Below, piece after piece: positions 1 through 64,000 of a DNA stretch of 64,000 bases. The notes below the pieces were generated by a model. It made no database searches. It had not been told where the DNA came from and saw only the letters and a program-made list of their open reading frames with translations. A program made the translations under genes and the position numbers. Source of the DNA: Sinomicrobium kalidii (lineage in GTDB: Bacteria > Bacteroidota > Bacteroidia > Flavobacteriales > Flavobacteriaceae); the NCBI RefSeq assembly GCF_021183825.1, contig NZ_CP089211.1:124001-188000 (forward strand), given 5' to 3'. How positions within the stretch are numbered: the stretch's first letter is position 1; the number at the start of each line of letters is the position of its first letter.

Positions 1-464
1 CTGCCGGGAGTTAACCCCAGTTTTTCGGCCACCACGGCCCCGACCACTACTTCGAAAGGTTTTTCCCAGCTCCTTCCCTCCTGCAGCTCCGCGTTGTAAA
101 GTTCCAGGAAACTCTTTTCCGTCCCCAGAATCCTGTAGCCTTCGTAATTATCGCCGTAAGAAACGGGAATTCCCTGTTTCACCAAAGGGTTCCGGGCTAT
201 TTTTTCAGCTTCCCCGAGTTTTATGTTCCCCGTGGGCACATCGATATGCAATACGGAAGACAACACCAGTTGCAGCGGGCTACCCTTGGCCCCAATAACC
301 ATGTCTATGCCCCTGATGTTCCTTTCGAGCTTACCATCGAGCTGTTTGGTAACCTGTAACATCAGTGAAATAAGACCGATACTGAGCACGAGCAGCAGTA
401 CACTCAACAAGGTGCTCAACGGATTGGCAAGCGCGTTCTTGATTCCCAGTTTATATATGTTCAT
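1..464 (-). CDS. ABC transporter permease, MacB/FtsX type (N-terminal part, cut by window edge)
   Basis: The first 154 residues of an inner-membrane permease; the rest lies beyond base 1. It opens MNIYKLGIKNALANPLST, followed by one hydrophobic segment (about residues 15-37) and then a soluble region with the motif GIDMVIGAKGSPLQLVLS, as in the periplasmic core domain of MacB/LolC/FtsX-like permeases. Its ATG overlaps the stop of the upstream ATPase gene (ATGA at 464-461), so the two are translationally coupled and very probably form one transporter. The substrate is not visible; lipoprotein handling or export of small molecules are family options. Confidence 0.85.
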   Translation of the reverse strand, partial: MNIYKLGIKNALANPLSTLLSVLLLVLSIGLISLMLQVTKQLDGKLERNIRGIDMVIGAKGSPLQLVLSSVLHIDVPTGNIKLGEAEKIARNPLVKQGIPVSYGDNYEGYRILGTEKSFLELYNAELQEGRSWEKPFEVVVGAVVAEKLGLTPG

Positions 465-1087
465 AATCGGATGCTATTGGAAAATTGAGAAGCTATTCTT
501 TGATCGTGAGTGATAACGACCAGGCTGGAATTGGTATATTCGGCCTGTTCTTTCAGCAATCCCGTTACGGCCGTACAGTTCTTGTCATCCAAACTGGATG
601 TAGGTTCATCGGCCAGAATAACATCGGGGTTGTTTACGAGGGCGGCCGCTATGGACACTCTCTGTTTTTGTCCTTCACTGAGGTTACTCCCCCGGGCCCC
701 GGCTTTCTCCCCGATGTTCAGCCTTTCCAGTATATCGCGTATACGGGACTTGTTCTGCTCCCCTCCGGAAAGGTGCTGGATAAGCAGAAGGTTTTCTTCC
801 ACCGTAAGGGAATGTATGAGCCTCGCTTTCTGGAACACAATACCGATATGCCTGCCCCGGAATTTGTCCAGTTTTTTCTGGCTGAGCTGTGTTATGTCTG
901 TTTCCTCTACAGTTATCGCCCCGCTGTCCGGCGTCAGCAAGCCCGCGAGCAGATGAAGAAATGTGGTCTTCCCCACCCCGGAATCTCCCAGTATGAGCAA
1001 GTGCCCCTTCTTTGGTATTTCTATATCGGGAAACCGGAATTCCTGTTCCCTGTCGTAACTGAAACACAGGTTTTTTGTCGTTATCAT
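461..1087 (-). CDS. ABC transporter ATP-binding protein (LolD/MacB-like)
   Basis: A 208-residue nucleotide-binding subunit. Walker A is GDSGVGKTT (about residue 34), the signature is LSEGQKQR, Walker B is VILADEP, and the switch histidine is in VITHD. Length and the Q-loop context (IVFQKARLI) fit the LolD/MacB/FtsE branch, which works with MacB-type permeases in the inner membrane. It precedes the permease with a 4-nt overlap. It is transcribed divergently from the MerC-domain gene, sharing a 101-bp spacer that carries a perfect palindrome, so its expression may be metal-linked; this is inference. Confidence 0.9.
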   Translation of the reverse strand: MITTKNLCFSYDREQEFRFPDIEIPKKGHLLILGDSGVGKTTFLHLLAGLLTPDSGAITVEETDITQLSQKKLDKFRGRHIGIVFQKARLIHSLTVEENLLLIQHLSGGEQNKSRIRDILERLNIGEKAGARGSNLSEGQKQRVSIAAALVNNPDVILADEPTSSLDDKNCTAVTGLLKEQAEYTNSSLVVITHDQRIASQFSNSIRL

Positions 1088-1130
1088 TCCTCTGTATTTA
1101 TTAAGGACAAATATATAAAATGCTTTTGTT

Positions 1131-1149
1131 AATGCAATTTCGTTGCATT
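1131..1149. promoter_or_regulatory. Palindromic operator candidate (Fur/Zur-like)
   Basis: A 19-bp palindrome with arms AATGCAA (1131-1137) and TTGCATT (1143-1149) around TTTCG. It covers the -33 element (TTG, 1143-1145) of the MerC-gene promoter, where a bound repressor would block RNA polymerase. A second GCAAC motif lies at 1172-1176. The pairing of a MerC-domain gene with an ABC cassette suggests a metal-sensing Fur-family regulator, but no regulator gene is in the window. Confidence 0.5.
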
Positions 1150-1172
1150 TATATTTTTTTATTCTATATTTG
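1143..1172 (+). promoter_or_regulatory. Bacteroidota-type promoter of the MerC-domain gene
   Basis: TTG at 1143-1145, a 19-bp gap, then TATATTTG at 1165-1172, a perfect match to the TAnnTTTG -7 element. The predicted start of transcription is about 10 bases before the ATG at 1189, so the leader would be very short. Confidence 0.6.
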
Positions 1173-1188
1173 CAACAAAGTAGCGTTT

Positions 1189-1584
1189 ATGAGATACAAC
1201 AAAACCAATTACCGGTACCTGTACGACTACCTTGGATTTTCCACATCACTCTTGTGTGCCATACACTGTGCCATAGTTCCGGTACTGATTACTTTTTCGG
1301 CCCTCGGAAGCCTCTCCTTCCTGGCCAATCCCGCTATCGAATGGACTTTTATTGTTACGGGCCTCTTCCTGGCGCTTTTATCCCTGTGGCCTTCCTACAG
1401 GAAATATCACCATAAAAAGTTTCCCCTTCTCCTGGCCACATCCGGCTTTGTCCTTATTGCCCTGAGCCGTATTGAAGTGCATGAACTCTGGGAAGCGGTT
1501 CTCACTCCCCCGGGTGCATTGGGAATAGCCATTGCCCATTATTTTAACTGGAAGTACCTGAAACGGTATCGACATCAACACTAA
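1189..1584 (+). CDS. MerC domain-containing membrane protein
   Basis: 131 residues with four hydrophobic segments. MerC hallmarks are the early cysteine/histidine motif LLCAIHCAIVPVL (about residues 21-33) and a late VHELWE motif. MerC proteins were first described as mercury carriers, but Bacteroidota homologues commonly sit with metal-homeostasis genes. The start MRYNKTNYR is chosen because it directly follows the promoter; upstream in-frame codons would lie inside the promoter. Divergent to the ABC cassette and probably co-controlled through the palindrome between them. Confidence 0.8.
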   Translation: MRYNKTNYRYLYDYLGFSTSLLCAIHCAIVPVLITFSALGSLSFLANPAIEWTFIVTGLFLALLSLWPSYRKYHHKKFPLLLATSGFVLIALSRIEVHELWEAVLTPPGALGIAIAHYFNWKYLKRYRHQH

Positions 1585-1617
1585 GCCCGCCTTATACTTT
1601 TCTCATAACTATATAAA

Positions 1618-1697
1618 CGGTCCTGTTTTTCCTTTTGGAACAGGACCGGGGCTTAGTAACACAACCCTGACCTTACCCCGTCAGGGTTTGTTTTTTT
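1618..1697 (+). terminator. Two hairpins between the MerC gene and the convergent small membrane gene
   Basis: Hairpin 1 has arms CGGTCCTGTT (1618-1627) and AACAGGACCG (1639-1648). Hairpin 2 has arms AACCCTGAC (1663-1671) and GTCAGGGTT (1680-1688), followed by a T run (1691-1697), a good intrinsic terminator on the + strand. It overlaps the last codons of the convergent gene. Confidence 0.7.
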
Positions 1698-1992
1698 CGC
1701 TTTCGGCTTCTATGTTTTTTCGCTTTTCGAAAACATAGACATAAAACCACGTAAGCGTAAAGGTCGGGATAACATCCAGCCCAGGCGCCAGCTCTTCCAC
1801 AAGAGACACTACGGCGGCCACCTTACCGGTCTGCCCCTTGTACATCCGGGATACGAGCCACGCAGAAGCCGGGGCCCACAAAATATCGGTAAACTCCCCG
1901 AAACCGGGGAAAATATAGGAAACATAGCCTATAGCATCGAACAAAAGCCCCAGTACGAGTTTTTTGTATTTTCCGCTCTTATTTTTTTCCAT
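1681..1992 (-). CDS. Small hypothetical membrane protein
   Basis: 103 residues with a lysine-rich N-terminus (MEKNKSGKYKK) and hydrophobic stretches around residues 11-30 and 70-90 (PTFTLTWFYVYVF). Similar short proteins are widespread and uncharacterised in Flavobacteriia. It stands alone, convergent to the MerC-domain gene and just downstream of folE. No function is proposed. Confidence 0.7.
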   Translation of the reverse strand: MEKNKSGKYKKLVLGLLFDAIGYVSYIFPGFGEFTDILWAPASAWLVSRMYKGQTGKVAAVVSLVEELAPGLDVIPTFTLTWFYVYVFEKRKNIEAESEKNKP

Positions 1993-2037
1993 ATGATTGT
2001 TCAGGATTTGTAAATTCGGGATTCCGTTATACGACTT

Positions 2038-2634
2038 CTAAGACAGGTCGGAACCGATGAGGCGAAGGAATTCCGTCCGCGTTTCGACAGTTTCAAAAAC
2101 ACCCCTGAAACCCGATGTGGTGGTCACCGAATTTTGTTTCTGGATGCCCCGCATCATCATGCACATGTGTGACGCTTCAATAACCACCGCTACTCCCTGG
2201 GGCCTCACGGTTTCGTTTATACATTCCAGTATGTCGTGCGTAAGGCGTTCCTGCACCTGTAAACGCCGGGCAAAGACATCCACTACCCTCGGGATTTTAC
2301 TCAGTCCCACGATCTGCCCGTCCGGGATATAGGCCACATGTGCCTTACCGAAAAAGGGCAGCATATGGTGTTCACACAGGGAATACAATTCGATATCCTT
2401 GACCACTACCATATCGCTATAACCTTCCCGGAACATGGCACTTTTCAGGATCTTCGCCGGGTCCTGGTGATAACCCTGGGTAAGGAACTGCATGGCCTTG
2501 GCCGCCCTTTCCGGGGTTTTTTTAAGGCCTTCCCTTATCGGGTTCTCCCCCAGTTCGGATATGATGGTATGATAGCCGTTCTTTAACTCATCGGTAACCT
2601 TGATATTGTATTCTTCGAATCTTTTATATCCCAT
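2038..2634 (-). CDS. folE: GTP cyclohydrolase I
   Basis: 198 residues, normal for the family. It converts GTP to 7,8-dihydroneopterin triphosphate, the first step of tetrahydrofolate/pterin synthesis, in the cytoplasm. Zinc ligands are visible as the Cys and His of LCEHHMLPF and the later Cys of [10 protein letters not shown]; the block [19 protein letters not shown] is the family signature. Its start overlaps the end of the DUF4269 gene by 11 bases, so it is the last gene of an msrA-DUF4269-folE operon. Confidence 0.97.
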
Positions 2635-3202
2635 TTTCTATGCTTTTATTGGTGTGTCTGTTATATCTTATCAATTCGTTCCGCCCATAAGTTTGTAATT
2701 CCGTATAAGGGTTCCCTTTAATTTCCAGGAGCATGCCGAAAGCGGGCTCGGTTTTACACCCCTTTCTTTTGAGTTTCAGCACCTCCTGCCGGAAAGCTTC
2801 TCCCTTTTCGCACAGCAATGCGTGTTCGGCGATCATATGCAGGCAGGCGGACTGTTCCCATACCGGCACGTTCTGGCCAAAAATCTCCACTTCAAAACCA
2901 TCTGCCCTGAAACCGGCCAGTACCGTATCGGTACCCGATATTACCCTGTTCCTTGTCACGAACCCCGAAAAAGTCCCGAAATGCCACTGCAGACTCCGGA
3001 TAAAAGCCGGCTTGTCCTCCCAGCAACAAATAATGTCCAGGTCACTGTCTTCTACGGCTATATCAATCGGTATGGTCCCTGCGAGCACAGGCGTATATTT
3101 TTTCAGAGCCGTCAGTATCCCATGCCCGGTAAGTGTACGATATGCATTTTGCTGTACTTCGCTACCCGCTTTAAGGTAAGTAATATCTTCAAAATCGATC
3201 AT
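2624..3202 (-). CDS. DUF4269 domain protein (nucleotidyltransferase-like fold)
   Basis: 192 residues. The N-terminal half carries [19 protein letters not shown], where a Gly and spaced acidic residues recall the G-S-x(n)-D-x-D active site of small nucleotidyltransferases, although the classic GS is GT here. The family is uncharacterised. The ATG abuts the msrA stop (3203) with no gap, and the 3' end overlaps folE, so it is co-translated with both. What it modifies, if anything, cannot be seen. Confidence 0.8.
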
Positions 3203-3751
3203 TTAGGCTTCCCGGAGTTTATCTTTATACAAATGATGCAGTTTTTGCAGTTTGGGGGAGATGATCACCTGGCAATAAGGCTGGCTTTCATTGCGGTCAT
3301 AATAGTCCATATGCTCTTCTTCGGCCGGGTAAAAAGGCCCTGCTTCCGTCACTTCGGTAACTATCGGATCATTAAAGGCCTTTTGTTCTTCCAGCGATCT
3401 TATGAAATCCAGCGCCTGTTGTTTTTGTGCTTCATCCCTGTAAAACACGGCGGAGCGGTATTGCGTGCCCGCATCATTTCCCTGCCGGTTCAGTGTGGTG
3501 GGATCATGTGTGGCAAAAAACACTTCCAACAGATCCCCGAACCCCACCTTTTCCGGGTCATAGGTAATCCTGATGGCCTCGGCATGGCCTGTCCTTCCCG
3601 AACAGACCTCGCGATAGGCCGGATTTTTTATCTGCCCGCCCGTATAACCGGGCTCCGTTCGCACAACACCTTTTAGCCGTTTGAACACTGCCTCCGTACA
3701 CCAAAAACACCCTCCGGCAAATACTGCTTCCACTGTTTTTTCGTTTATCAT
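3203..3751 (-). CDS. msrA: Peptide-methionine (S)-S-oxide reductase
   Basis: 182 residues. It reduces methionine-S-sulfoxide in proteins, repairing oxidative damage. The active site GGCFWCTEAVF begins near residue 12 and the family motif PGYTGG follows. The conserved MsrA block HDPTTLNRQGNDAGTQYRS is intact. It is the first gene of a tight operon with the DUF4269 gene and folE. No fused MsrB domain is present. Confidence 0.97.
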   Translation of the reverse strand: MINEKTVEAVFAGGCFWCTEAVFKRLKGVVRTEPGYTGGQIKNPAYREVCSGRTGHAEAIRITYDPEKVGFGDLLEVFFATHDPTTLNRQGNDAGTQYRSAVFYRDEAQKQQALDFIRSLEEQKAFNDPIVTEVTEAGPFYPAEEEHMDYYDRNESQPYCQVIISPKLQKLHHLYKDKLREA

Positions 3752-3902
3752 ATCCGTATCAACTTATTAAAATTAAATATAAGAATAAAAATTCACTCCA
3801 AATATTGTCCTGAAACTCCATTTAAAAGTTATTTTTGTCCATCGGCTTCGTTCAGGAACCAATAAAGTAAGTCCGCTTCCAGGGCGAAACCAAAGGAGAA
3901 AA

Positions 3903-4571
3903 TTGCCATTCATGATCAAAGCAGAGAACATTCATAAAAGTTACGGGGACCTGGAAGTGCTGAAAGGGGTCAATCTCCATATCAGCAAAGGGGAAATTGT
4001 TTCCATAGTCGGGGCTTCGGGTGCGGGAAAAACCACTTTACTTCAAATACTGGGCACCCTGGAGCGTATGACCAAAAACGGTACCGGGCGGCTCTTTATT
4101 AACGATGTGAACGTAGAAATGCTCAACCCCAAAAAAATGGCACAGTTTCGAAACAGGCATATCGGGTTTATTTTTCAGTTCCATCAGTTGTTACCGGAAT
4201 TTACCGCGCTCGAAAATGTATGTATTCCCGCCTATATTGCAGGAACTTCCAGGAAGGAAGCCGAAGAAAAAGCAAAGCAATTACTGGATTTCCTGGGACT
4301 TTCGCACCGTTACGACCACAAACCCAAGGAACTTTCCGGCGGCGAACAGCAAAGGGTTGCCGTGGCCAGGGCACTTATTAATAACCCGGATATTATTTTT
4401 GCAGACGAACCCAGCGGAAACCTGGACTCGGAATCGGCCGAAAACCTGCATGAATTATTCTTCAAATTACGCGATGAGTTTCAACAGACCTTCGTAATCG
4501 TCACTCACAACGATGAACTGGCCGACATGGCCGACCGTAAACTGGTTATGGTGGACGGAAATATCGTTTGA
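3903..4571 (+). CDS. lolD: Lipoprotein-releasing-type ABC ATPase (LolD-like)
   Basis: 222 residues; Walker [10 protein letters not shown], signature LSGGEQQR, Walker B IIFADEP, H-loop IVTHND. The Q-loop [16 protein letters not shown] matches LolD, the ATPase that drives release of outer-membrane lipoproteins from the inner membrane with LolC/E. No permease lies next to it, which is common in Bacteroidota. [13 protein letters not shown], three codons in (3912), is an equally plausible start. Confidence 0.85.
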
Positions 4572-4762
4572 TCTTCCTCCGCCTTTCTGTACAGGCAAAA
4601 AAATCACCCATTACAAATACACTCATAACACTTTGTTTTTAAGTATTTTAACACCTTAAACCACCTTCCCTCTCATCCTCCTCCTTAAACTTTGGCACGC
4701 TCATTGCTATTTTTCTATTGAAACCGATCAAACGGGTTTCATATAATTCAAAAACGGAAGTC

Positions 4763-5944
4763 ATGAAAAGGTTATTAGTATTATTTACGGCAACACTATT
4801 GAGTTTTAGCTACGTAAGTGCTGCAACGGCCAATACGGCTGCGGTAAGCACTTCCCGATATAACGATTCGTTCATCTTTGTGGAAAACGGAATTACTTTT
4901 TCCGTCTTTCCCAACGGAGAATTCGATTTTTATGTTGATAACGGGCCTTATGTAAATGCCAATCTCAACCTCGGAAATGTGAATATCAGTTTTAACTCCG
5001 GGTATGATTATAATGCTTACGTACAATACGACGATTACGGTGCAGTGATCCAGGTACTCAACACCCCCGTATTTTACGATTACTACGGCAGGGTAACCCG
5101 GATAGGTTCGGTCAACATTTACTATAATGGCGGAAGAGTAATGCGTGTGGGAGGACTTCATGTTTATTACGATCCTTACGGGGCGTTCAGTCACTTTACC
5201 GGATATATCAACGTGTATAACCGAAGGTATGTTTACCGACCGTATCACCGTTATTTCGCAAGGCCGAACCCCCGTTATTGTATAGTGGATAACAGGCCTT
5301 ACCGAAGGTATTACCATCCCGCACGATACAGCTATCACAAGCCGTACAGGAACAATCGCAGAAGGGCTTATGCCAATGTGGGTAAAACATACCACTATAA
5401 GGATAACAACAGGCGACGATCTGTATATAACAACGACAGAAGGGTAAAAAGGCGTGATTATACGTCTTACCGAAAACAAGTTGCACAGCGAAGTACGAAA
5501 AATACGGTCAGAAGATCCTCCGAAGCGAGAAGGAATACTGCCCGCAGATCCGGAAATACGGTAAAAAAATCTGCTTCCGGACGTAACAAAAACGTAAGAT
5601 CGCATACTAATGTTAATAGAAAACGCCCTGATGCTGTTCGAAACAGGACCCCGGTCAACCGAAGAAATTCTTACAGCCGGAGTTCCGGGCAAAGTAACGC
5701 AAGGCAGAAAGCCAAACCGAATGTAAGGAGAAACGCTGCCCCCAGGGTAAATAAAAGTACAAGAAGTGTACACCGCAAACAAAGCAGAACGCCCAGGGTA
5801 AACAGAAGCAGCGGGTCGCGAAATACCAATATACGAAAAGCCGCCCCGCAGCGAAAAGTAAGGTCTTCTTCGGTAAGGCAGTCGGGAAATAAAGGAAATT
5901 CCTCCCGCCGCACATCCTCCCGTTCAAGAGGAGGCCGGGGATAA
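4763..5944 (+). CDS. Secreted, highly basic low-complexity protein
   Basis: 393 residues. MKRLLVLFTATLLSFSYVSA is a signal peptide; that ATG is preferred over an in-frame one 45 bases upstream because it begins the signal sequence. Residues about 35-150 are Tyr/Asn/Gly-rich with repeated hydrophobic/aromatic strands (SVNIYYNGG, LHVYYDPYG), suggesting a beta fold. From about residue 155 to the end the protein is dominated by Arg, Asn, Ser and Lys (NRRRAYANV, RRSSEARRN), a strongly cationic disordered tail ending SRGGRG. Such a tail could bind anionic polysaccharide, LPS or nucleic acid outside the cell; this is inference. No domain is recognised. Confidence 0.75.
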   Translation: MKRLLVLFTATLLSFSYVSAATANTAAVSTSRYNDSFIFVENGITFSVFPNGEFDFYVDNGPYVNANLNLGNVNISFNSGYDYNAYVQYDDYGAVIQVLNTPVFYDYYGRVTRIGSVNIYYNGGRVMRVGGLHVYYDPYGAFSHFTGYINVYNRRYVYRPYHRYFARPNPRYCIVDNRPYRRYYHPARYSYHKPYRNNRRRAYANVGKTYHYKDNNRRRSVYNNDRRVKRRDYTSYRKQVAQRSTKNTVRRSSEARRNTARRSGNTVKKSASGRNKNVRSHTNVNRKRPDAVRNRTPVNRRNSYSRSSGQSNARQKAKPNVRRNAAPRVNKSTRSVHRKQSRTPRVNRSSGSRNTNIRKAAPQRKVRSSSVRQSGNKGNSSRRTSSRSRGGRG

Positions 5945-5985
5945 AAACAAGGTTTAGTTAGTTAGTTTTTAGGTTTAGAGATAAA

Positions 5986-6017
5986 GTCCGCAGCACATTT
6001 ACCTGCGGGCTTTTTTT
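5986..6017 (+). terminator. Intrinsic terminator after the basic secreted protein
   Basis: Arms GTCCGCAG (5986-5993) and CTGCGGGC (6003-6010), then seven T (6011-6017). It reads on the + strand and overlaps the 3' end of the convergent flippase gene. Confidence 0.75.
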
Positions 6018-7489
6018 AATATCCTTTTCAGCGCTTCCACAATATCTTCAGACAGTTTGAATTTATACACCAGGAAGAGGTAAACCAAGCCGATAAGAAC
6101 AGATTTCAGGACGATATTCACTAACGGATAAAAACCGAAATCCCAGACATGAGCAAAGCGACTGTGCGAAGCAAAACCAAACACCAGCAACACAAAGAGA
6201 ATGGCGAGGGTGGTCTTCAGAGTATTGCCCGTAAACGGATGCATTTTCAGTTTTGCATACACAAAGCCTATTTTAGAGCCGTTATATACCAACACCGCCA
6301 TAAGTGTGGCAAAAGCCGCCCCGTAAATGCCCCACAGCGGAATGAACACCATATTCAGCACCACGGTAAGGACCGCCAGAAAAATGCCGAAAAAGAGAAT
6401 GGTGCGGTAATATTCCGAATTGAACAAGATCGAATTATTGTTCCCCATAAGGTTTTCCGATAGCTTGGCCACGGCAATAAGGAACACTACCGTTATCCCG
6501 TCGCTGTAATTTCCCGGAATCACCCGGTAGAGCTCTCCGATGTTCAGTGTAATCCACAGGAACAACAGTCCGCCAATAACATAGAGGGTCAGGGAACTGC
6601 GTTTATACAGTTTCCGGAGTTCCTCCCCCTGGTTATCGTTCATCAACTTTGCGGTTAGCGGATAGGTAATCTGGTGCATGGCCCGCGAAGGTACCACAAT
6701 GACCATTGCAATATACACCGCCACACTGTAAAAGGCCACATTATCGATGATCTTGTACTGCCCGATCATAAACTTGTCGATGTCCAGTAACACTACTGCA
6801 ACAGACCCCGCAATAACGATCAGTGATGAGTATTTCCAGACCCGGCCTGCGTTGACGGGAAAAGTACAGATAAAACGGGGTTTTTGTACATTGTAGGCAT
6901 AGATCATCATTACCAGGGTGCGCAATACATACGCTCCCATAAGGTAAACGATAAAACGCTCCGTACCGATCCATCCGAAATACACTGCAAAAAGCAGAAC
7001 CATGACCACGGCACGCAGAAATACCTCTTTCATAAAATTTCCGAAAGTGGAGCGCATGTGCACCTTGCTCCACGCAAAAAACACTTCAAAATAAGCCATT
7101 GCAAAAGCTACGCCGTAAACGGCCCAGGCATAATCCTTTACAACAGGGTTCTTTTGCGCTAAAAACGCAGCGATATATTCATACCCCAATGTACCGAGTA
7201 ATCCGGCCGGAACGATAATGAACAGGGGCAGGATAAACATCATAAAAACGAATTTTCGCTGCTCCCCGCTTTCCTTATAAGAAGAAAAATACTTCACCAG
7301 CGTATTGTGCACCCCGAAAGCAAAAAGGGGCATGAGGATATTGGCCGTGGAAAGCAGGTAGCCCACCAGGCCGTAATACTCCTCGGTAAGAAAGTTGGTA
7401 TACAGAAAAAGCGTATTTACCGCTCCCAGGCCGAACCCCAGGTAAGTGCTTATCGTATTTTTTAAAGTCTGCCGGACTATGATTCCCAT
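5999..7489 (-). CDS. Polysaccharide flippase / oligosaccharide transporter (MATE-like, Wzx type)
   Basis: 496 residues with about 12-14 membrane segments and a start MGIIVRQTLKNTISTYLGFG typical for flavobacterial Wzx-like proteins. Such proteins flip lipid-linked glycans across the inner membrane for LPS or exopolysaccharide assembly. An in-frame ATG 45 bases upstream (7534) touches a 29-bp inverted repeat and is less likely. The next gene upstream is a GT4 glycosyltransferase on the same strand, about 170 bases away with the repeat between them, so the two may serve one glycan pathway. Confidence 0.85.
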   Translation of the reverse strand: MGIIVRQTLKNTISTYLGFGLGAVNTLFLYTNFLTEEYYGLVGYLLSTANILMPLFAFGVHNTLVKYFSSYKESGEQRKFVFMMFILPLFIIVPAGLLGTLGYEYIAAFLAQKNPVVKDYAWAVYGVAFAMAYFEVFFAWSKVHMRSTFGNFMKEVFLRAVVMVLLFAVYFGWIGTERFIVYLMGAYVLRTLVMMIYAYNVQKPRFICTFPVNAGRVWKYSSLIVIAGSVAVVLLDIDKFMIGQYKIIDNVAFYSVAVYIAMVIVVPSRAMHQITYPLTAKLMNDNQGEELRKLYKRSSLTLYVIGGLLFLWITLNIGELYRVIPGNYSDGITVVFLIAVAKLSENLMGNNNSILFNSEYYRTILFFGIFLAVLTVVLNMVFIPLWGIYGAAFATLMAVLVYNGSKIGFVYAKLKMHPFTGNTLKTTLAILFVLLVFGFASHSRFAHVWDFGFYPLVNIVLKSVLIGLVYLFLVYKFKLSEDIVEALKRILKKARR

Positions 7490-7534
7490 CGTTTTCGGGT
7501 TTATAAGATATTTGACCTCCGGGCGATTCGTCAC

Positions 7535-7621
7535 GCCCCCCTGTGTCCCCCCTGAAGGGGGGAGCTTTATCGCTATTAAAAGGACTTATGGATCCCCCCT
7601 TCAGGGGGGACACAGGGGGGC
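7535..7621. repeat. G/C-run inverted repeat with 29-bp perfect arms
   Basis: Arms at 7535-7563 and 7593-7621 are exact reverse complements, each made of C6 or G6 runs separated by TGTGT and TGAA, around an A+T-rich loop of 29 bases. A related imperfect copy lies at 32104-32183, so this is a dispersed palindromic element (REP-like). As RNA it would form a strong hairpin between the glycosyltransferase and flippase genes. Confidence 0.85.
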
Positions 7622-7659
7622 ACCTTCCAAAAAAACAGTCCTCATCTCTTTTTTCACTC

Positions 7660-8934
7660 CTACTCACTCTCTTCCAAAACAATAGCAGCCAACTTCCCCG
7701 CCAGTGACTTCCTGCTATATTTCTGCATCCCGCTGGGCGATACTTTGAGCTTGTTCCAGAGGAACCTTTCATAGCTTTTGAACAGTTTGTTTTTCAGAGC
7801 CTCCTTTTCAGCATAGGTAAAAGTGGTTCCGCATGCGGTTTCGGCAATGATCCTTGACACGTCCCAGCCTTCCGGCCCTATGGCAATAACCGGTCTTTTT
7901 GCTGCCATGTATTCAAACAGCTTCCCGGGTATAATTCCCCGGGTTTCCGGTTTGTCCATCTCAATAAGCAACAAAAGCTGTGAAGCCCTTTGCAATTTCA
8001 AGGCTTCTTCATGTGTAATATACCCCAATATCCTGAGGTATTTTCCCAAACCGTGATCCGCTATACTTTGTTTTACTTCGCTACTCACCACACCGGCAAA
8101 TTTAAGCACGAGGTTATCGGCAAAATCCTTGTGTTCCCGTACAAGTTCGGCAAGGGCTTCCCAGAGCATTTCAGGATTCCTTTCCGTGAGCAGGGACCCT
8201 ATATGGGCAATAGTAAACGCTTTATCCTGTTCCACTTTTTCAGTGTAAGCAAGGTCATAGCCATTGGTGATCACTTCAACCGGCTGTGACGTTATGGTAC
8301 GGAACTCATCTGCCGTAGTAAAGCTGGTTGCGATAATCCTGTCGGCTTCATTCAACACCTGCCGTTCCAGTTTCCGGTGTTTTTCCTGTGATGAACGGGA
8401 TAATTTTAATTTTTCGTGGTAACTTATGCTGGTCCAGGGGTCCCTGAAATCGGCAATCCACCGCACACCAATGCGTTTTTTCAATTCCATACCGATAAGG
8501 TGCAGGCTGTGCGGAGGGCCGGTGGTTATTACCGTAGTTATATTTTCCCTGCGAAGGTATCCGGACAGGTAACGTACCGAAGGTTTTATCCAGAACTTCC
8601 GGGCGTCGGGAATAAAGAGGTTCCCCCGTATCCACAACATCATTTTTTCCAGCAGGGATTGTTGCTTCTCATTAATCAGCCCGGAACTGATCTGTTTCGT
8701 TTTTTTCCCGGAGAAAAAAGAAGCCATGGCATAAGGTTCGAAAATGGAACGCTTTATCACGGTCACCTTTCCGGGAATTTCCTTTTCAAAACTTTTATCG
8801 ACAATCGGGTAATGCGGATTCTCAGGGGTATACACCACAGGCTCCACTCCGAATTCACCCAGGTATTTTGCGAATTTGAGCCAGCGCTGTACACCGGGAC
8901 CACCCGCAGGGGGCCAGTAATACGTTATGATCAA
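7660..8934 (-). CDS. Glycosyltransferase family 4-like protein
   Basis: About 424 residues. The N-terminus IITYYWPPAGGPGVQRWLKFAKYL is the acceptor-domain motif of GT4-type enzymes; PETRGIIPGKLFEYMAAKRPVI about residues 330-350 is the sugar-nucleotide site. It would add a sugar to an envelope glycan in the cytoplasm. No ATG fits the family start: reading upstream gives R-K-V-L before IITYYWPP, so the real start is TTG at 8934 or CTG at 8946. It lies upstream of the flippase. Confidence 0.85.
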   Translation of the reverse strand: MIITYYWPPAGGPGVQRWLKFAKYLGEFGVEPVVYTPENPHYPIVDKSFEKEIPGKVTVIKRSIFEPYAMASFFSGKKTKQISSGLINEKQQSLLEKMMLWIRGNLFIPDARKFWIKPSVRYLSGYLRRENITTVITTGPPHSLHLIGMELKKRIGVRWIADFRDPWTSISYHEKLKLSRSSQEKHRKLERQVLNEADRIIATSFTTADEFRTITSQPVEVITNGYDLAYTEKVEQDKAFTIAHIGSLLTERNPEMLWEALAELVREHKDFADNLVLKFAGVVSSEVKQSIADHGLGKYLRILGYITHEEALKLQRASQLLLLIEMDKPETRGIIPGKLFEYMAAKRPVIAIGPEGWDVSRIIAETACGTTFTYAEKEALKNKLFKSYERFLWNKLKVSPSGMQKYSRKSLAGKLAAIVLEESE

Positions 8935-9024
8935 TACTTTTCTCAGGGCAAACGGGGTTTGTGGTTTGTAGTTTATGTTTCGCGATTCACAGTCAACCCG
9001 ATAACCGGGGAATGCAATAACTCG

Positions 9025-11457
9025 TCAGTCTTTATCTTTCCTTCCCCTGAACTCATAAAATATTCCTCCGAGCAGCAACAGCCCCAATATAACATTTCCG
9101 GCGAGGGCTATGGTACTCCCCTTTTTCACCACTTCCGGTTCAAACCGGAATGTTATGGTATGTTCACCCGCAGGAACCTCAAGCCCCCGCAAAGCGTAGT
9201 TTACACGGAAAAACGGAACTTCTTCGCCATCAACGGCCGCTTTCCATCCGTGGGGATAATACATCTCCGAGAACACGGCCAGCCCGGCTTCGGGATTATC
9301 CGCCACATATTTCAAAGCATTGGGTCTGTATTCCACCAGTTCTATGGATGCCCCCGGGCTAACCTCATACGTCGTCTCCTTATCCGGTATTCCTTCTCCG
9401 GACACACTACGGTCAAAAACAGCTTCTGTTTTTATGTCAAGGCTGTCCAGGGCATTCATTTCCTCATCGGCACTGTTCACCGGGATAAGCTTTTTGACGA
9501 ACCAGGCATTTCCCGCAGCATCGGGGTTCCTGGCCGGGAACAGTTTGCCTTCTTCGTTTTTTTGTATGATATACTTTACATTGAGCATATTCAGTACGGC
9601 CATGTTGTTCCGGGCCACCTGGTACTGGAACAGTTCCTGTAGCCTTCCGGGCTTTGCCGCATGATATCCGCCCACGGAATGGTGAAAATAGGACGCCCTC
9701 GCCCCGTTCAACCCTTCGGCCGGTTCGTAAACCCTGTAATAAGTGGTATCTTTTAATATTTCCTTGTCCACGGGAGTAGCCTGGAAAGGTTCGTCCATCA
9801 CCCTGGCCTGTACAAAATCGTCCTTGTCTACATAGCGTTTGGCCACACCACTCAGGTCAAACAGTATCAGGGCCGTGAAACCGCCGATCACGTACATATA
9901 TTTCAGTTTTCCCTTGAGGTAAAACCAGAGCACCCCGGCCGATAATGCCACGAATAACAGCGTACGCAAAAGGTCCTGGCTGTACATGGCCTTCCGGTCC
10001 GCTTTGATCATATCCACTATCTGATGACCGTAATACTGCCGGTAAGCCTGATCGTTGATCCCGGTAAAATCAAAAAATCCGCGCCCCAGGAAAAGCAGGG
10101 CAATCGTACCGAAAGTAATAATGGAAGTCCATTTCAGTGCCCGCAACTTCTGTGTTTCGGAAACCGAGGAATCCAGGAATTTCGACAGTCCGAGGATAGC
10201 CAGGACAGGCACGCACAATTCGAGTATGACCTGTATGGAAGACACTGCCCGGAACTTGTTGTACAGCGGGAAATAATCGATCATAAGATCGGTCAGTATG
10301 CTGAAATTCTTTCCCCAGGAAAGTAACAGGGAGAACAACACCCCCGCCAAAAGCCATTTTCTGGCTTTTCCCTTAACCAAAAACAGGGCCAGTATAAACA
10401 GGAACAGCACCACGGCCCCTATGTACGCCGGTCCGGCAACGCCGGGCTGTGCCCCCCAGTACGACGGCAGGCCCTCGGCAAAATCCAGTGCCTGTACCCG
10501 GGGTACCCCCTGTTTCAGTAAAAAGTCATACGTTTCGGAATCCTCGCCCAGTTTCTCCTGGTTAGACCCGCCGAAAAGCCGCGGCACAAAAAGATCAAGC
10601 GTTTCCAGGATACCGTAACTGTATTGTGTAATATATTCCTTGTCCAACCCGTTGCCATCCTGTTTCGGAGACCCGTCGGGGTTTATGGTGAGTTCACTTG
10701 TGCCCCGTGTACTCCATTCGGCATATTCGCGGGTAGCCAGCAAATTGGTGGCATTTGTCAGAATTCCGAGCACCACTGCTGCGATCAATATCCCGCAGGT
10801 CTTGAAAAAACGCGGCAGTTCCTTCTTTTTAACGGCCTCTGCGGCATAAACCACACCCAGGGCCAGTACCAGCAACATCAGGTAATAGGTCATCTGCACG
10901 TGATTGGCGCTGATTTCCAGGGCCATACCGAAAGCCGTCAGCAAAAAACCCCACACATATTTTTGCCGGAAAGCAAGCAGTATCCCCGCAAGTACTATGG
11001 GAAAATAGCCTATGGCATGGGCTTTGGCATTGTGTCCCACCCCGATAATAATAATGAGATATGCGGAAAAACCAAAGGCCAACGCTCCCAGGAAGGCCAG
11101 TTTATAGTCGACCTTCATGACCAGCAGCAAAATGTAAAAACCTACCAGATAAAGAAACAGGTAGTCTGCAGGCCGTGGCAAAAAGCGTATAAGCCGATCC
11201 AGTTTTTTTACATAGTCGTGCGGGTAGTTGGCCCCGAGCTGATATGTGGGCATTCCCCCGAAGGCACTATTGGTCCAATAGGGTTCTTCACCGGTTTTTT
11301 CTATAAAGTCCCGTTGTTCTTTGGCCATGCCGTTGTACTGGGCAATATCGCTCTGAAATATTTTTTTCCCCTGTAATGCGGGAACAAAATATCCCAGTGA
11401 AATAACAATAAATACCAAGACAATGATAAAGTGGGGCAAGAACTTTTTTAGCTGCAT
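9025..11457 (-). CDS. YfhO family large membrane protein
   Basis: 810 residues. Residues 1-530 hold many membrane helices; the N-terminal loop with YWTNSAFGGMPTYQLGANYP is a YfhO family block. A C-terminal soluble beta-rich domain (about 560-775) precedes a final helix. Homologues resemble GT-C glycosyltransferases and are linked to envelope glycan decoration (YfhO of Bacillus takes part in glycosylation of lipoteichoic acid). It lies between a glycosyltransferase and the small DUF4834 gene on the same strand, in keeping with an envelope role. Confidence 0.85.
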   Translation of the reverse strand: MQLKKFLPHFIIVLVFIVISLGYFVPALQGKKIFQSDIAQYNGMAKEQRDFIEKTGEEPYWTNSAFGGMPTYQLGANYPHDYVKKLDRLIRFLPRPADYLFLYLVGFYILLLVMKVDYKLAFLGALAFGFSAYLIIIIGVGHNAKAHAIGYFPIVLAGILLAFRQKYVWGFLLTAFGMALEISANHVQMTYYLMLLVLALGVVYAAEAVKKKELPRFFKTCGILIAAVVLGILTNATNLLATREYAEWSTRGTSELTINPDGSPKQDGNGLDKEYITQYSYGILETLDLFVPRLFGGSNQEKLGEDSETYDFLLKQGVPRVQALDFAEGLPSYWGAQPGVAGPAYIGAVVLFLFILALFLVKGKARKWLLAGVLFSLLLSWGKNFSILTDLMIDYFPLYNKFRAVSSIQVILELCVPVLAILGLSKFLDSSVSETQKLRALKWTSIITFGTIALLFLGRGFFDFTGINDQAYRQYYGHQIVDMIKADRKAMYSQDLLRTLLFVALSAGVLWFYLKGKLKYMYVIGGFTALILFDLSGVAKRYVDKDDFVQARVMDEPFQATPVDKEILKDTTYYRVYEPAEGLNGARASYFHHSVGGYHAAKPGRLQELFQYQVARNNMAVLNMLNVKYIIQKNEEGKLFPARNPDAAGNAWFVKKLIPVNSADEEMNALDSLDIKTEAVFDRSVSGEGIPDKETTYEVSPGASIELVEYRPNALKYVADNPEAGLAVFSEMYYPHGWKAAVDGEEVPFFRVNYALRGLEVPAGEHTITFRFEPEVVKKGSTIALAGNVILGLLLLGGIFYEFRGRKDKD

Positions 11458-11477
11458 GAAAGAAGGTTTGGTTTCAG

Positions 11478-11759
11478 TTAGTCAATTTCTTCAAAATCAA
11501 TGTACTCTCCTACTTTTTTACCGGATTTTGAAGCTTTTCGTCTTCTGATATCTTCCGGCGCATTATCTATCACCACTTCACCTTCATCCCGCATTTGTTG
11601 TTGCCGGTTGTTCCGCTTATGCGCCCCGTATTGTTCCCGGTGTTTTTCCTGTGCTTTTTTAGAAACGTACCGGAACAGGGATGGTCCGAACACCCTGGCC
11701 AGGAAACGGAACAAGTAATAAAAAATTATGATAAACGCTATGGTTCTCAGTAACTGCAT
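11478..11759 (-). CDS. DUF4834 family protein
   Basis: 93 residues: one N-terminal membrane helix (LLRTIAFIIIFYYLFRFLARVF), then a charged tail ending DNAPEDIRRRKASKSGKKVGEY. This layout is typical of DUF4834, a small Bacteroidota family of unknown function. It lies 20 bases upstream of the YfhO gene, probably as one transcript. Confidence 0.8.
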   Translation of the reverse strand: MQLLRTIAFIIIFYYLFRFLARVFGPSLFRYVSKKAQEKHREQYGAHKRNNRQQQMRDEGEVVIDNAPEDIRRRKASKSGKKVGEYIDFEEID

Positions 11760-11846
11760 GCAATATTAATATTTATTCTAACGTCAAAAATACGATTCTC
11801 TTGTTTGAAAACGCCCCGCAATTTCATAAAAAAATAATAAAATCTA

Positions 11847-11854
11847 TATATTTG
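11847..11854 (+). promoter_or_regulatory. -7 element upstream of the outer-membrane protein gene
   Basis: TATATTTG, a perfect TAnnTTTG match, 79 bases before the ATG at 11933. No clear TTTG is seen at the usual upstream distance, so only the -7 half is supported. Confidence 0.4.
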
Positions 11855-11932
11855 GGCAAATATAGGAGCAGGTCATACGTTATATTTTCAAGTCCGGCAC
11901 CCGCCTTTAACACTAACACCTGATTCATGATT

Positions 11933-12976
11933 ATGAGACACATCCGTTACAAACTGCTTATCCTGATATTGACCGTAAGCCACCCGATATATGCCCAATA
12001 TACGGATATTATCAACTCCAACCGCCCGGGCAGGTCTGTGAGTGCATATTCCGTAGGAAAAAATGTGTACCAGGGCGAACTGGGCGGTTTTTACGAAAGA
12101 CGCAAACACGACGGCCTGTTGACCGAAAGTAACCAGTACGGTGCCGATTTTGCCATAAGAGCGGGCATGCTCGATGAGAAACTGGAATTCACCTGGCAGG
12201 GGATTTACATGTGGGACCAGACCACTTACAACGGCACTTCCTCACCATATACCGTTACACAAAGTAATTTCTACCAAAACACCATCGGGGCCAAATACCT
12301 CATATTCGAACCGAAACGAAAGGAAGCCAACCTCTATAGCTGGCGCGACGACCATACGGCATTTCATTTGGAAGACCTGATCCCGGCAGTTTCGGCATAC
12401 ATCGGCGCCAACCTGCTTTTCGGCGACAATCCCTTTTATCCGGAAGAGCCCAACCTTTCCATGAAAGCCATGCTTATCACCCAAAGCCATTTTGCCGGAA
12501 GGTGGGTACTTACCACCAACCTTATTTTCGATCGTCTCGGCGGAGAGGAAAGCATGTTCAGTTACATCCTTACCCTTACACACGCATTGAACGATGCCCG
12601 TTATTCCGTCTTCGCCGAACACCAGGGATTTAAAAGCGACACCTATGGCGACGGTATCTTCCGGCTGGGCGCAGCACGGCTGATAAACAGTAACCTCCAG
12701 GTAGATGCTTCCGCCGGGATCAACATAAAAAACACTCCTTCCAGGCTGTTTGGCGGCATCGGGGTCTCGTACCGCCTGGATTATCACCAGGATGAGCTCG
12801 TACCTCTTCCGATAGAGGAAGAAGATGGTGAAGAAAACAAGAAAGATCCGGAATTGCTGGACCACAAGGCCGGCCGGAAAATGAAATACGAAAAGATCCG
12901 GAAGAAAAACCGGAAAAACAAAAAGAAAAAACGCAACAGAAAAGAAAACCCGTTTGATATAGACAACAGCCTATGA
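11933..12976 (+). CDS. Outer-membrane beta-barrel protein (transporter-like)
   Basis: 347 residues with signal peptide MRHIRYKLLILILTVSHPIYAQ. The mature part begins TDIINSNRPGRSVSAYSVGKNVYQGE, as in flavobacterial phenol-degradation/MetA-like barrels, and shows alternating amphipathic strands (LEFTWQGIYMW, VDASAGINIK). The last 60 residues are acidic then strongly basic (KKNRKNKKKKRNRK). Its stop overlaps the next ATG (ATGA at 12973), so it is translationally coupled to the GNAT-like gene. Confidence 0.7.
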   Translation: MRHIRYKLLILILTVSHPIYAQYTDIINSNRPGRSVSAYSVGKNVYQGELGGFYERRKHDGLLTESNQYGADFAIRAGMLDEKLEFTWQGIYMWDQTTYNGTSSPYTVTQSNFYQNTIGAKYLIFEPKRKEANLYSWRDDHTAFHLEDLIPAVSAYIGANLLFGDNPFYPEEPNLSMKAMLITQSHFAGRWVLTTNLIFDRLGGEESMFSYILTLTHALNDARYSVFAEHQGFKSDTYGDGIFRLGAARLINSNLQVDASAGINIKNTPSRLFGGIGVSYRLDYHQDELVPLPIEEEDGEENKKDPELLDHKAGRKMKYEKIRKKNRKNKKKKRNRKENPFDIDNSL

Positions 12977-14094
12977 TCACCATAAAAGAAGCAGAACAAC
13001 CCGCAGAAATAAAAGCTTTTGTTAAATTTCCCTTTAAACTTTATAAAAACTCACCTTATTGGGTACCGCCCCTCATCAAGGAAGAAACAGCTACTTTCGA
13101 CAAATCCCGGAACCCGGCCCTTGACAACGCCGAAGTCCGGCTTTTCCTGGCTTTTAAAACGGGGGAAATCGCAGGGCGCATTGCTGTTATTATCAACCGG
13201 ATAGAGATCGAGGAACAGCAAAAGAAAAAAGTGCGTTTCGGATGGTTTGATGTTATTGACGATATTGAAGTGACCAAAGCGCTGCTCGACAAAGTGGCCG
13301 AAATAGGCCGGGAAAACGAACTCGAATACATGGAAGGCCCTGTAGGTTTCTCCAACATGGACAAAGCGGGAATGCTGGTCAGGGGATTCGACCGGTTGAG
13401 CAACATGACCACCATTTACAATTATCCGTACTACCCCGAACACTTCAAGTCACTCGGTTTTGAAGAAGGAGCGGCCTGGGTGGAATACCTGATACACATT
13501 CCGGATAAAGTACCGGAAAAAATAAGTAAATTCTCCGATATTATCCTCAAACGGTACAACCTGAAACTGTTGCAGTTCAAATCGTCCAGGGAACTGGTAA
13601 AATATGCCGATGACATGTTTGACCTTATGAACCGCTCGTTCAAGGACCTGCAATCGTTCATCCCCATACAAAAACCGCAGATCGAACAGTACAAACAGAA
13701 GTACCTGAAGTTCATCCATCCCGACTTTGTAAAGTTTATCGTGGATGAAAATGACAAAATGATAGCTTTTTCCATTACCATGCCCTCTTTTTCCAGGGCA
13801 CTGCAAAAGGCCAACGGCAAATTGTTCCCCTTCGGCTTCTGGCATATCCTGCAGGCCCAGAGAAAAAATGATTCCGCTACCCTGTACCTCATAGGCGTCG
13901 ACCCCAAATACCAGAACAAGGGGGTCACCGCGGTTATATTTAACGAAACTAACAAGATTTTCAAACAGCGTGGCATGCGCTACGTGGAATCCAACCCCGA
14001 ACTGGAAGAAAACATCTCCGCCCAGTTGCTTTGGAAACATTATGAGAAAAACGAACAGCACAAACGCAGGGTTACCTGGATCAAGCCGTTATAA
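12973..14094 (+). CDS. GNAT-like acyltransferase family protein
   Basis: 373 residues. The C-terminal part has a recognisable acetyl-CoA fold: ATLYLIGVDPKYQNKGVTAVIFNE (about residues 295-318) contains the Q-x-x-G-x-A/V-like loop. The N-terminal block YKNSPYWVPPLIKEE is typical of large GNAT-like proteins of the YghO group found in Bacteroidota. The substrate is unknown. It is coupled by ATGA overlap to the outer-membrane protein gene. Confidence 0.7.
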   Translation: MITIKEAEQPAEIKAFVKFPFKLYKNSPYWVPPLIKEETATFDKSRNPALDNAEVRLFLAFKTGEIAGRIAVIINRIEIEEQQKKKVRFGWFDVIDDIEVTKALLDKVAEIGRENELEYMEGPVGFSNMDKAGMLVRGFDRLSNMTTIYNYPYYPEHFKSLGFEEGAAWVEYLIHIPDKVPEKISKFSDIILKRYNLKLLQFKSSRELVKYADDMFDLMNRSFKDLQSFIPIQKPQIEQYKQKYLKFIHPDFVKFIVDENDKMIAFSITMPSFSRALQKANGKLFPFGFWHILQAQRKNDSATLYLIGVDPKYQNKGVTAVIFNETNKIFKQRGMRYVESNPELEENISAQLLWKHYEKNEQHKRRVTWIKPL

Positions 14095-14445
14095 ATGCGA
14101 ATAATAGTTAACATGAATAATAGATAAGAAAAGGGCTTCCCTGCTTCGGCTTTAGTTTATCCTGGACCAAGTCGAAGGACCCGGCACAGGTCCTGACACG
14201 AAGAGGGGTGTTTCGCTTGCGGGACAGGGAGTTTGACCCAGCCCGAAACCTGGGTATGTTCCCCCGGCTTTTGTATTTTTCCCGTGGCTTGGGTTTTCAA
14301 ACCCTCCGATCCCGATTGTCCCAATAGTTATCGGGATCAAGGGAGGAGCTTTTAAAAACTCTCAAACAAAGCGTGTAATTCTGAACATGCTTTTGATTCA
14401 CAAGCTTGAACATTATTCCACGTTAGTTAAGCTAACAGGAGGCTG
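14095..14445. repeat. Gene-free stretch holding dispersed repeat family A
   Basis: No gene is seen. Bases about 14198-14355 match another intergenic stretch (about 58640-58825) in the same orientation and order: GAAGAGGGG, GGAGTTTGACCC, CCTGGG, TTTTCAAACCCTCCG-like, TATCGGGA and GGGAGGAGCTTTT. The copy contains an inner palindrome around CCGAT..ATCGG. Family A looks like a non-coding dispersed element of about 170-190 bp. Confidence 0.65.
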
Positions 14446-15384
14446 TCAGGGTTTTGGCACACTGTTCACCGTTTGTTCCTTATTTTCGGTAGCTTCGGCA
14501 AGTTTTTCCTGTTTTTCCCGGGCATAGGCCAACCCCTGTTCCCACCAGGAGGCCATGAGTTTTTTATTGAAGACCAGGGAATTTTCGGTCAGCCTGGTCG
14601 GTGTATAATACAGGTTGAGCTTAACATCCTTATTGATGGCCGACAATTTGCCTTCTACAATGTCGTGAAACTCTACCTGGTCCAGTAAAAACCCGAAAAG
14701 GTTCACCATTAACGAAAACGGATTTTTACCCAATACCTTGTTGTATTCCATGTTTTCCGCCTCCAGGATAATGGCATCTACTTCCGTGGCCCCTCTTTTT
14801 ATGGCTTCCCGTATGGGAACTACACACCCCAGTCCGCCATCGGCATATTCAAAGCCGTCTTTCCTGGTCAGCGACATAAAGGGCACATAATTGCAGGAAA
14901 TCCATATCCAGTCGCAAAAGTCCGCATAGTCGAAATCGTGTATGGACTTGTATTCCACCCTGTTCTTGGAGAGGTTAGACACGGTAACGATCACTTCCTT
15001 TCCCCGTTCCCTGATCCGGTGGAATTCCTCTTCCGTAAAATCTTTTTTTATGTTTCGTCTCAGATTCTTGCTTTCCCCGAAAGTACGCTTCCCCTTCATA
15101 AGCTGCCACATTACGTTAAAGTAATTAATGGTTACGTATTCCCGGCCTTCTTTTTTCCGGACCACAAAGGGATTGTTACTGAATATTTTCCGCTGGTTGA
15201 CAGAGGTGTAAATATCGTATATCTTGGGAATATTATTGTCTGCCAGGTGCGGGATGAGCAAACTTCCGGTTGAAGTCCCCACGAACATGTCGTATTCTTT
15301 TTTGTGATGTTCAATCAGATACTGGGCCACTCCCCCGGCAAAAGCACCTTTACTCCCTCCACCGGATATGACTAAGGCTTTCAT
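14446..15384 (-). CDS. Patatin-like phospholipase (copy 1)
   Basis: 312 residues. Oxyanion motif GGGSKGAFAGG at residue 8, nucleophile elbow GTSTGS (Ser about residue 40), and catalytic Asp in YADGG (about 183). Patatins are lipid acyl hydrolases acting on phospholipids. No signal peptide. A near paralogue lies immediately upstream, with identical first 21 residues, so this is a tandem duplication. Its C-terminal tail (ATENKEQTVNSVPKP) is longer than that of the paralogue. Confidence 0.9.
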   Translation of the reverse strand: MKALVISGGGSKGAFAGGVAQYLIEHHKKEYDMFVGTSTGSLLIPHLADNNIPKIYDIYTSVNQRKIFSNNPFVVRKKEGREYVTINYFNVMWQLMKGKRTFGESKNLRRNIKKDFTEEEFHRIRERGKEVIVTVSNLSKNRVEYKSIHDFDYADFCDWIWISCNYVPFMSLTRKDGFEYADGGLGCVVPIREAIKRGATEVDAIILEAENMEYNKVLGKNPFSLMVNLFGFLLDQVEFHDIVEGKLSAINKDVKLNLYYTPTRLTENSLVFNKKLMASWWEQGLAYAREKQEKLAEATENKEQTVNSVPKP

Positions 15385-15459
15385 ATGCTGTTATATGGTT
15401 TTAATTATCGGTATGTTGTTCATGATATTTAACCTTCATCAATCATACTGCTGTCAACA

Positions 15460-16356
15460 TCAAATCTCAGAAGTTCCCTGGTTCTTCAGTTTGGCAAAAT
15501 CGTAACCGTTTTGCCACCATTTCGTCATTTTTTCCTTGTTAAAGATAAGGGAATTTGTAGTTAAAACCGTAGGTGTATAGTAAAAATTGATAATTGCCCC
15601 CTGGTGTGAAGCTACGAACTTTCCTATTTTTATATTCTGCTGTTCGATCCTGTCCAGCATAAAGCGGAACATGTTGGTCAAAAGGTCAAAAGCATTTCGC
15701 GAAGGCATCCGGTTCATATAAGTTACTTCGGTATGCAGGATAATGGCATCGATCTCTTTCGCGCCCCTTCTTATGGCTTCTTCGATGGGCACCATGGTTC
15801 CGAGGCCCCCGTCAGCATATTCGCAACCGTTTTTTCGCACCAGGGTCATAAACGGGGTGTAATTGCACGATATCCACACCCATTCGCAAAACTCGTCATA
15901 ATCAAAATCGTTGATCGACTTGTATTCCACCTGGTTCAGTGATAAATTGGACACGGTAACCACAATATCCTTTCGATGTTCCCGGAGGGCGTCAAATTCC
16001 TCCAGGGTAAAGGTATCCCGGATAAGCTGTTTCAGGTTATGGCTTTCCCCGAAGGTTTTGCTTCCGCTCAGAAAACTGCGCAACACGGTAAAGTGATTAA
16101 TGGCTATCTGCTGTGTGCCGTATTTGTGTCTGATTTTAAAAGGGCAGTGACTGAAAATATTGTCCTGGGTGACCGAAGTATATACGTTTTTTATCTTTTC
16201 CACTTCTTTCAGGGCCAGGTGCGACACCAGTAAACTCCCTGTCGAAGTCCCCAGATACAACTGGTACTCTTTCTGCAACTCCTCAATGAGAAATTGTGCC
16301 ACTCCCCCGGCAAAAGCACCTTTGCTCCCTCCTCCGGATATGACTAAGGCTTTCAT
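15460..16356 (-). CDS. Patatin-like phospholipase (copy 2)
   Basis: 298 residues, with the same motifs as copy 1: GGGSKGAFAGG, GTSTGS and YADGG. The two share long identical blocks (e.g. VTVSNLS and WISCNY), but the region after the DGG motif diverges (LTNMFRFMLDRIEQQNIKIG against MVNLFGFLLDQVEFHDIVEG). The gap between the genes is 75 bases, in keeping with a bicistronic unit. Confidence 0.9.
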   Translation of the reverse strand: MKALVISGGGSKGAFAGGVAQFLIEELQKEYQLYLGTSTGSLLVSHLALKEVEKIKNVYTSVTQDNIFSHCPFKIRHKYGTQQIAINHFTVLRSFLSGSKTFGESHNLKQLIRDTFTLEEFDALREHRKDIVVTVSNLSLNQVEYKSINDFDYDEFCEWVWISCNYTPFMTLVRKNGCEYADGGLGTMVPIEEAIRRGAKEIDAIILHTEVTYMNRMPSRNAFDLLTNMFRFMLDRIEQQNIKIGKFVASHQGAIINFYYTPTVLTTNSLIFNKEKMTKWWQNGYDFAKLKNQGTSEI

Positions 16357-16433
16357 TGGTTACTGTTGTATGTAGTTCCGGTTTTTTTAGCGAACAGGTT
16401 TGACTTTTTTTGCATTTGTAAATTATTTTGGGG

Positions 16434-16478
16434 GGTTAGTTATTGGGTTATTAGGTTACTTGGTTATTGAGTTATTCG
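16434..16478. repeat. Dispersed repeat family C (GTTATTGGGTTATTAGGTTA type)
   Basis: An A+T-rich run of imperfect 8-10 base units (TTATTGGG, TTATTAGG, TTACTTGG, TTATTGAG). Related runs lie at 30960-31010 and, reversed, at 27934-27966. Confidence 0.6.
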
Positions 16479-16547
16479 GACACCCGGACACTCATTTTAT
16501 TACAATAGAACGGCTCTTGCATTCCGTGTTCCGTATTGGCCACATTA

Positions 16548-18641
16548 TTACCGGGGCATCACTCCTTGTAAGAACTCTTTTTCTTTCTCTCCCAATTTAG
16601 GAATTAATTCCTGTATCTCCCGGACATAGGATTCATTTTTTAACAGGCCCTTCAGCATTTCCCTGCAATTACCGGCAAAACCCCAGGTATGATGTACACA
16701 GGCCCGGACCAGGTTTTCAAGCACCTCTTCGTGCATCAATCCCATCTGGTAAAGGAAAGAAAAGGCATTTTGCCGTACCTGATAACTATACCGCGACGAT
16801 GTATACGCCGCTAATTCTTCCTTCCATTGTCTTTTAGCCTTAAAAACTTCCGGTTCCGTACCGGAGGGATATGATGGTGCCGACAAGGCCAGGGCCAGCC
16901 ATAACATACGCACGTTCTTCCGGGCATCCCCTTCCGTATGTTTTGTCTTACCGAGGTACGACGGGGCATTTTCCGGGAAATTCATCCAGAGCTTTACCAG
17001 GGCGTTTTCTACCGTTACATAACTGTCATCTTCCAGCAGTGTTTCAAACGCCGTCCTGAGTTCCTCCGGGATGCTATCAATACTCAGGGCAAGGGCCTGA
17101 CGTATCTTCAGGTCACCCGAGCGCAACCTCTTTTTGTTCCAGGCCACATCCGCAGTATCCGCATTTTTCTGAAATACGATTTCCTGTTTCACGGGATAGT
17201 ATATATCGGAATGCAACAACGCCTCCCGTTCTTCAGGCGGTACCTCTCCTTCCTTCAGCGCCATGTAGGTCCGGATAAATGTGTTTTTCCGCAGTGAAGC
17301 CATCGCTTCTTCCGCCGGAAAAACCGTATCCCTCAGCCACCGATCCACAAAAACAGACAGGTTCTTACCACCGGCTTGCTCTATTTCATCCATAAAATCT
17401 GACGTCACGGTATTGCCGAATTTATGCTTTTCCAGGTATTGCCGTACACCTTTCCGGAAAATTTTATCACCTACCTTCTCCCTGAGCATATGCAATGCAA
17501 AAGCGCCTTTTTCATAAAAAGTAAGGCTCCCGGCACTCGGGTCCAGCACTGCTTCATCCTTTCCTTTTTCCGATCTTTCCGTAAGTTTCCGGGCCGACCG
17601 ATACAGTTTCCAGTAGTAATAATCCTCGCCAAAAACAGTTTTTTCGGCCAGCAGCGCATAATAGGTGGCAAAACCTTCCTGGAGCCAGTGGTGTTTGTCA
17701 CTCCGTGCAGTTACCATGTCTCCGAACCATTGGTGGGCCATCTCATGGGCGTTTACATTGAGGTAGTTCATGTCGTTGTACCCCGTGGAATCCACCATAA
17801 AGGCATCGGAAAACAAGGTAAGGGTAGTGTTTTCCATTCCGGCGTGCAGAAAATCCCGTACCGGAGCCTGCTTGTAATTCTGCCAGGGAAAAGGCATTCC
17901 TATTTCAGTCTCCAGAAAATCAAATATCCTTTTGGTATACCTGTACGTCGGTTCGGATTTTGCCTTGTCTTCCGGATAGTAATACATTTCCAGGGGAATA
18001 CCGCTCCCGGAAAAATCCCGGATCATATCGTATTTTCCTATGGTCAATGCAAGCAGGTAACTGCTCATTCCATGTTGCATATCATATTTCCAGCATATTA
18101 AACCATCACTTTCAGCAGTATCTTTTAATAACCCGTTAATTAATACTTTGTAATTTTCATCAAAACAAACCGTCAGATCAAATTCCACTTTTTCTTTCCT
18201 GTCGTCAAAAGACGGGAACCAGTTGCTGGTATACCTTCCCTGTCCCTGTGTCCAGACCTGTTTTTTTGCATTATCGGTGTCCCATCCCACAAAATACATT
18301 GCTTTTTCCGGAGCGGCTTTATAACGAAAGGCAAGTTTGTTTTTCCGGGAGGGTTCAAAGCGGGAGGTAATCCACAGGCGGGAACCGCTATTGTGAAAAG
18401 TGACCTTTCTGCCGTTCAGTCGCACACTGTCGAATGTCATGTTGCGGGCATCGATATACAGGGAATCCACCGGGTGCAGCACATCAAAAAAATAGGTCAC
18501 CGTCCCGGTTATTTCCTTTTTATACGGATGAATGGTAATGGCACCTTCAGCCCTGACAAAATCGGCATTTTCGGTCTGTTGTGCAAAAACACACCAACCT
18601 GTCAGGAACAAAAGAAAACAACACAACAATACTTTTTTCAT
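16548..18641 (-). CDS. M1 family metallo-aminopeptidase (secreted)
   Basis: 697 residues with signal peptide MKKVLLCCFLLFLTGWCVFA. Zinc site HEMAHQWFGD (near residue 300) with the downstream Glu in LQEGFATY; exopeptidase motif HAGMENTTLT (near residue 265). An all-helical C-terminal half follows. It would trim N-terminal residues from peptides in the periplasm or outside the cell. All catalytic residues are present. Monocistronic; recG is divergent. Confidence 0.93.
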   Translation of the reverse strand: MKKVLLCCFLLFLTGWCVFAQQTENADFVRAEGAITIHPYKKEITGTVTYFFDVLHPVDSLYIDARNMTFDSVRLNGRKVTFHNSGSRLWITSRFEPSRKNKLAFRYKAAPEKAMYFVGWDTDNAKKQVWTQGQGRYTSNWFPSFDDRKEKVEFDLTVCFDENYKVLINGLLKDTAESDGLICWKYDMQHGMSSYLLALTIGKYDMIRDFSGSGIPLEMYYYPEDKAKSEPTYRYTKRIFDFLETEIGMPFPWQNYKQAPVRDFLHAGMENTTLTLFSDAFMVDSTGYNDMNYLNVNAHEMAHQWFGDMVTARSDKHHWLQEGFATYYALLAEKTVFGEDYYYWKLYRSARKLTERSEKGKDEAVLDPSAGSLTFYEKGAFALHMLREKVGDKIFRKGVRQYLEKHKFGNTVTSDFMDEIEQAGGKNLSVFVDRWLRDTVFPAEEAMASLRKNTFIRTYMALKEGEVPPEEREALLHSDIYYPVKQEIVFQKNADTADVAWNKKRLRSGDLKIRQALALSIDSIPEELRTAFETLLEDDSYVTVENALVKLWMNFPENAPSYLGKTKHTEGDARKNVRMLWLALALSAPSYPSGTEPEVFKAKRQWKEELAAYTSSRYSYQVRQNAFSFLYQMGLMHEEVLENLVRACVHHTWGFAGNCREMLKGLLKNESYVREIQELIPKLGEKEKEFLQGVMPR

Positions 18642-18764
18642 ATGCGGAATTTCATAAGCTGCGTCCTAAATTACATATTCACCATCAATCCGGAAATATT
18701 TTAAGCAGAATTAACGATTTACCGGCTGTATTCAATTTAAGGTTTATTAATTATCTTCGCCTTT

Positions 18765-20870
18765 ATGAATCCTAAGCTGTTACAGACTCCCATCGATTAC
18801 CTCAAAGGTGTGGGCCCTAACCGTGCCGACCTGCTCCGAAAAGAATTGGGGATACACACCTACCAGGACCTTATCAATTTGTTCCCCAACCGGTATATTG
18901 ACCGTACGCGCTATTACAAGATAAATGAGTTACAGGAAAATTCTTCCGAGGTACAGGTTGTGGGTAAGGTCGTACACCTTAAAACGGTAGAACAAAAACG
19001 GGGAAAACGGCTTGTGGCCACTTTTACGGATGGTACGGGTGAAATGGAACTGGTGTGGTTCCGCGGGCACAAATGGATACGGGAAAGTATTAAGCTCAAT
19101 GTACCCTACGTCATTTTCGGGCGCTGTAACCGCATCGGGCATCACTTTTCGATGCCACACCCGGAAATGGAACTTCTTACCGATCACGAACGCAGCCTGC
19201 GAACGGCGATGCAACCCGTATATCCCTCAACAGAAAAACTCAGCAACAAAGGGATCACCAACAAGGTTATCAACAAACTGATGCAACAGCTTTTTACGGA
19301 GACCGGGGGAAAGTTCATGGAAACCCTGTCCCCTTCCCTCCTTGGTGAACTGAGCCTTATCTCAAAGCCTGCGGCCCTTTTCAATATCCATTTCCCCAAA
19401 AGCCAGGAATTGCTGGCCAGGGCACAGTACCGGCTGAAATTCGAAGAACTTTTTTACATACAGTTACAACTGCTCATAAAGAACCGTATACGCAAACAGA
19501 AGATCAGGGGCTACGTCTTTGACCAGGTAGGCGACCAGTTCCTCAGTTTTTATAACGATCATCTCCCTTTTTCCCTTACCGGGGCACAAAAAAGGGTGAT
19601 CCGGGAAATCAGGCACGATCTCGGCACAGGAGCACAAATGAACCGCCTGCTCCAGGGTGATGTGGGGTCCGGAAAGACCATTGTAGCCCTGATGGCCATG
19701 CTGCTTGCCATAGACAACGGTTTCCAGGCCTGTATCGTGGCCCCCACCGAAATCCTGGCGACTCAGCATTACAACGGTATTGAAGAGTTGGTTAACGACC
19801 TGGGAATAACCATAAAACTGCTCACAGGCTCTACTAAAACTTCAATACGAAATGAAATCCACGAGCAACTCCAAAGCGGCGAACTGAATATCCTTGTAGG
19901 TACCCACGCCGTATTGGAAGACAAGGTGAAATTTCACAATCTCGGGCTGGCCGTGATCGACGAACAACACCGTTTCGGGGTAGCACAACGGGCAAAATTA
20001 TGGCATAAGAATTCCACTCCGCCACACATCCTGGTCATGACCGCCACCCCTATTCCCCGTACACTGGCCATGAGCCTCTACGGCGACCTGGACATTTCGG
20101 TAATTGACGAATTACCGCCGGGACGAAAACCCGTAAAGACCGTGCACCGCTACGACAGTAACCGCCTCAGGGTTTTCCGGTTTCTGAAAGACGAAATCGG
20201 CAAAGGAAGACAGGTCTACATTGTATACCCGCTCATACAGGAATCCGAAAAAATGGATTATAAGGATCTCATGGATGGCTATGCCAGCATAGAAAGGGAG
20301 TTCCCGAAACCCGAGTACCAGGTATCCGTAGTTCACGGCAAGATGAAACCGGCCGACAAGGACTACGAAATGGAGCGCTTTGTACGGGGAGAAACCCAGA
20401 TCATGGTGGCTACCACAGTGATCGAAGTGGGTGTTAATGTACCCAATGCATCCGTAATGATCATCGAAAGCGCCGAAAGGTTCGGGCTGTCGCAGCTACA
20501 CCAGCTACGCGGCAGGGTGGGACGCGGTGCGGAACAGAGCTATTGTATCCTGATGACCGGGCACAAACTCTCTGCCGACTCCAAAACACGCCTGGAAACC
20601 ATGACCCGTACCAACGACGGTTTTGAAATTGCCGAAGTTGACCTGAAACTCCGCGGACCGGGAGATATTATGGGCACCCAGCAAAGCGGTATACTCCATC
20701 TGAAAATAGCCGATATTGTCAAGGACAATCAAATCCTGAAAGCCGCCCGTTACTACGCCCTTCAGTTATTAAAAAACGACCCTTCCCTTTCTTCGGAAGA
20801 AAACAGGATCATACGATATACGTATACACAGCTCAGCAAGGACAAGAACATATGGAATTATATCAGTTAA
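18765..20870 (+). CDS. recG: ATP-dependent DNA helicase RecG
   Basis: 701 residues, normal length. It remodels stalled forks and branched DNA. N-terminal wedge/OB region (about 1-250) starts with helix-hairpin-like PIDYLKGVGPNRADLLRKEL; Walker A LLQGDVGSGKT, DEXH box DEQHRFG, motif III TATPIPRTL, and motif VI QLHQLRGRVGRG are all intact. The gene stands alone and its 3' side borders a long repeat-filled spacer. Confidence 0.97.
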   Translation: MNPKLLQTPIDYLKGVGPNRADLLRKELGIHTYQDLINLFPNRYIDRTRYYKINELQENSSEVQVVGKVVHLKTVEQKRGKRLVATFTDGTGEMELVWFRGHKWIRESIKLNVPYVIFGRCNRIGHHFSMPHPEMELLTDHERSLRTAMQPVYPSTEKLSNKGITNKVINKLMQQLFTETGGKFMETLSPSLLGELSLISKPAALFNIHFPKSQELLARAQYRLKFEELFYIQLQLLIKNRIRKQKIRGYVFDQVGDQFLSFYNDHLPFSLTGAQKRVIREIRHDLGTGAQMNRLLQGDVGSGKTIVALMAMLLAIDNGFQACIVAPTEILATQHYNGIEELVNDLGITIKLLTGSTKTSIRNEIHEQLQSGELNILVGTHAVLEDKVKFHNLGLAVIDEQHRFGVAQRAKLWHKNSTPPHILVMTATPIPRTLAMSLYGDLDISVIDELPPGRKPVKTVHRYDSNRLRVFRFLKDEIGKGRQVYIVYPLIQESEKMDYKDLMDGYASIEREFPKPEYQVSVVHGKMKPADKDYEMERFVRGETQIMVATTVIEVGVNVPNASVMIIESAERFGLSQLHQLRGRVGRGAEQSYCILMTGHKLSADSKTRLETMTRTNDGFEIAEVDLKLRGPGDIMGTQQSGILHLKIADIVKDNQILKAARYYALQLLKNDPSLSSEENRIIRYTYTQLSKDKNIWNYIS

Positions 20871-21923
20871 CCGCAATAAATACGGTATAGTGGTTTTCTC
20901 AGGCAAGTACCGCCCCGGGAGACTTTTTTGGTTTGTGAGTTGGGGAGTTTTGGAGTTGGGGAGTTTTGGAGTTGGGGAGTTTTGGAGTTGGGGAGTTTTG
21001 GAGTTGGGGAGTTTTGGAGTTGGGGAGTTTTGGAGTTGGGGAGTCCCGGAGTTTTGGAGTTGGGAGGGTATTGTCTCTCAGTTCTTAAAACCCTAACAAG
21101 TACACGTCATTCCGAGGAACCGACGAAGGGAGGTAAATCCAGCCCTGAACCCTTCGACCTGGCTAAGGATAAACTAAAGCCGAAGGGTGGCAATCTCTGG
21201 AAGCCGGCAACATACCTCCGGTGGCATGCGCATAACCTGCCAGGAGACCGCCGCGCTACAGCCTGTCCTGAGTTTATCGAAGGGCTCGCGGTGACGATTA
21301 TCTTAACGTCATTGCCAATTGATGCGCTTGCCGAAATGTTAATTCCCGGAGCTACAGAGGGTGTCATTATCGATTTATATGGTTGTCCAAATGTTATCCC
21401 TCACAGTGACGTATGGCTTCAACTTCGTAAAATCGTCGTTTACACAAATCTTTTTTTAATACTTTTGCCCCGGAGTTCGACAACTATTCCTCACGGTTTT
21501 TAAAAAAAATCGTATATTTAGATTTTAGCTTCCCCAACATGTAAAGTAAGGCGGAAGCTACTACCCCGGGCCGATACTTTATGAAAGCAGGGAGCTCCCG
21601 GAGTTCCTGCTTCGGCAGAATTCCATATAAAAAAACTGTATCCGGTCGTCCGGGGCATATACGGTAATCAAACCAGGGCGTTATTTTTTCCTGCCGGTAC
21701 AGGGAACTAACTAAACCTCTATGGGCATAAGGTCCATAGGTTTATTGCAGGCTGAAAGTCTGTTTGGCCAGGGATACACGAATATTTGTATAAATGACTA
21801 CTGGTAAGTCCGTGTATTCGTGGCTAAACTTTATACAAACTGAAGTTGCTGCAATAATCCCGATTATCCCGATAGCTATCGGGAGCAAAGGTTTTAAACC
21901 GCAAACCGAGACCAATAAAAAAC
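20871..21923. other. 1-kb spacer without a convincing gene, made of repeats
   Basis: It holds a 16-bp minisatellite (20937-21067), then mosaic dispersed repeats: about 21109-21300 contains CATTCCGAGGAACCGACG, CCCTTCGACCTGGCTAAGG and CCTGTCCTGAGTTTATCGAA, fragments of a kind often scattered in flavobacterial genomes. Near 21773 and 21811 are inverted TACACGAATA and TATTCGTGG motifs. Near 21840-21920, GAAGTTGCTGCAATAA and GAGACCAATAAA recur upstream of the AEC gene (31096-31150). Open frames through here have low-complexity or repeat-derived sequence. Confidence 0.7.
20937..21067. repeat. 16-bp minisatellite, about 7 copies
   Basis: Unit GAGTTGGGGAGTTTTG. Units 1-6 (20937-21032) are identical, unit 7 (21033-21048) ends GTCCCG, and a degenerate partial copy follows. 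G and T are confined almost entirely to this strand. Confidence 0.95.
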
Positions 21924-23090
21924 ATGATTATACGTTTAAAAAAATTACTTCCACTCATCGTTTTTCTTCCCGTTTACGGGATTTCCCAGGACAAGCCCGT
22001 TGTTAAATTCGGCGGGGCGCTCCGTTTTAACTATATCTATTCCTCCTGGAAAAAGGAACAGAAAAAACAGGGCGGGGACTTTATGTACGACATGTTCCGT
22101 ATCAATGCAAAAGCCTCCCTCAAAGGGGTCACTCTCGACGCCGAATATCGCCTGTATTCCGAAGAATTCGGCGGAGGTGTACTAAAACAGGGATGGCTGG
22201 CCTACCGTTTTAATGAAAAGGACGAAATCCAGGTGGGACTCACCCAGGTTCCTTTCGGGATACAGCAATACAACTCGCACAACTGGTTTTTTAATATCGG
22301 TTATTACATCGGCCTGGAAGACGATCACGATATCGGTGTCAAGTTCATTCACCGGAAGGACGAAGGACTCAATTACCAGATCGCCTTTTTTAAGAATTCG
22401 GAAAGTATAGCCTTCGGAGGTGCTACGGATGTTTCGTTCAGCAGGTATTCCTACGACGTTGCGTCTATGGACGTCGACGGTGACGGCGAACCGGATTACA
22501 GGAACAAGGAAACGAACCAGTTCAATATCAAGCTGAATTACAAATGGCAACGCAGGCAATTCAAGCAGCAGTTCGGCGGTTATGCGCAGTACGGGGGATT
22601 ATATAACCTGGACACGGAAGAAATCGGTCACCATTACGGTTACGGGCTTTTTTACGAACTGGACTACAAGGCATTCAACCTCAAATCCGAGATCCTGCAT
22701 TACACCAAGTCCCCGGAAAACCCGGAGACAGAACGTTCGGATATGTTCGCAATGGCCGCCTACGGTTCGCCTTACCTCGTGGCTGCAAAGGCTAACCTCG
22801 CTTCACTCGCCGTGGCCTATACCGTCCCCGTATCGTGGGGGCCCGTGGAATCCCTTCAGTTCTACAATGATTTCGGGTACATCCAAAAAACAGCACACGA
22901 TTTTGCCGACAGTTATATGAACGTTACCGGAATAGGTGTAGCGGCAGGACACTTATACACCTATATCGATCTTGCCGCAGGGAAAAACCATTCCTGGCTG
23001 GGCGGTAATTTTATCGACGATTTTGCACAGGGTATTCCTGATGCCAAATGGGAAGCGCGTTTTAACATCAACATAGGATATTATTTTTAA
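21924..23090 (+). CDS. Outer-membrane porin
   Basis: 388 residues; signal peptide MIIRLKKLLPLIVFLPVYGISQ, then alternating strands of a beta barrel (VKFGGALRFNYIYSSW, VTLDAEYRLYSEEF) ending in an aromatic residue (NINIGYYF), as needed for outer-membrane assembly. A calcium-like loop DVDGDGEPDY lies near residue 183. It resembles phosphate-selective/OprO-type porins. It is 20 bases upstream of a BCCT transporter, so it is likely the outer-membrane entry for the same solute. Confidence 0.8.
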   Translation: MIIRLKKLLPLIVFLPVYGISQDKPVVKFGGALRFNYIYSSWKKEQKKQGGDFMYDMFRINAKASLKGVTLDAEYRLYSEEFGGGVLKQGWLAYRFNEKDEIQVGLTQVPFGIQQYNSHNWFFNIGYYIGLEDDHDIGVKFIHRKDEGLNYQIAFFKNSESIAFGGATDVSFSRYSYDVASMDVDGDGEPDYRNKETNQFNIKLNYKWQRRQFKQQFGGYAQYGGLYNLDTEEIGHHYGYGLFYELDYKAFNLKSEILHYTKSPENPETERSDMFAMAAYGSPYLVAAKANLASLAVAYTVPVSWGPVESLQFYNDFGYIQKTAHDFADSYMNVTGIGVAAGHLYTYIDLAAGKNHSWLGGNFIDDFAQGIPDAKWEARFNINIGYYF

Positions 23091-23110
23091 CCAGGGAAAA
23101 CACTATAATT

Positions 23111-24739
23111 ATGGCAAAAAAAGTAGTTCGAAGTGATGAAAAAAAATCCATTTTTGGGCTCGAGATCAACGGCCCGGTATTTTTTTCCTCCGCGATCATT
23201 ATGATCATCAGTATTACACTGACCCTCATTTATAAGGACAGTGCGGGAGAATATTTTAAACGCATCCAGAATTTTGTAGCCAATAACGGCGGCTGGTTTT
23301 TTGTGCTGGTTGTTAATATTTTTCTCTTTTTCATGATCTATATGGCTTTCAGCAAGTTCGGAAGGCTCCGGATAGGCGGGCAAAATGCCAAGCCCGAGTT
23401 TAAGACCATGTCCTGGTTTGCCATGCTGTTCAGCGCCGGAATGGGTATAGGACTGCTGTTCTGGAGCATTTCGGAACCTATTTCCCATTTCACTTCGCCT
23501 CCTACCGCCACCGGAAAAACCGTGGCGGCGGCACAGGAAGCCATGAACTTCACTTTTTTGCACTGGGGGTTTCATGCCTGGGGGATCTACGCACTGGTAG
23601 GCCTTGCCCTGGCTTACTTTACCTATTCGAGAGGACTGCCGCTTACCATCCGGTCCGTATTCTATCCTTTTCTCGGTGACAAGGTCTATGGCATACTGGG
23701 CGATATCATCGATGTCATAGCGGTACTGGCTACGATATTCGGACTGGCCACTTCCCTGGGGCTCGGAGTAAGACAGATAGCCGGAGGCCTTAATCATGTT
23801 TTTGACATCCCCGGGGGAATTACCACACAAATGCTGCTCATCGCCGGAGTTACTCTTGTGGCCACCATTTCCGTGGTGCTCGGAGTCGATAAGGGTGTAA
23901 AATTTCTCAGTGAATGGAACATGCGTATTGCGGTATTGCTCCTCCTCCTGGTTGTTATACTGGGGCCTACCATATACATTTTCCAATCTTTTGTTCAAAA
24001 TACGGGAAGCTATTTTTACAACTTCCTGGAAGTAGCCACATGGACGGAAACCTATACCGGTACGCACTGGCAGAACACCTGGACCATTTTTTACTGGGGC
24101 TGGTGGATCGCCTGGGCCCCGTTCGTAGGTATATTTATTGCCCGGATATCCAAAGGTAGGACCGTACGCGAATTTATTCTCGGGGTGCTGATCGTCCCTG
24201 CGCTGGTTACCTTTTTCTGGATCAATGCCTTCGGCAGTACCGCCATACAGGATGCCCTTGCCGGTAACATGGCCGTAGTGAACGAGGTCAAGATAGACGA
24301 AGCCATTGCCATGTTTGTCTTCTTGGAGGATTTCCCCTTACCCATGGTATTGAATATCATTGCCATCATACTGGTAGCGGGCTTTTTTATCACATCATCC
24401 GACTCCGGATCGCTTGTGGTGGACAGTATCACCTCCGGCGGGAAAATAGATGCCCCCGTGGCGCAGCGAATCTTCTGGGCCGTCATGGAGGGAGCGGTCG
24501 CCGCCGTGCTGCTGATAGGCGGAGGACTCAAGGCACTCCAGACTGCAGTTATCGTTTCAGGGCTGCCGTTTGCCATTATCCTGCTTGTGATGTGCTATTC
24601 CCTCTACAAGGGACTCAACGAAGATCACCGTAAACTACGACGACGCGAAGAGCAAAAAGACCTTGACAATTACAAGGATATCGTTTCCAATATCCTGCAA
24701 AAAAGAAGACCAAAGGAAAACAAAGATAAAAACCCATAA
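23111..24739 (+). CDS. BCCT family betaine/choline/carnitine transporter
   Basis: 542 residues, 12 membrane helices. The substrate-site tryptophans lie in WTIFYWGWWIAWAPFVGIF (about residues 325-343) and the Gly-rich unwound segment is SAGMGIGLLFWSISEP (about 112-127). It brings quaternary-amine osmolytes across the inner membrane with Na+ or H+. The charged C-terminal tail (DHRKLRRREEQKDL) may sense osmotic state as in BetP. Forms an operon with the porin and a USP gene. Confidence 0.92.
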   Translation: MAKKVVRSDEKKSIFGLEINGPVFFSSAIIMIISITLTLIYKDSAGEYFKRIQNFVANNGGWFFVLVVNIFLFFMIYMAFSKFGRLRIGGQNAKPEFKTMSWFAMLFSAGMGIGLLFWSISEPISHFTSPPTATGKTVAAAQEAMNFTFLHWGFHAWGIYALVGLALAYFTYSRGLPLTIRSVFYPFLGDKVYGILGDIIDVIAVLATIFGLATSLGLGVRQIAGGLNHVFDIPGGITTQMLLIAGVTLVATISVVLGVDKGVKFLSEWNMRIAVLLLLLVVILGPTIYIFQSFVQNTGSYFYNFLEVATWTETYTGTHWQNTWTIFYWGWWIAWAPFVGIFIARISKGRTVREFILGVLIVPALVTFFWINAFGSTAIQDALAGNMAVVNEVKIDEAIAMFVFLEDFPLPMVLNIIAIILVAGFFITSSDSGSLVVDSITSGGKIDAPVAQRIFWAVMEGAVAAVLLIGGGLKALQTAVIVSGLPFAIILLVMCYSLYKGLNEDHRKLRRREEQKDLDNYKDIVSNILQKRRPKENKDKNP

Positions 24740-24744
24740 ACATC

Positions 24745-25608
24745 ATGACTACCGATATAAAAAACATACTCGTTGCCCTGGACCTTTCGGAAATTGACGA
24801 AACCCTTATTACTTACGCTGCTTTTCTGGCCGATACCCTGAAAGCGGAAAAGGTCTACTTTGTACATAACATCAAAAAATATGAGATCAGTGACCTGTTT
24901 GAAGATGAACTCGGCGATGTTAATATCGAAGAAAGTATCGGGGAAGAACTGAACGAAAAAGTGACCGCCCTCTTCAAAAGCAAAACGGAATGGGAGGTAC
25001 TCATATCCAATGACACCTACACCGAATCGCTGATTGCCTATATCGTGAACAAGTATGGCATTCACCTCACGCTGGTAGGCAATAAAAACCGGGTAAAAGG
25101 TACCGGGGTGGTAAGCGGTAAACTCCTGCGAATGCTCCGTTGCCATATCCTGACCCTACCGAAAAATTCTGCACCAAAGGTGAAAAACATATGGATAGGA
25201 ACCGACTTTTCAAATGCTTCCAAACGCAGTTTTGTCATGGCCCGGGAGGTCGGGAAAGCCACTTCGGCACAAATAAAAGCGATACATATCTATAATGTCC
25301 CGTTACAGTTTGCGCCTTACCTGCCCAAGGAAACCCTGGTGCCTACCGTAGAAAAACACACCAATGAAAAAGGCCGGAAATTCATGAAAAAAATCCCCGG
25401 GGGGGCAGAAAATATTCCGCTGGAGATCATACCGGGACGGACTTCGAGCATTACCGAGAACCTTATCGAACACGGGAAAAAAGAGAAAACAGACCTGTTC
25501 TTTGTTTCCGATAAGGGGGGAAATACGTTCTCATCCCTGCTCGTGGGAAGCGTTACCGAAGAACTGTTCAGCGAAGACCTCCATTTTCCGTTATGGGTAT
25601 GCAAATAG
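24745..25608 (+). CDS. Tandem-domain universal stress protein
   Basis: 287 residues with two UspA domains (about 1-135 and 147-287). The first opens IKNILVALDLSEIDETLI; the second opens VKNIWIGTDFSNASKR and ends with the ATP-type motif SSLLVGSVTEELFS. It begins 5 bases after the BCCT stop, so it is co-translated; USP domains often sit with transporters and may modulate them. That link is inference. Confidence 0.88.
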   Translation: MTTDIKNILVALDLSEIDETLITYAAFLADTLKAEKVYFVHNIKKYEISDLFEDELGDVNIEESIGEELNEKVTALFKSKTEWEVLISNDTYTESLIAYIVNKYGIHLTLVGNKNRVKGTGVVSGKLLRMLRCHILTLPKNSAPKVKNIWIGTDFSNASKRSFVMAREVGKATSAQIKAIHIYNVPLQFAPYLPKETLVPTVEKHTNEKGRKFMKKIPGGAENIPLEIIPGRTSSITENLIEHGKKEKTDLFFVSDKGGNTFSSLLVGSVTEELFSEDLHFPLWVCK

Positions 25609-25611
25609 GCG

Positions 25612-25710
25612 TTAGACTTTAAGTCTAATCCCTTTTTAGTCATACGACAAGCAATTTTTAGCTAATGTAGGATTGTAGTCTTACCTAAAAAATGGATAAG
25701 ACTACAATCC
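25612..25710. terminator. Two inverted repeats between convergent genes
   Basis: First, TTAGACTT/AAGTCTAA (25612-25628) followed by CCCTTTTT, a + strand terminator for the USP operon. Second, perfect 14-bp arms GGATTGTAGTCTTA (25670-25683) and TAAGACTACAATCC (25697-25710) around an A-rich loop, able to work in both directions. Confidence 0.7.
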
Positions 25711-25724
25711 AAGCATGACAATAA

Positions 25725-26027
25725 TCATAAAAAATATTTTATTATATCCGATACATTTAGCAATATTATTAAACTTATCACGATACCAAAAAACAGGTTT
25801 AGAAAAATTCCTAAAAGACTTTTGAAAAACCTTTTTTCCCTAAAACTAATTATAGCATATATTAATCCAGCTAATGACAATATAGCAGTAAACAAAGCTA
25901 ATAAACCTAAAATAAGCATTAAAGTAAAACTCTCATTGTTTTTCCCGAAATAAGATAAAAGTAAGAATGTTAAAATGGTTAATAATAGGCTTAGTATCCC
26001 TATCCTTATTGACCTGTTTGAATGCAT
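25725..26027 (-). CDS. Small hypothetical membrane protein in the toxin-remnant island
   Basis: 100 residues with three hydrophobic segments (about 10-27, 33-62 and 73-95), opening MHSNRSIRIGILSLLLTIL. It is in an A+T-rich block unlike the neighbouring genes and is the last of a same-strand series behind the metallopeptidase toxin-like domain. It could be an immunity-type membrane protein by position only; no family is recognised. Confidence 0.55.
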   Translation of the reverse strand: MHSNRSIRIGILSLLLTILTFLLLSYFGKNNESFTLMLILGLLALFTAILSLAGLIYAIISFREKRFFKSLLGIFLNLFFGIVISLIILLNVSDIIKYFL

Positions 26028-26087
26028 ATGATAATCATAGTTTTAAGAAAGCCAAGTCCGTTTCTGGACCTGGTTGATTATTAACTT

Positions 26088-26607
26088 TTATAAAGCAATC
26101 CAGTTGTTTTGATCATCCATTACCATTTCAGGATTCCAATGATCAACAAATAATTCCTTAAGCCTGTCTCTATTTTCTTTTATCCGATAATATTCATATA
26201 TTTCTCCTTTGTAAGGTAAAGAAAGAATACAGTTATTATTCCAATTTTTGGGTTCGGCACTTCCCAAAGATGCACTGATACTAAGAGACTCTGGGTCAGT
26301 TTTCTGCCCCATTCCAAAAGCCAATATCAAACGCAAATTCAGGATAGTCACTGTCCTTACATTTCTTACAAAATTTTCTTTTTATATATTCATACTCCCA
26401 AACCACCTTTTTTTGCAGGGCAAGTTTTCGGCTGTTAGCCCCTTCGTACCGTTGGTTAAATCTTGGATCAGGTTTTTTTAATCTTTCCAAAAAGATAATA
26501 AAGGACTCTGTACACTCTTTTAGTGTGGCTTTACGATCGTACCAACTGACCCCTATTTTTAACATAAAAACAATAACTATCTCAGTATATATTTTAACAC
26601 AGAGCAA
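26088..26607 (-). pseudogene. Imm52-like immunity protein gene, frameshifted
   Basis: Two overlapping frames form one protein. Frame 1 (26607-26296) gives GVSWYDRKATLKECTESF, FLERLKKPDPRF, and ends IGFWNGAEN-stop; frame 2 continues DPESLSISASLGS, NNCILSLPYKGEIYEYY to 26088. Taking one base from the G4 run (C4 on the + strand, 26307-26310) joins them as GFWNGQKTDPESLSISASLG. The order W-x-R-x(6)-C, DP-F, WNG and a late LP block matches the Imm52 family, cytoplasmic proteins that protect against polymorphic toxins. Either a real knock-out or a base-call error in the G run. Confidence 0.7.
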
Positions 26608-26742
26608 ATGGCTATTCCATTTTCAACAAATAAATTAGCTATAGATTCTACAATTAAGGTCGATTATAAACAATTTTTAACTTATGTCCAGTTATAACTT
26701 TCTATATCATTTAGAGAAAGTTTAAACCACTTCAAATAATAC

Positions 26743-27165
26743 TTAGAATTCTATATCTTCCAAAATCTCTATTTTCCAAACAGATTTTTCTTTCTTTAAA
26801 TTTCCTGTGACCAAAGCCCCTTCTATGGGACTGGAGAAAGAAAAAGAAACTGTTTTCGTTTCACATGATATAATATCCAATTTTAAATTAATTTTAGCTT
26901 TATTCGTATTTAAAGAATCTACTAGTTTTATATATGTGTTTTCTACTGCAAGTGAATCTAATCCATCTAGAAATGGATTAGCAATTAATTCAATAGGTTT
27001 TCGTTCATCCAATTCCAGGTGTAAATACGCATATACATTTTTTTGCAAAAGAATAGTTTTTATAATGTCTTTTTTGTCTTGTTTCTCTAAACAACTATAT
27101 TCCTGAGACATACAGGATAATGATGTAACAAGCGTAAATAGTAATATAATCATTCGTTTTTCCAT
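26743..27165 (-). CDS. Small secreted hypothetical protein
   Basis: 140 residues with an N-terminal signal MEKRMIILLFTLVTSLSCMS that may be a lipoprotein signal (SLSC). The rest is charged with short strands (KINLKLDIISCETKTVSFSF). A+T-rich like its neighbours. It starts 5 bases after the end of the metallopeptidase-like frame, so the two were probably one transcript; a partner or immunity role is possible by position only. Confidence 0.6.
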   Translation of the reverse strand: MEKRMIILLFTLVTSLSCMSQEYSCLEKQDKKDIIKTILLQKNVYAYLHLELDERKPIELIANPFLDGLDSLAVENTYIKLVDSLNTNKAKINLKLDIISCETKTVSFSFSSPIEGALVTGNLKKEKSVWKIEILEDIEF

Positions 27166-27170
27166 GATCC

Positions 27171-27935
27171 TTATTTTTTGTTCATTAAAATTTCATACGC
27201 CTTTTCAGGTTCAATATTTCGACCATAAACAGCATATTCAAATTGTATGCCTTCTTCTCCTGGATATTCAAAACCATTGTAATAATCCCCATAATGAACA
27301 TATTCGTGCAATATCGTCGAGCCCAGAAAAAATAAAAGAGCATCCTCTTTCATCTGGTCTGTTGTTTTGTTTTCCAGTTGTTCAACAAAATCTACATCCA
27401 AATAAATATTGTCCGGATTATTTTTGTCAAACAACCCAGCCGTATCTGGAGAACTTGTTTCACGATAATTATCCAATTGCATTATTACTAAAGTAGGTCC
27501 ACTACCCCATTGCAGGTCTCTTTTTATTTCAGAAATGGGTAATTTAGTAAAATGATTTATAGCATAGACAATTCTAGAGATATTTGCAACCTTCGGAAGC
27601 TGATTTTTAAGATATTCCGTTAGTTTCGGATAACGAGTAGCATAATCACTCCCTTTAGGATATTTTATCAGAGGAGAAATACTTACTAAGGCCTGTTCAG
27701 TCATTAAGGCATCAATCACCTTTTTTACATATTTTTTAAATTCTTCACTAAATTCATTGGCATCTAAAAAGTAATATAATTTATAGACCCAACCATCTAC
27801 ATTATCGTCAATCCATTGAGACTGTTTCGGAGTAAGAGAACCAAGTCTTTTCTTTAAAAAGAATATACCTTCTGCACTCAGATAGTAACTCGTATTCGGA
27901 ACAACTGTAGTTCCCTCATTTTCGCATAAACTCAA
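27171..27935 (-). CDS. Metallopeptidase toxin domain (Tox-MPTase3-like), 5'-truncated
   Basis: About 254 residues. Zinc motif HEYVHYGDYY near residue 211, followed by GFEYPGEEGIQFEYAVYG, the pattern of metallopeptidase toxin tips of polymorphic toxins. Such tips normally end long secreted proteins, and here there is no delivery domain and no ATG: the first start-like codon is TTG (27935). Upstream the frame reads through a family C repeat (TTATTGGG type) to a stop at about 27970. Reading: a tip cut from its carrier, with the break at the repeat. Expression as a free cytoplasmic protein cannot be excluded. Confidence 0.65.
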   Translation of the reverse strand: MSLCENEGTTVVPNTSYYLSAEGIFFLKKRLGSLTPKQSQWIDDNVDGWVYKLYYFLDANEFSEEFKKYVKKVIDALMTEQALVSISPLIKYPKGSDYATRYPKLTEYLKNQLPKVANISRIVYAINHFTKLPISEIKRDLQWGSGPTLVIMQLDNYRETSSPDTAGLFDKNNPDNIYLDVDFVEQLENKTTDQMKEDALLFFLGSTILHEYVHYGDYYNGFEYPGEEGIQFEYAVYGRNIEPEKAYEILMNKK

Positions 27936-27966
27936 TAACCCAATAACTAAGTAACTTAATAACTTT
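27934..27966. repeat. Family C repeat at the 5' end of the toxin-like frame
   Basis: On the - strand this reads TTAAGTTACTTAGTTATTGG and onward in TTATTG units, the same kind as at 16434-16478 and 30960-31010. Confidence 0.55.
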
Positions 27967-27996
27967 AACTATACCTTTTTAGAAGCTAAAGCGAGA

Positions 27997-28010
27997 TGCA
28001 CTAAAGTGCA
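27997..28010. promoter_or_regulatory. 14-bp palindrome upstream of the DUF4412 gene
   Basis: TGCACTAAAGTGCA, perfect arms of six. It lies 120 bases before the proposed TTG start of the DUF4412 gene; an operator or short hairpin, role unknown. Confidence 0.3.
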
Positions 28011-28129
28011 CAGGTTTGACTTCAACTGAGGCCACTAAAAATCCGAAGAATATTCCTTCCTTTATTACCGGTAATACCGTTCCGAATCGTATATTTACAC
28101 TTTATAACCACGTAAATACAGTTAATACC

Positions 28130-28813
28130 TTGAAACAGTTATTCTTTATTGCAGCGTTTGTCCTCGGGATATCTGCCGCATTTGCCCAAAAGACTTTTGA
28201 CAACGGTACCATCACCTATAAAATGACCACCAACGCCCAGGATACACAGGCCGGTGACGTTACCATGGAAGCGGATCTCGTATTCCATATTTCGGAAAAA
28301 GAGGCCAAAACCAATATGACCATGAATACCATGGGCGTAAGTGTGAACATGAAAAGCCTGATCAATGCAGAAAACAGGACAGGACTGGTCCTTATGGACG
28401 TTTTGGGACAAAAAATGGCGGCGAAGGTAACACCCTCCGACTACGACGACATGATTAAAAAGAACAAGGATTTTGAAGTTGAAAACGTGGAACCGACAGC
28501 TGAGACCAAAAATATTCTGGGCTATACCTGCAAAAAAGTGATCGCCACCACCAAGAAAGGCACGCAACTGGACGTGTACTATACCGATGCCATAAAGCCC
28601 GTGTCGATAGACGGATTGGGAAACATTAACATGAAAGGTATTGACGGGTTACCGCTGGAATATCACATACAGACCCCGCAGGCCAGTCTCATCTTTAAGG
28701 CTACGGATATCGAGGAAGGCGGTGTAAAGACCTCGGTATTCAATTATGATATCCCTGAAGGCTATACCGAAGTCCCTTACAAACAGTTAAGCCAGATGAG
28801 CCAGGGTATGTAA
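28130..28813 (+). CDS. DUF4412 domain-containing secreted protein
   Basis: 227 residues if read from TTG at 28130, which begins the signal peptide MKQLFFIAAFVLGISAAFAQ; an upstream ATG at 28016 would put a long non-signal leader before it, so TTG is preferred. The mature protein has the DUF4412 pattern: FDNGTITYKMTT, a central GYTCKKVIATTKKGTQ, and a late GLPLEYH. Probably periplasmic; function unknown. Convergent with the mutS-like gene, 3 bases apart. Confidence 0.8.
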   Translation: MKQLFFIAAFVLGISAAFAQKTFDNGTITYKMTTNAQDTQAGDVTMEADLVFHISEKEAKTNMTMNTMGVSVNMKSLINAENRTGLVLMDVLGQKMAAKVTPSDYDDMIKKNKDFEVENVEPTAETKNILGYTCKKVIATTKKGTQLDVYYTDAIKPVSIDGLGNINMKGIDGLPLEYHIQTPQASLIFKATDIEEGGVKTSVFNYDIPEGYTEVPYKQLSQMSQGM

Positions 28814-28816
28814 TGT

Positions 28817-30592
28817 TCAGGCGTCCACTATTTCCATTTTCCGGAGCAGGAAAGAAGCATTCATATTTCGGCATATCCCGTCTTTGAACGTATAGTCAAA
28901 ATACAATTCGTCATCGATGATCTCGGCATCAAAATAGTGGTTTTTCACCCGGGGGATCTTATCGGCCACTTCGCACAGGCTCAAATCGTGCGTGGCGATG
29001 ATCCCGGTAGCCTGTAAAGCCACAAGTTTCTCTATAAATTTCCGCGAACCGATGGCTTTATCCGTACTGTTGGTCCCTTTCAGGATTTCGTCGAGTACTA
29101 TGAAATAATTGTCCTTCCCGGTCTCGTCTACTATAAACTTCAACCGGCTCAGTTCCGCATAAAAATACGAGGCTTCATCTGCGAGGGAATCTGCCGTACG
29201 CATACTGGTAATGAGTTTAACGGGCGCGTATTCACAGGTTTCCGCACAAACCGGCAAACCCGTGTTGGCCATGATGATCTGAAGGGAAACGGTTCGTAAA
29301 AATGTACTTTTTCCGGCCATATTCGCCCCGGTAATGATAAAAAACTCCTCTTTTTGAATGGTATAATCGTTTTTTACCGCTTCTTCAGGATCGATCAGCG
29401 GATGGACGGCCCGGGTGGTCCTTAAAACATTTTTGCCCTGAACAATTTCGGGAAAAACGTAAGCGGGATGGTTAAAGGCAAAATTCCCCAGTGCATTGTA
29501 AGCATCCGTAAAGTGAATAACACCAAACCAGTCACTCACCCTATTCCCGTAATTATCGATCCATTGCTCCAGTTTATAACATTGCATCAGGTCCCACAGC
29601 AGGAAACCATTTCCCAGTATCCCGAAGATCATATTGTTCCGCTGGTCCAGGGCATCGATGGTTCTGGCGAATTTCCGGAGTATATCCGAAGCGTTTTGCG
29701 ACGAATGCCCTGTTTTGTCCTGCCGGTCTTTCAGCCGGGGCGAAGAAAACACCTCCCGCTCTATCAATGCGAGCAGCCGATGGTATTGATAAAAGGTATC
29801 CTGTACCTTACCCACATGTATGGAAAGCCTGCTCACCTTTTTTAATTGACTCCCGGTAATCACCAGGCCCGACAGGAAGTAACCCGAAATAACATAACCC
29901 GAAATAAAACCGAGGAAATACAGTCCCGCAAGAATAACCGATATTGCGGAGAACAACAGTGGCAGCCATTTCATATATGACGGAACAAACCGGTTATACC
30001 CACCAAGCCAGTTCAATATGGCTGCCGGGGATGTTTTTGTGTCAATGAGCCGGGCGATGGCCGTAAACTCCTGCCGGAATTCCACTTTTTCCGCCAGTTC
30101 TTTTACAACTTCCTGCTTCCGGGGAATTTCCGTAATATCATTGGATGTCAAAAGCCTTGCCAGTTCCTGCTTCCCCGCTGCCAGCGCCGTCCTGTTCAGG
30201 TACTGGAAAAAGGAACGGTTGCCGAACAGATCGACATCCTGGCTAAAAGCATGTGACGCATCCTTAAATTCCCTCCCGTCGGGAAGATGGTCAAAATTAC
30301 GGTGCAACACCTGTATTTCGGTTTCGTTGAGCAGGATCAATTCGCGCAGCTTTCTCTTCTGCTGCCTGAGATCGGCATGCCGGGATATCAGGAACAAAAA
30401 GACCGCGATCCCGGCCAGGATAAACCCGATCGTCAATTTAATGTTGCCGAAAAACCAATACGTAAGAAATACAACTGTAAAAAACACGGCCAGCCGGGAC
30501 ATACTGAACACAAAAAGCCGTTTGTTTACCTTGTTCAGTTCGTCCCGGTAGCGTTTGATATAATTCTGATAAACCGATAAAGGTGAATTCAT
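28817..30592 (-). CDS. Membrane-anchored MutS family ATPase
   Basis: 591 residues. Two hydrophobic pairs (about 28-65 and 208-245) separate a helical region from a C-terminal MutS ATPase: Walker A GANMAGKSTFLRTV (about 422), Walker B FIVLDEILKGTNS, and ATHD. The N-terminal mismatch-binding and connector domains of true MutS are missing. This membrane MutS-like group is common in Bacteroidota; its role is unknown and not mismatch repair by evidence here. Confidence 0.85.
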   Translation of the reverse strand: MNSPLSVYQNYIKRYRDELNKVNKRLFVFSMSRLAVFFTVVFLTYWFFGNIKLTIGFILAGIAVFLFLISRHADLRQQKRKLRELILLNETEIQVLHRNFDHLPDGREFKDASHAFSQDVDLFGNRSFFQYLNRTALAAGKQELARLLTSNDITEIPRKQEVVKELAEKVEFRQEFTAIARLIDTKTSPAAILNWLGGYNRFVPSYMKWLPLLFSAISVILAGLYFLGFISGYVISGYFLSGLVITGSQLKKVSRLSIHVGKVQDTFYQYHRLLALIEREVFSSPRLKDRQDKTGHSSQNASDILRKFARTIDALDQRNNMIFGILGNGFLLWDLMQCYKLEQWIDNYGNRVSDWFGVIHFTDAYNALGNFAFNHPAYVFPEIVQGKNVLRTTRAVHPLIDPEEAVKNDYTIQKEEFFIITGANMAGKSTFLRTVSLQIIMANTGLPVCAETCEYAPVKLITSMRTADSLADEASYFYAELSRLKFIVDETGKDNYFIVLDEILKGTNSTDKAIGSRKFIEKLVALQATGIIATHDLSLCEVADKIPRVKNHYFDAEIIDDELYFDYTFKDGICRNMNASFLLRKMEIVDA

Positions 30593-31164
30593 GGAAATGG
30601 ATATGAGATGTTAGATTTTAGATTTAAGATTTAAAGACGCAGGACTGATTCCGGTTACGAGTTGCCAGTTACCAGTTTTTATAATTGTTTTCAAACGGGC
30701 AACCGGCCCTTCGCCTCAGGGACCAAAACAGGCAACGGGCAACGGGCAACAGACAACAGGCTTATTTACATTTTCAAAATCCTGTGTCATACATCCTGTA
30801 ATCTTACGTCTGAAATCTTATGTCATGTACGGGAAGCTAAAATACATAAACTTCACCAACTATATACCACACAAACTGTCTGTATAAAGAATATTCCCGG
30901 AACCTCTTCTTCGGTTATTTCTGTCATACCTCCTATCTTTGCCGGGCGACTTTGTTCTTTAGTTATTGGGGTATTAGGTTATTGGGTTATTAGGTTGATG
31001 AGTTGTTGAATTAATATGCGATGTTTAAGTAACCGGATAACTGATAGCCGGGCCATCATTTTTAACATTACTAAAGTGTGATATACCGGGCCTGTCGAAG
31101 TGCTGCAATAAATTACAGGGATTTAAGTCCCTCAACTGAAACCAATAAACACAACCTGCCGGAT
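30593..31164. repeat. Gene-free stretch with dispersed repeat families B, C and D
   Basis: 30607-30625 is TTAGATGTTAGATTTTAGA-like (family D), also at 58433-58451. About 30729-30830 is family B (GGCAACGGGCAAC, GGCTTATTTACA, TCTTACGTC, TGTCATGTAC), matched in order at 59971-60059. 30960-31010 is family C. TATCTTTG at 30934-30941 is a possible -7 element for the AEC gene. 31090-31110 includes GGCCTGTCGAAGTGCTGCAA, related to the IS110 target. No coding signal is seen. Confidence 0.65.
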
Positions 31165-32070
31165 ATGACCAATTTTATTCTTATCGCTGTCTGCATCCTT
31201 TCCGGAATCCTGGTAAAACGTTACAAGGCATTGCCAGAAGACAGTTTCAAGGCAGTCAATGCCTGGCTGATCAACATTGCCCTCCCTGCGGTTGCTCTTA
31301 AATACCTTCCGCAGATGGAATGGACGGGAAAACTGCTCCTGCCGTTGCTGATGCCTTTTCTGGTATGGATCGGGGCGTATTTGTGCATACGCATACTCGA
31401 TCGTTTTTACCGGCTGAGCAAACAGAACAAGGCGGTATTGCTCCTCACTGCGGGGCTGGGAAATACGTCTTTCCTCGGGTTTCCGCTTACACAGGCTTAT
31501 TTCGGCGATAAAGGCCTGCCCATAGCCGTGTTTTACGACCAGGTTACTTTTATTATTATCTCAACCCTGGCCATTTTTACAGCGGTAAAGGCATCCAACG
31601 GCGGTACCTTTCACCCGCGTACCACCCTGCGGAAAATTTTTACCTTTCCGCCCTTTATTGCGTTTATCCTGGCATTCGTCCTGCCCCCGTTCATATCGTT
31701 TGATCCCGTTCGGCCCGTACTGGATGCCCTGGCCGTGACGCTGGTGCCCCTGGCCCTTTTTTCGGTAGGCATGCAACTTCCGCTGAAAGACTGGAAGACC
31801 GACCGGGGACTGATTGTTTTTGCCCTGTCTTACAAACTCGTCCTGATTCCGTTATTACTGTTTGCAGGCTGCCTGTTCTTTTCCTTAAAAGGGCTCACGG
31901 CCCAGGTAAGCGTATTCGAAGCCGCTATGGCGCCCATGGTCACGGGAGCTATCATAGCCATAGACCACAACCTGAACCCTCCCCTGGCCAATAAGATCCT
32001 CGGCATCGGTATCCTGGTCTCTTTCTTTACGACTTTTCTCTGGTCGCTCGTGCTCCCGGTTATTGGTTAA
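31165..32070 (+). CDS. AEC family permease
   Basis: 301 residues, about 10 membrane helices in two inverted halves with the family pattern INIALPAVALKYLPQMEW (first half) and MAPMVTGAIIAIDHNLNP (second). AEC proteins carry auxin-like acids, malate or other small organic acids across the inner membrane. ATG at 31165 begins MTNFILIAVCILSGILVKR; earlier in-frame ATG falls in repeat sequence. Single gene. Confidence 0.88.
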   Translation: MTNFILIAVCILSGILVKRYKALPEDSFKAVNAWLINIALPAVALKYLPQMEWTGKLLLPLLMPFLVWIGAYLCIRILDRFYRLSKQNKAVLLLTAGLGNTSFLGFPLTQAYFGDKGLPIAVFYDQVTFIIISTLAIFTAVKASNGGTFHPRTTLRKIFTFPPFIAFILAFVLPPFISFDPVRPVLDALAVTLVPLALFSVGMQLPLKDWKTDRGLIVFALSYKLVLIPLLLFAGCLFFSLKGLTAQVSVFEAAMAPMVTGAIIAIDHNLNPPLANKILGIGILVSFFTTFLWSLVLPVIG

Positions 32071-32103
32071 TCGGTTAATCAGGTTGCTTTGTCTTAAGGG
32101 GAG

Positions 32104-32183
32104 GACACCCCCCTGGGGGGGGGGAGTTGTGAAACTCTTTAAAAGAAATAAATCCCCCCTTGAGGGGGGATACAGGGGGGTGT
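32104..32183. repeat. Imperfect copy of the G/C-run inverted repeat
   Basis: Left arm ACACCCCCCTGGGGGG (from 32105) and right arm TCCCCCCTTGAGGGGGGA plus TACAGGGGGGTGT (to 32183), with an A+T loop. Related to 7535-7621; the left arm has lost the inner TGTGTCCCCCC block. Confidence 0.75.
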
Positions 32184-32260
32184 ATCCCGCACCGGAGTAT
32201 GTCGGCGTCCGAAAAAAACTGAAATCCCCGTCTCTGCTTTTATAGGAAGTTCATAACTAT

Positions 32261-32268
32261 TATCTTTG
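32261..32268 (+). promoter_or_regulatory. -7 element upstream of pheT
   Basis: TATCTTTG matches TAnnTTTG, 85 bases before the pheT ATG. No clear -33 box. Confidence 0.4.
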
Positions 32269-32352
32269 CGCTTCTGTATAAAAGGAAAAAGTGCAGATGA
32301 ATACCCCGTTCATACCTATTGCAAAACCTGTAAGCTACAAATTTCAAGATAG

Positions 32353-34779
32353 ATGAAAATATCCTACAACTGGCTCAAACAGTTCATTAAACTGGATTGG
32401 GAAGCGGAAAAGACCGCAGAATTATTAACGGATCTCGGCCTGGAAATAGAGGGAATCGAATTATTTCAGTCAGTTAAAGGTGGACTGAAAGGCATTGTGG
32501 TGGGTCACGTTATATCCTGCGAACAGCACCCCAACGCCGACCGGTTAAAACTTACCCGGGTTGACCTGGGAGACGGCGAGCCGGTACAGATAGTGTGCGG
32601 CGCTCCCAACGTGGCTGCCGGACAAAAGGTGCCCGTAGCTACCATAGGCACGACTTTATATGATGAAAAAGGAAAACCCTGGAAAATAAAAAAAGGCAAG
32701 ATCCGCGGAGAAGAATCCTACGGTATGATCTGTGCCGAGGACGAACTGGGTCTCGGTCAAAGCCATGATGGTATCATGGTCCTGAACGAGGACCTTAAGC
32801 CCGGAACCCCGTGCTGTGAAATATTCGAGGTGGAAGACGATACGGTATTCGAAATCGGGCTTACCCCCAACCGGGCCGATGCCATGAGCCACTTTGGTGT
32901 GGCCAGGGATTTGCGGGCAGGGCTCATGCAACAGGATATAAACCTGGAAATGATCACCCCTTCCGTAAGTAACTTCAGGGTAGACAACAGAACGCTTCGC
33001 ATTGATGTGGACGTACAGGACAAGGAACGGGCCCCGAGATATGCGGGCGTAACCATTTCCGGCCTCAGGGTAATGGAATCGCCCCAATGGCTGCAGAACA
33101 GGCTAAAAGCCATAGGGATCACACCGAAGAACAATGTCGTGGATGCCACCAATTACGTATTGCACGAACTGGGCCAGCCACTACACGCTTTTGACGCGAC
33201 AAAAATTTCAGGGAACAAGATTGTTGTAAAAACAGCAGAGCCGGGAACAACGTTCGTTACACTCGACGAGGTGGAAAGGGAACTCCACGAAGAGGACCTG
33301 ATGATCTGTGATGCCGACAAACCATTGTGTATCGCCGGGGTTTTCGGGGGACTTCATTCCGGTGTCACCGAAAGTACGACGAGTATTTTCCTCGAAAGCG
33401 CCTATTTCAATCCGGTGTCCGTCCGAAAATCGGCCAAAAGGCACGGCCTCAGCACCGATGCTTCTTTTCGCTTTGAAAGGGGGATAGACATCAACGGCGT
33501 GGAATATGCCCTGCAACGGGCAACGCTCCTCATACAGGAAGTGGCCGGCGGTGAAATTACCAGTGACATTATGGACATGTACCCCAGGAAGTTTGAGGAT
33601 TTCCAGGTATTTCTGCACTATGAAAAGATCAATAAGCTCATCGGGCAAAACCTTCGCGAAGATGTGATAAAATCCATTCTCAGTTCCCTGGAGATCAAGG
33701 TTAATAATATCTCCGAGGCCGGTATGGGCCTCACCATCCCCTCCTATCGTGTGGATGTACAGCGGGAGGCAGACGTCATTGAAGAAATACTCAGAGTATA
33801 CGGCTATAACAATGTACAATTCGGGGAAAAGCTGAACGCATCCGTCTCCAATTCGTCCCGGTACGAAGATTACAAGGTACAGAACAAGGTGGCCGACCAG
33901 CTCGTAGCCCAGGGATTTTTCGAGATCATGGCCAACTCGCTCACCTCGCCCAAATACAACGAACTGTCTGCCAAAATAAAGGACGAGAACAACGTAACCA
34001 TGCTCAACCCGTTGAGCAACGACCTGTCCATTATGCGAAGAACATTGTTGTTCTCCGGACTGGAAGCCATTGCTTACAACAGCAACAGGAAACGCGCGGA
34101 CCTCAAACTTTTCGAGTTTGGCAAATCCTATCATCAATTCGGTGAAGAAAGGGCGGAGAACAAGCACCTGGCTCTGTTCCTTACGGGGAACAAGACCGAA
34201 GAGAACTGGAGCCTTCCCCGTGAAAAAAACAACTTTTTTTACGCCAAGGGCATAGTTTCGGGAGTGCTGGAACGTCTCGGGTTCGGCGAAATAAAATACA
34301 GCCCGGTAAAGAACGATATTTATTCCGAAGGGATCACCTTCAATCTCAACAAAGTAAAACTGGTAGACATCGGTGTGATCCGGACCGATATCCTGAAAGC
34401 TTTTGACATAAAACAGGAGGTGCTTTATGCCGACTTCTATTGGGACAATATCCTGGAACACATTCAAACCACGGGGATGAAATACAGGGAAATCCCCAAG
34501 TTCCCGGAAGTACGAAGGGATTTTGCGCTGTTACTGGACAGCTCGGTACAGTTTAGCGATATCTACACCACGGCACGTCAAACCGAACAAAACCTCCTGA
34601 AAAACATCAACCTGTTCGATGTTTATGAGGGCGACAAGCTACCGGAAGGCAAGAAATCGTATGCCGTTAGTTTTACGTTCCGGGACGAAAACAAGACCCT
34701 TACCGATAAGCAGGTAGACAAGATCATGGATAAGTTCCGCCGGGCTTTCGAGACCCAGTTACAGGCAGAATTGCGATAA
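32353..34779 (+). CDS. pheT: Phenylalanine-tRNA ligase beta subunit
   Basis: 808 residues, full length. With PheS it charges tRNA-Phe. Domains in order: tRNA-binding EMAP-like (about 40-150, VVGHVISCEQHPNADRLKL), B3/4 editing domain (about 210-400, NNVVDATNYVLHELGQPLHAFD), B5 (about 400-475), core, and C-terminal ferredoxin-like anticodon-binding domain ending FRRAFETQLQAELR. pheS is not adjacent. Confidence 0.97.
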   Translation: MKISYNWLKQFIKLDWEAEKTAELLTDLGLEIEGIELFQSVKGGLKGIVVGHVISCEQHPNADRLKLTRVDLGDGEPVQIVCGAPNVAAGQKVPVATIGTTLYDEKGKPWKIKKGKIRGEESYGMICAEDELGLGQSHDGIMVLNEDLKPGTPCCEIFEVEDDTVFEIGLTPNRADAMSHFGVARDLRAGLMQQDINLEMITPSVSNFRVDNRTLRIDVDVQDKERAPRYAGVTISGLRVMESPQWLQNRLKAIGITPKNNVVDATNYVLHELGQPLHAFDATKISGNKIVVKTAEPGTTFVTLDEVERELHEEDLMICDADKPLCIAGVFGGLHSGVTESTTSIFLESAYFNPVSVRKSAKRHGLSTDASFRFERGIDINGVEYALQRATLLIQEVAGGEITSDIMDMYPRKFEDFQVFLHYEKINKLIGQNLREDVIKSILSSLEIKVNNISEAGMGLTIPSYRVDVQREADVIEEILRVYGYNNVQFGEKLNASVSNSSRYEDYKVQNKVADQLVAQGFFEIMANSLTSPKYNELSAKIKDENNVTMLNPLSNDLSIMRRTLLFSGLEAIAYNSNRKRADLKLFEFGKSYHQFGEERAENKHLALFLTGNKTEENWSLPREKNNFFYAKGIVSGVLERLGFGEIKYSPVKNDIYSEGITFNLNKVKLVDIGVIRTDILKAFDIKQEVLYADFYWDNILEHIQTTGMKYREIPKFPEVRRDFALLLDSSVQFSDIYTTARQTEQNLLKNINLFDVYEGDKLPEGKKSYAVSFTFRDENKTLTDKQVDKIMDKFRRAFETQLQAELR

Positions 34780-34806
34780 TACGCATAACCAAAGACAAAA
34801 GTTAAG

Positions 34807-34847
34807 AGCAGACAACGGCATTTTCCGCCCGTTTGTCTGCTTTTTTT
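34807..34847 (+). terminator. Intrinsic terminator of pheT
   Basis: Arms AGCAGACAACGG (34807-34818) and CCCGTTTGTCTGCT (34828-34841), then a T run. Confidence 0.85.
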
Positions 34848-37381
<2,534 letters not shown>

Positions 37382-37438
37382 TTCCGTTAATGTTCTGTGC
37401 CATAGCGGAGCATTCCACGGATATTATATTGGTAAGAA

Positions 37439-37467
37439 GGGCGGCCTGTTTGCAGGTCGTCCTTTTT
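37439..37467 (+). terminator. Intrinsic terminator of katG
   Basis: Arms GGGCGGCCTG (37439-37448) and CAGGTCGTCC (37453-37462) with G-T pairs, then TTTTTT. Confidence 0.75.
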
Positions 37468-37572
37468 TATGCCGGTTGCCGTACCCTATCGGGCTACGGA
37501 TCATTACAAATATTTCACTTGACCGTTTTCTTCATTTTCCGTACTTTTGATACATCTTTTTTACTTCAAAAA

Positions 37573-38280
37573 ATGCTGTTATCCAGGGTTAACATAGAGG
37601 ACAAACTGCGCCGGCACCGCAACAGGTCCGATTCCGGCATGTTGCAACTTGTAGGACAGATACTGGAAGAAAGCCGGGAAAAAGACAACCGCATTACCGG
37701 TAACCTGCAAAACGGAAGCCCCGGCACCAACAAACTGAATTTCGACAAACTGGATACGGACCGGATATACCACGTTTCTCACATCAGGAAAATATGTACG
37801 GATTACAGGCTCCGCTTTCTGGACACAAAATATTATAAAAGCGAATTCCCCCGGGAAGCCTTAACGGAAATCAAACGCCTGGAAAGGGAACACCATGTCG
37901 AATTAAAAGGTTTTAAACTCATAGCCCCCGCCGGGCTGTTCCGCCTGGAAAATGCCGACGACCCCCTGTTATTTGCACCTTTGGGCAACAACTATTTCTA
38001 CCTGATACACCAATGGGGCAATGACCTGCATCCCCTGCGAAAATGGATGATGCTGCCGTTTAAGAACCTTTTCAATCTCTTCCTGCTTATTCTTGCAGTA
38101 AGCCTGGCCATTACAGCGATGATACCACTGAAATTGTTTACCCCGCATCCGGACGCCTCGCATTTCTGGATGTTGTATTTCTTCGTATTGAAATCCATAT
38201 GCGGTATTACGCTTTTTTACGCTTTTGCCCTCGGCAAGAATTTTAACGGGGCGGTCTGGAACAGTAAATATTATAATTAG
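37573..38280 (+). CDS. Hypothetical protein with C-terminal membrane pair
   Basis: 235 residues. Residues 1-165 are soluble and charged (MLLSRVNIEDKLRRHRNRSD); WMMLPFKNLFNLFLLILAVS begins the first of two membrane helices (about 165-190 and 205-228). The ATG at 37573 is preferred; longer readings would start inside katG. A similar size and layout occur in unnamed flavobacterial proteins. It lies just before a Crp/Fnr regulator on the same strand (gap 10). Confidence 0.65.
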   Translation: MLLSRVNIEDKLRRHRNRSDSGMLQLVGQILEESREKDNRITGNLQNGSPGTNKLNFDKLDTDRIYHVSHIRKICTDYRLRFLDTKYYKSEFPREALTEIKRLEREHHVELKGFKLIAPAGLFRLENADDPLLFAPLGNNYFYLIHQWGNDLHPLRKWMMLPFKNLFNLFLLILAVSLAITAMIPLKLFTPHPDASHFWMLYFFVLKSICGITLFYAFALGKNFNGAVWNSKYYN

Positions 38281-38290
38281 CCTTTCCGGG

Positions 38291-38875
38291 ATGGATTTTA
38301 CACCGCTTCTGGATTATATATCCCGCTATGTTTCCCTTTCCCCCGAAGAGGAATCCCTTCTGCTGTCCAAAATACATTACAGAAAGTATTTAAAAGGCCG
38401 GTTTATCGTCCGGCAGGGTGATATCTGCCGTTATGAGAGTTTTGTCCTTTCCGGATGCCTCAAGACCTTTTACCCGGACCCGGGGGGGAATGAGCACATT
38501 GTTATGTTTGCCACCGAAAACTGGTGGACTGCCGACCTCGGCAGCTTTATTACTCAAACTCCCGCCCGCTTTAATGTGCAGTGCCTGGAAGACACCGAAC
38601 TGGTACAGTTTCCGTACGATATCCTGGAACAGCTCTATCTCGACATCCCGAAACTGGAACGTTTTTTTCGCATTATTCTTCAAAAGGCATATGTCGCTTC
38701 CCAGGGCAGGCTTATCGGAAATTTCAGTCTGCCCGCAAGAGAAAGGTATGCGGAGTTTCGCAGGCAGTACCCGGATATAGAACAACGCGTACCACAATAT
38801 ATGATAGCTTCATATCTCGGCATTACCAAGGAATTCCTGAGCAGGATAAAGAATACACCCGAACAGGAAAGTTAA
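38291..38875 (+). CDS. Crp/Fnr-type transcriptional regulator
   Basis: 194 residues. Cyclic-nucleotide-binding-like barrel (about 20-115: KGRFIVRQGDICRYESFVLSG) and a short C-terminal helix-turn-helix ending YLGITKEFLSRIKN. The phosphate-binding cassette Gly-Glu-x-Ser is not evident, so it may sense something other than cAMP, as is usual for this Bacteroidota group. The DoxX gene 89 bases downstream is a likely target. Confidence 0.85.
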   Translation: MDFTPLLDYISRYVSLSPEEESLLLSKIHYRKYLKGRFIVRQGDICRYESFVLSGCLKTFYPDPGGNEHIVMFATENWWTADLGSFITQTPARFNVQCLEDTELVQFPYDILEQLYLDIPKLERFFRIILQKAYVASQGRLIGNFSLPARERYAEFRRQYPDIEQRVPQYMIASYLGITKEFLSRIKNTPEQES

Positions 38876-38964
38876 ACCGGTTTAACCTTTTTTGTTGATC
38901 TGGTTTATTTTCTCTTCTTTTTCTTTTGTACACTTTTGCAGGGAACAAAAAACACCTTACTACA

Positions 38965-39411
38965 ATGGATACTGTAAAACAAAAAATTTTCCGGACTTCC
39001 GGTGCCCTCGTTCCTTTTATATTACGACTGGGCCTGGGTATTGTTATACTGCCACACGGCTATCAGAAAATAATCGCTTTTTCCCCGGTTATGGATCACC
39101 TTACGCAGGATTACGGTCTTCCCGGGATCATCGCTGTTGCCGTGATCTGTACAGAGTTCCTGGCCCCTCTTCTTTTACTGGCCGGCCTTGCCAGCCGTAT
39201 AGCCGCCTTCCTTATCGGCCTCGTGATGCTCGGGGCCATCCCCTATCACTGGAACAACGGCTTTTTTATGAACTGGTTCGGCAACCAGCCCGGGGAAGGT
39301 TTTGAGTTTCACCTGCTGGCTATCGCAATGGCCATAGGGATCGTGCTTCAGGGCGGGGGAAGATTTGCCCTGGACAGAAGAATGGTAAAAAACCCGGCTA
39401 CCCCGGTTTAA
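38965..39411 (+). CDS. DoxX family membrane protein
   Basis: 148 residues with four membrane helices and the DoxX pattern RLGLGIVILPHGYQKI near residue 20 and ITEFLAPLLLLAGLASR-like block near 70. DoxX proteins are linked to redox and oxidative-stress complexes. The position after katG and a Crp-like regulator fits a stress setting, by inference. The ATG at 38965 (MDTVKQKIF) is used; an earlier frame start is untypical. Confidence 0.85.
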   Translation: MDTVKQKIFRTSGALVPFILRLGLGIVILPHGYQKIIAFSPVMDHLTQDYGLPGIIAVAVICTEFLAPLLLLAGLASRIAAFLIGLVMLGAIPYHWNNGFFMNWFGNQPGEGFEFHLLAIAMAIGIVLQGGGRFALDRRMVKNPATPV

Positions 39412-39977
39412 ATACGCAGGAAGGATTTCCCGGTACGCCGGATGCAACCCGAATCGCGGTGGTTCGGCCTCAAACCCCGGTGCTTTTGTATTGTTCCACA
39501 GCAGAACAGGTGCGTTATGCGGAAAAACAATATACAAATGCCGCACTTTGAAACGGTTTCGCTAAGGAACAAACTTGTTATGCGGCAGAACAAAACCGTT
39601 ATACGGAGAAACGATATACAAATGCCGCACTTTAAAACCGTTTTGATAAGGAACAGACTTGTTATGCGGCAAAACAAAACCGTTATACGGGAGAACAAGA
39701 GCATTATGTGAGGTAACAAAATACAAATGCTTCACTTCAACACCGTTTTGATAAGGAACAGACCTGTTACACAGCAGAACAGGATCGTTACACCGGGCAA
39801 CGGTATACAAATACCGAACTTTAAAACCGTTCCGACAGGGAACAAACTTCTTATACGGGAAAACAGGATCATTGCGGGGCGGAAGAAACCGGTCCCTGCG
39901 TATAACAGGCATCCTCAGGCAGATATTAATGATGGCCCTATTTATGGAAATAACAGGAGAAGAAAGAGGTTTGACCT
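39412..39977. other. Gene-poor spacer between doxX and the CRISPR array
   Basis: Mostly the 21-bp repeat field (39501-39920). Because 21 is a multiple of three, three or more of the six frames stay open across it (for example heptads RNKLVMR, QNKTVIR, RNDIQMP, HFKTVLI on +). None has a ribosome site, domain or plausible start that favours it, so no gene is called. Confidence 0.6.
39501..39920. repeat. 20 tandem 21-bp units with an 84-bp higher-order pattern
   Basis: Units of four types follow each other: A (GCAGAACAAAACCGTTATACG without its last base fits 20: GCAGAACAAAACCGTTATAC), B (GAGAAACGATATACAAATGC), C (GCACTTTAAAACCGTTTTGA), D (AAGGAACAGACTTGTTATGC). Order: A B C D A B C D A A' B C D A B C D A and two degraded units. 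An extra A unit makes one period 105 instead of 84. 21 bp equals two helical turns, so the A-tracts are in phase. Function unknown. Confidence 0.9.
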
Positions 39978-42900
39978 GTTGTGGATTGCTTTCAGAATTG
40001 TACTTTTACCTAGGATTCACAGGCAACGTTATTGCTGACGGTAAAGGATATTTGTTGTGAATTGCTTTCAGAATTGTACTTTTACCTAGGATTCACAGGG
40101 TTCCTTCTAATGTGGCGACTACTTAATGGGTTGTGAATTGCTTTCAGAATTGTACTTTTACCTAGGATTCACAGGCATTGTTTTCCATATCACTTAAATT
40201 TTTCGGTTGTGAATTGCTTTCAGAATTGTACTTTTACCTAGGATTCACAGGTAGGAATATGCAGTCTATATCTTTTGCTATGTTGTGAATTGCTTTCAGA
40301 ATTGTACTTTTACCTAGGATTCACAGGTGGTAAATACTTTGAGGCACACAGGCTTGCGTTGTGAATTGCTTTCAGAATTGTACTTTTACCTAGGATTCAC
40401 AGGTGTCTCTTCAATTAAAGATAGTCGATTGTAGTTGTGAATTGCTTTCAGAATTGTACTTTTACCTAGGATTCACAGGGTCTCCCGCTATATCTATACC
40501 TAAATACCTGTTGTGAATTGCTTTCAGAATTGTACTTTTACCTAGGATTCACAGGGCAATAGACATTCAACCGATTTTAGACGAGGTTGTGAATTGCTTT
40601 CAGAATTGTACTTTTACCTAGGATTCACAGGTATCTCCGTTCATAGACTTTCTGCCTTTGGGTTGTGAATTGCTTTCAGAATTGTACTTTTACCTAGGAT
40701 TCACAGGAAACTCAACATATGGAGAATATAATGCATGTTGTGAATTGCTTTCAGAATTGTACTTTTACCTAGGATTCACAGGTTAGCTCTTTAACCACAT
40801 CGATCAAAAGTCGTTGTGAATTGCTTTCAGAATTGTACTTTTACCTAGGATTCACAGGACCGACCGTTGAAAGTGTCAAATCCAACCTGTTGTGAATTGC
40901 TTTCAGAATTGTACTTTTACCTAGGATTCACAGGACGTAGCTTTTATTATATCTCGTTCTGTTGTTGTGAATTGCTTTCAGAATTGTACTTTTACCTAGG
41001 ATTCACAGGGCAAACTAAACCCTAAGAACCCTCAAGCATGTTGTGAATTGCTTTCAGAATTGTACTTTTACCTAGGATTCACAGGATTCTTAGGTGATGC
41101 TTTCACGGAAAATAAGTTGTGAATTGCTTTCAGAATTGTACTTTTACCTAGGATTCACAGGTTACGTACCCTGTTTAGCATCAACGTCCTGTTGTGAATT
41201 GCTTTCAGAATTGTACTTTTACCTAGGATTCACAGGTTAAACCCGTCGGCCTGTCTGTTCGATTGCGTTGTGAATTGCTTTCAGAATTGTACTTTTACCT
41301 AGGATTCACAGGTATCCGGTCGTTGTAATCGTATCGACAGGGGTTGTGAATTGCTTTCAGAATTGTACTTTTACCTAGGATTCACAGGATTTCTTCTTTG
41401 AGGTCGAGGGCGAGTGTGGTTGTGAATTGCTTTCAGAATTGTACTTTTACCTAGGATTCACAGGTATCCGCGTATTATGGGTATTGGTTAGGTAGTTGTG
41501 AATTGCTTTCAGAATTGTACTTTTACCTAGGATTCACAGGCTACCCCCAAAACAAATAAGGCGGTATTTGTTGTGAATTGCTTTCAGAATTGTACTTTTA
41601 CCTAGGATTCACAGGAAACATAAAGTAAAGATCATGTGCAACTGCGTTGTGAATTGCTTTCAGAATTGTACTTTTACCTAGGATTCACAGGGACATTCAG
41701 TATTCCGGTGTCAGTGATATTGTTGTGAATTGCTTTCAGAATTGTACTTTTACCTAGGATTCACAGGATCCGGCCGTGTTGGTCACTATCAGTCTTTGTT
41801 GTGAATTGCTTTCAGAATTGTACTTTTACCTAGGATTCACAGGTATACGTGAAAGGACAACCATTTTTATTTAGTTGTGAATTGCTTTCAGAATTGTACT
41901 TTTACCTAGGATTCACAGGATTGGGATGTTCAGTGATAAGAACAGTACAGTTGTGAATTGCTTTCAGAATTGTACTTTTACCTAGGATTCACAGGACGTA
42001 GCTTTTATTATATCTCGTTCTGTTGTTGTGAATTGCTTTCAGAATTGTACTTTTACCTAGGATTCACAGGGCAAACTAAACCCTAAGAACCCTCAAGCAT
42101 GTTGTGAATTGCTTTCAGAATTGTACTTTTACCTAGGATTCACAGGATTCTTAGGTGATGCTTTCACGGAAAATAAGTTGTGAATTGCTTTCAGAATTGT
42201 ACTTTTACCTAGGATTCACAGGTTACGATACCCTGTTTAGCATCAACGTCCTGTTGTGAATTGCTTTCAGAATTGTACTTTTACCTAGGATTCACAGGTT
42301 AAACCCGTCGGCCTGTCTGTTCGATTGCGTTGTGAATTGCTTTCAGAATTGTACTTTTACCTAGGATTCACAGGTATCCGGTCGTTGTAATCGTATCGAC
42401 AGGGGTTGTGAATTGCTTTCAGAATTGTACTTTTACCTAGGATTCACAGGATTTCTTCTTTGAGGTCGAGGGCGAGTGTGGTTGTGAATTGCTTTCAGAA
42501 TTGTACTTTTACCTAGGATTCACAGGTATCCGCGTATTATGGGTATTGGTTAGGTAGTTGTGAATTGCTTTCAGAATTGTACTTTTACCTAGGATTCACA
42601 GGCTACCCCCAAAACAAATAAGGCGGTATTTGTTGTGAATTGCTTTCAGAATTGTACTTTTACCTAGGATTCACAGGAAACATAAAGTAAAGATCATGTG
42701 CAACTGCGTTGTGAATTGCTTTCAGAATTGTACTTTTACCTAGGATTCACAGGGACATTCAGTATTCCGGTGTCAGTGATATTGTTGTGAATTGCTTTCA
42801 GAATTGTACTTTTACCTAGGATTCACAGGAGTTCATCGACGGTTTTGAATATGAGTTCCGTTGTGAATTGCTTTCAGAATTGTACTTTTACCTAGGATTC

Positions 42901-43209
42901 ACAGGGATAGTTTCATTTCCCAACATCCCAATATCGTTGTGAATTGCTTTCAGAATTGTACTTTTACCTAGGATTCACAGGCATCCCCGTAGACCGCGGC
43001 ACCCACCTCGGGTTGTGAATTGCTTTCAGAATTGTACTTTTACCTAGGATTCACAGGAATCGAATCCGTGAGTTCGATAAAGAAATGGTTGTGAATTGCT
43101 TTCAGAATTGTACTTTTACCTAGGATTCACAGGAGTCATAACCGCGGAGCAAAAGGCCGCTCCGTTGTGAATTGCTTTCAGAATTGTACTTTTACCTAGG
43201 ATTCACAGG
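39978..43209 (+). CRISPR. Type II-C CRISPR array, 43 repeats and 42 spacers
   Basis: The 46-nt repeat begins GTTGTGAATTGCTTTCAGAA and ends ACCTAGGATTCACAGG. Spacers are 30 nt, except six of 29 nt. Only the first repeat (39978-40023) differs, with G for A at position 7, which marks the old end; II-C arrays often carry the degenerate repeat at the transcription start. Each repeat holds TTG (2-4) and TACTTTTA (24-31) 19 bp apart, a near-match to a Bacteroidota promoter, so each crRNA may have its own start. The anti-repeats of both tracrRNAs pair with the + strand, fixing crRNA direction as +. Spacers 13-23 are present again as 27-37. Confidence 0.98.
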
Positions 43210-43279
43210 ATACTTGTTGTAAAAAACTGGTATCCTGTTTTTTATGTGCAATATCAGAAATAAAAAAAGAAGGTGTTTT

Positions 43280-43639
<360 letters not shown>

Positions 43640-43646
43640 TTATTTT

Positions 43647-44564
43647 CTATGCAGAGTTTAATGTATCATGTTCGTATCGGGGATACAACAATCTGCGGCT
43701 TATGCCCATAAAACATTCGTAAAGGGAATTGGTGGTACGGCTCATGGCCACCATCAGGGGGCTTTTCTTCTCTTCTATGATTACATCCATGGCCGGAATG
43801 GTGAGCAATAATGTTTTTTTGTCTTTCGTTAGTTCCGTATAATCACCACTGTCGGTTATCTCGCGTACCAGGCCGTCCACGTATACGCGATAGGGCTCCA
43901 TGATATCATCGGCCAGGCAGAAAGCATTGTATTTATTGCTGTGGAAAATACCAACGGAAGGCAGCATACCGCTACTTACCAATGCCCTGGCAGCTATAGC
44001 CCTTAAAATAGCATAGCCGTAATTGAGCAGGTTATTGGGCGGTATACCTTTCTGATTACGGCTAAACCCTTTAATATCGTTAAAAAGCCGCTGAAAATAA
44101 TAGGCTGCTGCAATGGCTTCGTGGTTTTCGGCATCCCCGCTTCTTACTTCAGTGGCCCAGCGCTTCAGTTTTTTAGCATTATGTCCGTAACCCGTCAGAT
44201 GGGCCGCCTGGTTACCGATCTTTGCCGTTACGGTCTGTTGCCAGAGGTTTTTCTTTAACGGCAGGCTGGCATTCAGCTGGTAACGGATACGTTCCGTTTG
44301 TTCGCTATGGCCTACCAATGGCTGTAAAAAGGAACACGGCAGGTGCTGTTTGTCACAGGTGATCACTGCAGTTTTATTTTGTACCAATTTCATAAGCAAA
44401 CCGGTAGTAACCGTGATCTGTGGATTTTCCAATACGACATAGCCCAAATCTTCAACTGGGATGGTTTTCTCTTCCTTTTCCGCTTCGGGGAAATTTACGA
44501 CCAACTGTTCGTTTTTGGTGCTCAGATAGGCCGGATTCCCAAAAAACAGGGTTCTTTTTATCAT
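43647..44564 (-). CDS. cas1: CRISPR-associated integrase Cas1
   Basis: 305 residues, II-C type. It opens MIKRTLFFGNPAYLSTKNEQ. Metal ligands are the Glu in NHEAIAAAYYF (about 149), the His in GIFHSNKYNAF (about 206), and the Asp/Glu of CLADDIMEPYR (about 221). All are present, so spacer acquisition should be possible. The gene lies between cas2 and a broken zinc-finger gene. Confidence 0.97.
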   Translation of the reverse strand: MIKRTLFFGNPAYLSTKNEQLVVNFPEAEKEEKTIPVEDLGYVVLENPQITVTTGLLMKLVQNKTAVITCDKQHLPCSFLQPLVGHSEQTERIRYQLNASLPLKKNLWQQTVTAKIGNQAAHLTGYGHNAKKLKRWATEVRSGDAENHEAIAAAYYFQRLFNDIKGFSRNQKGIPPNNLLNYGYAILRAIAARALVSSGMLPSVGIFHSNKYNAFCLADDIMEPYRVYVDGLVREITDSGDYTELTKDKKTLLLTIPAMDVIIEEKKSPLMVAMSRTTNSLYECFMGISRRLLYPRYEHDTLNSA

Positions 44565-44595
44565 TGGCTGGTAATTAATTGAACAATAAGCTAAA

Positions 44596-44978
44596 TCATC
44601 AAATTATTTTCAAAGTTCCCTCCCCTTTCGTATCAATAGTACCGCCTTCATACCCGCAAACGCTTATCCTGGGAGAATTAACTACAGGCAAGGCGTCTTT
44701 GCCTTTGCGGCTCATCGGGGCCTCTCCTTTGACTTGTTCCATCATATCTTCGTATTCCTTTACCCTGTCGTGATCGAGCATCTCCCGGACCTCAAAAAAT
44801 CCCACATCCCTCCGCTCTGCTCTCTTTTTACGGGATCAGGCTCTGCCTTTAGCAAAAATGACCTGCCCGATTTATTCCAGATCATCTGTTCTTCCAGGTA
44901 TTTTTTAGATGCCTGTTGATCCCCGCTTTGGCATAGTGTTTTTTGCAGAACAGGCATTCGCCTATTGATTTTGTTTTT
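44596..44978 (-). pseudogene. Remnant of a pRiA4b ORF-3-like zinc-finger protein gene
   Basis: Pieces of one protein lie in different frames, in order along the - strand: ECLFCKKHYAKAGINRHLKN (zinc-finger-like, near 44975-44910), then EEQMIWNKSGRSFLLKAEPD in a second frame, then EVREMLDHDRVKEYEDMMEQ and LPVVNSPRISVCGYEGG in a frame ending at 44599. The N-terminal finger, SFLLK strand and late NSPR-x-x-VCGYEG motif occur in this order in Bacteroidota plasmid pRiA4b ORF-3 family proteins, but the middle is missing. It breaks the cas9-cas1 operon. Confidence 0.5.
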
Positions 44979-45018
44979 TGGAAAAATTAAAAAGCCTTAT
45001 AAAAAGAAACTCTTTTGA

Positions 45019-48000
45019 TTATGTCTTTACTTTTGAAATATTCCCTAATCTATCTACTTTGAGTTTGACGCAGGTTTCTTTAATCATTGTACCTGAGTCT
45101 TCTCTTGTCAATTTTCCTTTTGAATTTACTACGTATTCTACTTTTCCATCCCAAGCTCTTGCTGATTTATTCCCTGAACCCAATTCTTCATTATCAATAA
45201 TGGATGAAGAAACCCTATGGGGTACGAACAAACATTTTCCCTGTGTAGTATCTGTCATTTTATAGATACTACTCGAAATGTGTTTCCGATTATTCCAATC
45301 AATCGCTTTTTCAACTTCTATTCCAGATTCAATTTTTTCCCTTTCCTCATTTGTAGGCATATAAACCAAATCGCCCGGAGATAAAATAATCTTATCAAAT
45401 CCTTCTTTACCTTCAGCAACAGGTTTACCATTTACTACTTTTTCAATGGCCTTGTGAGTAGCAATTGACCTAAAATCGGAACGTTTTTTGGTTTGTTGAT
45501 TTTCGTACATTACAAAATAAACGTTGCTGCCTTTGTCAGTTTCATAAAATCCTCCATTAAACATATCTTCAATGTCAACAGTTCCGTCTAAACGAGTAAC
45601 AGACCTAATTTCCTTTCCAATCTTAGGATTTTCAATTGCTTTTTTGTTTAGCTTTTCAATACCCTCTGTATTAAATGCTTCTTTTGCATTATTGTCGTAT
45701 TCAAGAATGTGTTCAAGAAATAGTTTGTTAAAAGCACTTTGATACTTCATTTCAGAGATTTCAAGACCTGCCTTTTTTATGATGTTCTGTTTTTCATTAG
45801 GCAAAGAATCAAAGTATTCTTTATTTATAAAAGTAAAGTAGGGAAAATCATTTTTCATTTTTTCTACAGTCAATTTCTCTGCATACTCCTTTTTAGTTAA
45901 AGCCATTCGCTTAGTTTTGTATGAAACAAAATGTGCTACTTTAATTTTTTCATATCCTATCCCATTAAGTTTATAAACGATTTTGTATTGAACTTTCCCA
46001 TTTTTATTGATTTTATCAGTAGTAACTTTTACACTGTTCCTTTTCAAAAAGTTTTTCATCTCTTTTAATAGTTCTTCTTGCTCATCTATTGCAAAATTTG
46101 ACTTACTTACAATATTATCAATAATCTGTCGTGCTTGTTTATCATATATATAAGAAGCTGTCTTTCTTTTTTCTTTATCAGAATTGACAAGTTTCTTTTT
46201 AATATGTATTTTGAAAGCATCTAAAACACCAACTTCTTTTACTTCTTTCAACCATACCACACCCAAAGGCTCCTTAAACATAGATTTCCGAACAGCCATC
46301 CATTTTTTGTTTGATTTTTGCTCTTTGAATTCTTTCTTGAGCTTATCGTTTACCATTTTATAGTAAGCCGTTCTGTTTTTAGGCTTGGAAATAATTTTGT
46401 TATTGGTCTTAAAGCTTACTATCAGTTTTTCCAATTCGTCTTTGACATCTTTCGTGAAGTTTTTCCAAGGTTGTTTAAAGTCCCTAATTTTGCCTTTTAC
46501 TAATGATTGTTTAATTTTTTTAATTTCTTCATCAGTATCAGCAGCACTGAGCGTGTTCAAGTAGCGTATATGTTCTCGTGTGGTTGCCGCAACAATCAAG
46601 GCATCTAAAGCGTGATGACGGTGGTCTATACGCTTGATGTTTAAACTTTGATTTTCTTTTACATTAAAATGATAAACAGGATTGCCGCGTTCATCATTTT
46701 CTTTAACAATATATGTATTACCAGTAATTTCTTCTAAACGCTTAAAACGTGGTTTGACAATTTCTTTCCAAACACTATTTAATCCCCAGTTGTTTTTGAG
46801 TTCAGACGTTATTGCTCCACCTGTAAATAAAATTCCGTTTTCACTTTTGGCAACAGGAGCAAGCAATTCAGATAGTTTTCGTCCTATATATCGCGTATCG
46901 TTTAATTGTCGCTCTACAAAATCGTCAGGAACTTCTGTAGCCAATAGGTTTTTGAGTTTTGCTTTTTGGTGTTTAAAGGTTTCCTTGCAATTGGATTCGT
47001 ATTCATTTTCGCCTAAGATGAAATACTTTTTCCCATTTATTTCATATTCTTTACCGTCCTTTCCTCCAAATCGAGCAATAAAATTTCTCGCAAGCATACT
47101 ACCTTTATATGGTTCAGGATTTATTGCTGCTTCTGAAATAACCAAGTTGTTAAAACTGTCATTCTTCATTTTTGCACGTGGTATAACGTGTTCAATTTCA
47201 TACTGCGTTTTGTTAAATAATTTACTTAACGGAATTATTTTCCCTGTATAAGGCGAACGGCTGTTTTGGCTTAACCAAAGAGCATATTTTTTTATTTCTT
47301 GGTTGGTGGGTATTTTCTCTTCTTTTACTTTTTTTATCCACTCTGATTCAGATTTATTGGATAAACTTCTCCAAATTCTAAATTTGTTAATATCGACAGG
47401 GCTTTCGGGATTTGGCTTTACTTCAAATGTTGCTTTTTCTTTTATTTCCGTATCAACATATTGCTCAAAACCATCATTCATCAGTTCATAAAGCATTTTT
47501 TTGATTCGTTGTTTTTCACTAAAATTATTTTTATTATTTTCTGAAATTTGTTTTCTTCTATCAGCATTATTTTTTAGGTTTCGACCTAATTCTATATGTA
47601 TTTCGTCTATTTCGCCATATTGTTTCCAAACATCACGTACCAAGAACATTGTTTCCCTTACCACTTGTTCTACAATTGGGTTTCGTAAACTGTTATTTGG
47701 TATCTCCTTTTGAATGTATTTGGCAAATTCTTCAATATCGTTAATTTTGATTTTATCTTTTTCAGAATGTTTGTCATAAATCAAATAGCCTGCTTGGTAA
47801 GTACTCAATCCTTTCGTTAAATCACTTTTGTTAATAAAACTTTTCAGCACTTGCTTTTGAACGTCATCATCTGCTACTTCATTCAGGTGCTTAATGTTGT
47901 TGTTAATACTGTTCAAACGTTCTTTAATTTGTGTTGCCCTAGGATTGATACTTTTCAAGCATTTCAAATACTCTTCAATTTCTTTTTTGATTTTCTTTTT

Positions 48001-50088
48001 AGTAGTATTCTTTAATTGGTTTTCCGTTTCAGCAACGAGTTCTTCAATCGGAGTCCAATATTTTCCACAACGCATTACAGACAATAGTTTTTTAATGGCA
48101 CAAGCAGAATAAGAGCCATATTCTTTTTTTAGTTCAGGAAGTTTGGAAATGGCTAAAGCAACTCTTTCCTGCACCTTGAATACGTTCCATTTTTCAGTTT
48201 TAATCCATTGGCTATTTTCACCATCTTCATTTCCTTTTTTCCAACCTAATGCACTCATTATTCCTTTCTCAGATTTCTTTTCATCTGAAGAACTAATGGA
48301 ATAATCAATATGCCATAGTTTCATCAGCTTTTCTTTGTCTTCTAAAATACTTTCATCATCACATTCCGCTTTCTTGAAAACGGAACGGTAACGAGTTAAT
48401 ATTTCGTTACCTTTTAAAGCATCACGATTGGCAAAAAGGTTTATTCTATGCGAGTGCTCTCCATCTTTTTTGCCCGAGATTACAATGTCATTTTCAGGCT
48501 TATTTTCTTTAATCAGATTTAGTATATCTTTTTCTGAAATTGAAGCTTTGGAATTAAATAAATCAAATAGCTTTTCCTTAACCGTATCATCTATGTATGA
48601 TGAAGTAAATTCTTTATCTATCTTGGTTTTCCCGTCAACTCTGTATTCTCTTTTGAAGAACCTAATATTGTGTATATCTTGCCATATCCTGAACTCCTGG
48701 AATAAAGGCGAAGAACGGGGAATACATTTTAATCCGTAGGTTTCACCATCAATTCCTTTGCGTTTTTCATAACGACATTCGCTTATCGAGTTTTTCTGTG
48801 ATTTTAATTCACGTTGGTAGTAAATAATATCGTTACTGATAATGTGTAGCAAATCATTGTTTTGAAATTCAGCGAGTTTTGGCATGCAATTTTTAGCCTG
48901 GGTAGGATAAAGGATTTCGGCCAATTTGGTTAAGGTTGCTTTGTCCGAATTAAGTTCTGCCAGTTCAGAGTTTAGCTCACATTGCTTATTCCAAATAGCT
49001 TCCAATTCTTTCTCATAACGCCACCTGTAAACTGGGAATTGGCGGGCTTTGTAATTTCGTTTTGCTAAATATGCTTCTTTTATTTGTTCATAAAAATATT
49101 CACCCGGATGTTGATTTTTTTCTTGTATTTTTTCACTTAAAGCCGTTGTACATAATCCCCAATCACTTTCTTTGGGCATTTGCGGTTTGTTTTGAGTGTG
49201 CTTTCCATTTTTGTCAATCTTTTGGGTAACTAAAAATGTAAATTCTTTACCAACCCATTCCGGTTCTTTTTTCCTAGTTTCTTCCCAAGTTTCCATTCTT
49301 GGGTCTTCTGCTTCTATGAAATAAACATTTGAGATATTTCCTTTCCTATCTTTCTTTTCTTCTTTAAAAGTTGCCGCTTTTATCTTGGTAATTGAAACAA
49401 ACTGCGTTTCTATGCCATCAGAATAATCCTCATTGTCTTTTCTTTTTATAAATTCTTTATAGGGTAAAACATTAGTTGTTTTTAAATCTTTTCGGCTGCT
49501 CTTAAAACCTCTACGCTGATTGAGCATATATATAATGCGCACCAATTCCGGAATTGTGATTTGTTCAGTCAGCGCTTTCTTTCTCAAAAAATAAACAATC
49601 CAGTCTTCGGGAACAATGCTTTTACCCTTTTTGCTTTTCTTTCCCTCAATACCAAATTCTTTTTCAAATTCTAATATTGTTTTTTCTGAAAAATTCAGCA
49701 CTTTACTAATATGATGGTTGCGCCTAAATTCATCATCATATTTTATTCTATCTTTATATTCTCTACTGTCATCAAGCTGAAAGTCTTCCGGCACCCATTT
49801 CAAAAATTTAAAAACTCTTAATAACCGTGTTCTACGAAGTTTATATCTATGTTTTAATCTGCGAGATCCACGCTTACTGCGTCTGAAAGCAGCTTTAGTC
49901 TCAGCTTGTGCACCGCTTTCAAACTTTTGTAAATAGTCTCCATCTGTTGGGATAATCCTACTTCCAATCCATTCAATTTCACCTTCATTTCCATAATTTT
50001 CAAATCCTTTTGGGATACTTATTAAACTTCCTCCAATTGAATTTGTACCAATATCTAAGCCTAAAACCTTTTTTCTTTTGTTTTCCAT
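45019..50088 (-). CDS. cas9: Cas9 endonuclease, type II-C, unusually large
   Basis: 1,689 residues from ATG 50088 (MENKRKKVLGLDIGTNSIGG); an in-frame ATG at 50121 lies inside tracrRNA copy 1 and is rejected. RuvC-I Asp12; Arg-rich bridge helix about 62-95 (FRRSKRGSRRLKHRYKLRR); RuvC-II Glu833 in IHIELGRNLK; HNH His967 in YEIEHVIPRAKM; RuvC-III His1159 and Asp1162 in HHALDALIVA. All catalytic residues look intact. The recognition lobe (about 96-820) and the part after RuvC-III (about 500 residues, with the PAM-interacting domain) are both long. Most II-C Cas9s are 1,000-1,500 residues. A+T-rich compared with flanking genes. No csn2 or cas4 is present. Confidence 0.97.
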   Translation of the reverse strand: MENKRKKVLGLDIGTNSIGGSLISIPKGFENYGNEGEIEWIGSRIIPTDGDYLQKFESGAQAETKAAFRRSKRGSRRLKHRYKLRRTRLLRVFKFLKWVPEDFQLDDSREYKDRIKYDDEFRRNHHISKVLNFSEKTILEFEKEFGIEGKKSKKGKSIVPEDWIVYFLRKKALTEQITIPELVRIIYMLNQRRGFKSSRKDLKTTNVLPYKEFIKRKDNEDYSDGIETQFVSITKIKAATFKEEKKDRKGNISNVYFIEAEDPRMETWEETRKKEPEWVGKEFTFLVTQKIDKNGKHTQNKPQMPKESDWGLCTTALSEKIQEKNQHPGEYFYEQIKEAYLAKRNYKARQFPVYRWRYEKELEAIWNKQCELNSELAELNSDKATLTKLAEILYPTQAKNCMPKLAEFQNNDLLHIISNDIIYYQRELKSQKNSISECRYEKRKGIDGETYGLKCIPRSSPLFQEFRIWQDIHNIRFFKREYRVDGKTKIDKEFTSSYIDDTVKEKLFDLFNSKASISEKDILNLIKENKPENDIVISGKKDGEHSHRINLFANRDALKGNEILTRYRSVFKKAECDDESILEDKEKLMKLWHIDYSISSSDEKKSEKGIMSALGWKKGNEDGENSQWIKTEKWNVFKVQERVALAISKLPELKKEYGSYSACAIKKLLSVMRCGKYWTPIEELVAETENQLKNTTKKKIKKEIEEYLKCLKSINPRATQIKERLNSINNNIKHLNEVADDDVQKQVLKSFINKSDLTKGLSTYQAGYLIYDKHSEKDKIKINDIEEFAKYIQKEIPNNSLRNPIVEQVVRETMFLVRDVWKQYGEIDEIHIELGRNLKNNADRRKQISENNKNNFSEKQRIKKMLYELMNDGFEQYVDTEIKEKATFEVKPNPESPVDINKFRIWRSLSNKSESEWIKKVKEEKIPTNQEIKKYALWLSQNSRSPYTGKIIPLSKLFNKTQYEIEHVIPRAKMKNDSFNNLVISEAAINPEPYKGSMLARNFIARFGGKDGKEYEINGKKYFILGENEYESNCKETFKHQKAKLKNLLATEVPDDFVERQLNDTRYIGRKLSELLAPVAKSENGILFTGGAITSELKNNWGLNSVWKEIVKPRFKRLEEITGNTYIVKENDERGNPVYHFNVKENQSLNIKRIDHRHHALDALIVAATTREHIRYLNTLSAADTDEEIKKIKQSLVKGKIRDFKQPWKNFTKDVKDELEKLIVSFKTNNKIISKPKNRTAYYKMVNDKLKKEFKEQKSNKKWMAVRKSMFKEPLGVVWLKEVKEVGVLDAFKIHIKKKLVNSDKEKRKTASYIYDKQARQIIDNIVSKSNFAIDEQEELLKEMKNFLKRNSVKVTTDKINKNGKVQYKIVYKLNGIGYEKIKVAHFVSYKTKRMALTKKEYAEKLTVEKMKNDFPYFTFINKEYFDSLPNEKQNIIKKAGLEISEMKYQSAFNKLFLEHILEYDNNAKEAFNTEGIEKLNKKAIENPKIGKEIRSVTRLDGTVDIEDMFNGGFYETDKGSNVYFVMYENQQTKKRSDFRSIATHKAIEKVVNGKPVAEGKEGFDKIILSPGDLVYMPTNEEREKIESGIEVEKAIDWNNRKHISSSIYKMTDTTQGKCLFVPHRVSSSIIDNEELGSGNKSARAWDGKVEYVVNSKGKLTREDSGTMIKETCVKLKVDRLGNISKVKT

Positions 50089-50105
50089 ATTCTTTCGTAT
50101 ATTTG
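50077..50105 (+). promoter_or_regulatory. Promoter of tracrRNA copy 1
   Basis: TTTG (50077-50080), 17 bp, then TATATTTG (50098-50105). It overlaps the cas9 start codon on the other strand, so tracrRNA and cas9 expression may interfere. Confidence 0.65.
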
Positions 50106-50111
50106 TGTTGA

Positions 50112-50191
50112 AGCAATTCACAATAAGGATTTATTCCGTAGTGAGGCTTGCCTCAATAAGTTTTTGCTCTTGTACTTAACAGGGGCTTTTT
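50112..50191 (+). ncRNA. tracrRNA candidate, copy 1
   Basis: Anti-repeat GAAGCAATTCACAA (50110-50123) pairs with the start of the CRISPR repeat. The nexus AAGGATTTATTCCG follows, then a GAGGC/GCCTC hairpin (50143-50154) and a terminator hairpin GCTCTTGT/ACAGGGGC (50166-50186, G-U pairs allowed) with TTTTT. About 80 nt. It begins 23 bases from the cas9 ATG, divergent. Confidence 0.75.
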
Positions 50192-50289
50192 ATTATATTA
50201 TTGCAGAAGAGATTATAAACCCTGCGTACTTCGTTGGTTTTTTTTGTTTTAGAAGCCATCTCAAAATCTAATCCTAAAATTCTTTTCAT
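50176..50289 (-). pseudogene. Possible relic of a second cas9 start
   Basis: A short - strand frame of 37 codons starts MKRILGLDFEMASKTKK. MKRILGLD is the usual first eight residues of Bacteroidota Cas9 (the RuvC-I Asp is residue 8), but the following GTNSIG is gone and the rest is not Cas9-like. It lies directly downstream, on the opposite strand, of tracrRNA copy 2, where a cas9 gene would be expected. Its stop overlaps the terminator of tracrRNA copy 1. The match is only eight residues, so chance is possible. Confidence 0.4.
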
Positions 50290-50437
50290 AATTAACGGTT
50301 AATATCGGTTAGTTAATAAGCTTTAAACATTGAAAAATCCGGAAAAATTCAGGGGGCTTTGATCTGGTTTTTAAAAATAATTAAAAAAAACTAATCCGTT
50401 TTACGGGAAACCTCACCTTCCGGTCTAAAATATTTTA

Positions 50438-50445
50438 TATATTTA
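50438..50445 (+). promoter_or_regulatory. -7 element of tracrRNA copy 2
   Basis: TATATTTA, one mismatch from TAnnTTTG; no clear -33 box, so weaker than the promoter of copy 1. Confidence 0.4.
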
Positions 50446-50451
50446 CTTCAC

Positions 50452-50536
50452 AATTTTGAAGCAATTCACAATAAGGATTATTCCGTTGTGAAAACATTCA
50501 AAGCGGCCCGTTTTCTAACGGGTCGCTTTCTTTTTT
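50452..50536 (+). ncRNA. tracrRNA candidate, copy 2
   Basis: Anti-repeat CAATTTTGAAGCAATTCACA pairs with repeat positions 2-23 with one mismatch and one bulge, a longer match than copy 1. The nexus AAGGATTATTCCG and TTGTGAAAAC follow as in known Bacteroidota tracrRNAs. Terminator arms AAGCGGCCCGTT (50501-50512) and AACGGGTCGCTT (50517-50528), then TTTTTT. It lies 340 bases farther from cas9 than copy 1. Confidence 0.85.
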
Positions 50537-50598
50537 CCTCCCATTTTTGCTTTACTCTATAAATAAATGTATATTGTACATCTAAAATTATTACATCA

Positions 50599-52554
50599 AT
50601 GCAACTACCGATCAAAACACTGTTTCCCAAAATTTTTATCCTCCTGTTATCCGTTATAAGCCTGAGTTGTTCCCGGACTCCATCCTCCGCTGTGTTCACC
50701 AGCCCGGACGGAAATATCAGCGTACGGTTCGGCCTGTCAAAAAACAATACGCCTTTTTACCTGCTACATCACAGGGACTCCGTTGTCCTGGACAGTTCCC
50801 GCCTCGGGATCTTGCGGGAAGACGGAAATTTTTATACCGGCCTGTCCCTGCTTTCGGTAACAGATGAAGGGCTTGTAAAGGACCGTTACCACCTGTTGCA
50901 CGGCAAACAAAAAGACATTTCTTACGAAGCACATCATTATATAGCCCATCTGCAAAATAAGGACGGGCAGCCTATGGACATTGAATTTCAGGTCTCTGAC
51001 GACGGGGTCGCATTTCGATATGTATTTACTACTACGGACGAAGAGCCCGGTACCCTTAAAAATATCCGGGAAGAAATGACCTCCTATAACTTCCCCGGCG
51101 ATACCCGGGCCTGGCTACAACCCATGGCCAAAGCCAAAACAGGATGGCAACAGACCAACCCGTCTTACGAAGAGAATTACCTTGCCGATGTTCCCGTAGG
51201 GACGCCCTCCCCCATTGGCGAAGGCTGGGTTTATCCCGCCCTTTTCAAAACAGGAAATTCCTGGTCGCTGGTCAGTGAAACCGGTCTCGGACGTAATTAC
51301 TGCGGCACCCGGCTGCGTTATCACGAAAAAGAAAAAGCCTACCGGGTTACTTTTCCGCAAAAGGAAGAGGTTTTTCCGGATGGAAGGCTGACACCGCAAT
51401 CGGTATTACCGTGGCACTCGCCCTGGCGTATTATTACCATCGGCAGCCTGCAAACCATTGCCGAGTCCACCCTGGGGACCGACCTTGCCGAACCGGCCAT
51501 TGCCATGGATACCTCTTTTGTTAAGCCGGGAGCCGCCTCGTGGAGCTGGGCCATACTGAAAGACGCCTCCATCACCTATGATGTTCAGAAGGAATTTATA
51601 GATTATGCTTCTGAAATGGACTGGCCTTATTGCCTGGTGGACGTGAACTGGGACACGACCATAGGCTACGAAAAAATTGCCGAACTGGCCGATTATGCCA
51701 AACAGAAAGGTGTAAAGCTCCTGATGTGGTACAATTCCGCAGGCAGCTGGAATACCACGCCCTATCATCCCCGGAACAAGCTGCTTACCGCAGCAAGCAG
51801 GCGGGAAGAGTTCCAAAAGCTCCGCGATATGGGGATCGCAGGGATAAAAGTGGATTTTTTCGGGGGGGACGGACAATCCATGATCGCCTATTATCACGAT
51901 ATTTTCGAAGATGCCGCCCGGTACCGGTTACTGGTGAACTGTCACGGTACCACCCTGCCGAGGGGCTGGCAGCGTACCTATCCGCACCTGCTGACCATGG
52001 AATCCGTAAAGGGATTTGAGTTCATTTCCTTCGAACAGGAAAATGCCGACCGCGCCCCGGAACACTGTTCCATACTGCCCTTTACCCGGAATGTTTTCGA
52101 CCCGATGGATTTTACGCCCATGTGCCTCACCGAAATCCCCAACATAGACCGGAAAACCACGAGCGGGTTTGAACTGGCACTTCCCGTACTGTTCCTCTCG
52201 GGAATACAACACATCGCAGAGACCCCGGAAGGCATGTCGAAGGTTCCCGATTATGTGGTCAGCTATCTTAAAAACCTTCCCGCCGACTGGGATACTTCCC
52301 GCTTTATTGACGGTTACCCCGGGAAATACGCCGTTTTTGCCCGGAAAAAAGGGGGCAACTGGTATGTTTGCGGTATTAACAGTGAAGATGAAGAAAAAGA
52401 ACTGGTTGTTGACCTCTCCTTCATTCAGAATAACGAAGGGTATATGATTACAGACGGCGATACTCCCGGAAGCTTTACAAAGACCGGTGTCAGTCCGGCA
52501 GAAAAGGTTTCAATCTCCGTGAAACCGCATGGCGGGTTCGTGATGAAATTCTGA
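50599..52554 (+). CDS. Glycoside hydrolase family 97 (alpha-glycosidase), lipoprotein
   Basis: 651 residues. Lipoprotein signal ending SVISLSC. GH97 layout: N-terminal beta-sandwich (about 30-270), TIM barrel (about 280-560), C-terminal beta domain. GIAGIKVDFFGGDGQ carries an Asp where retaining GH97 alpha-galactosidase-type enzymes have their nucleophile, with a later Glu in LTMESVKGFE; inverting SusB-type enzymes use Glu instead. So retaining activity on alpha-galactosides is more likely, by motif only. Ends next to three lipoprotein genes on the other strand. Confidence 0.85.
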   Translation: MQLPIKTLFPKIFILLLSVISLSCSRTPSSAVFTSPDGNISVRFGLSKNNTPFYLLHHRDSVVLDSSRLGILREDGNFYTGLSLLSVTDEGLVKDRYHLLHGKQKDISYEAHHYIAHLQNKDGQPMDIEFQVSDDGVAFRYVFTTTDEEPGTLKNIREEMTSYNFPGDTRAWLQPMAKAKTGWQQTNPSYEENYLADVPVGTPSPIGEGWVYPALFKTGNSWSLVSETGLGRNYCGTRLRYHEKEKAYRVTFPQKEEVFPDGRLTPQSVLPWHSPWRIITIGSLQTIAESTLGTDLAEPAIAMDTSFVKPGAASWSWAILKDASITYDVQKEFIDYASEMDWPYCLVDVNWDTTIGYEKIAELADYAKQKGVKLLMWYNSAGSWNTTPYHPRNKLLTAASRREEFQKLRDMGIAGIKVDFFGGDGQSMIAYYHDIFEDAARYRLLVNCHGTTLPRGWQRTYPHLLTMESVKGFEFISFEQENADRAPEHCSILPFTRNVFDPMDFTPMCLTEIPNIDRKTTSGFELALPVLFLSGIQHIAETPEGMSKVPDYVVSYLKNLPADWDTSRFIDGYPGKYAVFARKKGGNWYVCGINSEDEEKELVVDLSFIQNNEGYMITDGDTPGSFTKTGVSPAEKVSISVKPHGGFVMKF

Positions 52555-52974
52555 TCAGTTATGTTCAACGAGAAACAATACACCGCCATCTACATAAGCC
52601 TGGCTTAACCTTATGGTATCTGAAAACCGGTCGAAAGCCCATTTGGTGTTTTCTATGGTCATCACATATTCTTCAGGCGCTTTTTCCGAAGGGGAACCGG
52701 ATAAATGCCCTGATTCCAGTTTGTAGCTGTATTCCCCTTTATGGTATCCGGCATTGTCCTTGTTGACCGAGAGCACTTTGTCAATACGAAAATCATAAAT
52801 TACGTTATCTTCCGGATAAGCTGTAGTGTCCGGAGTGTTTTCCGCAGTATTGTAACTCACATATTGTACCAGTTTCCACTTTCCTGTTATTCGGGGAACC
52901 CTACCGGCAGTGTCGTCATCGCTGCATCCGTTTAACAATACAACCGCTATGAATAGCGAAACAAATCGTTTCAT
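52555..52974 (-). CDS. Lipocalin-like lipoprotein
   Basis: 139 residues; lipobox LLNGC at about residue 17, then SDDDTAG, the acidic +2 export signal of Bacteroidota surface lipoproteins. GKWKLVQYVSY is the lipocalin-like entry strand. Function unknown. Its end touches the GH97 stop with no gap (convergent). Confidence 0.75.
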   Translation of the reverse strand: MKRFVSLFIAVVLLNGCSDDDTAGRVPRITGKWKLVQYVSYNTAENTPDTTAYPEDNVIYDFRIDKVLSVNKDNAGYHKGEYSYKLESGHLSGSPSEKAPEEYVMTIENTKWAFDRFSDTIRLSQAYVDGGVLFLVEHN

Positions 52975-52987
52975 TTTCCCTTAAATT

Positions 52988-53419
52988 TTAATACACATAC
53001 CACAGGGGCTCGTCCCAATCCGGCAGTATTAATCGCACCCGATCGCTACCGTTCACTCTTCCGGGGACAAGGTCAAAATAAAATGTTTCTGCCACAAGGG
53101 CCTCACACGGATCATTATCCTCAAACAACAAACGGATATTCCGTTGCGGAGGGTCGGAATCCAGGATTTCCTCCAACCCCACCAGTTGAAGCTTCACTTC
53201 TTCGCACCCGCCGCCATAGCGGATGCGTACTTTCAGGGAATCTCCCGTTATTTCCGCTTCTTCGAGGTGAAAATTATCGCTGTCCGCTTCACGGTACACA
53301 TCACTATCAATGAGAACAGCGGTATAATTTCTTAAACCACTTCCTTCATCATCACTGTTACAACCGGACAACAGCAACATCCATAAACCGCATAACAAAC
53401 AACAGTACCTGAACATCAT
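52988..53419 (-). CDS. Hypothetical lipoprotein
   Basis: 143 residues; signal ending LLLSGC then NSDDEGSG. Beta-rich with RIRYGGGCEEVKLQLVG in the middle; this GGGC-E-H/V pattern occurs in unnamed flavobacterial lipoproteins. Between two other small lipoproteins on the same strand (gaps 13 and 0 bases), one operon. Confidence 0.7.
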   Translation of the reverse strand: MMFRYCCLLCGLWMLLLSGCNSDDEGSGLRNYTAVLIDSDVYREADSDNFHLEEAEITGDSLKVRIRYGGGCEEVKLQLVGLEEILDSDPPQRNIRLLFEDNDPCEALVAETFYFDLVPGRVNGSDRVRLILPDWDEPLWYVY

Positions 53420-53901
53420 TAATTTTTAATTACTGAAACATTAATATTTAACGGGGCGTTCGTATACTCCCGGGAAATTATGGCAAAATAAGGAACTTCA
53501 GCAGGCATCTGACAATCCTGTTCTTCAATCGCTACCATATATTCCAGGGTACCGTTGTTAAAAAGGACCTCCTGCTCCTTTAAAAAACCACAGGCCGTGA
53601 GTTTGGTGTGTCCTGCCAATACAAAATACGATTCAAAATCTACTTCAATTGCTTCCGGACATTCAACATACGCTTCCCAGTCTTCTGTATTCTCAATACG
53701 GAGAAACACTTCGTTTTCAGATTTATCTGCATTTTTCAACGAACAATGGTTATCCGTTTCAAAAGTAGAGAACGGAACAGGATAAGAATTTGTACGGTCA
53801 TCATCACTGCAGCCCGAGAACAAAAGTACCATACCTCCCCACAGAAAAGACGCTTTCACAACACCACTATTCAAAAACAACAACAATTTTAACCTTTTCA
53901 T
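53419..53901 (-). CDS. Hypothetical lipoprotein
   Basis: 160 residues; signal ending VLLFSGC then SDDDRTN. A pair of cysteines (CGFLKEQE and EEQDCQMPAE) may form a disulfide. First gene of the lipoprotein trio. Its end shares a base with the next start. No family recognised. Confidence 0.7.
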   Translation of the reverse strand: MKRLKLLLFLNSGVVKASFLWGGMVLLFSGCSDDDRTNSYPVPFSTFETDNHCSLKNADKSENEVFLRIENTEDWEAYVECPEAIEVDFESYFVLAGHTKLTACGFLKEQEVLFNNGTLEYMVAIEEQDCQMPAEVPYFAIISREYTNAPLNINVSVIKN

Positions 53902-54016
53902 TGTTTTTAAGACGTTAAAACTATAAAATGGTTGCGTTGTATTGCCACGGATACACGGATGATCTTTTGTTTTTTTATACAGGGGGAAACCAAGTCCCCC
54001 CCGATACTTCGACAGG
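53902..54016. other. Spacer left of the IS110 element
   Basis: Contains GCCACGGATACACGGATGAT, similar to the TACACGAATA motif near 21773, and the left half of the IS target (CTTCGACAGGCT). No gene. Confidence 0.5.
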
Positions 54017-54059
54017 CTATTAGTTTAGCATTCTATATTTACAGGAAGTTTAATGATAT

Positions 54060-54240
54060 TGAATTTCTGAAAAACCAGAAGGAAAAGGTGAACTATTTCG
54101 GCTATTGAACGCATAGGTTTATACTGAGCATTAGTCCTTTCCCTTCTTAGGTTTTGGTACCATTTAGAATGTTAAGCGCAAAGGCTTATTAATAGCATTA
54201 GTACACCGACCTATTGGTTCTTCAGTTTTTTAATAGCTAA
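54060..54240 (+). ncRNA. Candidate bridge RNA of the IS110 element
   Basis: Two loops fit known IS110 bridge RNA design. Loop 1 is closed by ACCAGAAGGAAAAGG (54074-54088) with CCTTTCCCTTCTTAGGT (54137-54153) and holds CTGAGC (54125-54130), complementary to GCTCAG of the target, and GGCT (54100-54103), matching its left side. Loop 2 is closed by GGTAC (54157-54161) with GTACACC (54202-54208) and an inner AAGC/GCTT hairpin. It holds TTAGAATG (54165-54172), identical to the right end (55246-55253), and TAATAGCATT (54191-54200), the exact complement of the circle junction AATG-CT-ATTA. Confidence 0.75.
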
Positions 54241-54249
54241 ATCAAAGTT

Positions 54250-55230
54250 ATGAAAAATCAAGTAATCGGCATTGACATTTCGAAAGCCACTTTGGATTAT
54301 TGTGTCCTAAACGAAGAAAACGTTCAAGTAAAAGCCAGAGGCGTCCTTGACAATCAACAACAGGCTATTGAGAAGTGGCTCAGTGATTTTGATACGACCA
54401 ATACAGTATTTGCTTTAGAACACACAGGTCATTACGGTACAACTTTGCTCAATAACCTTAGCAAAAAAGGCTATATCTTTTACCTTATCAACCCTTTGGA
54501 ACTTAAAAAGTCACTGGGTATACAAAGAGGCAAAAGTGATGCAAAGGATGCCTATCGGATTGCCGAATACACCATTACAAACAAGCACAAATTGAGCCCC
54601 TACCAACTCCCGGGGAAACACCTTAGCAAGCTCAAAGCACTTGTCAGGGCAAGAGAGCGTTACGTAAAGATGTCCGTACAGGTGCAAAACAGCTTAAAAG
54701 CCAATGAGATATTGCACCGGTCGATCGATGTGAGCATGTTAATCAGAGAAGAAAAGAAACAGTACAAATCCCTTCAAAGAAGTATTGAATCCATTGAAAA
54801 TGAAATGCGAAAGCTCATTGAGGCCGACCAAGACTTGAAAAACAGCTACAAGAAAGTCACCGCGGTTATCGGAGTAGGTCCGGTTATTGCTATAAAGTGT
54901 ATCGCTGAAACGGATAATTTTGTCAAGTTTGATAACCCAAGGAAATTCAGCTGTTACTGTGGTTTGGCTCCTTTTCCGTATCAGTCAGGAAGCAGTGTGA
55001 GGGGGAAAACAAAAACTCATTTTTTAAGAGACAAGTCATTGAAAGCTATTTTAACAAAGGGAGCTATTACAGCCATACAGCACGATCCCCAGCTCAAGGC
55101 ATATTACAATCGAAAAGTAAAAGACGGCAAACATCATATGAGCGTCATCAATGCCGTGGCCAACAAATTGGTGTTAAGGATTTTTGCAGTGGCCAAAAGA
55201 GAACAACCCTTTGTTAAATTAGTGGCTTAA
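54250..55230 (+). CDS. IS110 family transposase (DEDD recombinase)
   Basis: 326 residues. N-terminal RuvC-like domain with Asp9 (IGIDISK), Glu57 (FALEHTG), Asp97 and Asp100 (KSDAKDAYR). C-terminal Tnp_20 domain (about 200-290) with the serine motif YQSGSSVRGKT, Ser248 or Ser249 being the likely nucleophile. A coiled-coil link lies between (about 125-195). The frame is intact, so the element may be active. It uses an RNA (see bridge RNA) to pick target and donor. Confidence 0.95.
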   Translation: MKNQVIGIDISKATLDYCVLNEENVQVKARGVLDNQQQAIEKWLSDFDTTNTVFALEHTGHYGTTLLNNLSKKGYIFYLINPLELKKSLGIQRGKSDAKDAYRIAEYTITNKHKLSPYQLPGKHLSKLKALVRARERYVKMSVQVQNSLKANEILHRSIDVSMLIREEKKQYKSLQRSIESIENEMRKLIEADQDLKNSYKKVTAVIGVGPVIAIKCIAETDNFVKFDNPRKFSCYCGLAPFPYQSGSSVRGKTKTHFLRDKSLKAILTKGAITAIQHDPQLKAYYNRKVKDGKHHMSVINAVANKLVLRIFAVAKREQPFVKLVA

Positions 55231-55255
55231 AAAGTTGTTTTTATCTTAGAATGCT

Positions 55256-55439
55256 CAGCAACAGGTATGCGCATACTTGCAGGGAGATCACCACATCCCC
55301 TCCTACCGTCGGGTCCTCGTGAAGATACCTGCCTTTTGGTCGTTGCTATCCGCCGGTAACCGGTGCCGGCAGTGACAATTATTTATATTAAGCAGCAGAC
55401 GGACCAAAACCTGTTTTTTATTTCAGGCCGGGTTATTCA
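55256..55439. other. Spacer right of the IS110 element
   Basis: Begins with the right half of the target (CAGCAACAGG), then palindrome GTATGCGCATAC (55264-55275). No gene. Confidence 0.5.
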
Positions 55440-56423
55440 TTACAACTTGTCCTTATCCACTTCCGGCCAGCCGTCTTTCCAGCGTACCTCCATGATCTTT
55501 AGTTTGGGCTTACCTCCGTCATCATTGTCATAGGCATGAAAAATAAGAAAATCCTTTCCGTCAAAGGTATAAATACTGTTGTGGCCGGCTCCCGCCCAGC
55601 GGTCGTTACCTTCGATCACCAGAGAACCCCCGCCTTTCGTCATGGGTTTTCCGGTTTTGTCGAGATATGGGCCCGAGACCTTTTCAGACCTTCCTGCCAC
55701 AACTTTATAGGTACTGTTTTCCCCCTGGCAGCAAAAATCAAACGAAACGAACAGATAGTACCAGCCGTTCTTCCTGAAAACAAAAGGTGCTTCTATGGCC
55801 GCATTACCGGGATCGGCATCTGCCGTAAAGGGGTCGCGTTCCCTTTTCGCTATGGTGTGCCATTCTTCCGGCCCGGCTATGGAAACAAGGTCTTTTGCCA
55901 ACTTTACGAGTTTCATCCCTCCCCAGAACGAACCGAAGGCAAGCCACGGCGTACCGGTTTCATCAAGCACCAGGTTCGGGTCTATGGCATTCCACATGTC
56001 CCGGCCGGGAACGGATTGCACCACTATACCGTGATCTTTCCATTCAAAGTCCTCATCATCCGGGTTCAGGGTCACATTGGTAGCCACACCTATGGCACTG
56101 GTGTTTTTACCGAAAGCGGAAACGGAATAATACAGGTAGTATTTCCCGTTGTGAAAGGAAATATCGGGTGCCCAGATATGGTTTTTAAAGCCGGGCACCA
56201 CTTCCTTCGTCCAGGACGGGGCAGTCTCAAAAACAGGTTTTTCCCGGTTCCAGTTCTTCAGGTCGGGTGAAGAAAATACGGATATCCCATGGCCCCTACA
56301 AAAGAGATAATACCTGTCCCCTTCCCTGATCGCCACCGGATCGTGAACGCGGATGTCCTGTGCACAACCGGGTAAAACAAGGTACAGTACAAACAGGAAA
56401 AATAAATAATGCTTACATTTCAT
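55440..56423 (-). CDS. GH43 family arabinanase
   Basis: 327 residues with signal ending LVLPGC. Five-blade propeller with catalytic acids in VHDPVAIREG (Asp base), AIDPNLVLDETG (Asp pKa modulator) and AAIEAPFVFRKNG (Glu acid). FCCQGENSTYKVVAGRS near residue 225 is typical of endo-alpha-1,5-arabinanases in GH43. Likely on the surface or in the periplasm. Next to GH51 on the same strand (18-base gap). Confidence 0.88.
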   Translation of the reverse strand: MKCKHYLFFLFVLYLVLPGCAQDIRVHDPVAIREGDRYYLFCRGHGISVFSSPDLKNWNREKPVFETAPSWTKEVVPGFKNHIWAPDISFHNGKYYLYYSVSAFGKNTSAIGVATNVTLNPDDEDFEWKDHGIVVQSVPGRDMWNAIDPNLVLDETGTPWLAFGSFWGGMKLVKLAKDLVSIAGPEEWHTIAKRERDPFTADADPGNAAIEAPFVFRKNGWYYLFVSFDFCCQGENSTYKVVAGRSEKVSGPYLDKTGKPMTKGGGSLVIEGNDRWAGAGHNSIYTFDGKDFLIFHAYDNDDGGKPKLKIMEVRWKDGWPEVDKDKL

Positions 56424-56441
56424 CTGTAATTACTTTAAAAG

Positions 56442-58424
56442 CTACTTACCGTTTTTTATCCTGACCACGTTAAGGGAATACGGTTGCATGAAAATTTCCA
56501 TTCCGTCTTTCCGCACCTTGATTTCTTTTTCCACGGGACTCACCATATCCGGATGTTCCATCGAATTTTCGGCTTCCGGGTCGTCACTTTGCAAGACGGT
56601 CATTTTACCTCGGGAAGCCAGGCGTGAACTACCTTCGAATACGATTTTTTGCCGCCTGGACTGTCCGGACGTATTTACAATTTTCAGGATGATCTCGTCT
56701 GTGTTTTTATCCAGTGAAGCCGTAGCATACAGCTCATTCTGGCCGATAACGGCTTTACCTTCCAGTTCAACAGGCACCACATGGGTCCCCTTGTTCAGGG
56801 AAAACAGCTTTTGCACGTAATAATTCGGCGTTCCGTAAGCTCCCAGGTTATCGAACCAGATCAGGTCCGGGGTCCACTGCCAGCCTTCGGTATGGGCCAT
56901 CAAAGGGGCATAGGAAGTGAGGTGTACCACCGCTGCGTTGCGTTCCAGCCCGGTGACAAATGCGGCTTCGGAAAGGGCGCATTCCCAGTTGTTCTTATTT
57001 TCGGGACTGGCAATGGCCACACTTTGTGCCGCGTATTCCCCGGCAAATATTTTGGGGCCGTTACGGTCGTAACTGTCGTACCGGTCGGCGTTTTCCCGGA
57101 ACCATTCGGGAGAACGGTAGTAGTGTTCGTCAATAATCTCGGCATTCAGCTTTTTAAGTTCCTTCATCCCGTATTCGAAATATTCACCGTCCGGGAAGGG
57201 ACCGCTGCCGGAAACAATGATCATATCGGGGTATTTTTCCTTTATGGCTTTTTCGAAGACCTTATACCGCTTAATGTATTCCGGGCCCCATTGTTCATTG
57301 CCGACACCTATGTATTTCATGTTAAACGGTTCGGGGTGTCCCATATCTTTCCGGATCTTCCCCCAATACGAGTCCACCGGGCCATTGGCAAATTCGATCA
57401 GATCCAGGGCATCCTGTACGTAAGGATCGAGCTGATCCATGGGCACAAGCTCCCCGGTATTGAACTGGCAGGCCATCCCGCAGCTCAGGATCGGCAGGGG
57501 TTCTGCGCCAAGGTCTTCGGCCAGTTGGAAATATTCGAAAAAACCGAGCCCGAAAGACTGGTAATAGTCCGGGGTGATGCGGTGACCGAATTCCGTATTC
57601 CACCGGTTGACCAGGAGATCGCGTTCTTCCACCGGCCCTACCGTTTTCTTCCACTGGTACCTCCGGTCGAGGGTCCTTCCTTCTACGATACATCCCCCTG
57701 GAAACCTCAAAAATCCCGGGTCCATATCATACAGTAACTGAACCAGATCTTTCCGCAATCCGTTAGGGCGGTTTTTCCAGGTGTTTTCAGGAAAGACCGA
57801 AATCATATCCAGGTCTATGCTTCCCGTTCCTTCAAAAGTAATTTTGAGTTGTGCTTTGGCCACCGTACGGACGGGGGTCAGCACAGCCGTATATTTTTTC
57901 CAATCGTTACTTTCCGGACTAACGGATGTTTCTCCCAGTACCTGACCGGTGGTATCGATAAACTGAATACGTATTTTAGTGATATTCCCTTCCTGTTTTG
58001 CGGCCTTGAGGGACAGGTTGTACTGCTCCCCTTCTTTAATGCCCATACCGCGGAAACCTTCGTTAACAAGGCTGTATCTCTCATCGTTTTTCACATCGAC
58101 CCTGCAAAAACGCGCGTTGTGTTTCCTATCCGAACGTATTACGGTGGCAAAACCGGAATTTTCATTTTGGGAATGACGGTCACTGTTGGGCTGTGACCAT
58201 CCCATAAGCGGCAGGGTGAATTCAAAAGAGCGGTTTTTTACCAGTTCGGCATAAAGTCCGCCATCGGCAGCAAAATTGATATCTTCAAAGAAAATACCGT
58301 ACATGGTAGGCTGTATTTCGGCCACAACTTCATCGGCTTTGACTATCATAGGCCCGGATTGCTGGGCACGGACACCGGTGAAAAAGGCAAGGCTGGCTAA
58401 ACTTGTTATAACTGATTTTATCAT
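56442..58424 (-). CDS. GH51 alpha-L-arabinofuranosidase
   Basis: 660 residues with N-terminal signal (MIKSVITSLASLAFFTGVRA). A carbohydrate-binding-like domain (about 80-215) precedes the TIM barrel; acid/base Glu in YIGVGNEQWGPEY (about 376), nucleophile Glu in IFAGEYAAQS (about 455), and a C-terminal beta domain. It removes arabinofuranose side groups from arabinan or arabinoxylan. Forms a unit with the GH43 gene behind it. A family D repeat lies 9-27 bases before its start. Confidence 0.93.
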   Translation of the reverse strand: MIKSVITSLASLAFFTGVRAQQSGPMIVKADEVVAEIQPTMYGIFFEDINFAADGGLYAELVKNRSFEFTLPLMGWSQPNSDRHSQNENSGFATVIRSDRKHNARFCRVDVKNDERYSLVNEGFRGMGIKEGEQYNLSLKAAKQEGNITKIRIQFIDTTGQVLGETSVSPESNDWKKYTAVLTPVRTVAKAQLKITFEGTGSIDLDMISVFPENTWKNRPNGLRKDLVQLLYDMDPGFLRFPGGCIVEGRTLDRRYQWKKTVGPVEERDLLVNRWNTEFGHRITPDYYQSFGLGFFEYFQLAEDLGAEPLPILSCGMACQFNTGELVPMDQLDPYVQDALDLIEFANGPVDSYWGKIRKDMGHPEPFNMKYIGVGNEQWGPEYIKRYKVFEKAIKEKYPDMIIVSGSGPFPDGEYFEYGMKELKKLNAEIIDEHYYRSPEWFRENADRYDSYDRNGPKIFAGEYAAQSVAIASPENKNNWECALSEAAFVTGLERNAAVVHLTSYAPLMAHTEGWQWTPDLIWFDNLGAYGTPNYYVQKLFSLNKGTHVVPVELEGKAVIGQNELYATASLDKNTDEIILKIVNTSGQSRRQKIVFEGSSRLASRGKMTVLQSDDPEAENSMEHPDMVSPVEKEIKVRKDGMEIFMQPYSLNVVRIKNGK

Positions 58425-58935
58425 GATGGTTAGATGTTAGATTTTAGACTTAGGTGTTAAGGGGCTTCGGTTTGAATTTTATTTGCTTTGGGTATTTCTA
58501 TTTAGTGGAGAGCGGGCTTTAATAGGGAAATCCCCCTCCGCCTCCGGCACCTCCCCCGAGGGCAATGTCATTTAGCTAAGAAAGTTTGTTTACTTTCTTT
58601 AAAGTATTTGTAAAGGGCTCCCTTCTTCATCCCGATAATCTACCGGGCGAAGAGGGGGGCGCTTTAGCGGGTCGGGGAGTTTGACCCGGCCCAGGTCCCG
58701 GGGTTATTCCCAAACCTTATAGTTTTATCAGTGGCCTGGGCTTTCTAACCCTCCGTCACGACTGAAGTCGTGCCACCTCCCTTTATCATCCCGATAACTA
58801 TCGGAAGGGAGGAGCTTTTTGTTTTGGTAATAAAACCATTATAACCTTAACTAAACAACATTGTCCCCCGAGGGGGAGGAATTTTTCTTTTAATTCTATT
58901 TTTAACTTTAGTTCATTATCAAATTGGCACATTGG
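58425..58935. repeat. Gene-free stretch with dispersed repeat families A and D
   Basis: Family D at 58433-58451. Family A at about 58640-58825 (see 14095-14445), including CCCGATAACTATCGG. Near 58530-58560 and 58864-58880 are C/G runs (CCCCCGAGGG). No coding signal. Confidence 0.65.
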
Positions 58936-59895
58936 CTAATCAGCCGGATCAACTCCTTCAGAGGTCATCACTACCCGTTTCATGGTACCGTCCGGATTAT
59001 AGTAAAGATAATCTATACATACGGAACGCCGGAAACTTCCGCCGTCGGTGGGGATGCCGCCATTGTGATAGATAAAATAGTCCTTTCCTTTAAAATTGAT
59101 AATGGCCTGATGATTGGTATTGCTGTTCCCGGCAATTTCATTGAGAATACCTTTGAACTCCCACGGCCCGGTTATGGATTTACTCATGGCATAGGCCGTT
59201 TTTTCAGGGAACTGATAGGCATAGGAAAGGTAATACCAGTCATCGCGCTTGTGTATCCAGGGGGCTTCGGTAAAATCCGGAAGGTCCACCGTGTGGATGG
59301 GGCCGTCGAATTCCACCATGTTTTCCTTTAATTTTGCGTAATAACATACCGTATTGCCCCAGTATAAATAGGCCTGACCGTCATCGTCAATGAAAACCGT
59401 GGGGTCCAGGTCGTCCCAGCTGATATCGGTTGCTTTCGTCATATCGTTGGTCACCAGCGCCTTCCCGAGGGCATCCTTAAAAGGTCCTGTGGGGCTGTCG
59501 GATACGGCCACTCCTATGGCTTTTCCGGGAACAGTGGCATGGGTTACGGTAACGTACCAGTAAAATTTTCCGTTCCGTTCTATGACCTGTGCAGCCCAGG
59601 CATCTGCTTTGGCCCACTTGAAATCGCTTACCTTGAGCGGCACTTTGTGTTCTTTCCAGTTGACCATATCGGCGGAGGAAAACACCAGCCATTCTTTCAT
59701 CTTATAAAAATGGAAATCCTTTTCGGCTTCGTCATGTCCGGTATACAAATAGACCGAATCGTTATGCACCAGAGCCGCAGGGTCTGCCGTATATTTATGG
59801 GTAATAACAGGGTTCTGGGCATTTGCCGCTATTGCTGTTATCAGGGCCGGGAACAACAGGCACCGTAACTGTTTGTAAAATTTTAAATGTATCAT
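58936..59895 (-). CDS. GH43 family glycosidase (xylosidase/arabinofuranosidase type)
   Basis: 319 residues from ATG 59895, which starts a signal peptide (MIHLKFYKQLRCLLFPALIT to ANAQ); longer in-frame readings add a repeat-derived leader. Catalytic acids: YTADPAALVHND, DLDPTVFIDDDG and TEAPWIHKRDDW. Conserved GGSFRRSVCIDYLYYNPDG at the end. This GH43 group acts on xylosides or arabinosides. Third enzyme of the locus, on the same strand. Confidence 0.88.
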   Translation of the reverse strand: MIHLKFYKQLRCLLFPALITAIAANAQNPVITHKYTADPAALVHNDSVYLYTGHDEAEKDFHFYKMKEWLVFSSADMVNWKEHKVPLKVSDFKWAKADAWAAQVIERNGKFYWYVTVTHATVPGKAIGVAVSDSPTGPFKDALGKALVTNDMTKATDISWDDLDPTVFIDDDGQAYLYWGNTVCYYAKLKENMVEFDGPIHTVDLPDFTEAPWIHKRDDWYYLSYAYQFPEKTAYAMSKSITGPWEFKGILNEIAGNSNTNHQAIINFKGKDYFIYHNGGIPTDGGSFRRSVCIDYLYYNPDGTMKRVVMTSEGVDPAD

Positions 59896-59970
59896 TGAAT
59901 TTTTGTTTTTAAGAAATATCACGCAGCGGCCGGAGACCGGTTGCCTGTTACCGGTTACCTGTTTTACAAG

Positions 59971-60059
59971 CAGGCAACCGGTAACCCGCAACTGGCTTAT
60001 TTACACTTTAAAGTCCCATGTCTTACGTCCTATGGTCTTATATCCTTTTTGTCATGTAC
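59971..60059. repeat. Dispersed repeat family B copy
   Basis: CAGGCAACCGGTAACCCGCA, GGCTTATTTACA, TCTTACGTCC and TGTCATGTAC occur in the same order as at 30729-30830. It lies between the susD stop and the GH43 start. Confidence 0.7.
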
Positions 60060-60063
60060 TGAA

Positions 60064-61641
60064 TTAATTCGCAGCATTCGGCTCCAGGTTGGGATTTACA
60101 TCCAGTTCCGTCTGCGGGATGGGCAGGTACTCCTTACCGGGTGACCAGCTGTTAAAATCGCCATCATGTGCCTTTAACTCTTCCAGTTTTTCATTGTCGT
60201 ACAACCATCCCCATCGCACGATGTCGTGGATACGGATGTTTTCCAGTGCAAACTCCAGCGAACGCTCGTGTGCCAATTGGTCCCGGAATTGCTGTTGCGA
60301 CATGACGGCAAATTCACTCGTGCGATCGGGCAATCCGGCACGGTCTCTCACCTGTTGCATATAGCCCGCCGCATTTGCGGTTTGCCCCATTTCATTCAGG
60401 GCTTCGGCATACATGAGCAATACATCGGCATAGCGCATCAGCCGGTAATTGATCCCGGAGAATTCTACGCCACCGTGACTTTCGGTATCCAGTCCGAATC
60501 CGTCATTGGTATACTTCCTCGGGTAAATGGCATCTTCCGCATGCGGCCACGGCGTACCGTTATATACCGTGGTCCTGCCTTCGGATGGTTCATAAGAAGC
60601 TATGGTCGCAAATAAACGGGGGTCTGTTCCCCCCGCTTCGGTAGGTTCTTTTTTAAATTCTTCATACAACCATCGGGTAGGCAGGAAATCGGAATACCCG
60701 TAGCCGTCCATGGCATAGGTATGTCCTACGGAAGATACCTGTCGCCACAATACATTGGGTTCGCCTCCGTAATTCATCACATTTCCCCCGGCGTCGTAGG
60801 AGAATTGTACCTCAAAGAGGGATTCTTCATTATTGTCGACAAAGGGACTGAAATTGTCCTGATAATTTTCTGCGAGACTATAGTGGTTCAGCGGACCGTC
60901 GATCAGTTTTGCAAATTCCGTTGCGGCCGCAGACCAGCGTTCCATATAGAGATAGGTCTTTCCCAGGAAACCGGTCGCCGCTCCTTTGGTTGCCCTGCCG
61001 CTTTGTCCGTTCATCGGTTCTTCTCCGAGTAACTCCTGAGCCGCGGAAAAATCGCTTGCTATCTGTTGCCAGATTGCTTCTTCCTCTGCTGTTGCGGGAT
61101 AGTAGTCGTCCGGAGGATAGGCTTCTCCCTGCTCCGGGACTTCGGTGATCAGAGGTACTTTCTGAAAGTTGGTCTTGAGGTTAAAATACGCCAGTCCCCT
61201 TAAAAAATGGGCTTCTCCCAACACCGAGTTCTTCGTTTCTTCATCCATCTCTATGGCCGGAACAAATGCTATGACCTGATTGGCTCTGAAGACCGCCTGG
61301 TAGTACGCTGCCCAGGTCCACTGTATGGGACCGGAAACAGCGAGAATAGTGAAATTCCCTACCTGGTTTAAATCCAGCCACGGACTGTCGCCGTACAATT
61401 CGTCTCCTCTTACATCGGTAAGAATAGGCGTCATACGCATATAGTAGCCGTCTACCAGGAGGGAATTGTACACGGCATTTACTCCGGCAATGGCATCATT
61501 TCCGGTTTGCCAGTAGTATTCCGTTGGCATGGCATTGGGATTGTCGAGGTTCAATTTGTCTTCGCACCCCAATAATACAGCTGCCAATACCGGCACTGCA
61601 CAATATTTCAGGAATCTGAGTTTTTTATAGTTGAGCATCAT
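60064..61641 (-). CDS. SusD/RagB family nutrient-binding lipoprotein
   Basis: 525 residues from 61641 (MMLNYKKLRF) or one codon later. Lipobox VLLGC then EDKLNLDNPN; the SusD N-terminal block MPTEYYWQTGNDAIAGVNAVY and late LAHERSLEFALENIRIHDIVRW are clear. A surface glycan-binding lipoprotein that caps the SusC pore. It follows susC by 20 bases. An in-frame start upstream (61740) overlaps susC and is not used. Confidence 0.95.
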   Translation of the reverse strand: MMLNYKKLRFLKYCAVPVLAAVLLGCEDKLNLDNPNAMPTEYYWQTGNDAIAGVNAVYNSLLVDGYYMRMTPILTDVRGDELYGDSPWLDLNQVGNFTILAVSGPIQWTWAAYYQAVFRANQVIAFVPAIEMDEETKNSVLGEAHFLRGLAYFNLKTNFQKVPLITEVPEQGEAYPPDDYYPATAEEEAIWQQIASDFSAAQELLGEEPMNGQSGRATKGAATGFLGKTYLYMERWSAAATEFAKLIDGPLNHYSLAENYQDNFSPFVDNNEESLFEVQFSYDAGGNVMNYGGEPNVLWRQVSSVGHTYAMDGYGYSDFLPTRWLYEEFKKEPTEAGGTDPRLFATIASYEPSEGRTTVYNGTPWPHAEDAIYPRKYTNDGFGLDTESHGGVEFSGINYRLMRYADVLLMYAEALNEMGQTANAAGYMQQVRDRAGLPDRTSEFAVMSQQQFRDQLAHERSLEFALENIRIHDIVRWGWLYDNEKLEELKAHDGDFNSWSPGKEYLPIPQTELDVNPNLEPNAAN

Positions 61642-61660
61642 GATGTGGCATTTTAATGGG

Positions 61661-64000
61661 TTAAAAAGAAAGTTGCACTCCAAACATATACGTTCTCGGC
61701 CTCGGATAGGTTCCGTTGTCAAATCCGGGTTCGAATACACCGGAGTTAAAATCCGGATTATACCCCTTATAGGCCGTAAACGTATGCAGGTTTTGCACGG
61801 TGGTGTATATTCGTGCCGAAGTGAAAAAGTTTGTTTTGTCTAACCACGTTTCAGGGAAAGAATATCCCAGAGAAACGGTGTTGATACGAAGGTAGTCTCC
61901 TTTTTGCAGCCATCCCGGTCTGTCGGAATCCCTGTTGTTGAGATTGGGGTCGTTGGCCACTAATCGCGGTATATCGGTATCCGTATTTTCCGGTGTCCAG
62001 TAGTTCATGATGTCTTTGTGCGCATTGAGGTAGTCGGATGACCACATCAGGGTACGGTACAGGCGGCTGTTGATGTAATAGCCCGCTGCTCCGGATGCGA
62101 AAAGCGTGAAATCAAAGTCCTTGTAACCGGCGGTGAAATTCAACCCGTAGGTTACACTGGGCACGGCACTTCCCAAAGTCGTTCTGTCATTGGCATCTAC
62201 TATGCCGTCTTCGTTGATATCCTTAAACCGGATGTCTCCCGGTGCGGCACCTCCCTGTACGGCGTGGGCGTCTACCCCGGCCTGGTCCCGGAATATGCCG
62301 TCGTATACATAACCGAAGTGTTCTCCTGTTTCTCCTCCTACCTGCGTGATAGACCCTGTGCCGTACACGGGCTCTTCGTTTCCTCCCAGTGCCAGCACCT
62401 TGTTTTTAAGGGTACTGACATTGGCGGATATGTCAAAATTAAAATCATCCGTTCCCTGGAAGTGGTAGGCCAATTCCATATCGATCCCCGAATTCCTGAG
62501 GCTCCCGGAGTTGATGGTAGGTGCGGTGTTGATCGACCCCGTAGAAGCGGGGATCGGTACGCCTACCAGGATGTCTGTTGTTTCCTTCTGGTAGTACTCT
62601 ACCGTCAAGTCAAACCGGTTATCCAGAAAGGCAGCGTCGAACCCTGCATTGAAAGAGGTGGTGCTCTCCCATTTGATATCCTCATTGTACAGGTTCGTCT
62701 GTATACCGCCGTTTACCACGCTGCCTCCGAAGTTATACAACACACTTCGGTTTACTACCGGCTGGTACAAATAATTCTCTATATTCTGATTTCCCAGGGT
62801 ACCGTAACTTCCTCTTATTTTCAGATCATCGACAAAGGGTATATCAAAGAATTTTTCGTTGGAAATCCGCCATCCCAGGGCAACAGAAGGAAAGGTTCCC
62901 CATCGGTTATCCGGGGAAAAACGGGAGGATCCGTCTCTTCTTATTGTCGCCGTAAGCAGGTAGCGGTCGTCAAAATTGTAATTCAGTCTCCCGAAATAGG
63001 AGGCCAGGGCACTGGCGTCCTCTCCTCCTGCGGAGGTCTGGTTTTCTCCATTGGAAAGTACGGGATAATAGGGTTCGGGCAGGTTTTCGGAATATCCTTC
63101 TTTCCATACATAGGAGTTCTTCTGGTAGGTCATCCCCAAAACCGCATCTATATTGTGCTTGCCGATGGTCTTCTTGTAGGCGAGCGTATTTTCAATCAGT
63201 TCTACGGTATAGGTACGGGTATTGTCATTCAATCTGGACATGCCGGAGTTAAAGAAATATCCCATCTGAAATGCCGGTACAAAGGAGAAATCCCTCGTTT
63301 GGGTCTTGTCGTAACTCAGATTCAGCTTATACGTCAGGGTCTGGTCTTCGCTGTCTAATATTTTAAACTCCGGGTTGATGATGGCAAAGGTCCGGTCTAC
63401 TTCTACCCAGTTGGTAAACAAACTGTTGATCCCCGGTACATTTAACACAATGGCCTGATGTATGGCAGAGTCCGTACCTGCATATCCCCCGATATTGTTT
63501 TCGTCATATACCCCCATCGTAGGGATGGCAATAAGCAAATCGTTGATAAGCGGTGGTCTTCCTCCCGTGAGTACATCGTCGCGGAACGTGAGGGAATTTT
63601 CCATAGAGCGGGCATAATACAAAGAAGGCGACATCTTAAATCTACCTTTTTCCATGGTGGTGTTGATACGACCGGAATACCGCTCGTAGTCGGGACCGTT
63701 TCCCACAAAGATACCGTCGTTGGTAAAGTAATCTACCGAGGCGTTGTAGGTCACGTGCTCTCCTCCGCCGGAAAAGTTAAAATTGTGGTTCTGGCGGCTT
63801 CCTGTTTTTAGCCCCACTTTTTGCCAATCGGTATCTATATCGCTGATATACGCATCGGAACCGGGGTCGTTTCCGGGCAATAGCGCCATTCCGGCATTTA
63901 CGCGCTTCCGGTTGGTAATCATCTGGTAGTCTTCTCTTCCCAGGACCGGAATCCTTTGGGCCACTTCATCTATACCGTAGTACCCGCTATACCGCACGGT
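61661..64000 (-). CDS. SusC/RagA TonB-dependent transporter (C-terminal part, cut by window edge)
   Basis: The last about 780 residues of an outer-membrane barrel; its signal, carboxypeptidase-like and plug parts lie past base 64000. Typical SusC blocks: LLTATIRRDGSSRFSPDNRW, SVALGWRISNEKFF, YGTLGNQNIENYLYQPV, and the end TYPRPRTYMFGVQLSF with C-terminal Phe. Imports oligosaccharides with the SusD partner, powered by TonB. With the GH43/GH51 enzymes it suggests arabinan or arabinoxylan oligosaccharides. Confidence 0.95.
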   Translation of the reverse strand, partial: TVRYSGYYGIDEVAQRIPVLGREDYQMITNRKRVNAGMALLPGNDPGSDAYISDIDTDWQKVGLKTGSRQNHNFNFSGGGEHVTYNASVDYFTNDGIFVGNGPDYERYSGRINTTMEKGRFKMSPSLYYARSMENSLTFRDDVLTGGRPPLINDLLIAIPTMGVYDENNIGGYAGTDSAIHQAIVLNVPGINSLFTNWVEVDRTFAIINPEFKILDSEDQTLTYKLNLSYDKTQTRDFSFVPAFQMGYFFNSGMSRLNDNTRTYTVELIENTLAYKKTIGKHNIDAVLGMTYQKNSYVWKEGYSENLPEPYYPVLSNGENQTSAGGEDASALASYFGRLNYNFDDRYLLTATIRRDGSSRFSPDNRWGTFPSVALGWRISNEKFFDIPFVDDLKIRGSYGTLGNQNIENYLYQPVVNRSVLYNFGGSVVNGGIQTNLYNEDIKWESTTSFNAGFDAAFLDNRFDLTVEYYQKETTDILVGVPIPASTGSINTAPTINSGSLRNSGIDMELAYHFQGTDDFNFDISANVSTLKNKVLALGGNEEPVYGTGSITQVGGETGEHFGYVYDGIFRDQAGVDAHAVQGGAAPGDIRFKDINEDGIVDANDRTTLGSAVPSVTYGLNFTAGYKDFDFTLFASGAAGYYINSRLYRTLMWSSDYLNAHKDIMNYWTPENTDTDIPRLVANDPNLNNRDSDRPGWLQKGDYLRINTVSLGYSFPETWLDKTNFFTSARIYTTVQNLHTFTAYKGYNPDFNSGVFEPGFDNGTYPRPRTYMFGVQLSF

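Follow-up and report, generated by a model that had tools for sequence, protein, structure and literature searches.

Two tracrRNAs of different descent beside one cas9 in a type II-C CRISPR locus of Sinomicrobium kalidii: a probable in-place effector exchange

We begin by considering the described systems that come closest to the locus studied here. The natural single-guide tracrRNA of Streptococcus pyogenes is said, after work by Workman in 2021, to be a long form that comes from one gene; our locus likewise holds a tracrRNA form beyond the usual one, but here the two forms are two genes. The CRISPR1 locus of Riemerella anatipestifer, as it appears in the accessible part of PMC5006608, has the order cas9-cas1-cas2, a repeat of 46-47 nt starting with GTTG and a 16-nt anti-repeat upstream of cas9, and in these features our locus is like it. 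Unlike that locus, as that part describes it, ours has two complete tracrRNAs of different descent together with the stub of a second cas9. According to the excerpt at hand of Fonfara et al. (PMC3936727), the Cas9 tree mostly matches the Cas1 tree, and dual-RNAs are exchangeable only between close relatives.

The exchange of adaptation and effector modules, by which the effector gene acquires a history different from that of cas1 and cas2, is already known (PMC6452270, in the part available), and the present case resembles it in this respect. It differs from the exchanges in that part in being a swap inside one II-C locus, where the old tracrRNA and a 5' stub of the old cas9 can still be seen; what appears to be new is this visible effector swap in place, with an orphaned tracrRNA. 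Judged by titles and abstract starts among the matches listed, a natural locus whose two tracrRNAs differ in descent has not been described in the open-licence literature.

The locus and its two tracrRNAs

The window, by which we mean the whole stretch of 64,000 nucleotides of S. kalidii DNA that was analysed (NZ_CP089211.1, positions 124,001 to 188,000), contains a II-C CRISPR locus made up of array, cas2, cas1 and cas9, with all three genes on the minus strand. The array (39978 to 43209, plus strand) has 43 repeats of 46 nt, GTTGTGAATTGCTTTCAGAATTGTACTTTTACCTAGGATTCACAGG, with one change in the first repeat, and 42 spacers of 29-30 nt. The resident adaptation module follows as cas2 (43280 to 43627, minus strand; TIGR01573) and cas1 (43647 to 44564, minus strand; TIGR03639), and after a gap with frames broken by stops (44565 to 45018) comes cas9 (45019 to 50088, minus strand, ATG at 50088), which encodes 1689 aa with matches to TIGR01865, PF18541 and PF13395 and with the RuvC and HNH motifs. 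All three genes of the II-C set are recognized by NCBIfam models, the best Cas1 model being the type II one, and a Pfam scan of seven neighbouring ORFs, four of them with matches, gave no match for csn2 or cas4. A GH97 family gene of 651 aa (50599 to 52554, plus strand; PF10566 and partner domains) adjoins the locus. The corresponding locus of a sister species (L019, from genome G002) has the same layout, including a GH97 gene in the same place, and the same repeat unit; its array has 30 repeats, and none of its 29 spacers is common to both.

Several features lie in and around the array. A block of 11 spacers is doubled between 40930 and 42790 (spacers 13-23 and 27-37), where ten pairs are exact and one, compared by eye, differs by 1 nt; an 84-bp tandem repeat (39513-39695) adjoins the far end of the array, an IS110-family transposase lies close to the CRISPR locus (54250-55230), and a 16-bp tandem repeat is found at 20932-21044. 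When the array was compared with 50,697 phage records (E up to 1), 11 matched, all at one 35-nt stretch formed by 27 nt of repeat and 8 nt of spacer. This search gave no spacer target and no readable PAM, and the idea of a PAM change along the array was set aside. Rfam at gathering thresholds matched nothing within the window.

Upstream of cas9, an earlier note on this DNA, made from the letters, had proposed two complete tracrRNA candidates in front of one gene. Both are there, on the plus strand, divergent from cas9 and complementary to the repeat. Copy 1, the putative tracrRNA of the incoming Cas9, extends from a predicted start at about 50110 to 50191, and copy 2, which we call the resident tracrRNA, from a predicted start at about 50450 to 50536. 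The sequence said to be common to them is an exact 24-mer, TTGAAGCAATTCACAATAAGGATT, at 50108-50131 in copy 1 and 50456-50479 in copy 2. The nexus reads AAGGATTTATTCCG in copy 1 and AAGGATTATTCCG in copy 2, and we distinguish the two forms as type 1 (ATTTATTCCGTAGTGAGG) and type 2 (ATTATTCCGTTGTGAAAACAT). Folding of the repeat with each anti-repeat, which had been suggested as a check, predicts a duplex for both: 15 bp at -19.5 kcal/mol for copy 1, and 23 bp with one bulge at -28.7 kcal/mol for copy 2.

The predicted parts of copy 1 are complete, comprising a promoter, the nexus ATTTATTCCG, and a hairpin followed by T5. The promoter, TTG-N17-TATATTTG (50078 to 50105, plus strand), overlaps the start codons of cas9 and had been called perfect; it does match without exception what we take to be the Bacteroidota-type consensus, a pattern with eight matches in the whole 64-kb window when both strands and spacers of 17-23 are counted. 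The note was also right that copy 2 has the longer anti-repeat; the promoter that it called weaker would be a -7-like box, TATATTTA (50438 to 50445, plus strand), without the TTG at -33, and a scan for TTG plus box found none for the tracrRNAs of the congener loci L018-L020 either. As to the terminators, each copy does have a predicted one of its own, and that of copy 1 was misplaced. The small GAGG/CCTC hairpin of copy 1 (50143-50154) precedes the actual candidate, an 8-bp hairpin GCTCTTGT-ACTTA-ACAGGGGC (50166-50186) with the T5 run after it (50166 to 50191 in all, plus strand; from sequence and folds). In copy 2, the type 2 nexus and a strong terminator hairpin with T-run (50499 to 50536, plus strand; from folds) are both predicted.

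Between the two copies lies a feature that the note had missed. On the minus strand, positions 50264 to 50289 hold the ATG and first eight codons of a second cas9 (26 nt), reading ATG AAA AGA ATT TTA GGA TTA GAT, or MKRILGLD, as identified by alignment with L018-L020; 27 of the first 30 nt in this region equal the start of the cas9 of L019. The likeness continues beyond the stub: 50264-50506 of the window is 83.4% identical over 247 columns to 11551-11796 of L019, a stretch that starts within the first codons of the cas9 there, and in the window only those codons are left. The ATG of the stub is 172 nt from the anti-repeat of copy 2, as compared with 175 nt from the cas9 ATG to the anti-repeat in L019, and the 37-nt core of copy 2 equals L019 at 37 of 37 positions, with 165 of 192 in the adjoining flank. 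Because of this alignment, the spacing and the core, we read copy 2 as the resident tracrRNA and the stub as what remains of the resident cas9, still in its old place and at a conserved distance from copy 2. The suggestion that one copy may be the partner of a lost Cas9 is thus strongly supported for copy 2. Queries of the genome with the L019 cas9 and with TIGR01865 matched only the present cas9, and no resident cas9 remains were found elsewhere.

Relatives of the cas genes and of the tracrRNA types

The cas genes of the window have conflicting relatives. Over MAFFT-aligned columns its Cas9 is 70.9% identical to that of L027, a Bacteroidales MAG contig, as against 34.6% to L019, while its Cas1 is 84.8% identical to L019 and 50.2% to L027, and its Cas2 93.9% and 56.5%, respectively. 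The trees, built by a quick method with 24 rows for cas1 and 25 for cas9, conflict in the same way. In the Cas9 tree, the window groups with L027 at an SH-aLRT of 100, and its placement with the L018+L019 clade is rejected (AU p 5e-110); in the Cas1 tree it groups with L019 at an SH-aLRT of 92, and placement with L027 is rejected (AU p 0.0019). The support for the cas1 grouping is moderate (84-92), and long-branch warnings apply to L027 and L124 in the cas1 tree and to L021 in the cas9 tree; L129, where cas1 has no match, is absent from the cas1 tree. Such a conflict between cas1/cas2 and cas9, here seen by both identities and trees, is what an effector swap leads one to expect.

Four of the five other genomes of the genus match both cas9 and cas1, and G005 matches neither. 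Two comparisons among the congener loci can be noted: L018 and L020 have Cas9s that are 82% alike and Cas1s that are only 49% alike, and in L020 and L021 the Cas1s are 93% alike and the Cas9s only 30%. From the mixed loci L018, L020 and L021, effector exchange seems to be recurrent in the genus.

L027 is the sole locus that the scan of the genome collection found for the present Cas9, with an identity of 67% by BLAST as compared with the 70.9% over aligned columns. In a protein collection, where the 7,994 candidates sharing most words were scored, the best full-length relative is 69% identical among the matches listed, and the named organisms among the best 120 of 723 matches include Bacteroidales, Chitinophagaceae, Ferruginibacter, Niabella, Pseudopedobacter, Vicingaceae, Ignavibacterium and similar. 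Within the window's family, 58 of 299 genomes have a cas9 match, at 26-48% identity among the matches listed, the window's own aside. No close cas9 was found in family f11, where 21 of 121 genomes match at E <= 1e-60 (32-43% among the matches listed), and family f10 gave 0 of 200 genomes at E <= 1e-100, an empty answer that is uninformative by itself. On plasmids, 51 records match, all below 60% identity, and 2 of them cover at least 80% of the query; the viral contigs searched with cas9 gave no relative. Low GC was ruled out as a mark of foreign DNA: the GC of cas9 is 0.326 in the window, and each of the six loci measured has an AT-rich cas9 (L018-L021, L027 and the window; 0.32-0.35, versus 0.46-0.50 for cas1).

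The tracrRNA of L027, one by pattern, is the closest counterpart of copy 1 among the loci read. It has the copy 1 nexus, a GAGG/CCTC hairpin with a different loop, and a terminator hairpin that is the same with a few changes and has CTTGTACTTAACAGGGGC in common with that of copy 1. Its promoter and short anti-repeat are built as in copy 1, and its distance to the cas9 ATG is 24 nt (25 nt for copy 1). On this likeness copy 1 so appears to belong to the present Cas9 and would be the working tracrRNA; since the anti-repeat of L027 is short too, that of copy 1 need not be the product of truncation or loss. Beyond this type 1 tracrRNA, at about 6810-6860, L027 has a hairpin AAGCGG..TCGCTTTCTT that resembles many type 2 terminators and may be a coincidence or a relic of another tracrRNA.

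The two types are distributed very unevenly. With at most one mismatch, the core GCAATTCACAATAAGGATT is present in 50 of 397 genomes of the family, at 51 places, and only the window's genome has two. All 30 family loci that were read, picked by the core match without a cas9 criterion, have the type 2 nexus, as do the four congener loci L018-L021. Of 19 further loci chosen by cas9 (17 of the window's family, 2 of family f11), 18 have exactly one type 2 core and none has type 1; L129 has no type 2 core by that pattern. Type 2 nexuses accompany Cas9s that are as far apart as 29-31% identity (L021 versus L018-L020). Among the loci read, the type 1 nexus occurs only in copy 1 and L027. Its pattern, with at most two mismatches, matches 10 of 395 genomes of the phylum, namely the window's own and nine where the flanks are without an anti-repeat, so that the 394 others yielded no further type 1 nexus.

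The proposed effector exchange and its rivals

We propose that a foreign cassette of cas9 and tracrRNA took the place of the resident cas9 and thereby took over its array, a reading that, on the comparison of loci, we hold to be very probable. The ancestral order, which is that of the sister species, would have been array, cas2, cas1, resident cas9 and, divergently, the resident tracrRNA. Later a cas9 from a different clade would have arrived together with its own tracrRNA, copy 1. The replaced part of the resident cas9 would run from a point close to the conserved 3' tip to codon 8 or so, and the first 26 nt of the gene would have stayed, with copy 2 behind them. The inherited array would now be used by the incoming Cas9 together with copy 1. 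What is observed is two tracrRNA classes, a cas9 stub at conserved spacing, and relationships of cas9 that conflict with those of cas1/cas2. The resident type is seen in the array, cas1, cas2, the stub and copy 2, another type in cas9 and copy 1, and the body of the resident cas9 is gone. That the incoming Cas9 could work with the old array would be due to GTTGTGAATTGCTTTC, the 16 nt at the start of the repeat that pair with the anti-repeat and are common to donor-type and resident repeats. If exchange is limited to closely related systems, as the available part of PMC3936727 has it, the arrival of the cas9 in company with a tracrRNA of its own would be explained. Against the proposed exchange it can be said that the type 1 class has two members, the window and L027, and that L027, the nearest relative found, is only 71% identical.

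The putative breakpoints can be placed as follows. The left junction is probably near the 3' end of cas9: positions 44939-44972, in the gap between cas9 and cas1, are 88% identical to the sequence just past the cas9 stop of L019, and the 3' end of cas9 itself (45026-45088) is 80% identical to L019, with L027 similar too, the 3' tip being alike in all loci compared. The right breakpoint would fall somewhere in the region from 50192 to 50263, the source of which a genome search did not find; this search gave no second copy, its matches being two weak ones, 19 and 24 nt long. Between cas9 and cas1, L019 has an ORF with a partial RhuM match (6577-7071; PF13310) and L018 and L021 have ORFs without a Pfam match; the window has no such full ORF.

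Could the two copies instead have arisen by tandem duplication of one tracrRNA, with their 3' ends diverging later? Their 24-nt exact identity is what such an origin would give. Beyond the core, however, each copy resembles a different outside locus, the copies are not each other's closest relatives, a cas9 stub stands between them, and the relatives of cas1/cas2 and cas9 conflict, which makes a duplication extremely improbable. The earlier note had ruled out a fresh duplication, and we go further in seeing no duplication at all, the copies being of different origin, each with relatives of its own. As each has such relatives elsewhere, the question of a chance likeness between them is answered by homology and not by statistics. 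A further reading concerns copy 1, which the note thought might regulate cas9. With its promoter over the start codons, the leader of a cas9 mRNA begun upstream would be antisense to the tracrRNA; this geometry is the same in the window and L027, and L027 has a perfect promoter-like site for cas9 beyond its tracrRNA (6777-6804). In the window, however, no perfect site for cas9 is seen between 50040 and 50599; the one candidate there, one off the pattern, lies on the minus strand between copy 2 and the stub (50453-50425). Since copy 1 resembles an ordinary cognate tracrRNA, adjoining the ATG as in L027, a regulatory role for it is not needed, and we think one distinctly unlikely.

For the part left to copy 2 several readings can be weighed. 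The present Cas9 might take both tracrRNAs, so that one array gives two populations of guide RNA, with the short duplex of copy 1 and the long duplex of copy 2. The anti-repeat core and a GG..CC nexus are in both copies, the pairing of copy 2 with the resident repeat is 23 bp long, and the type 2 core serves Cas9s at 29-31% identity (L021 versus L018-L020). But the present Cas9 and the resident type are about 35% identical, in the published tests no exchange was seen beyond closely related systems (PMC3936727, as far as its text was available), and the incoming gene brought a tracrRNA of its own, and such dual use is on balance doubtful. Alternatively, copy 2, which keeps a promoter-like box, core and terminator, may compete with copy 1; the decoy that the note had offered as one reading would survive in this form, as a possible side effect of copy 2. 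Over the first 24 nt of the repeat, partition functions with predicted transcript ends give copy 1 a net binding energy of about -12.7 kcal/mol and copy 2 one of about -16.2, which makes copy 2 the tighter binder by a predicted 3.5 kcal/mol or so; it would take up pre-crRNA, load the present Cas9 badly and dampen immunity. That its core is unchanged from L019 (37 of 37) agrees with this, as does the view, in the accessible text of a review (PMC11656645), that a phage-encoded inactive Cas9 with a phage tracrRNA likely sequesters crRNAs. The conservation of copy 2 may nevertheless all predate the swap, its box TATATTTA is weak and without TTG, and the folds depend on assumed transcript ends, and we regard such dampening as unlikely. 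We entertain tentatively a more general form of the idea: copy 2 would be transcribed and, having the longer anti-repeat, would outcompete copy 1 for pre-crRNA, with the result that the foreign Cas9 either gains another type of guide RNA or is restrained. Within the proposed exchange, copy 2 would be transcribable but non-cognate, at best neutral or a competitor for crRNA; that it would serve the new Cas9 poorly is suggested by the report of dual-RNA exchange only between close systems (PMC3936727, in the same excerpt).

Related elements and what the locus means

Elements related to copy 2 also occur in mobile DNA. Copy 2 matches six phage records, five of them Riemerella phages. In phages CRP19 and PJR4 (L140, OR089151.1, and L139, PQ820060.1; each at 1480-1590), a self-paired stem stands in place of the anti-repeat, TTGCGAAATG..CATTTCGCAA and TTATGAAATG..CATTTCATAA with compensatory changes, and is followed in the folds by a tracrRNA-like nexus and tail. 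This element has the look of a phage imitation of the crRNA:tracrRNA duplex and is perhaps an RNA anti-CRISPR; the word tracrRNA does not occur in the main text of the Racr paper (PMC10651486) as far as that text was accessible. Riemerella phage RAP44 (L134, 2430-2560) carries an intergenic mini-array of a partial repeat with a TATCTTTG box, a 30-nt spacer and a full repeat. Its spacer is exact in 11 phage records, one of them labelled as a Shigella phage, and is found over 29 nt in a twelfth; the tape measure gene of PP067980.1 matches it at 27 of 30 nt.

Two IMG/VR contigs, both with no cas9 match in their available stretch, carry similar elements: one has a complete type 2 tracrRNA by a phage-type integrase, identified with Pfam (L138, 940-1110), and the other a tracrRNA-like element without a clear terminator (L145, 435-452). 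The 46-kb Persicobacter plasmid pPP11 (L141 and L144) carries a pair of cas9 genes, one standing alone and the other with cas1 and cas2, and each of them has a type 2-like tracrRNA to itself; this arrangement is perhaps the stage before such a swap.

A change of effector without loss of memory is usually inferred from conflicting trees, and in the locus of the window the event itself can be seen. This locus points to cas9 and tracrRNA being able to move together as a unit, with the first 16 nt of the repeat as the likely rule of compatibility. Spacers that were picked for the PAM of the old Cas9 may not fit the new one. If copy 2 is indeed an active relic, the inherited spacer memory would be run through a foreign effector under the RNA of a dead one, and cas9 with its tracrRNA would be a transferable cassette, usable on any array with these first 16 repeat nt in common. 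The locus is thus a natural test of whether a tracrRNA left behind helps, hinders or is ignored.
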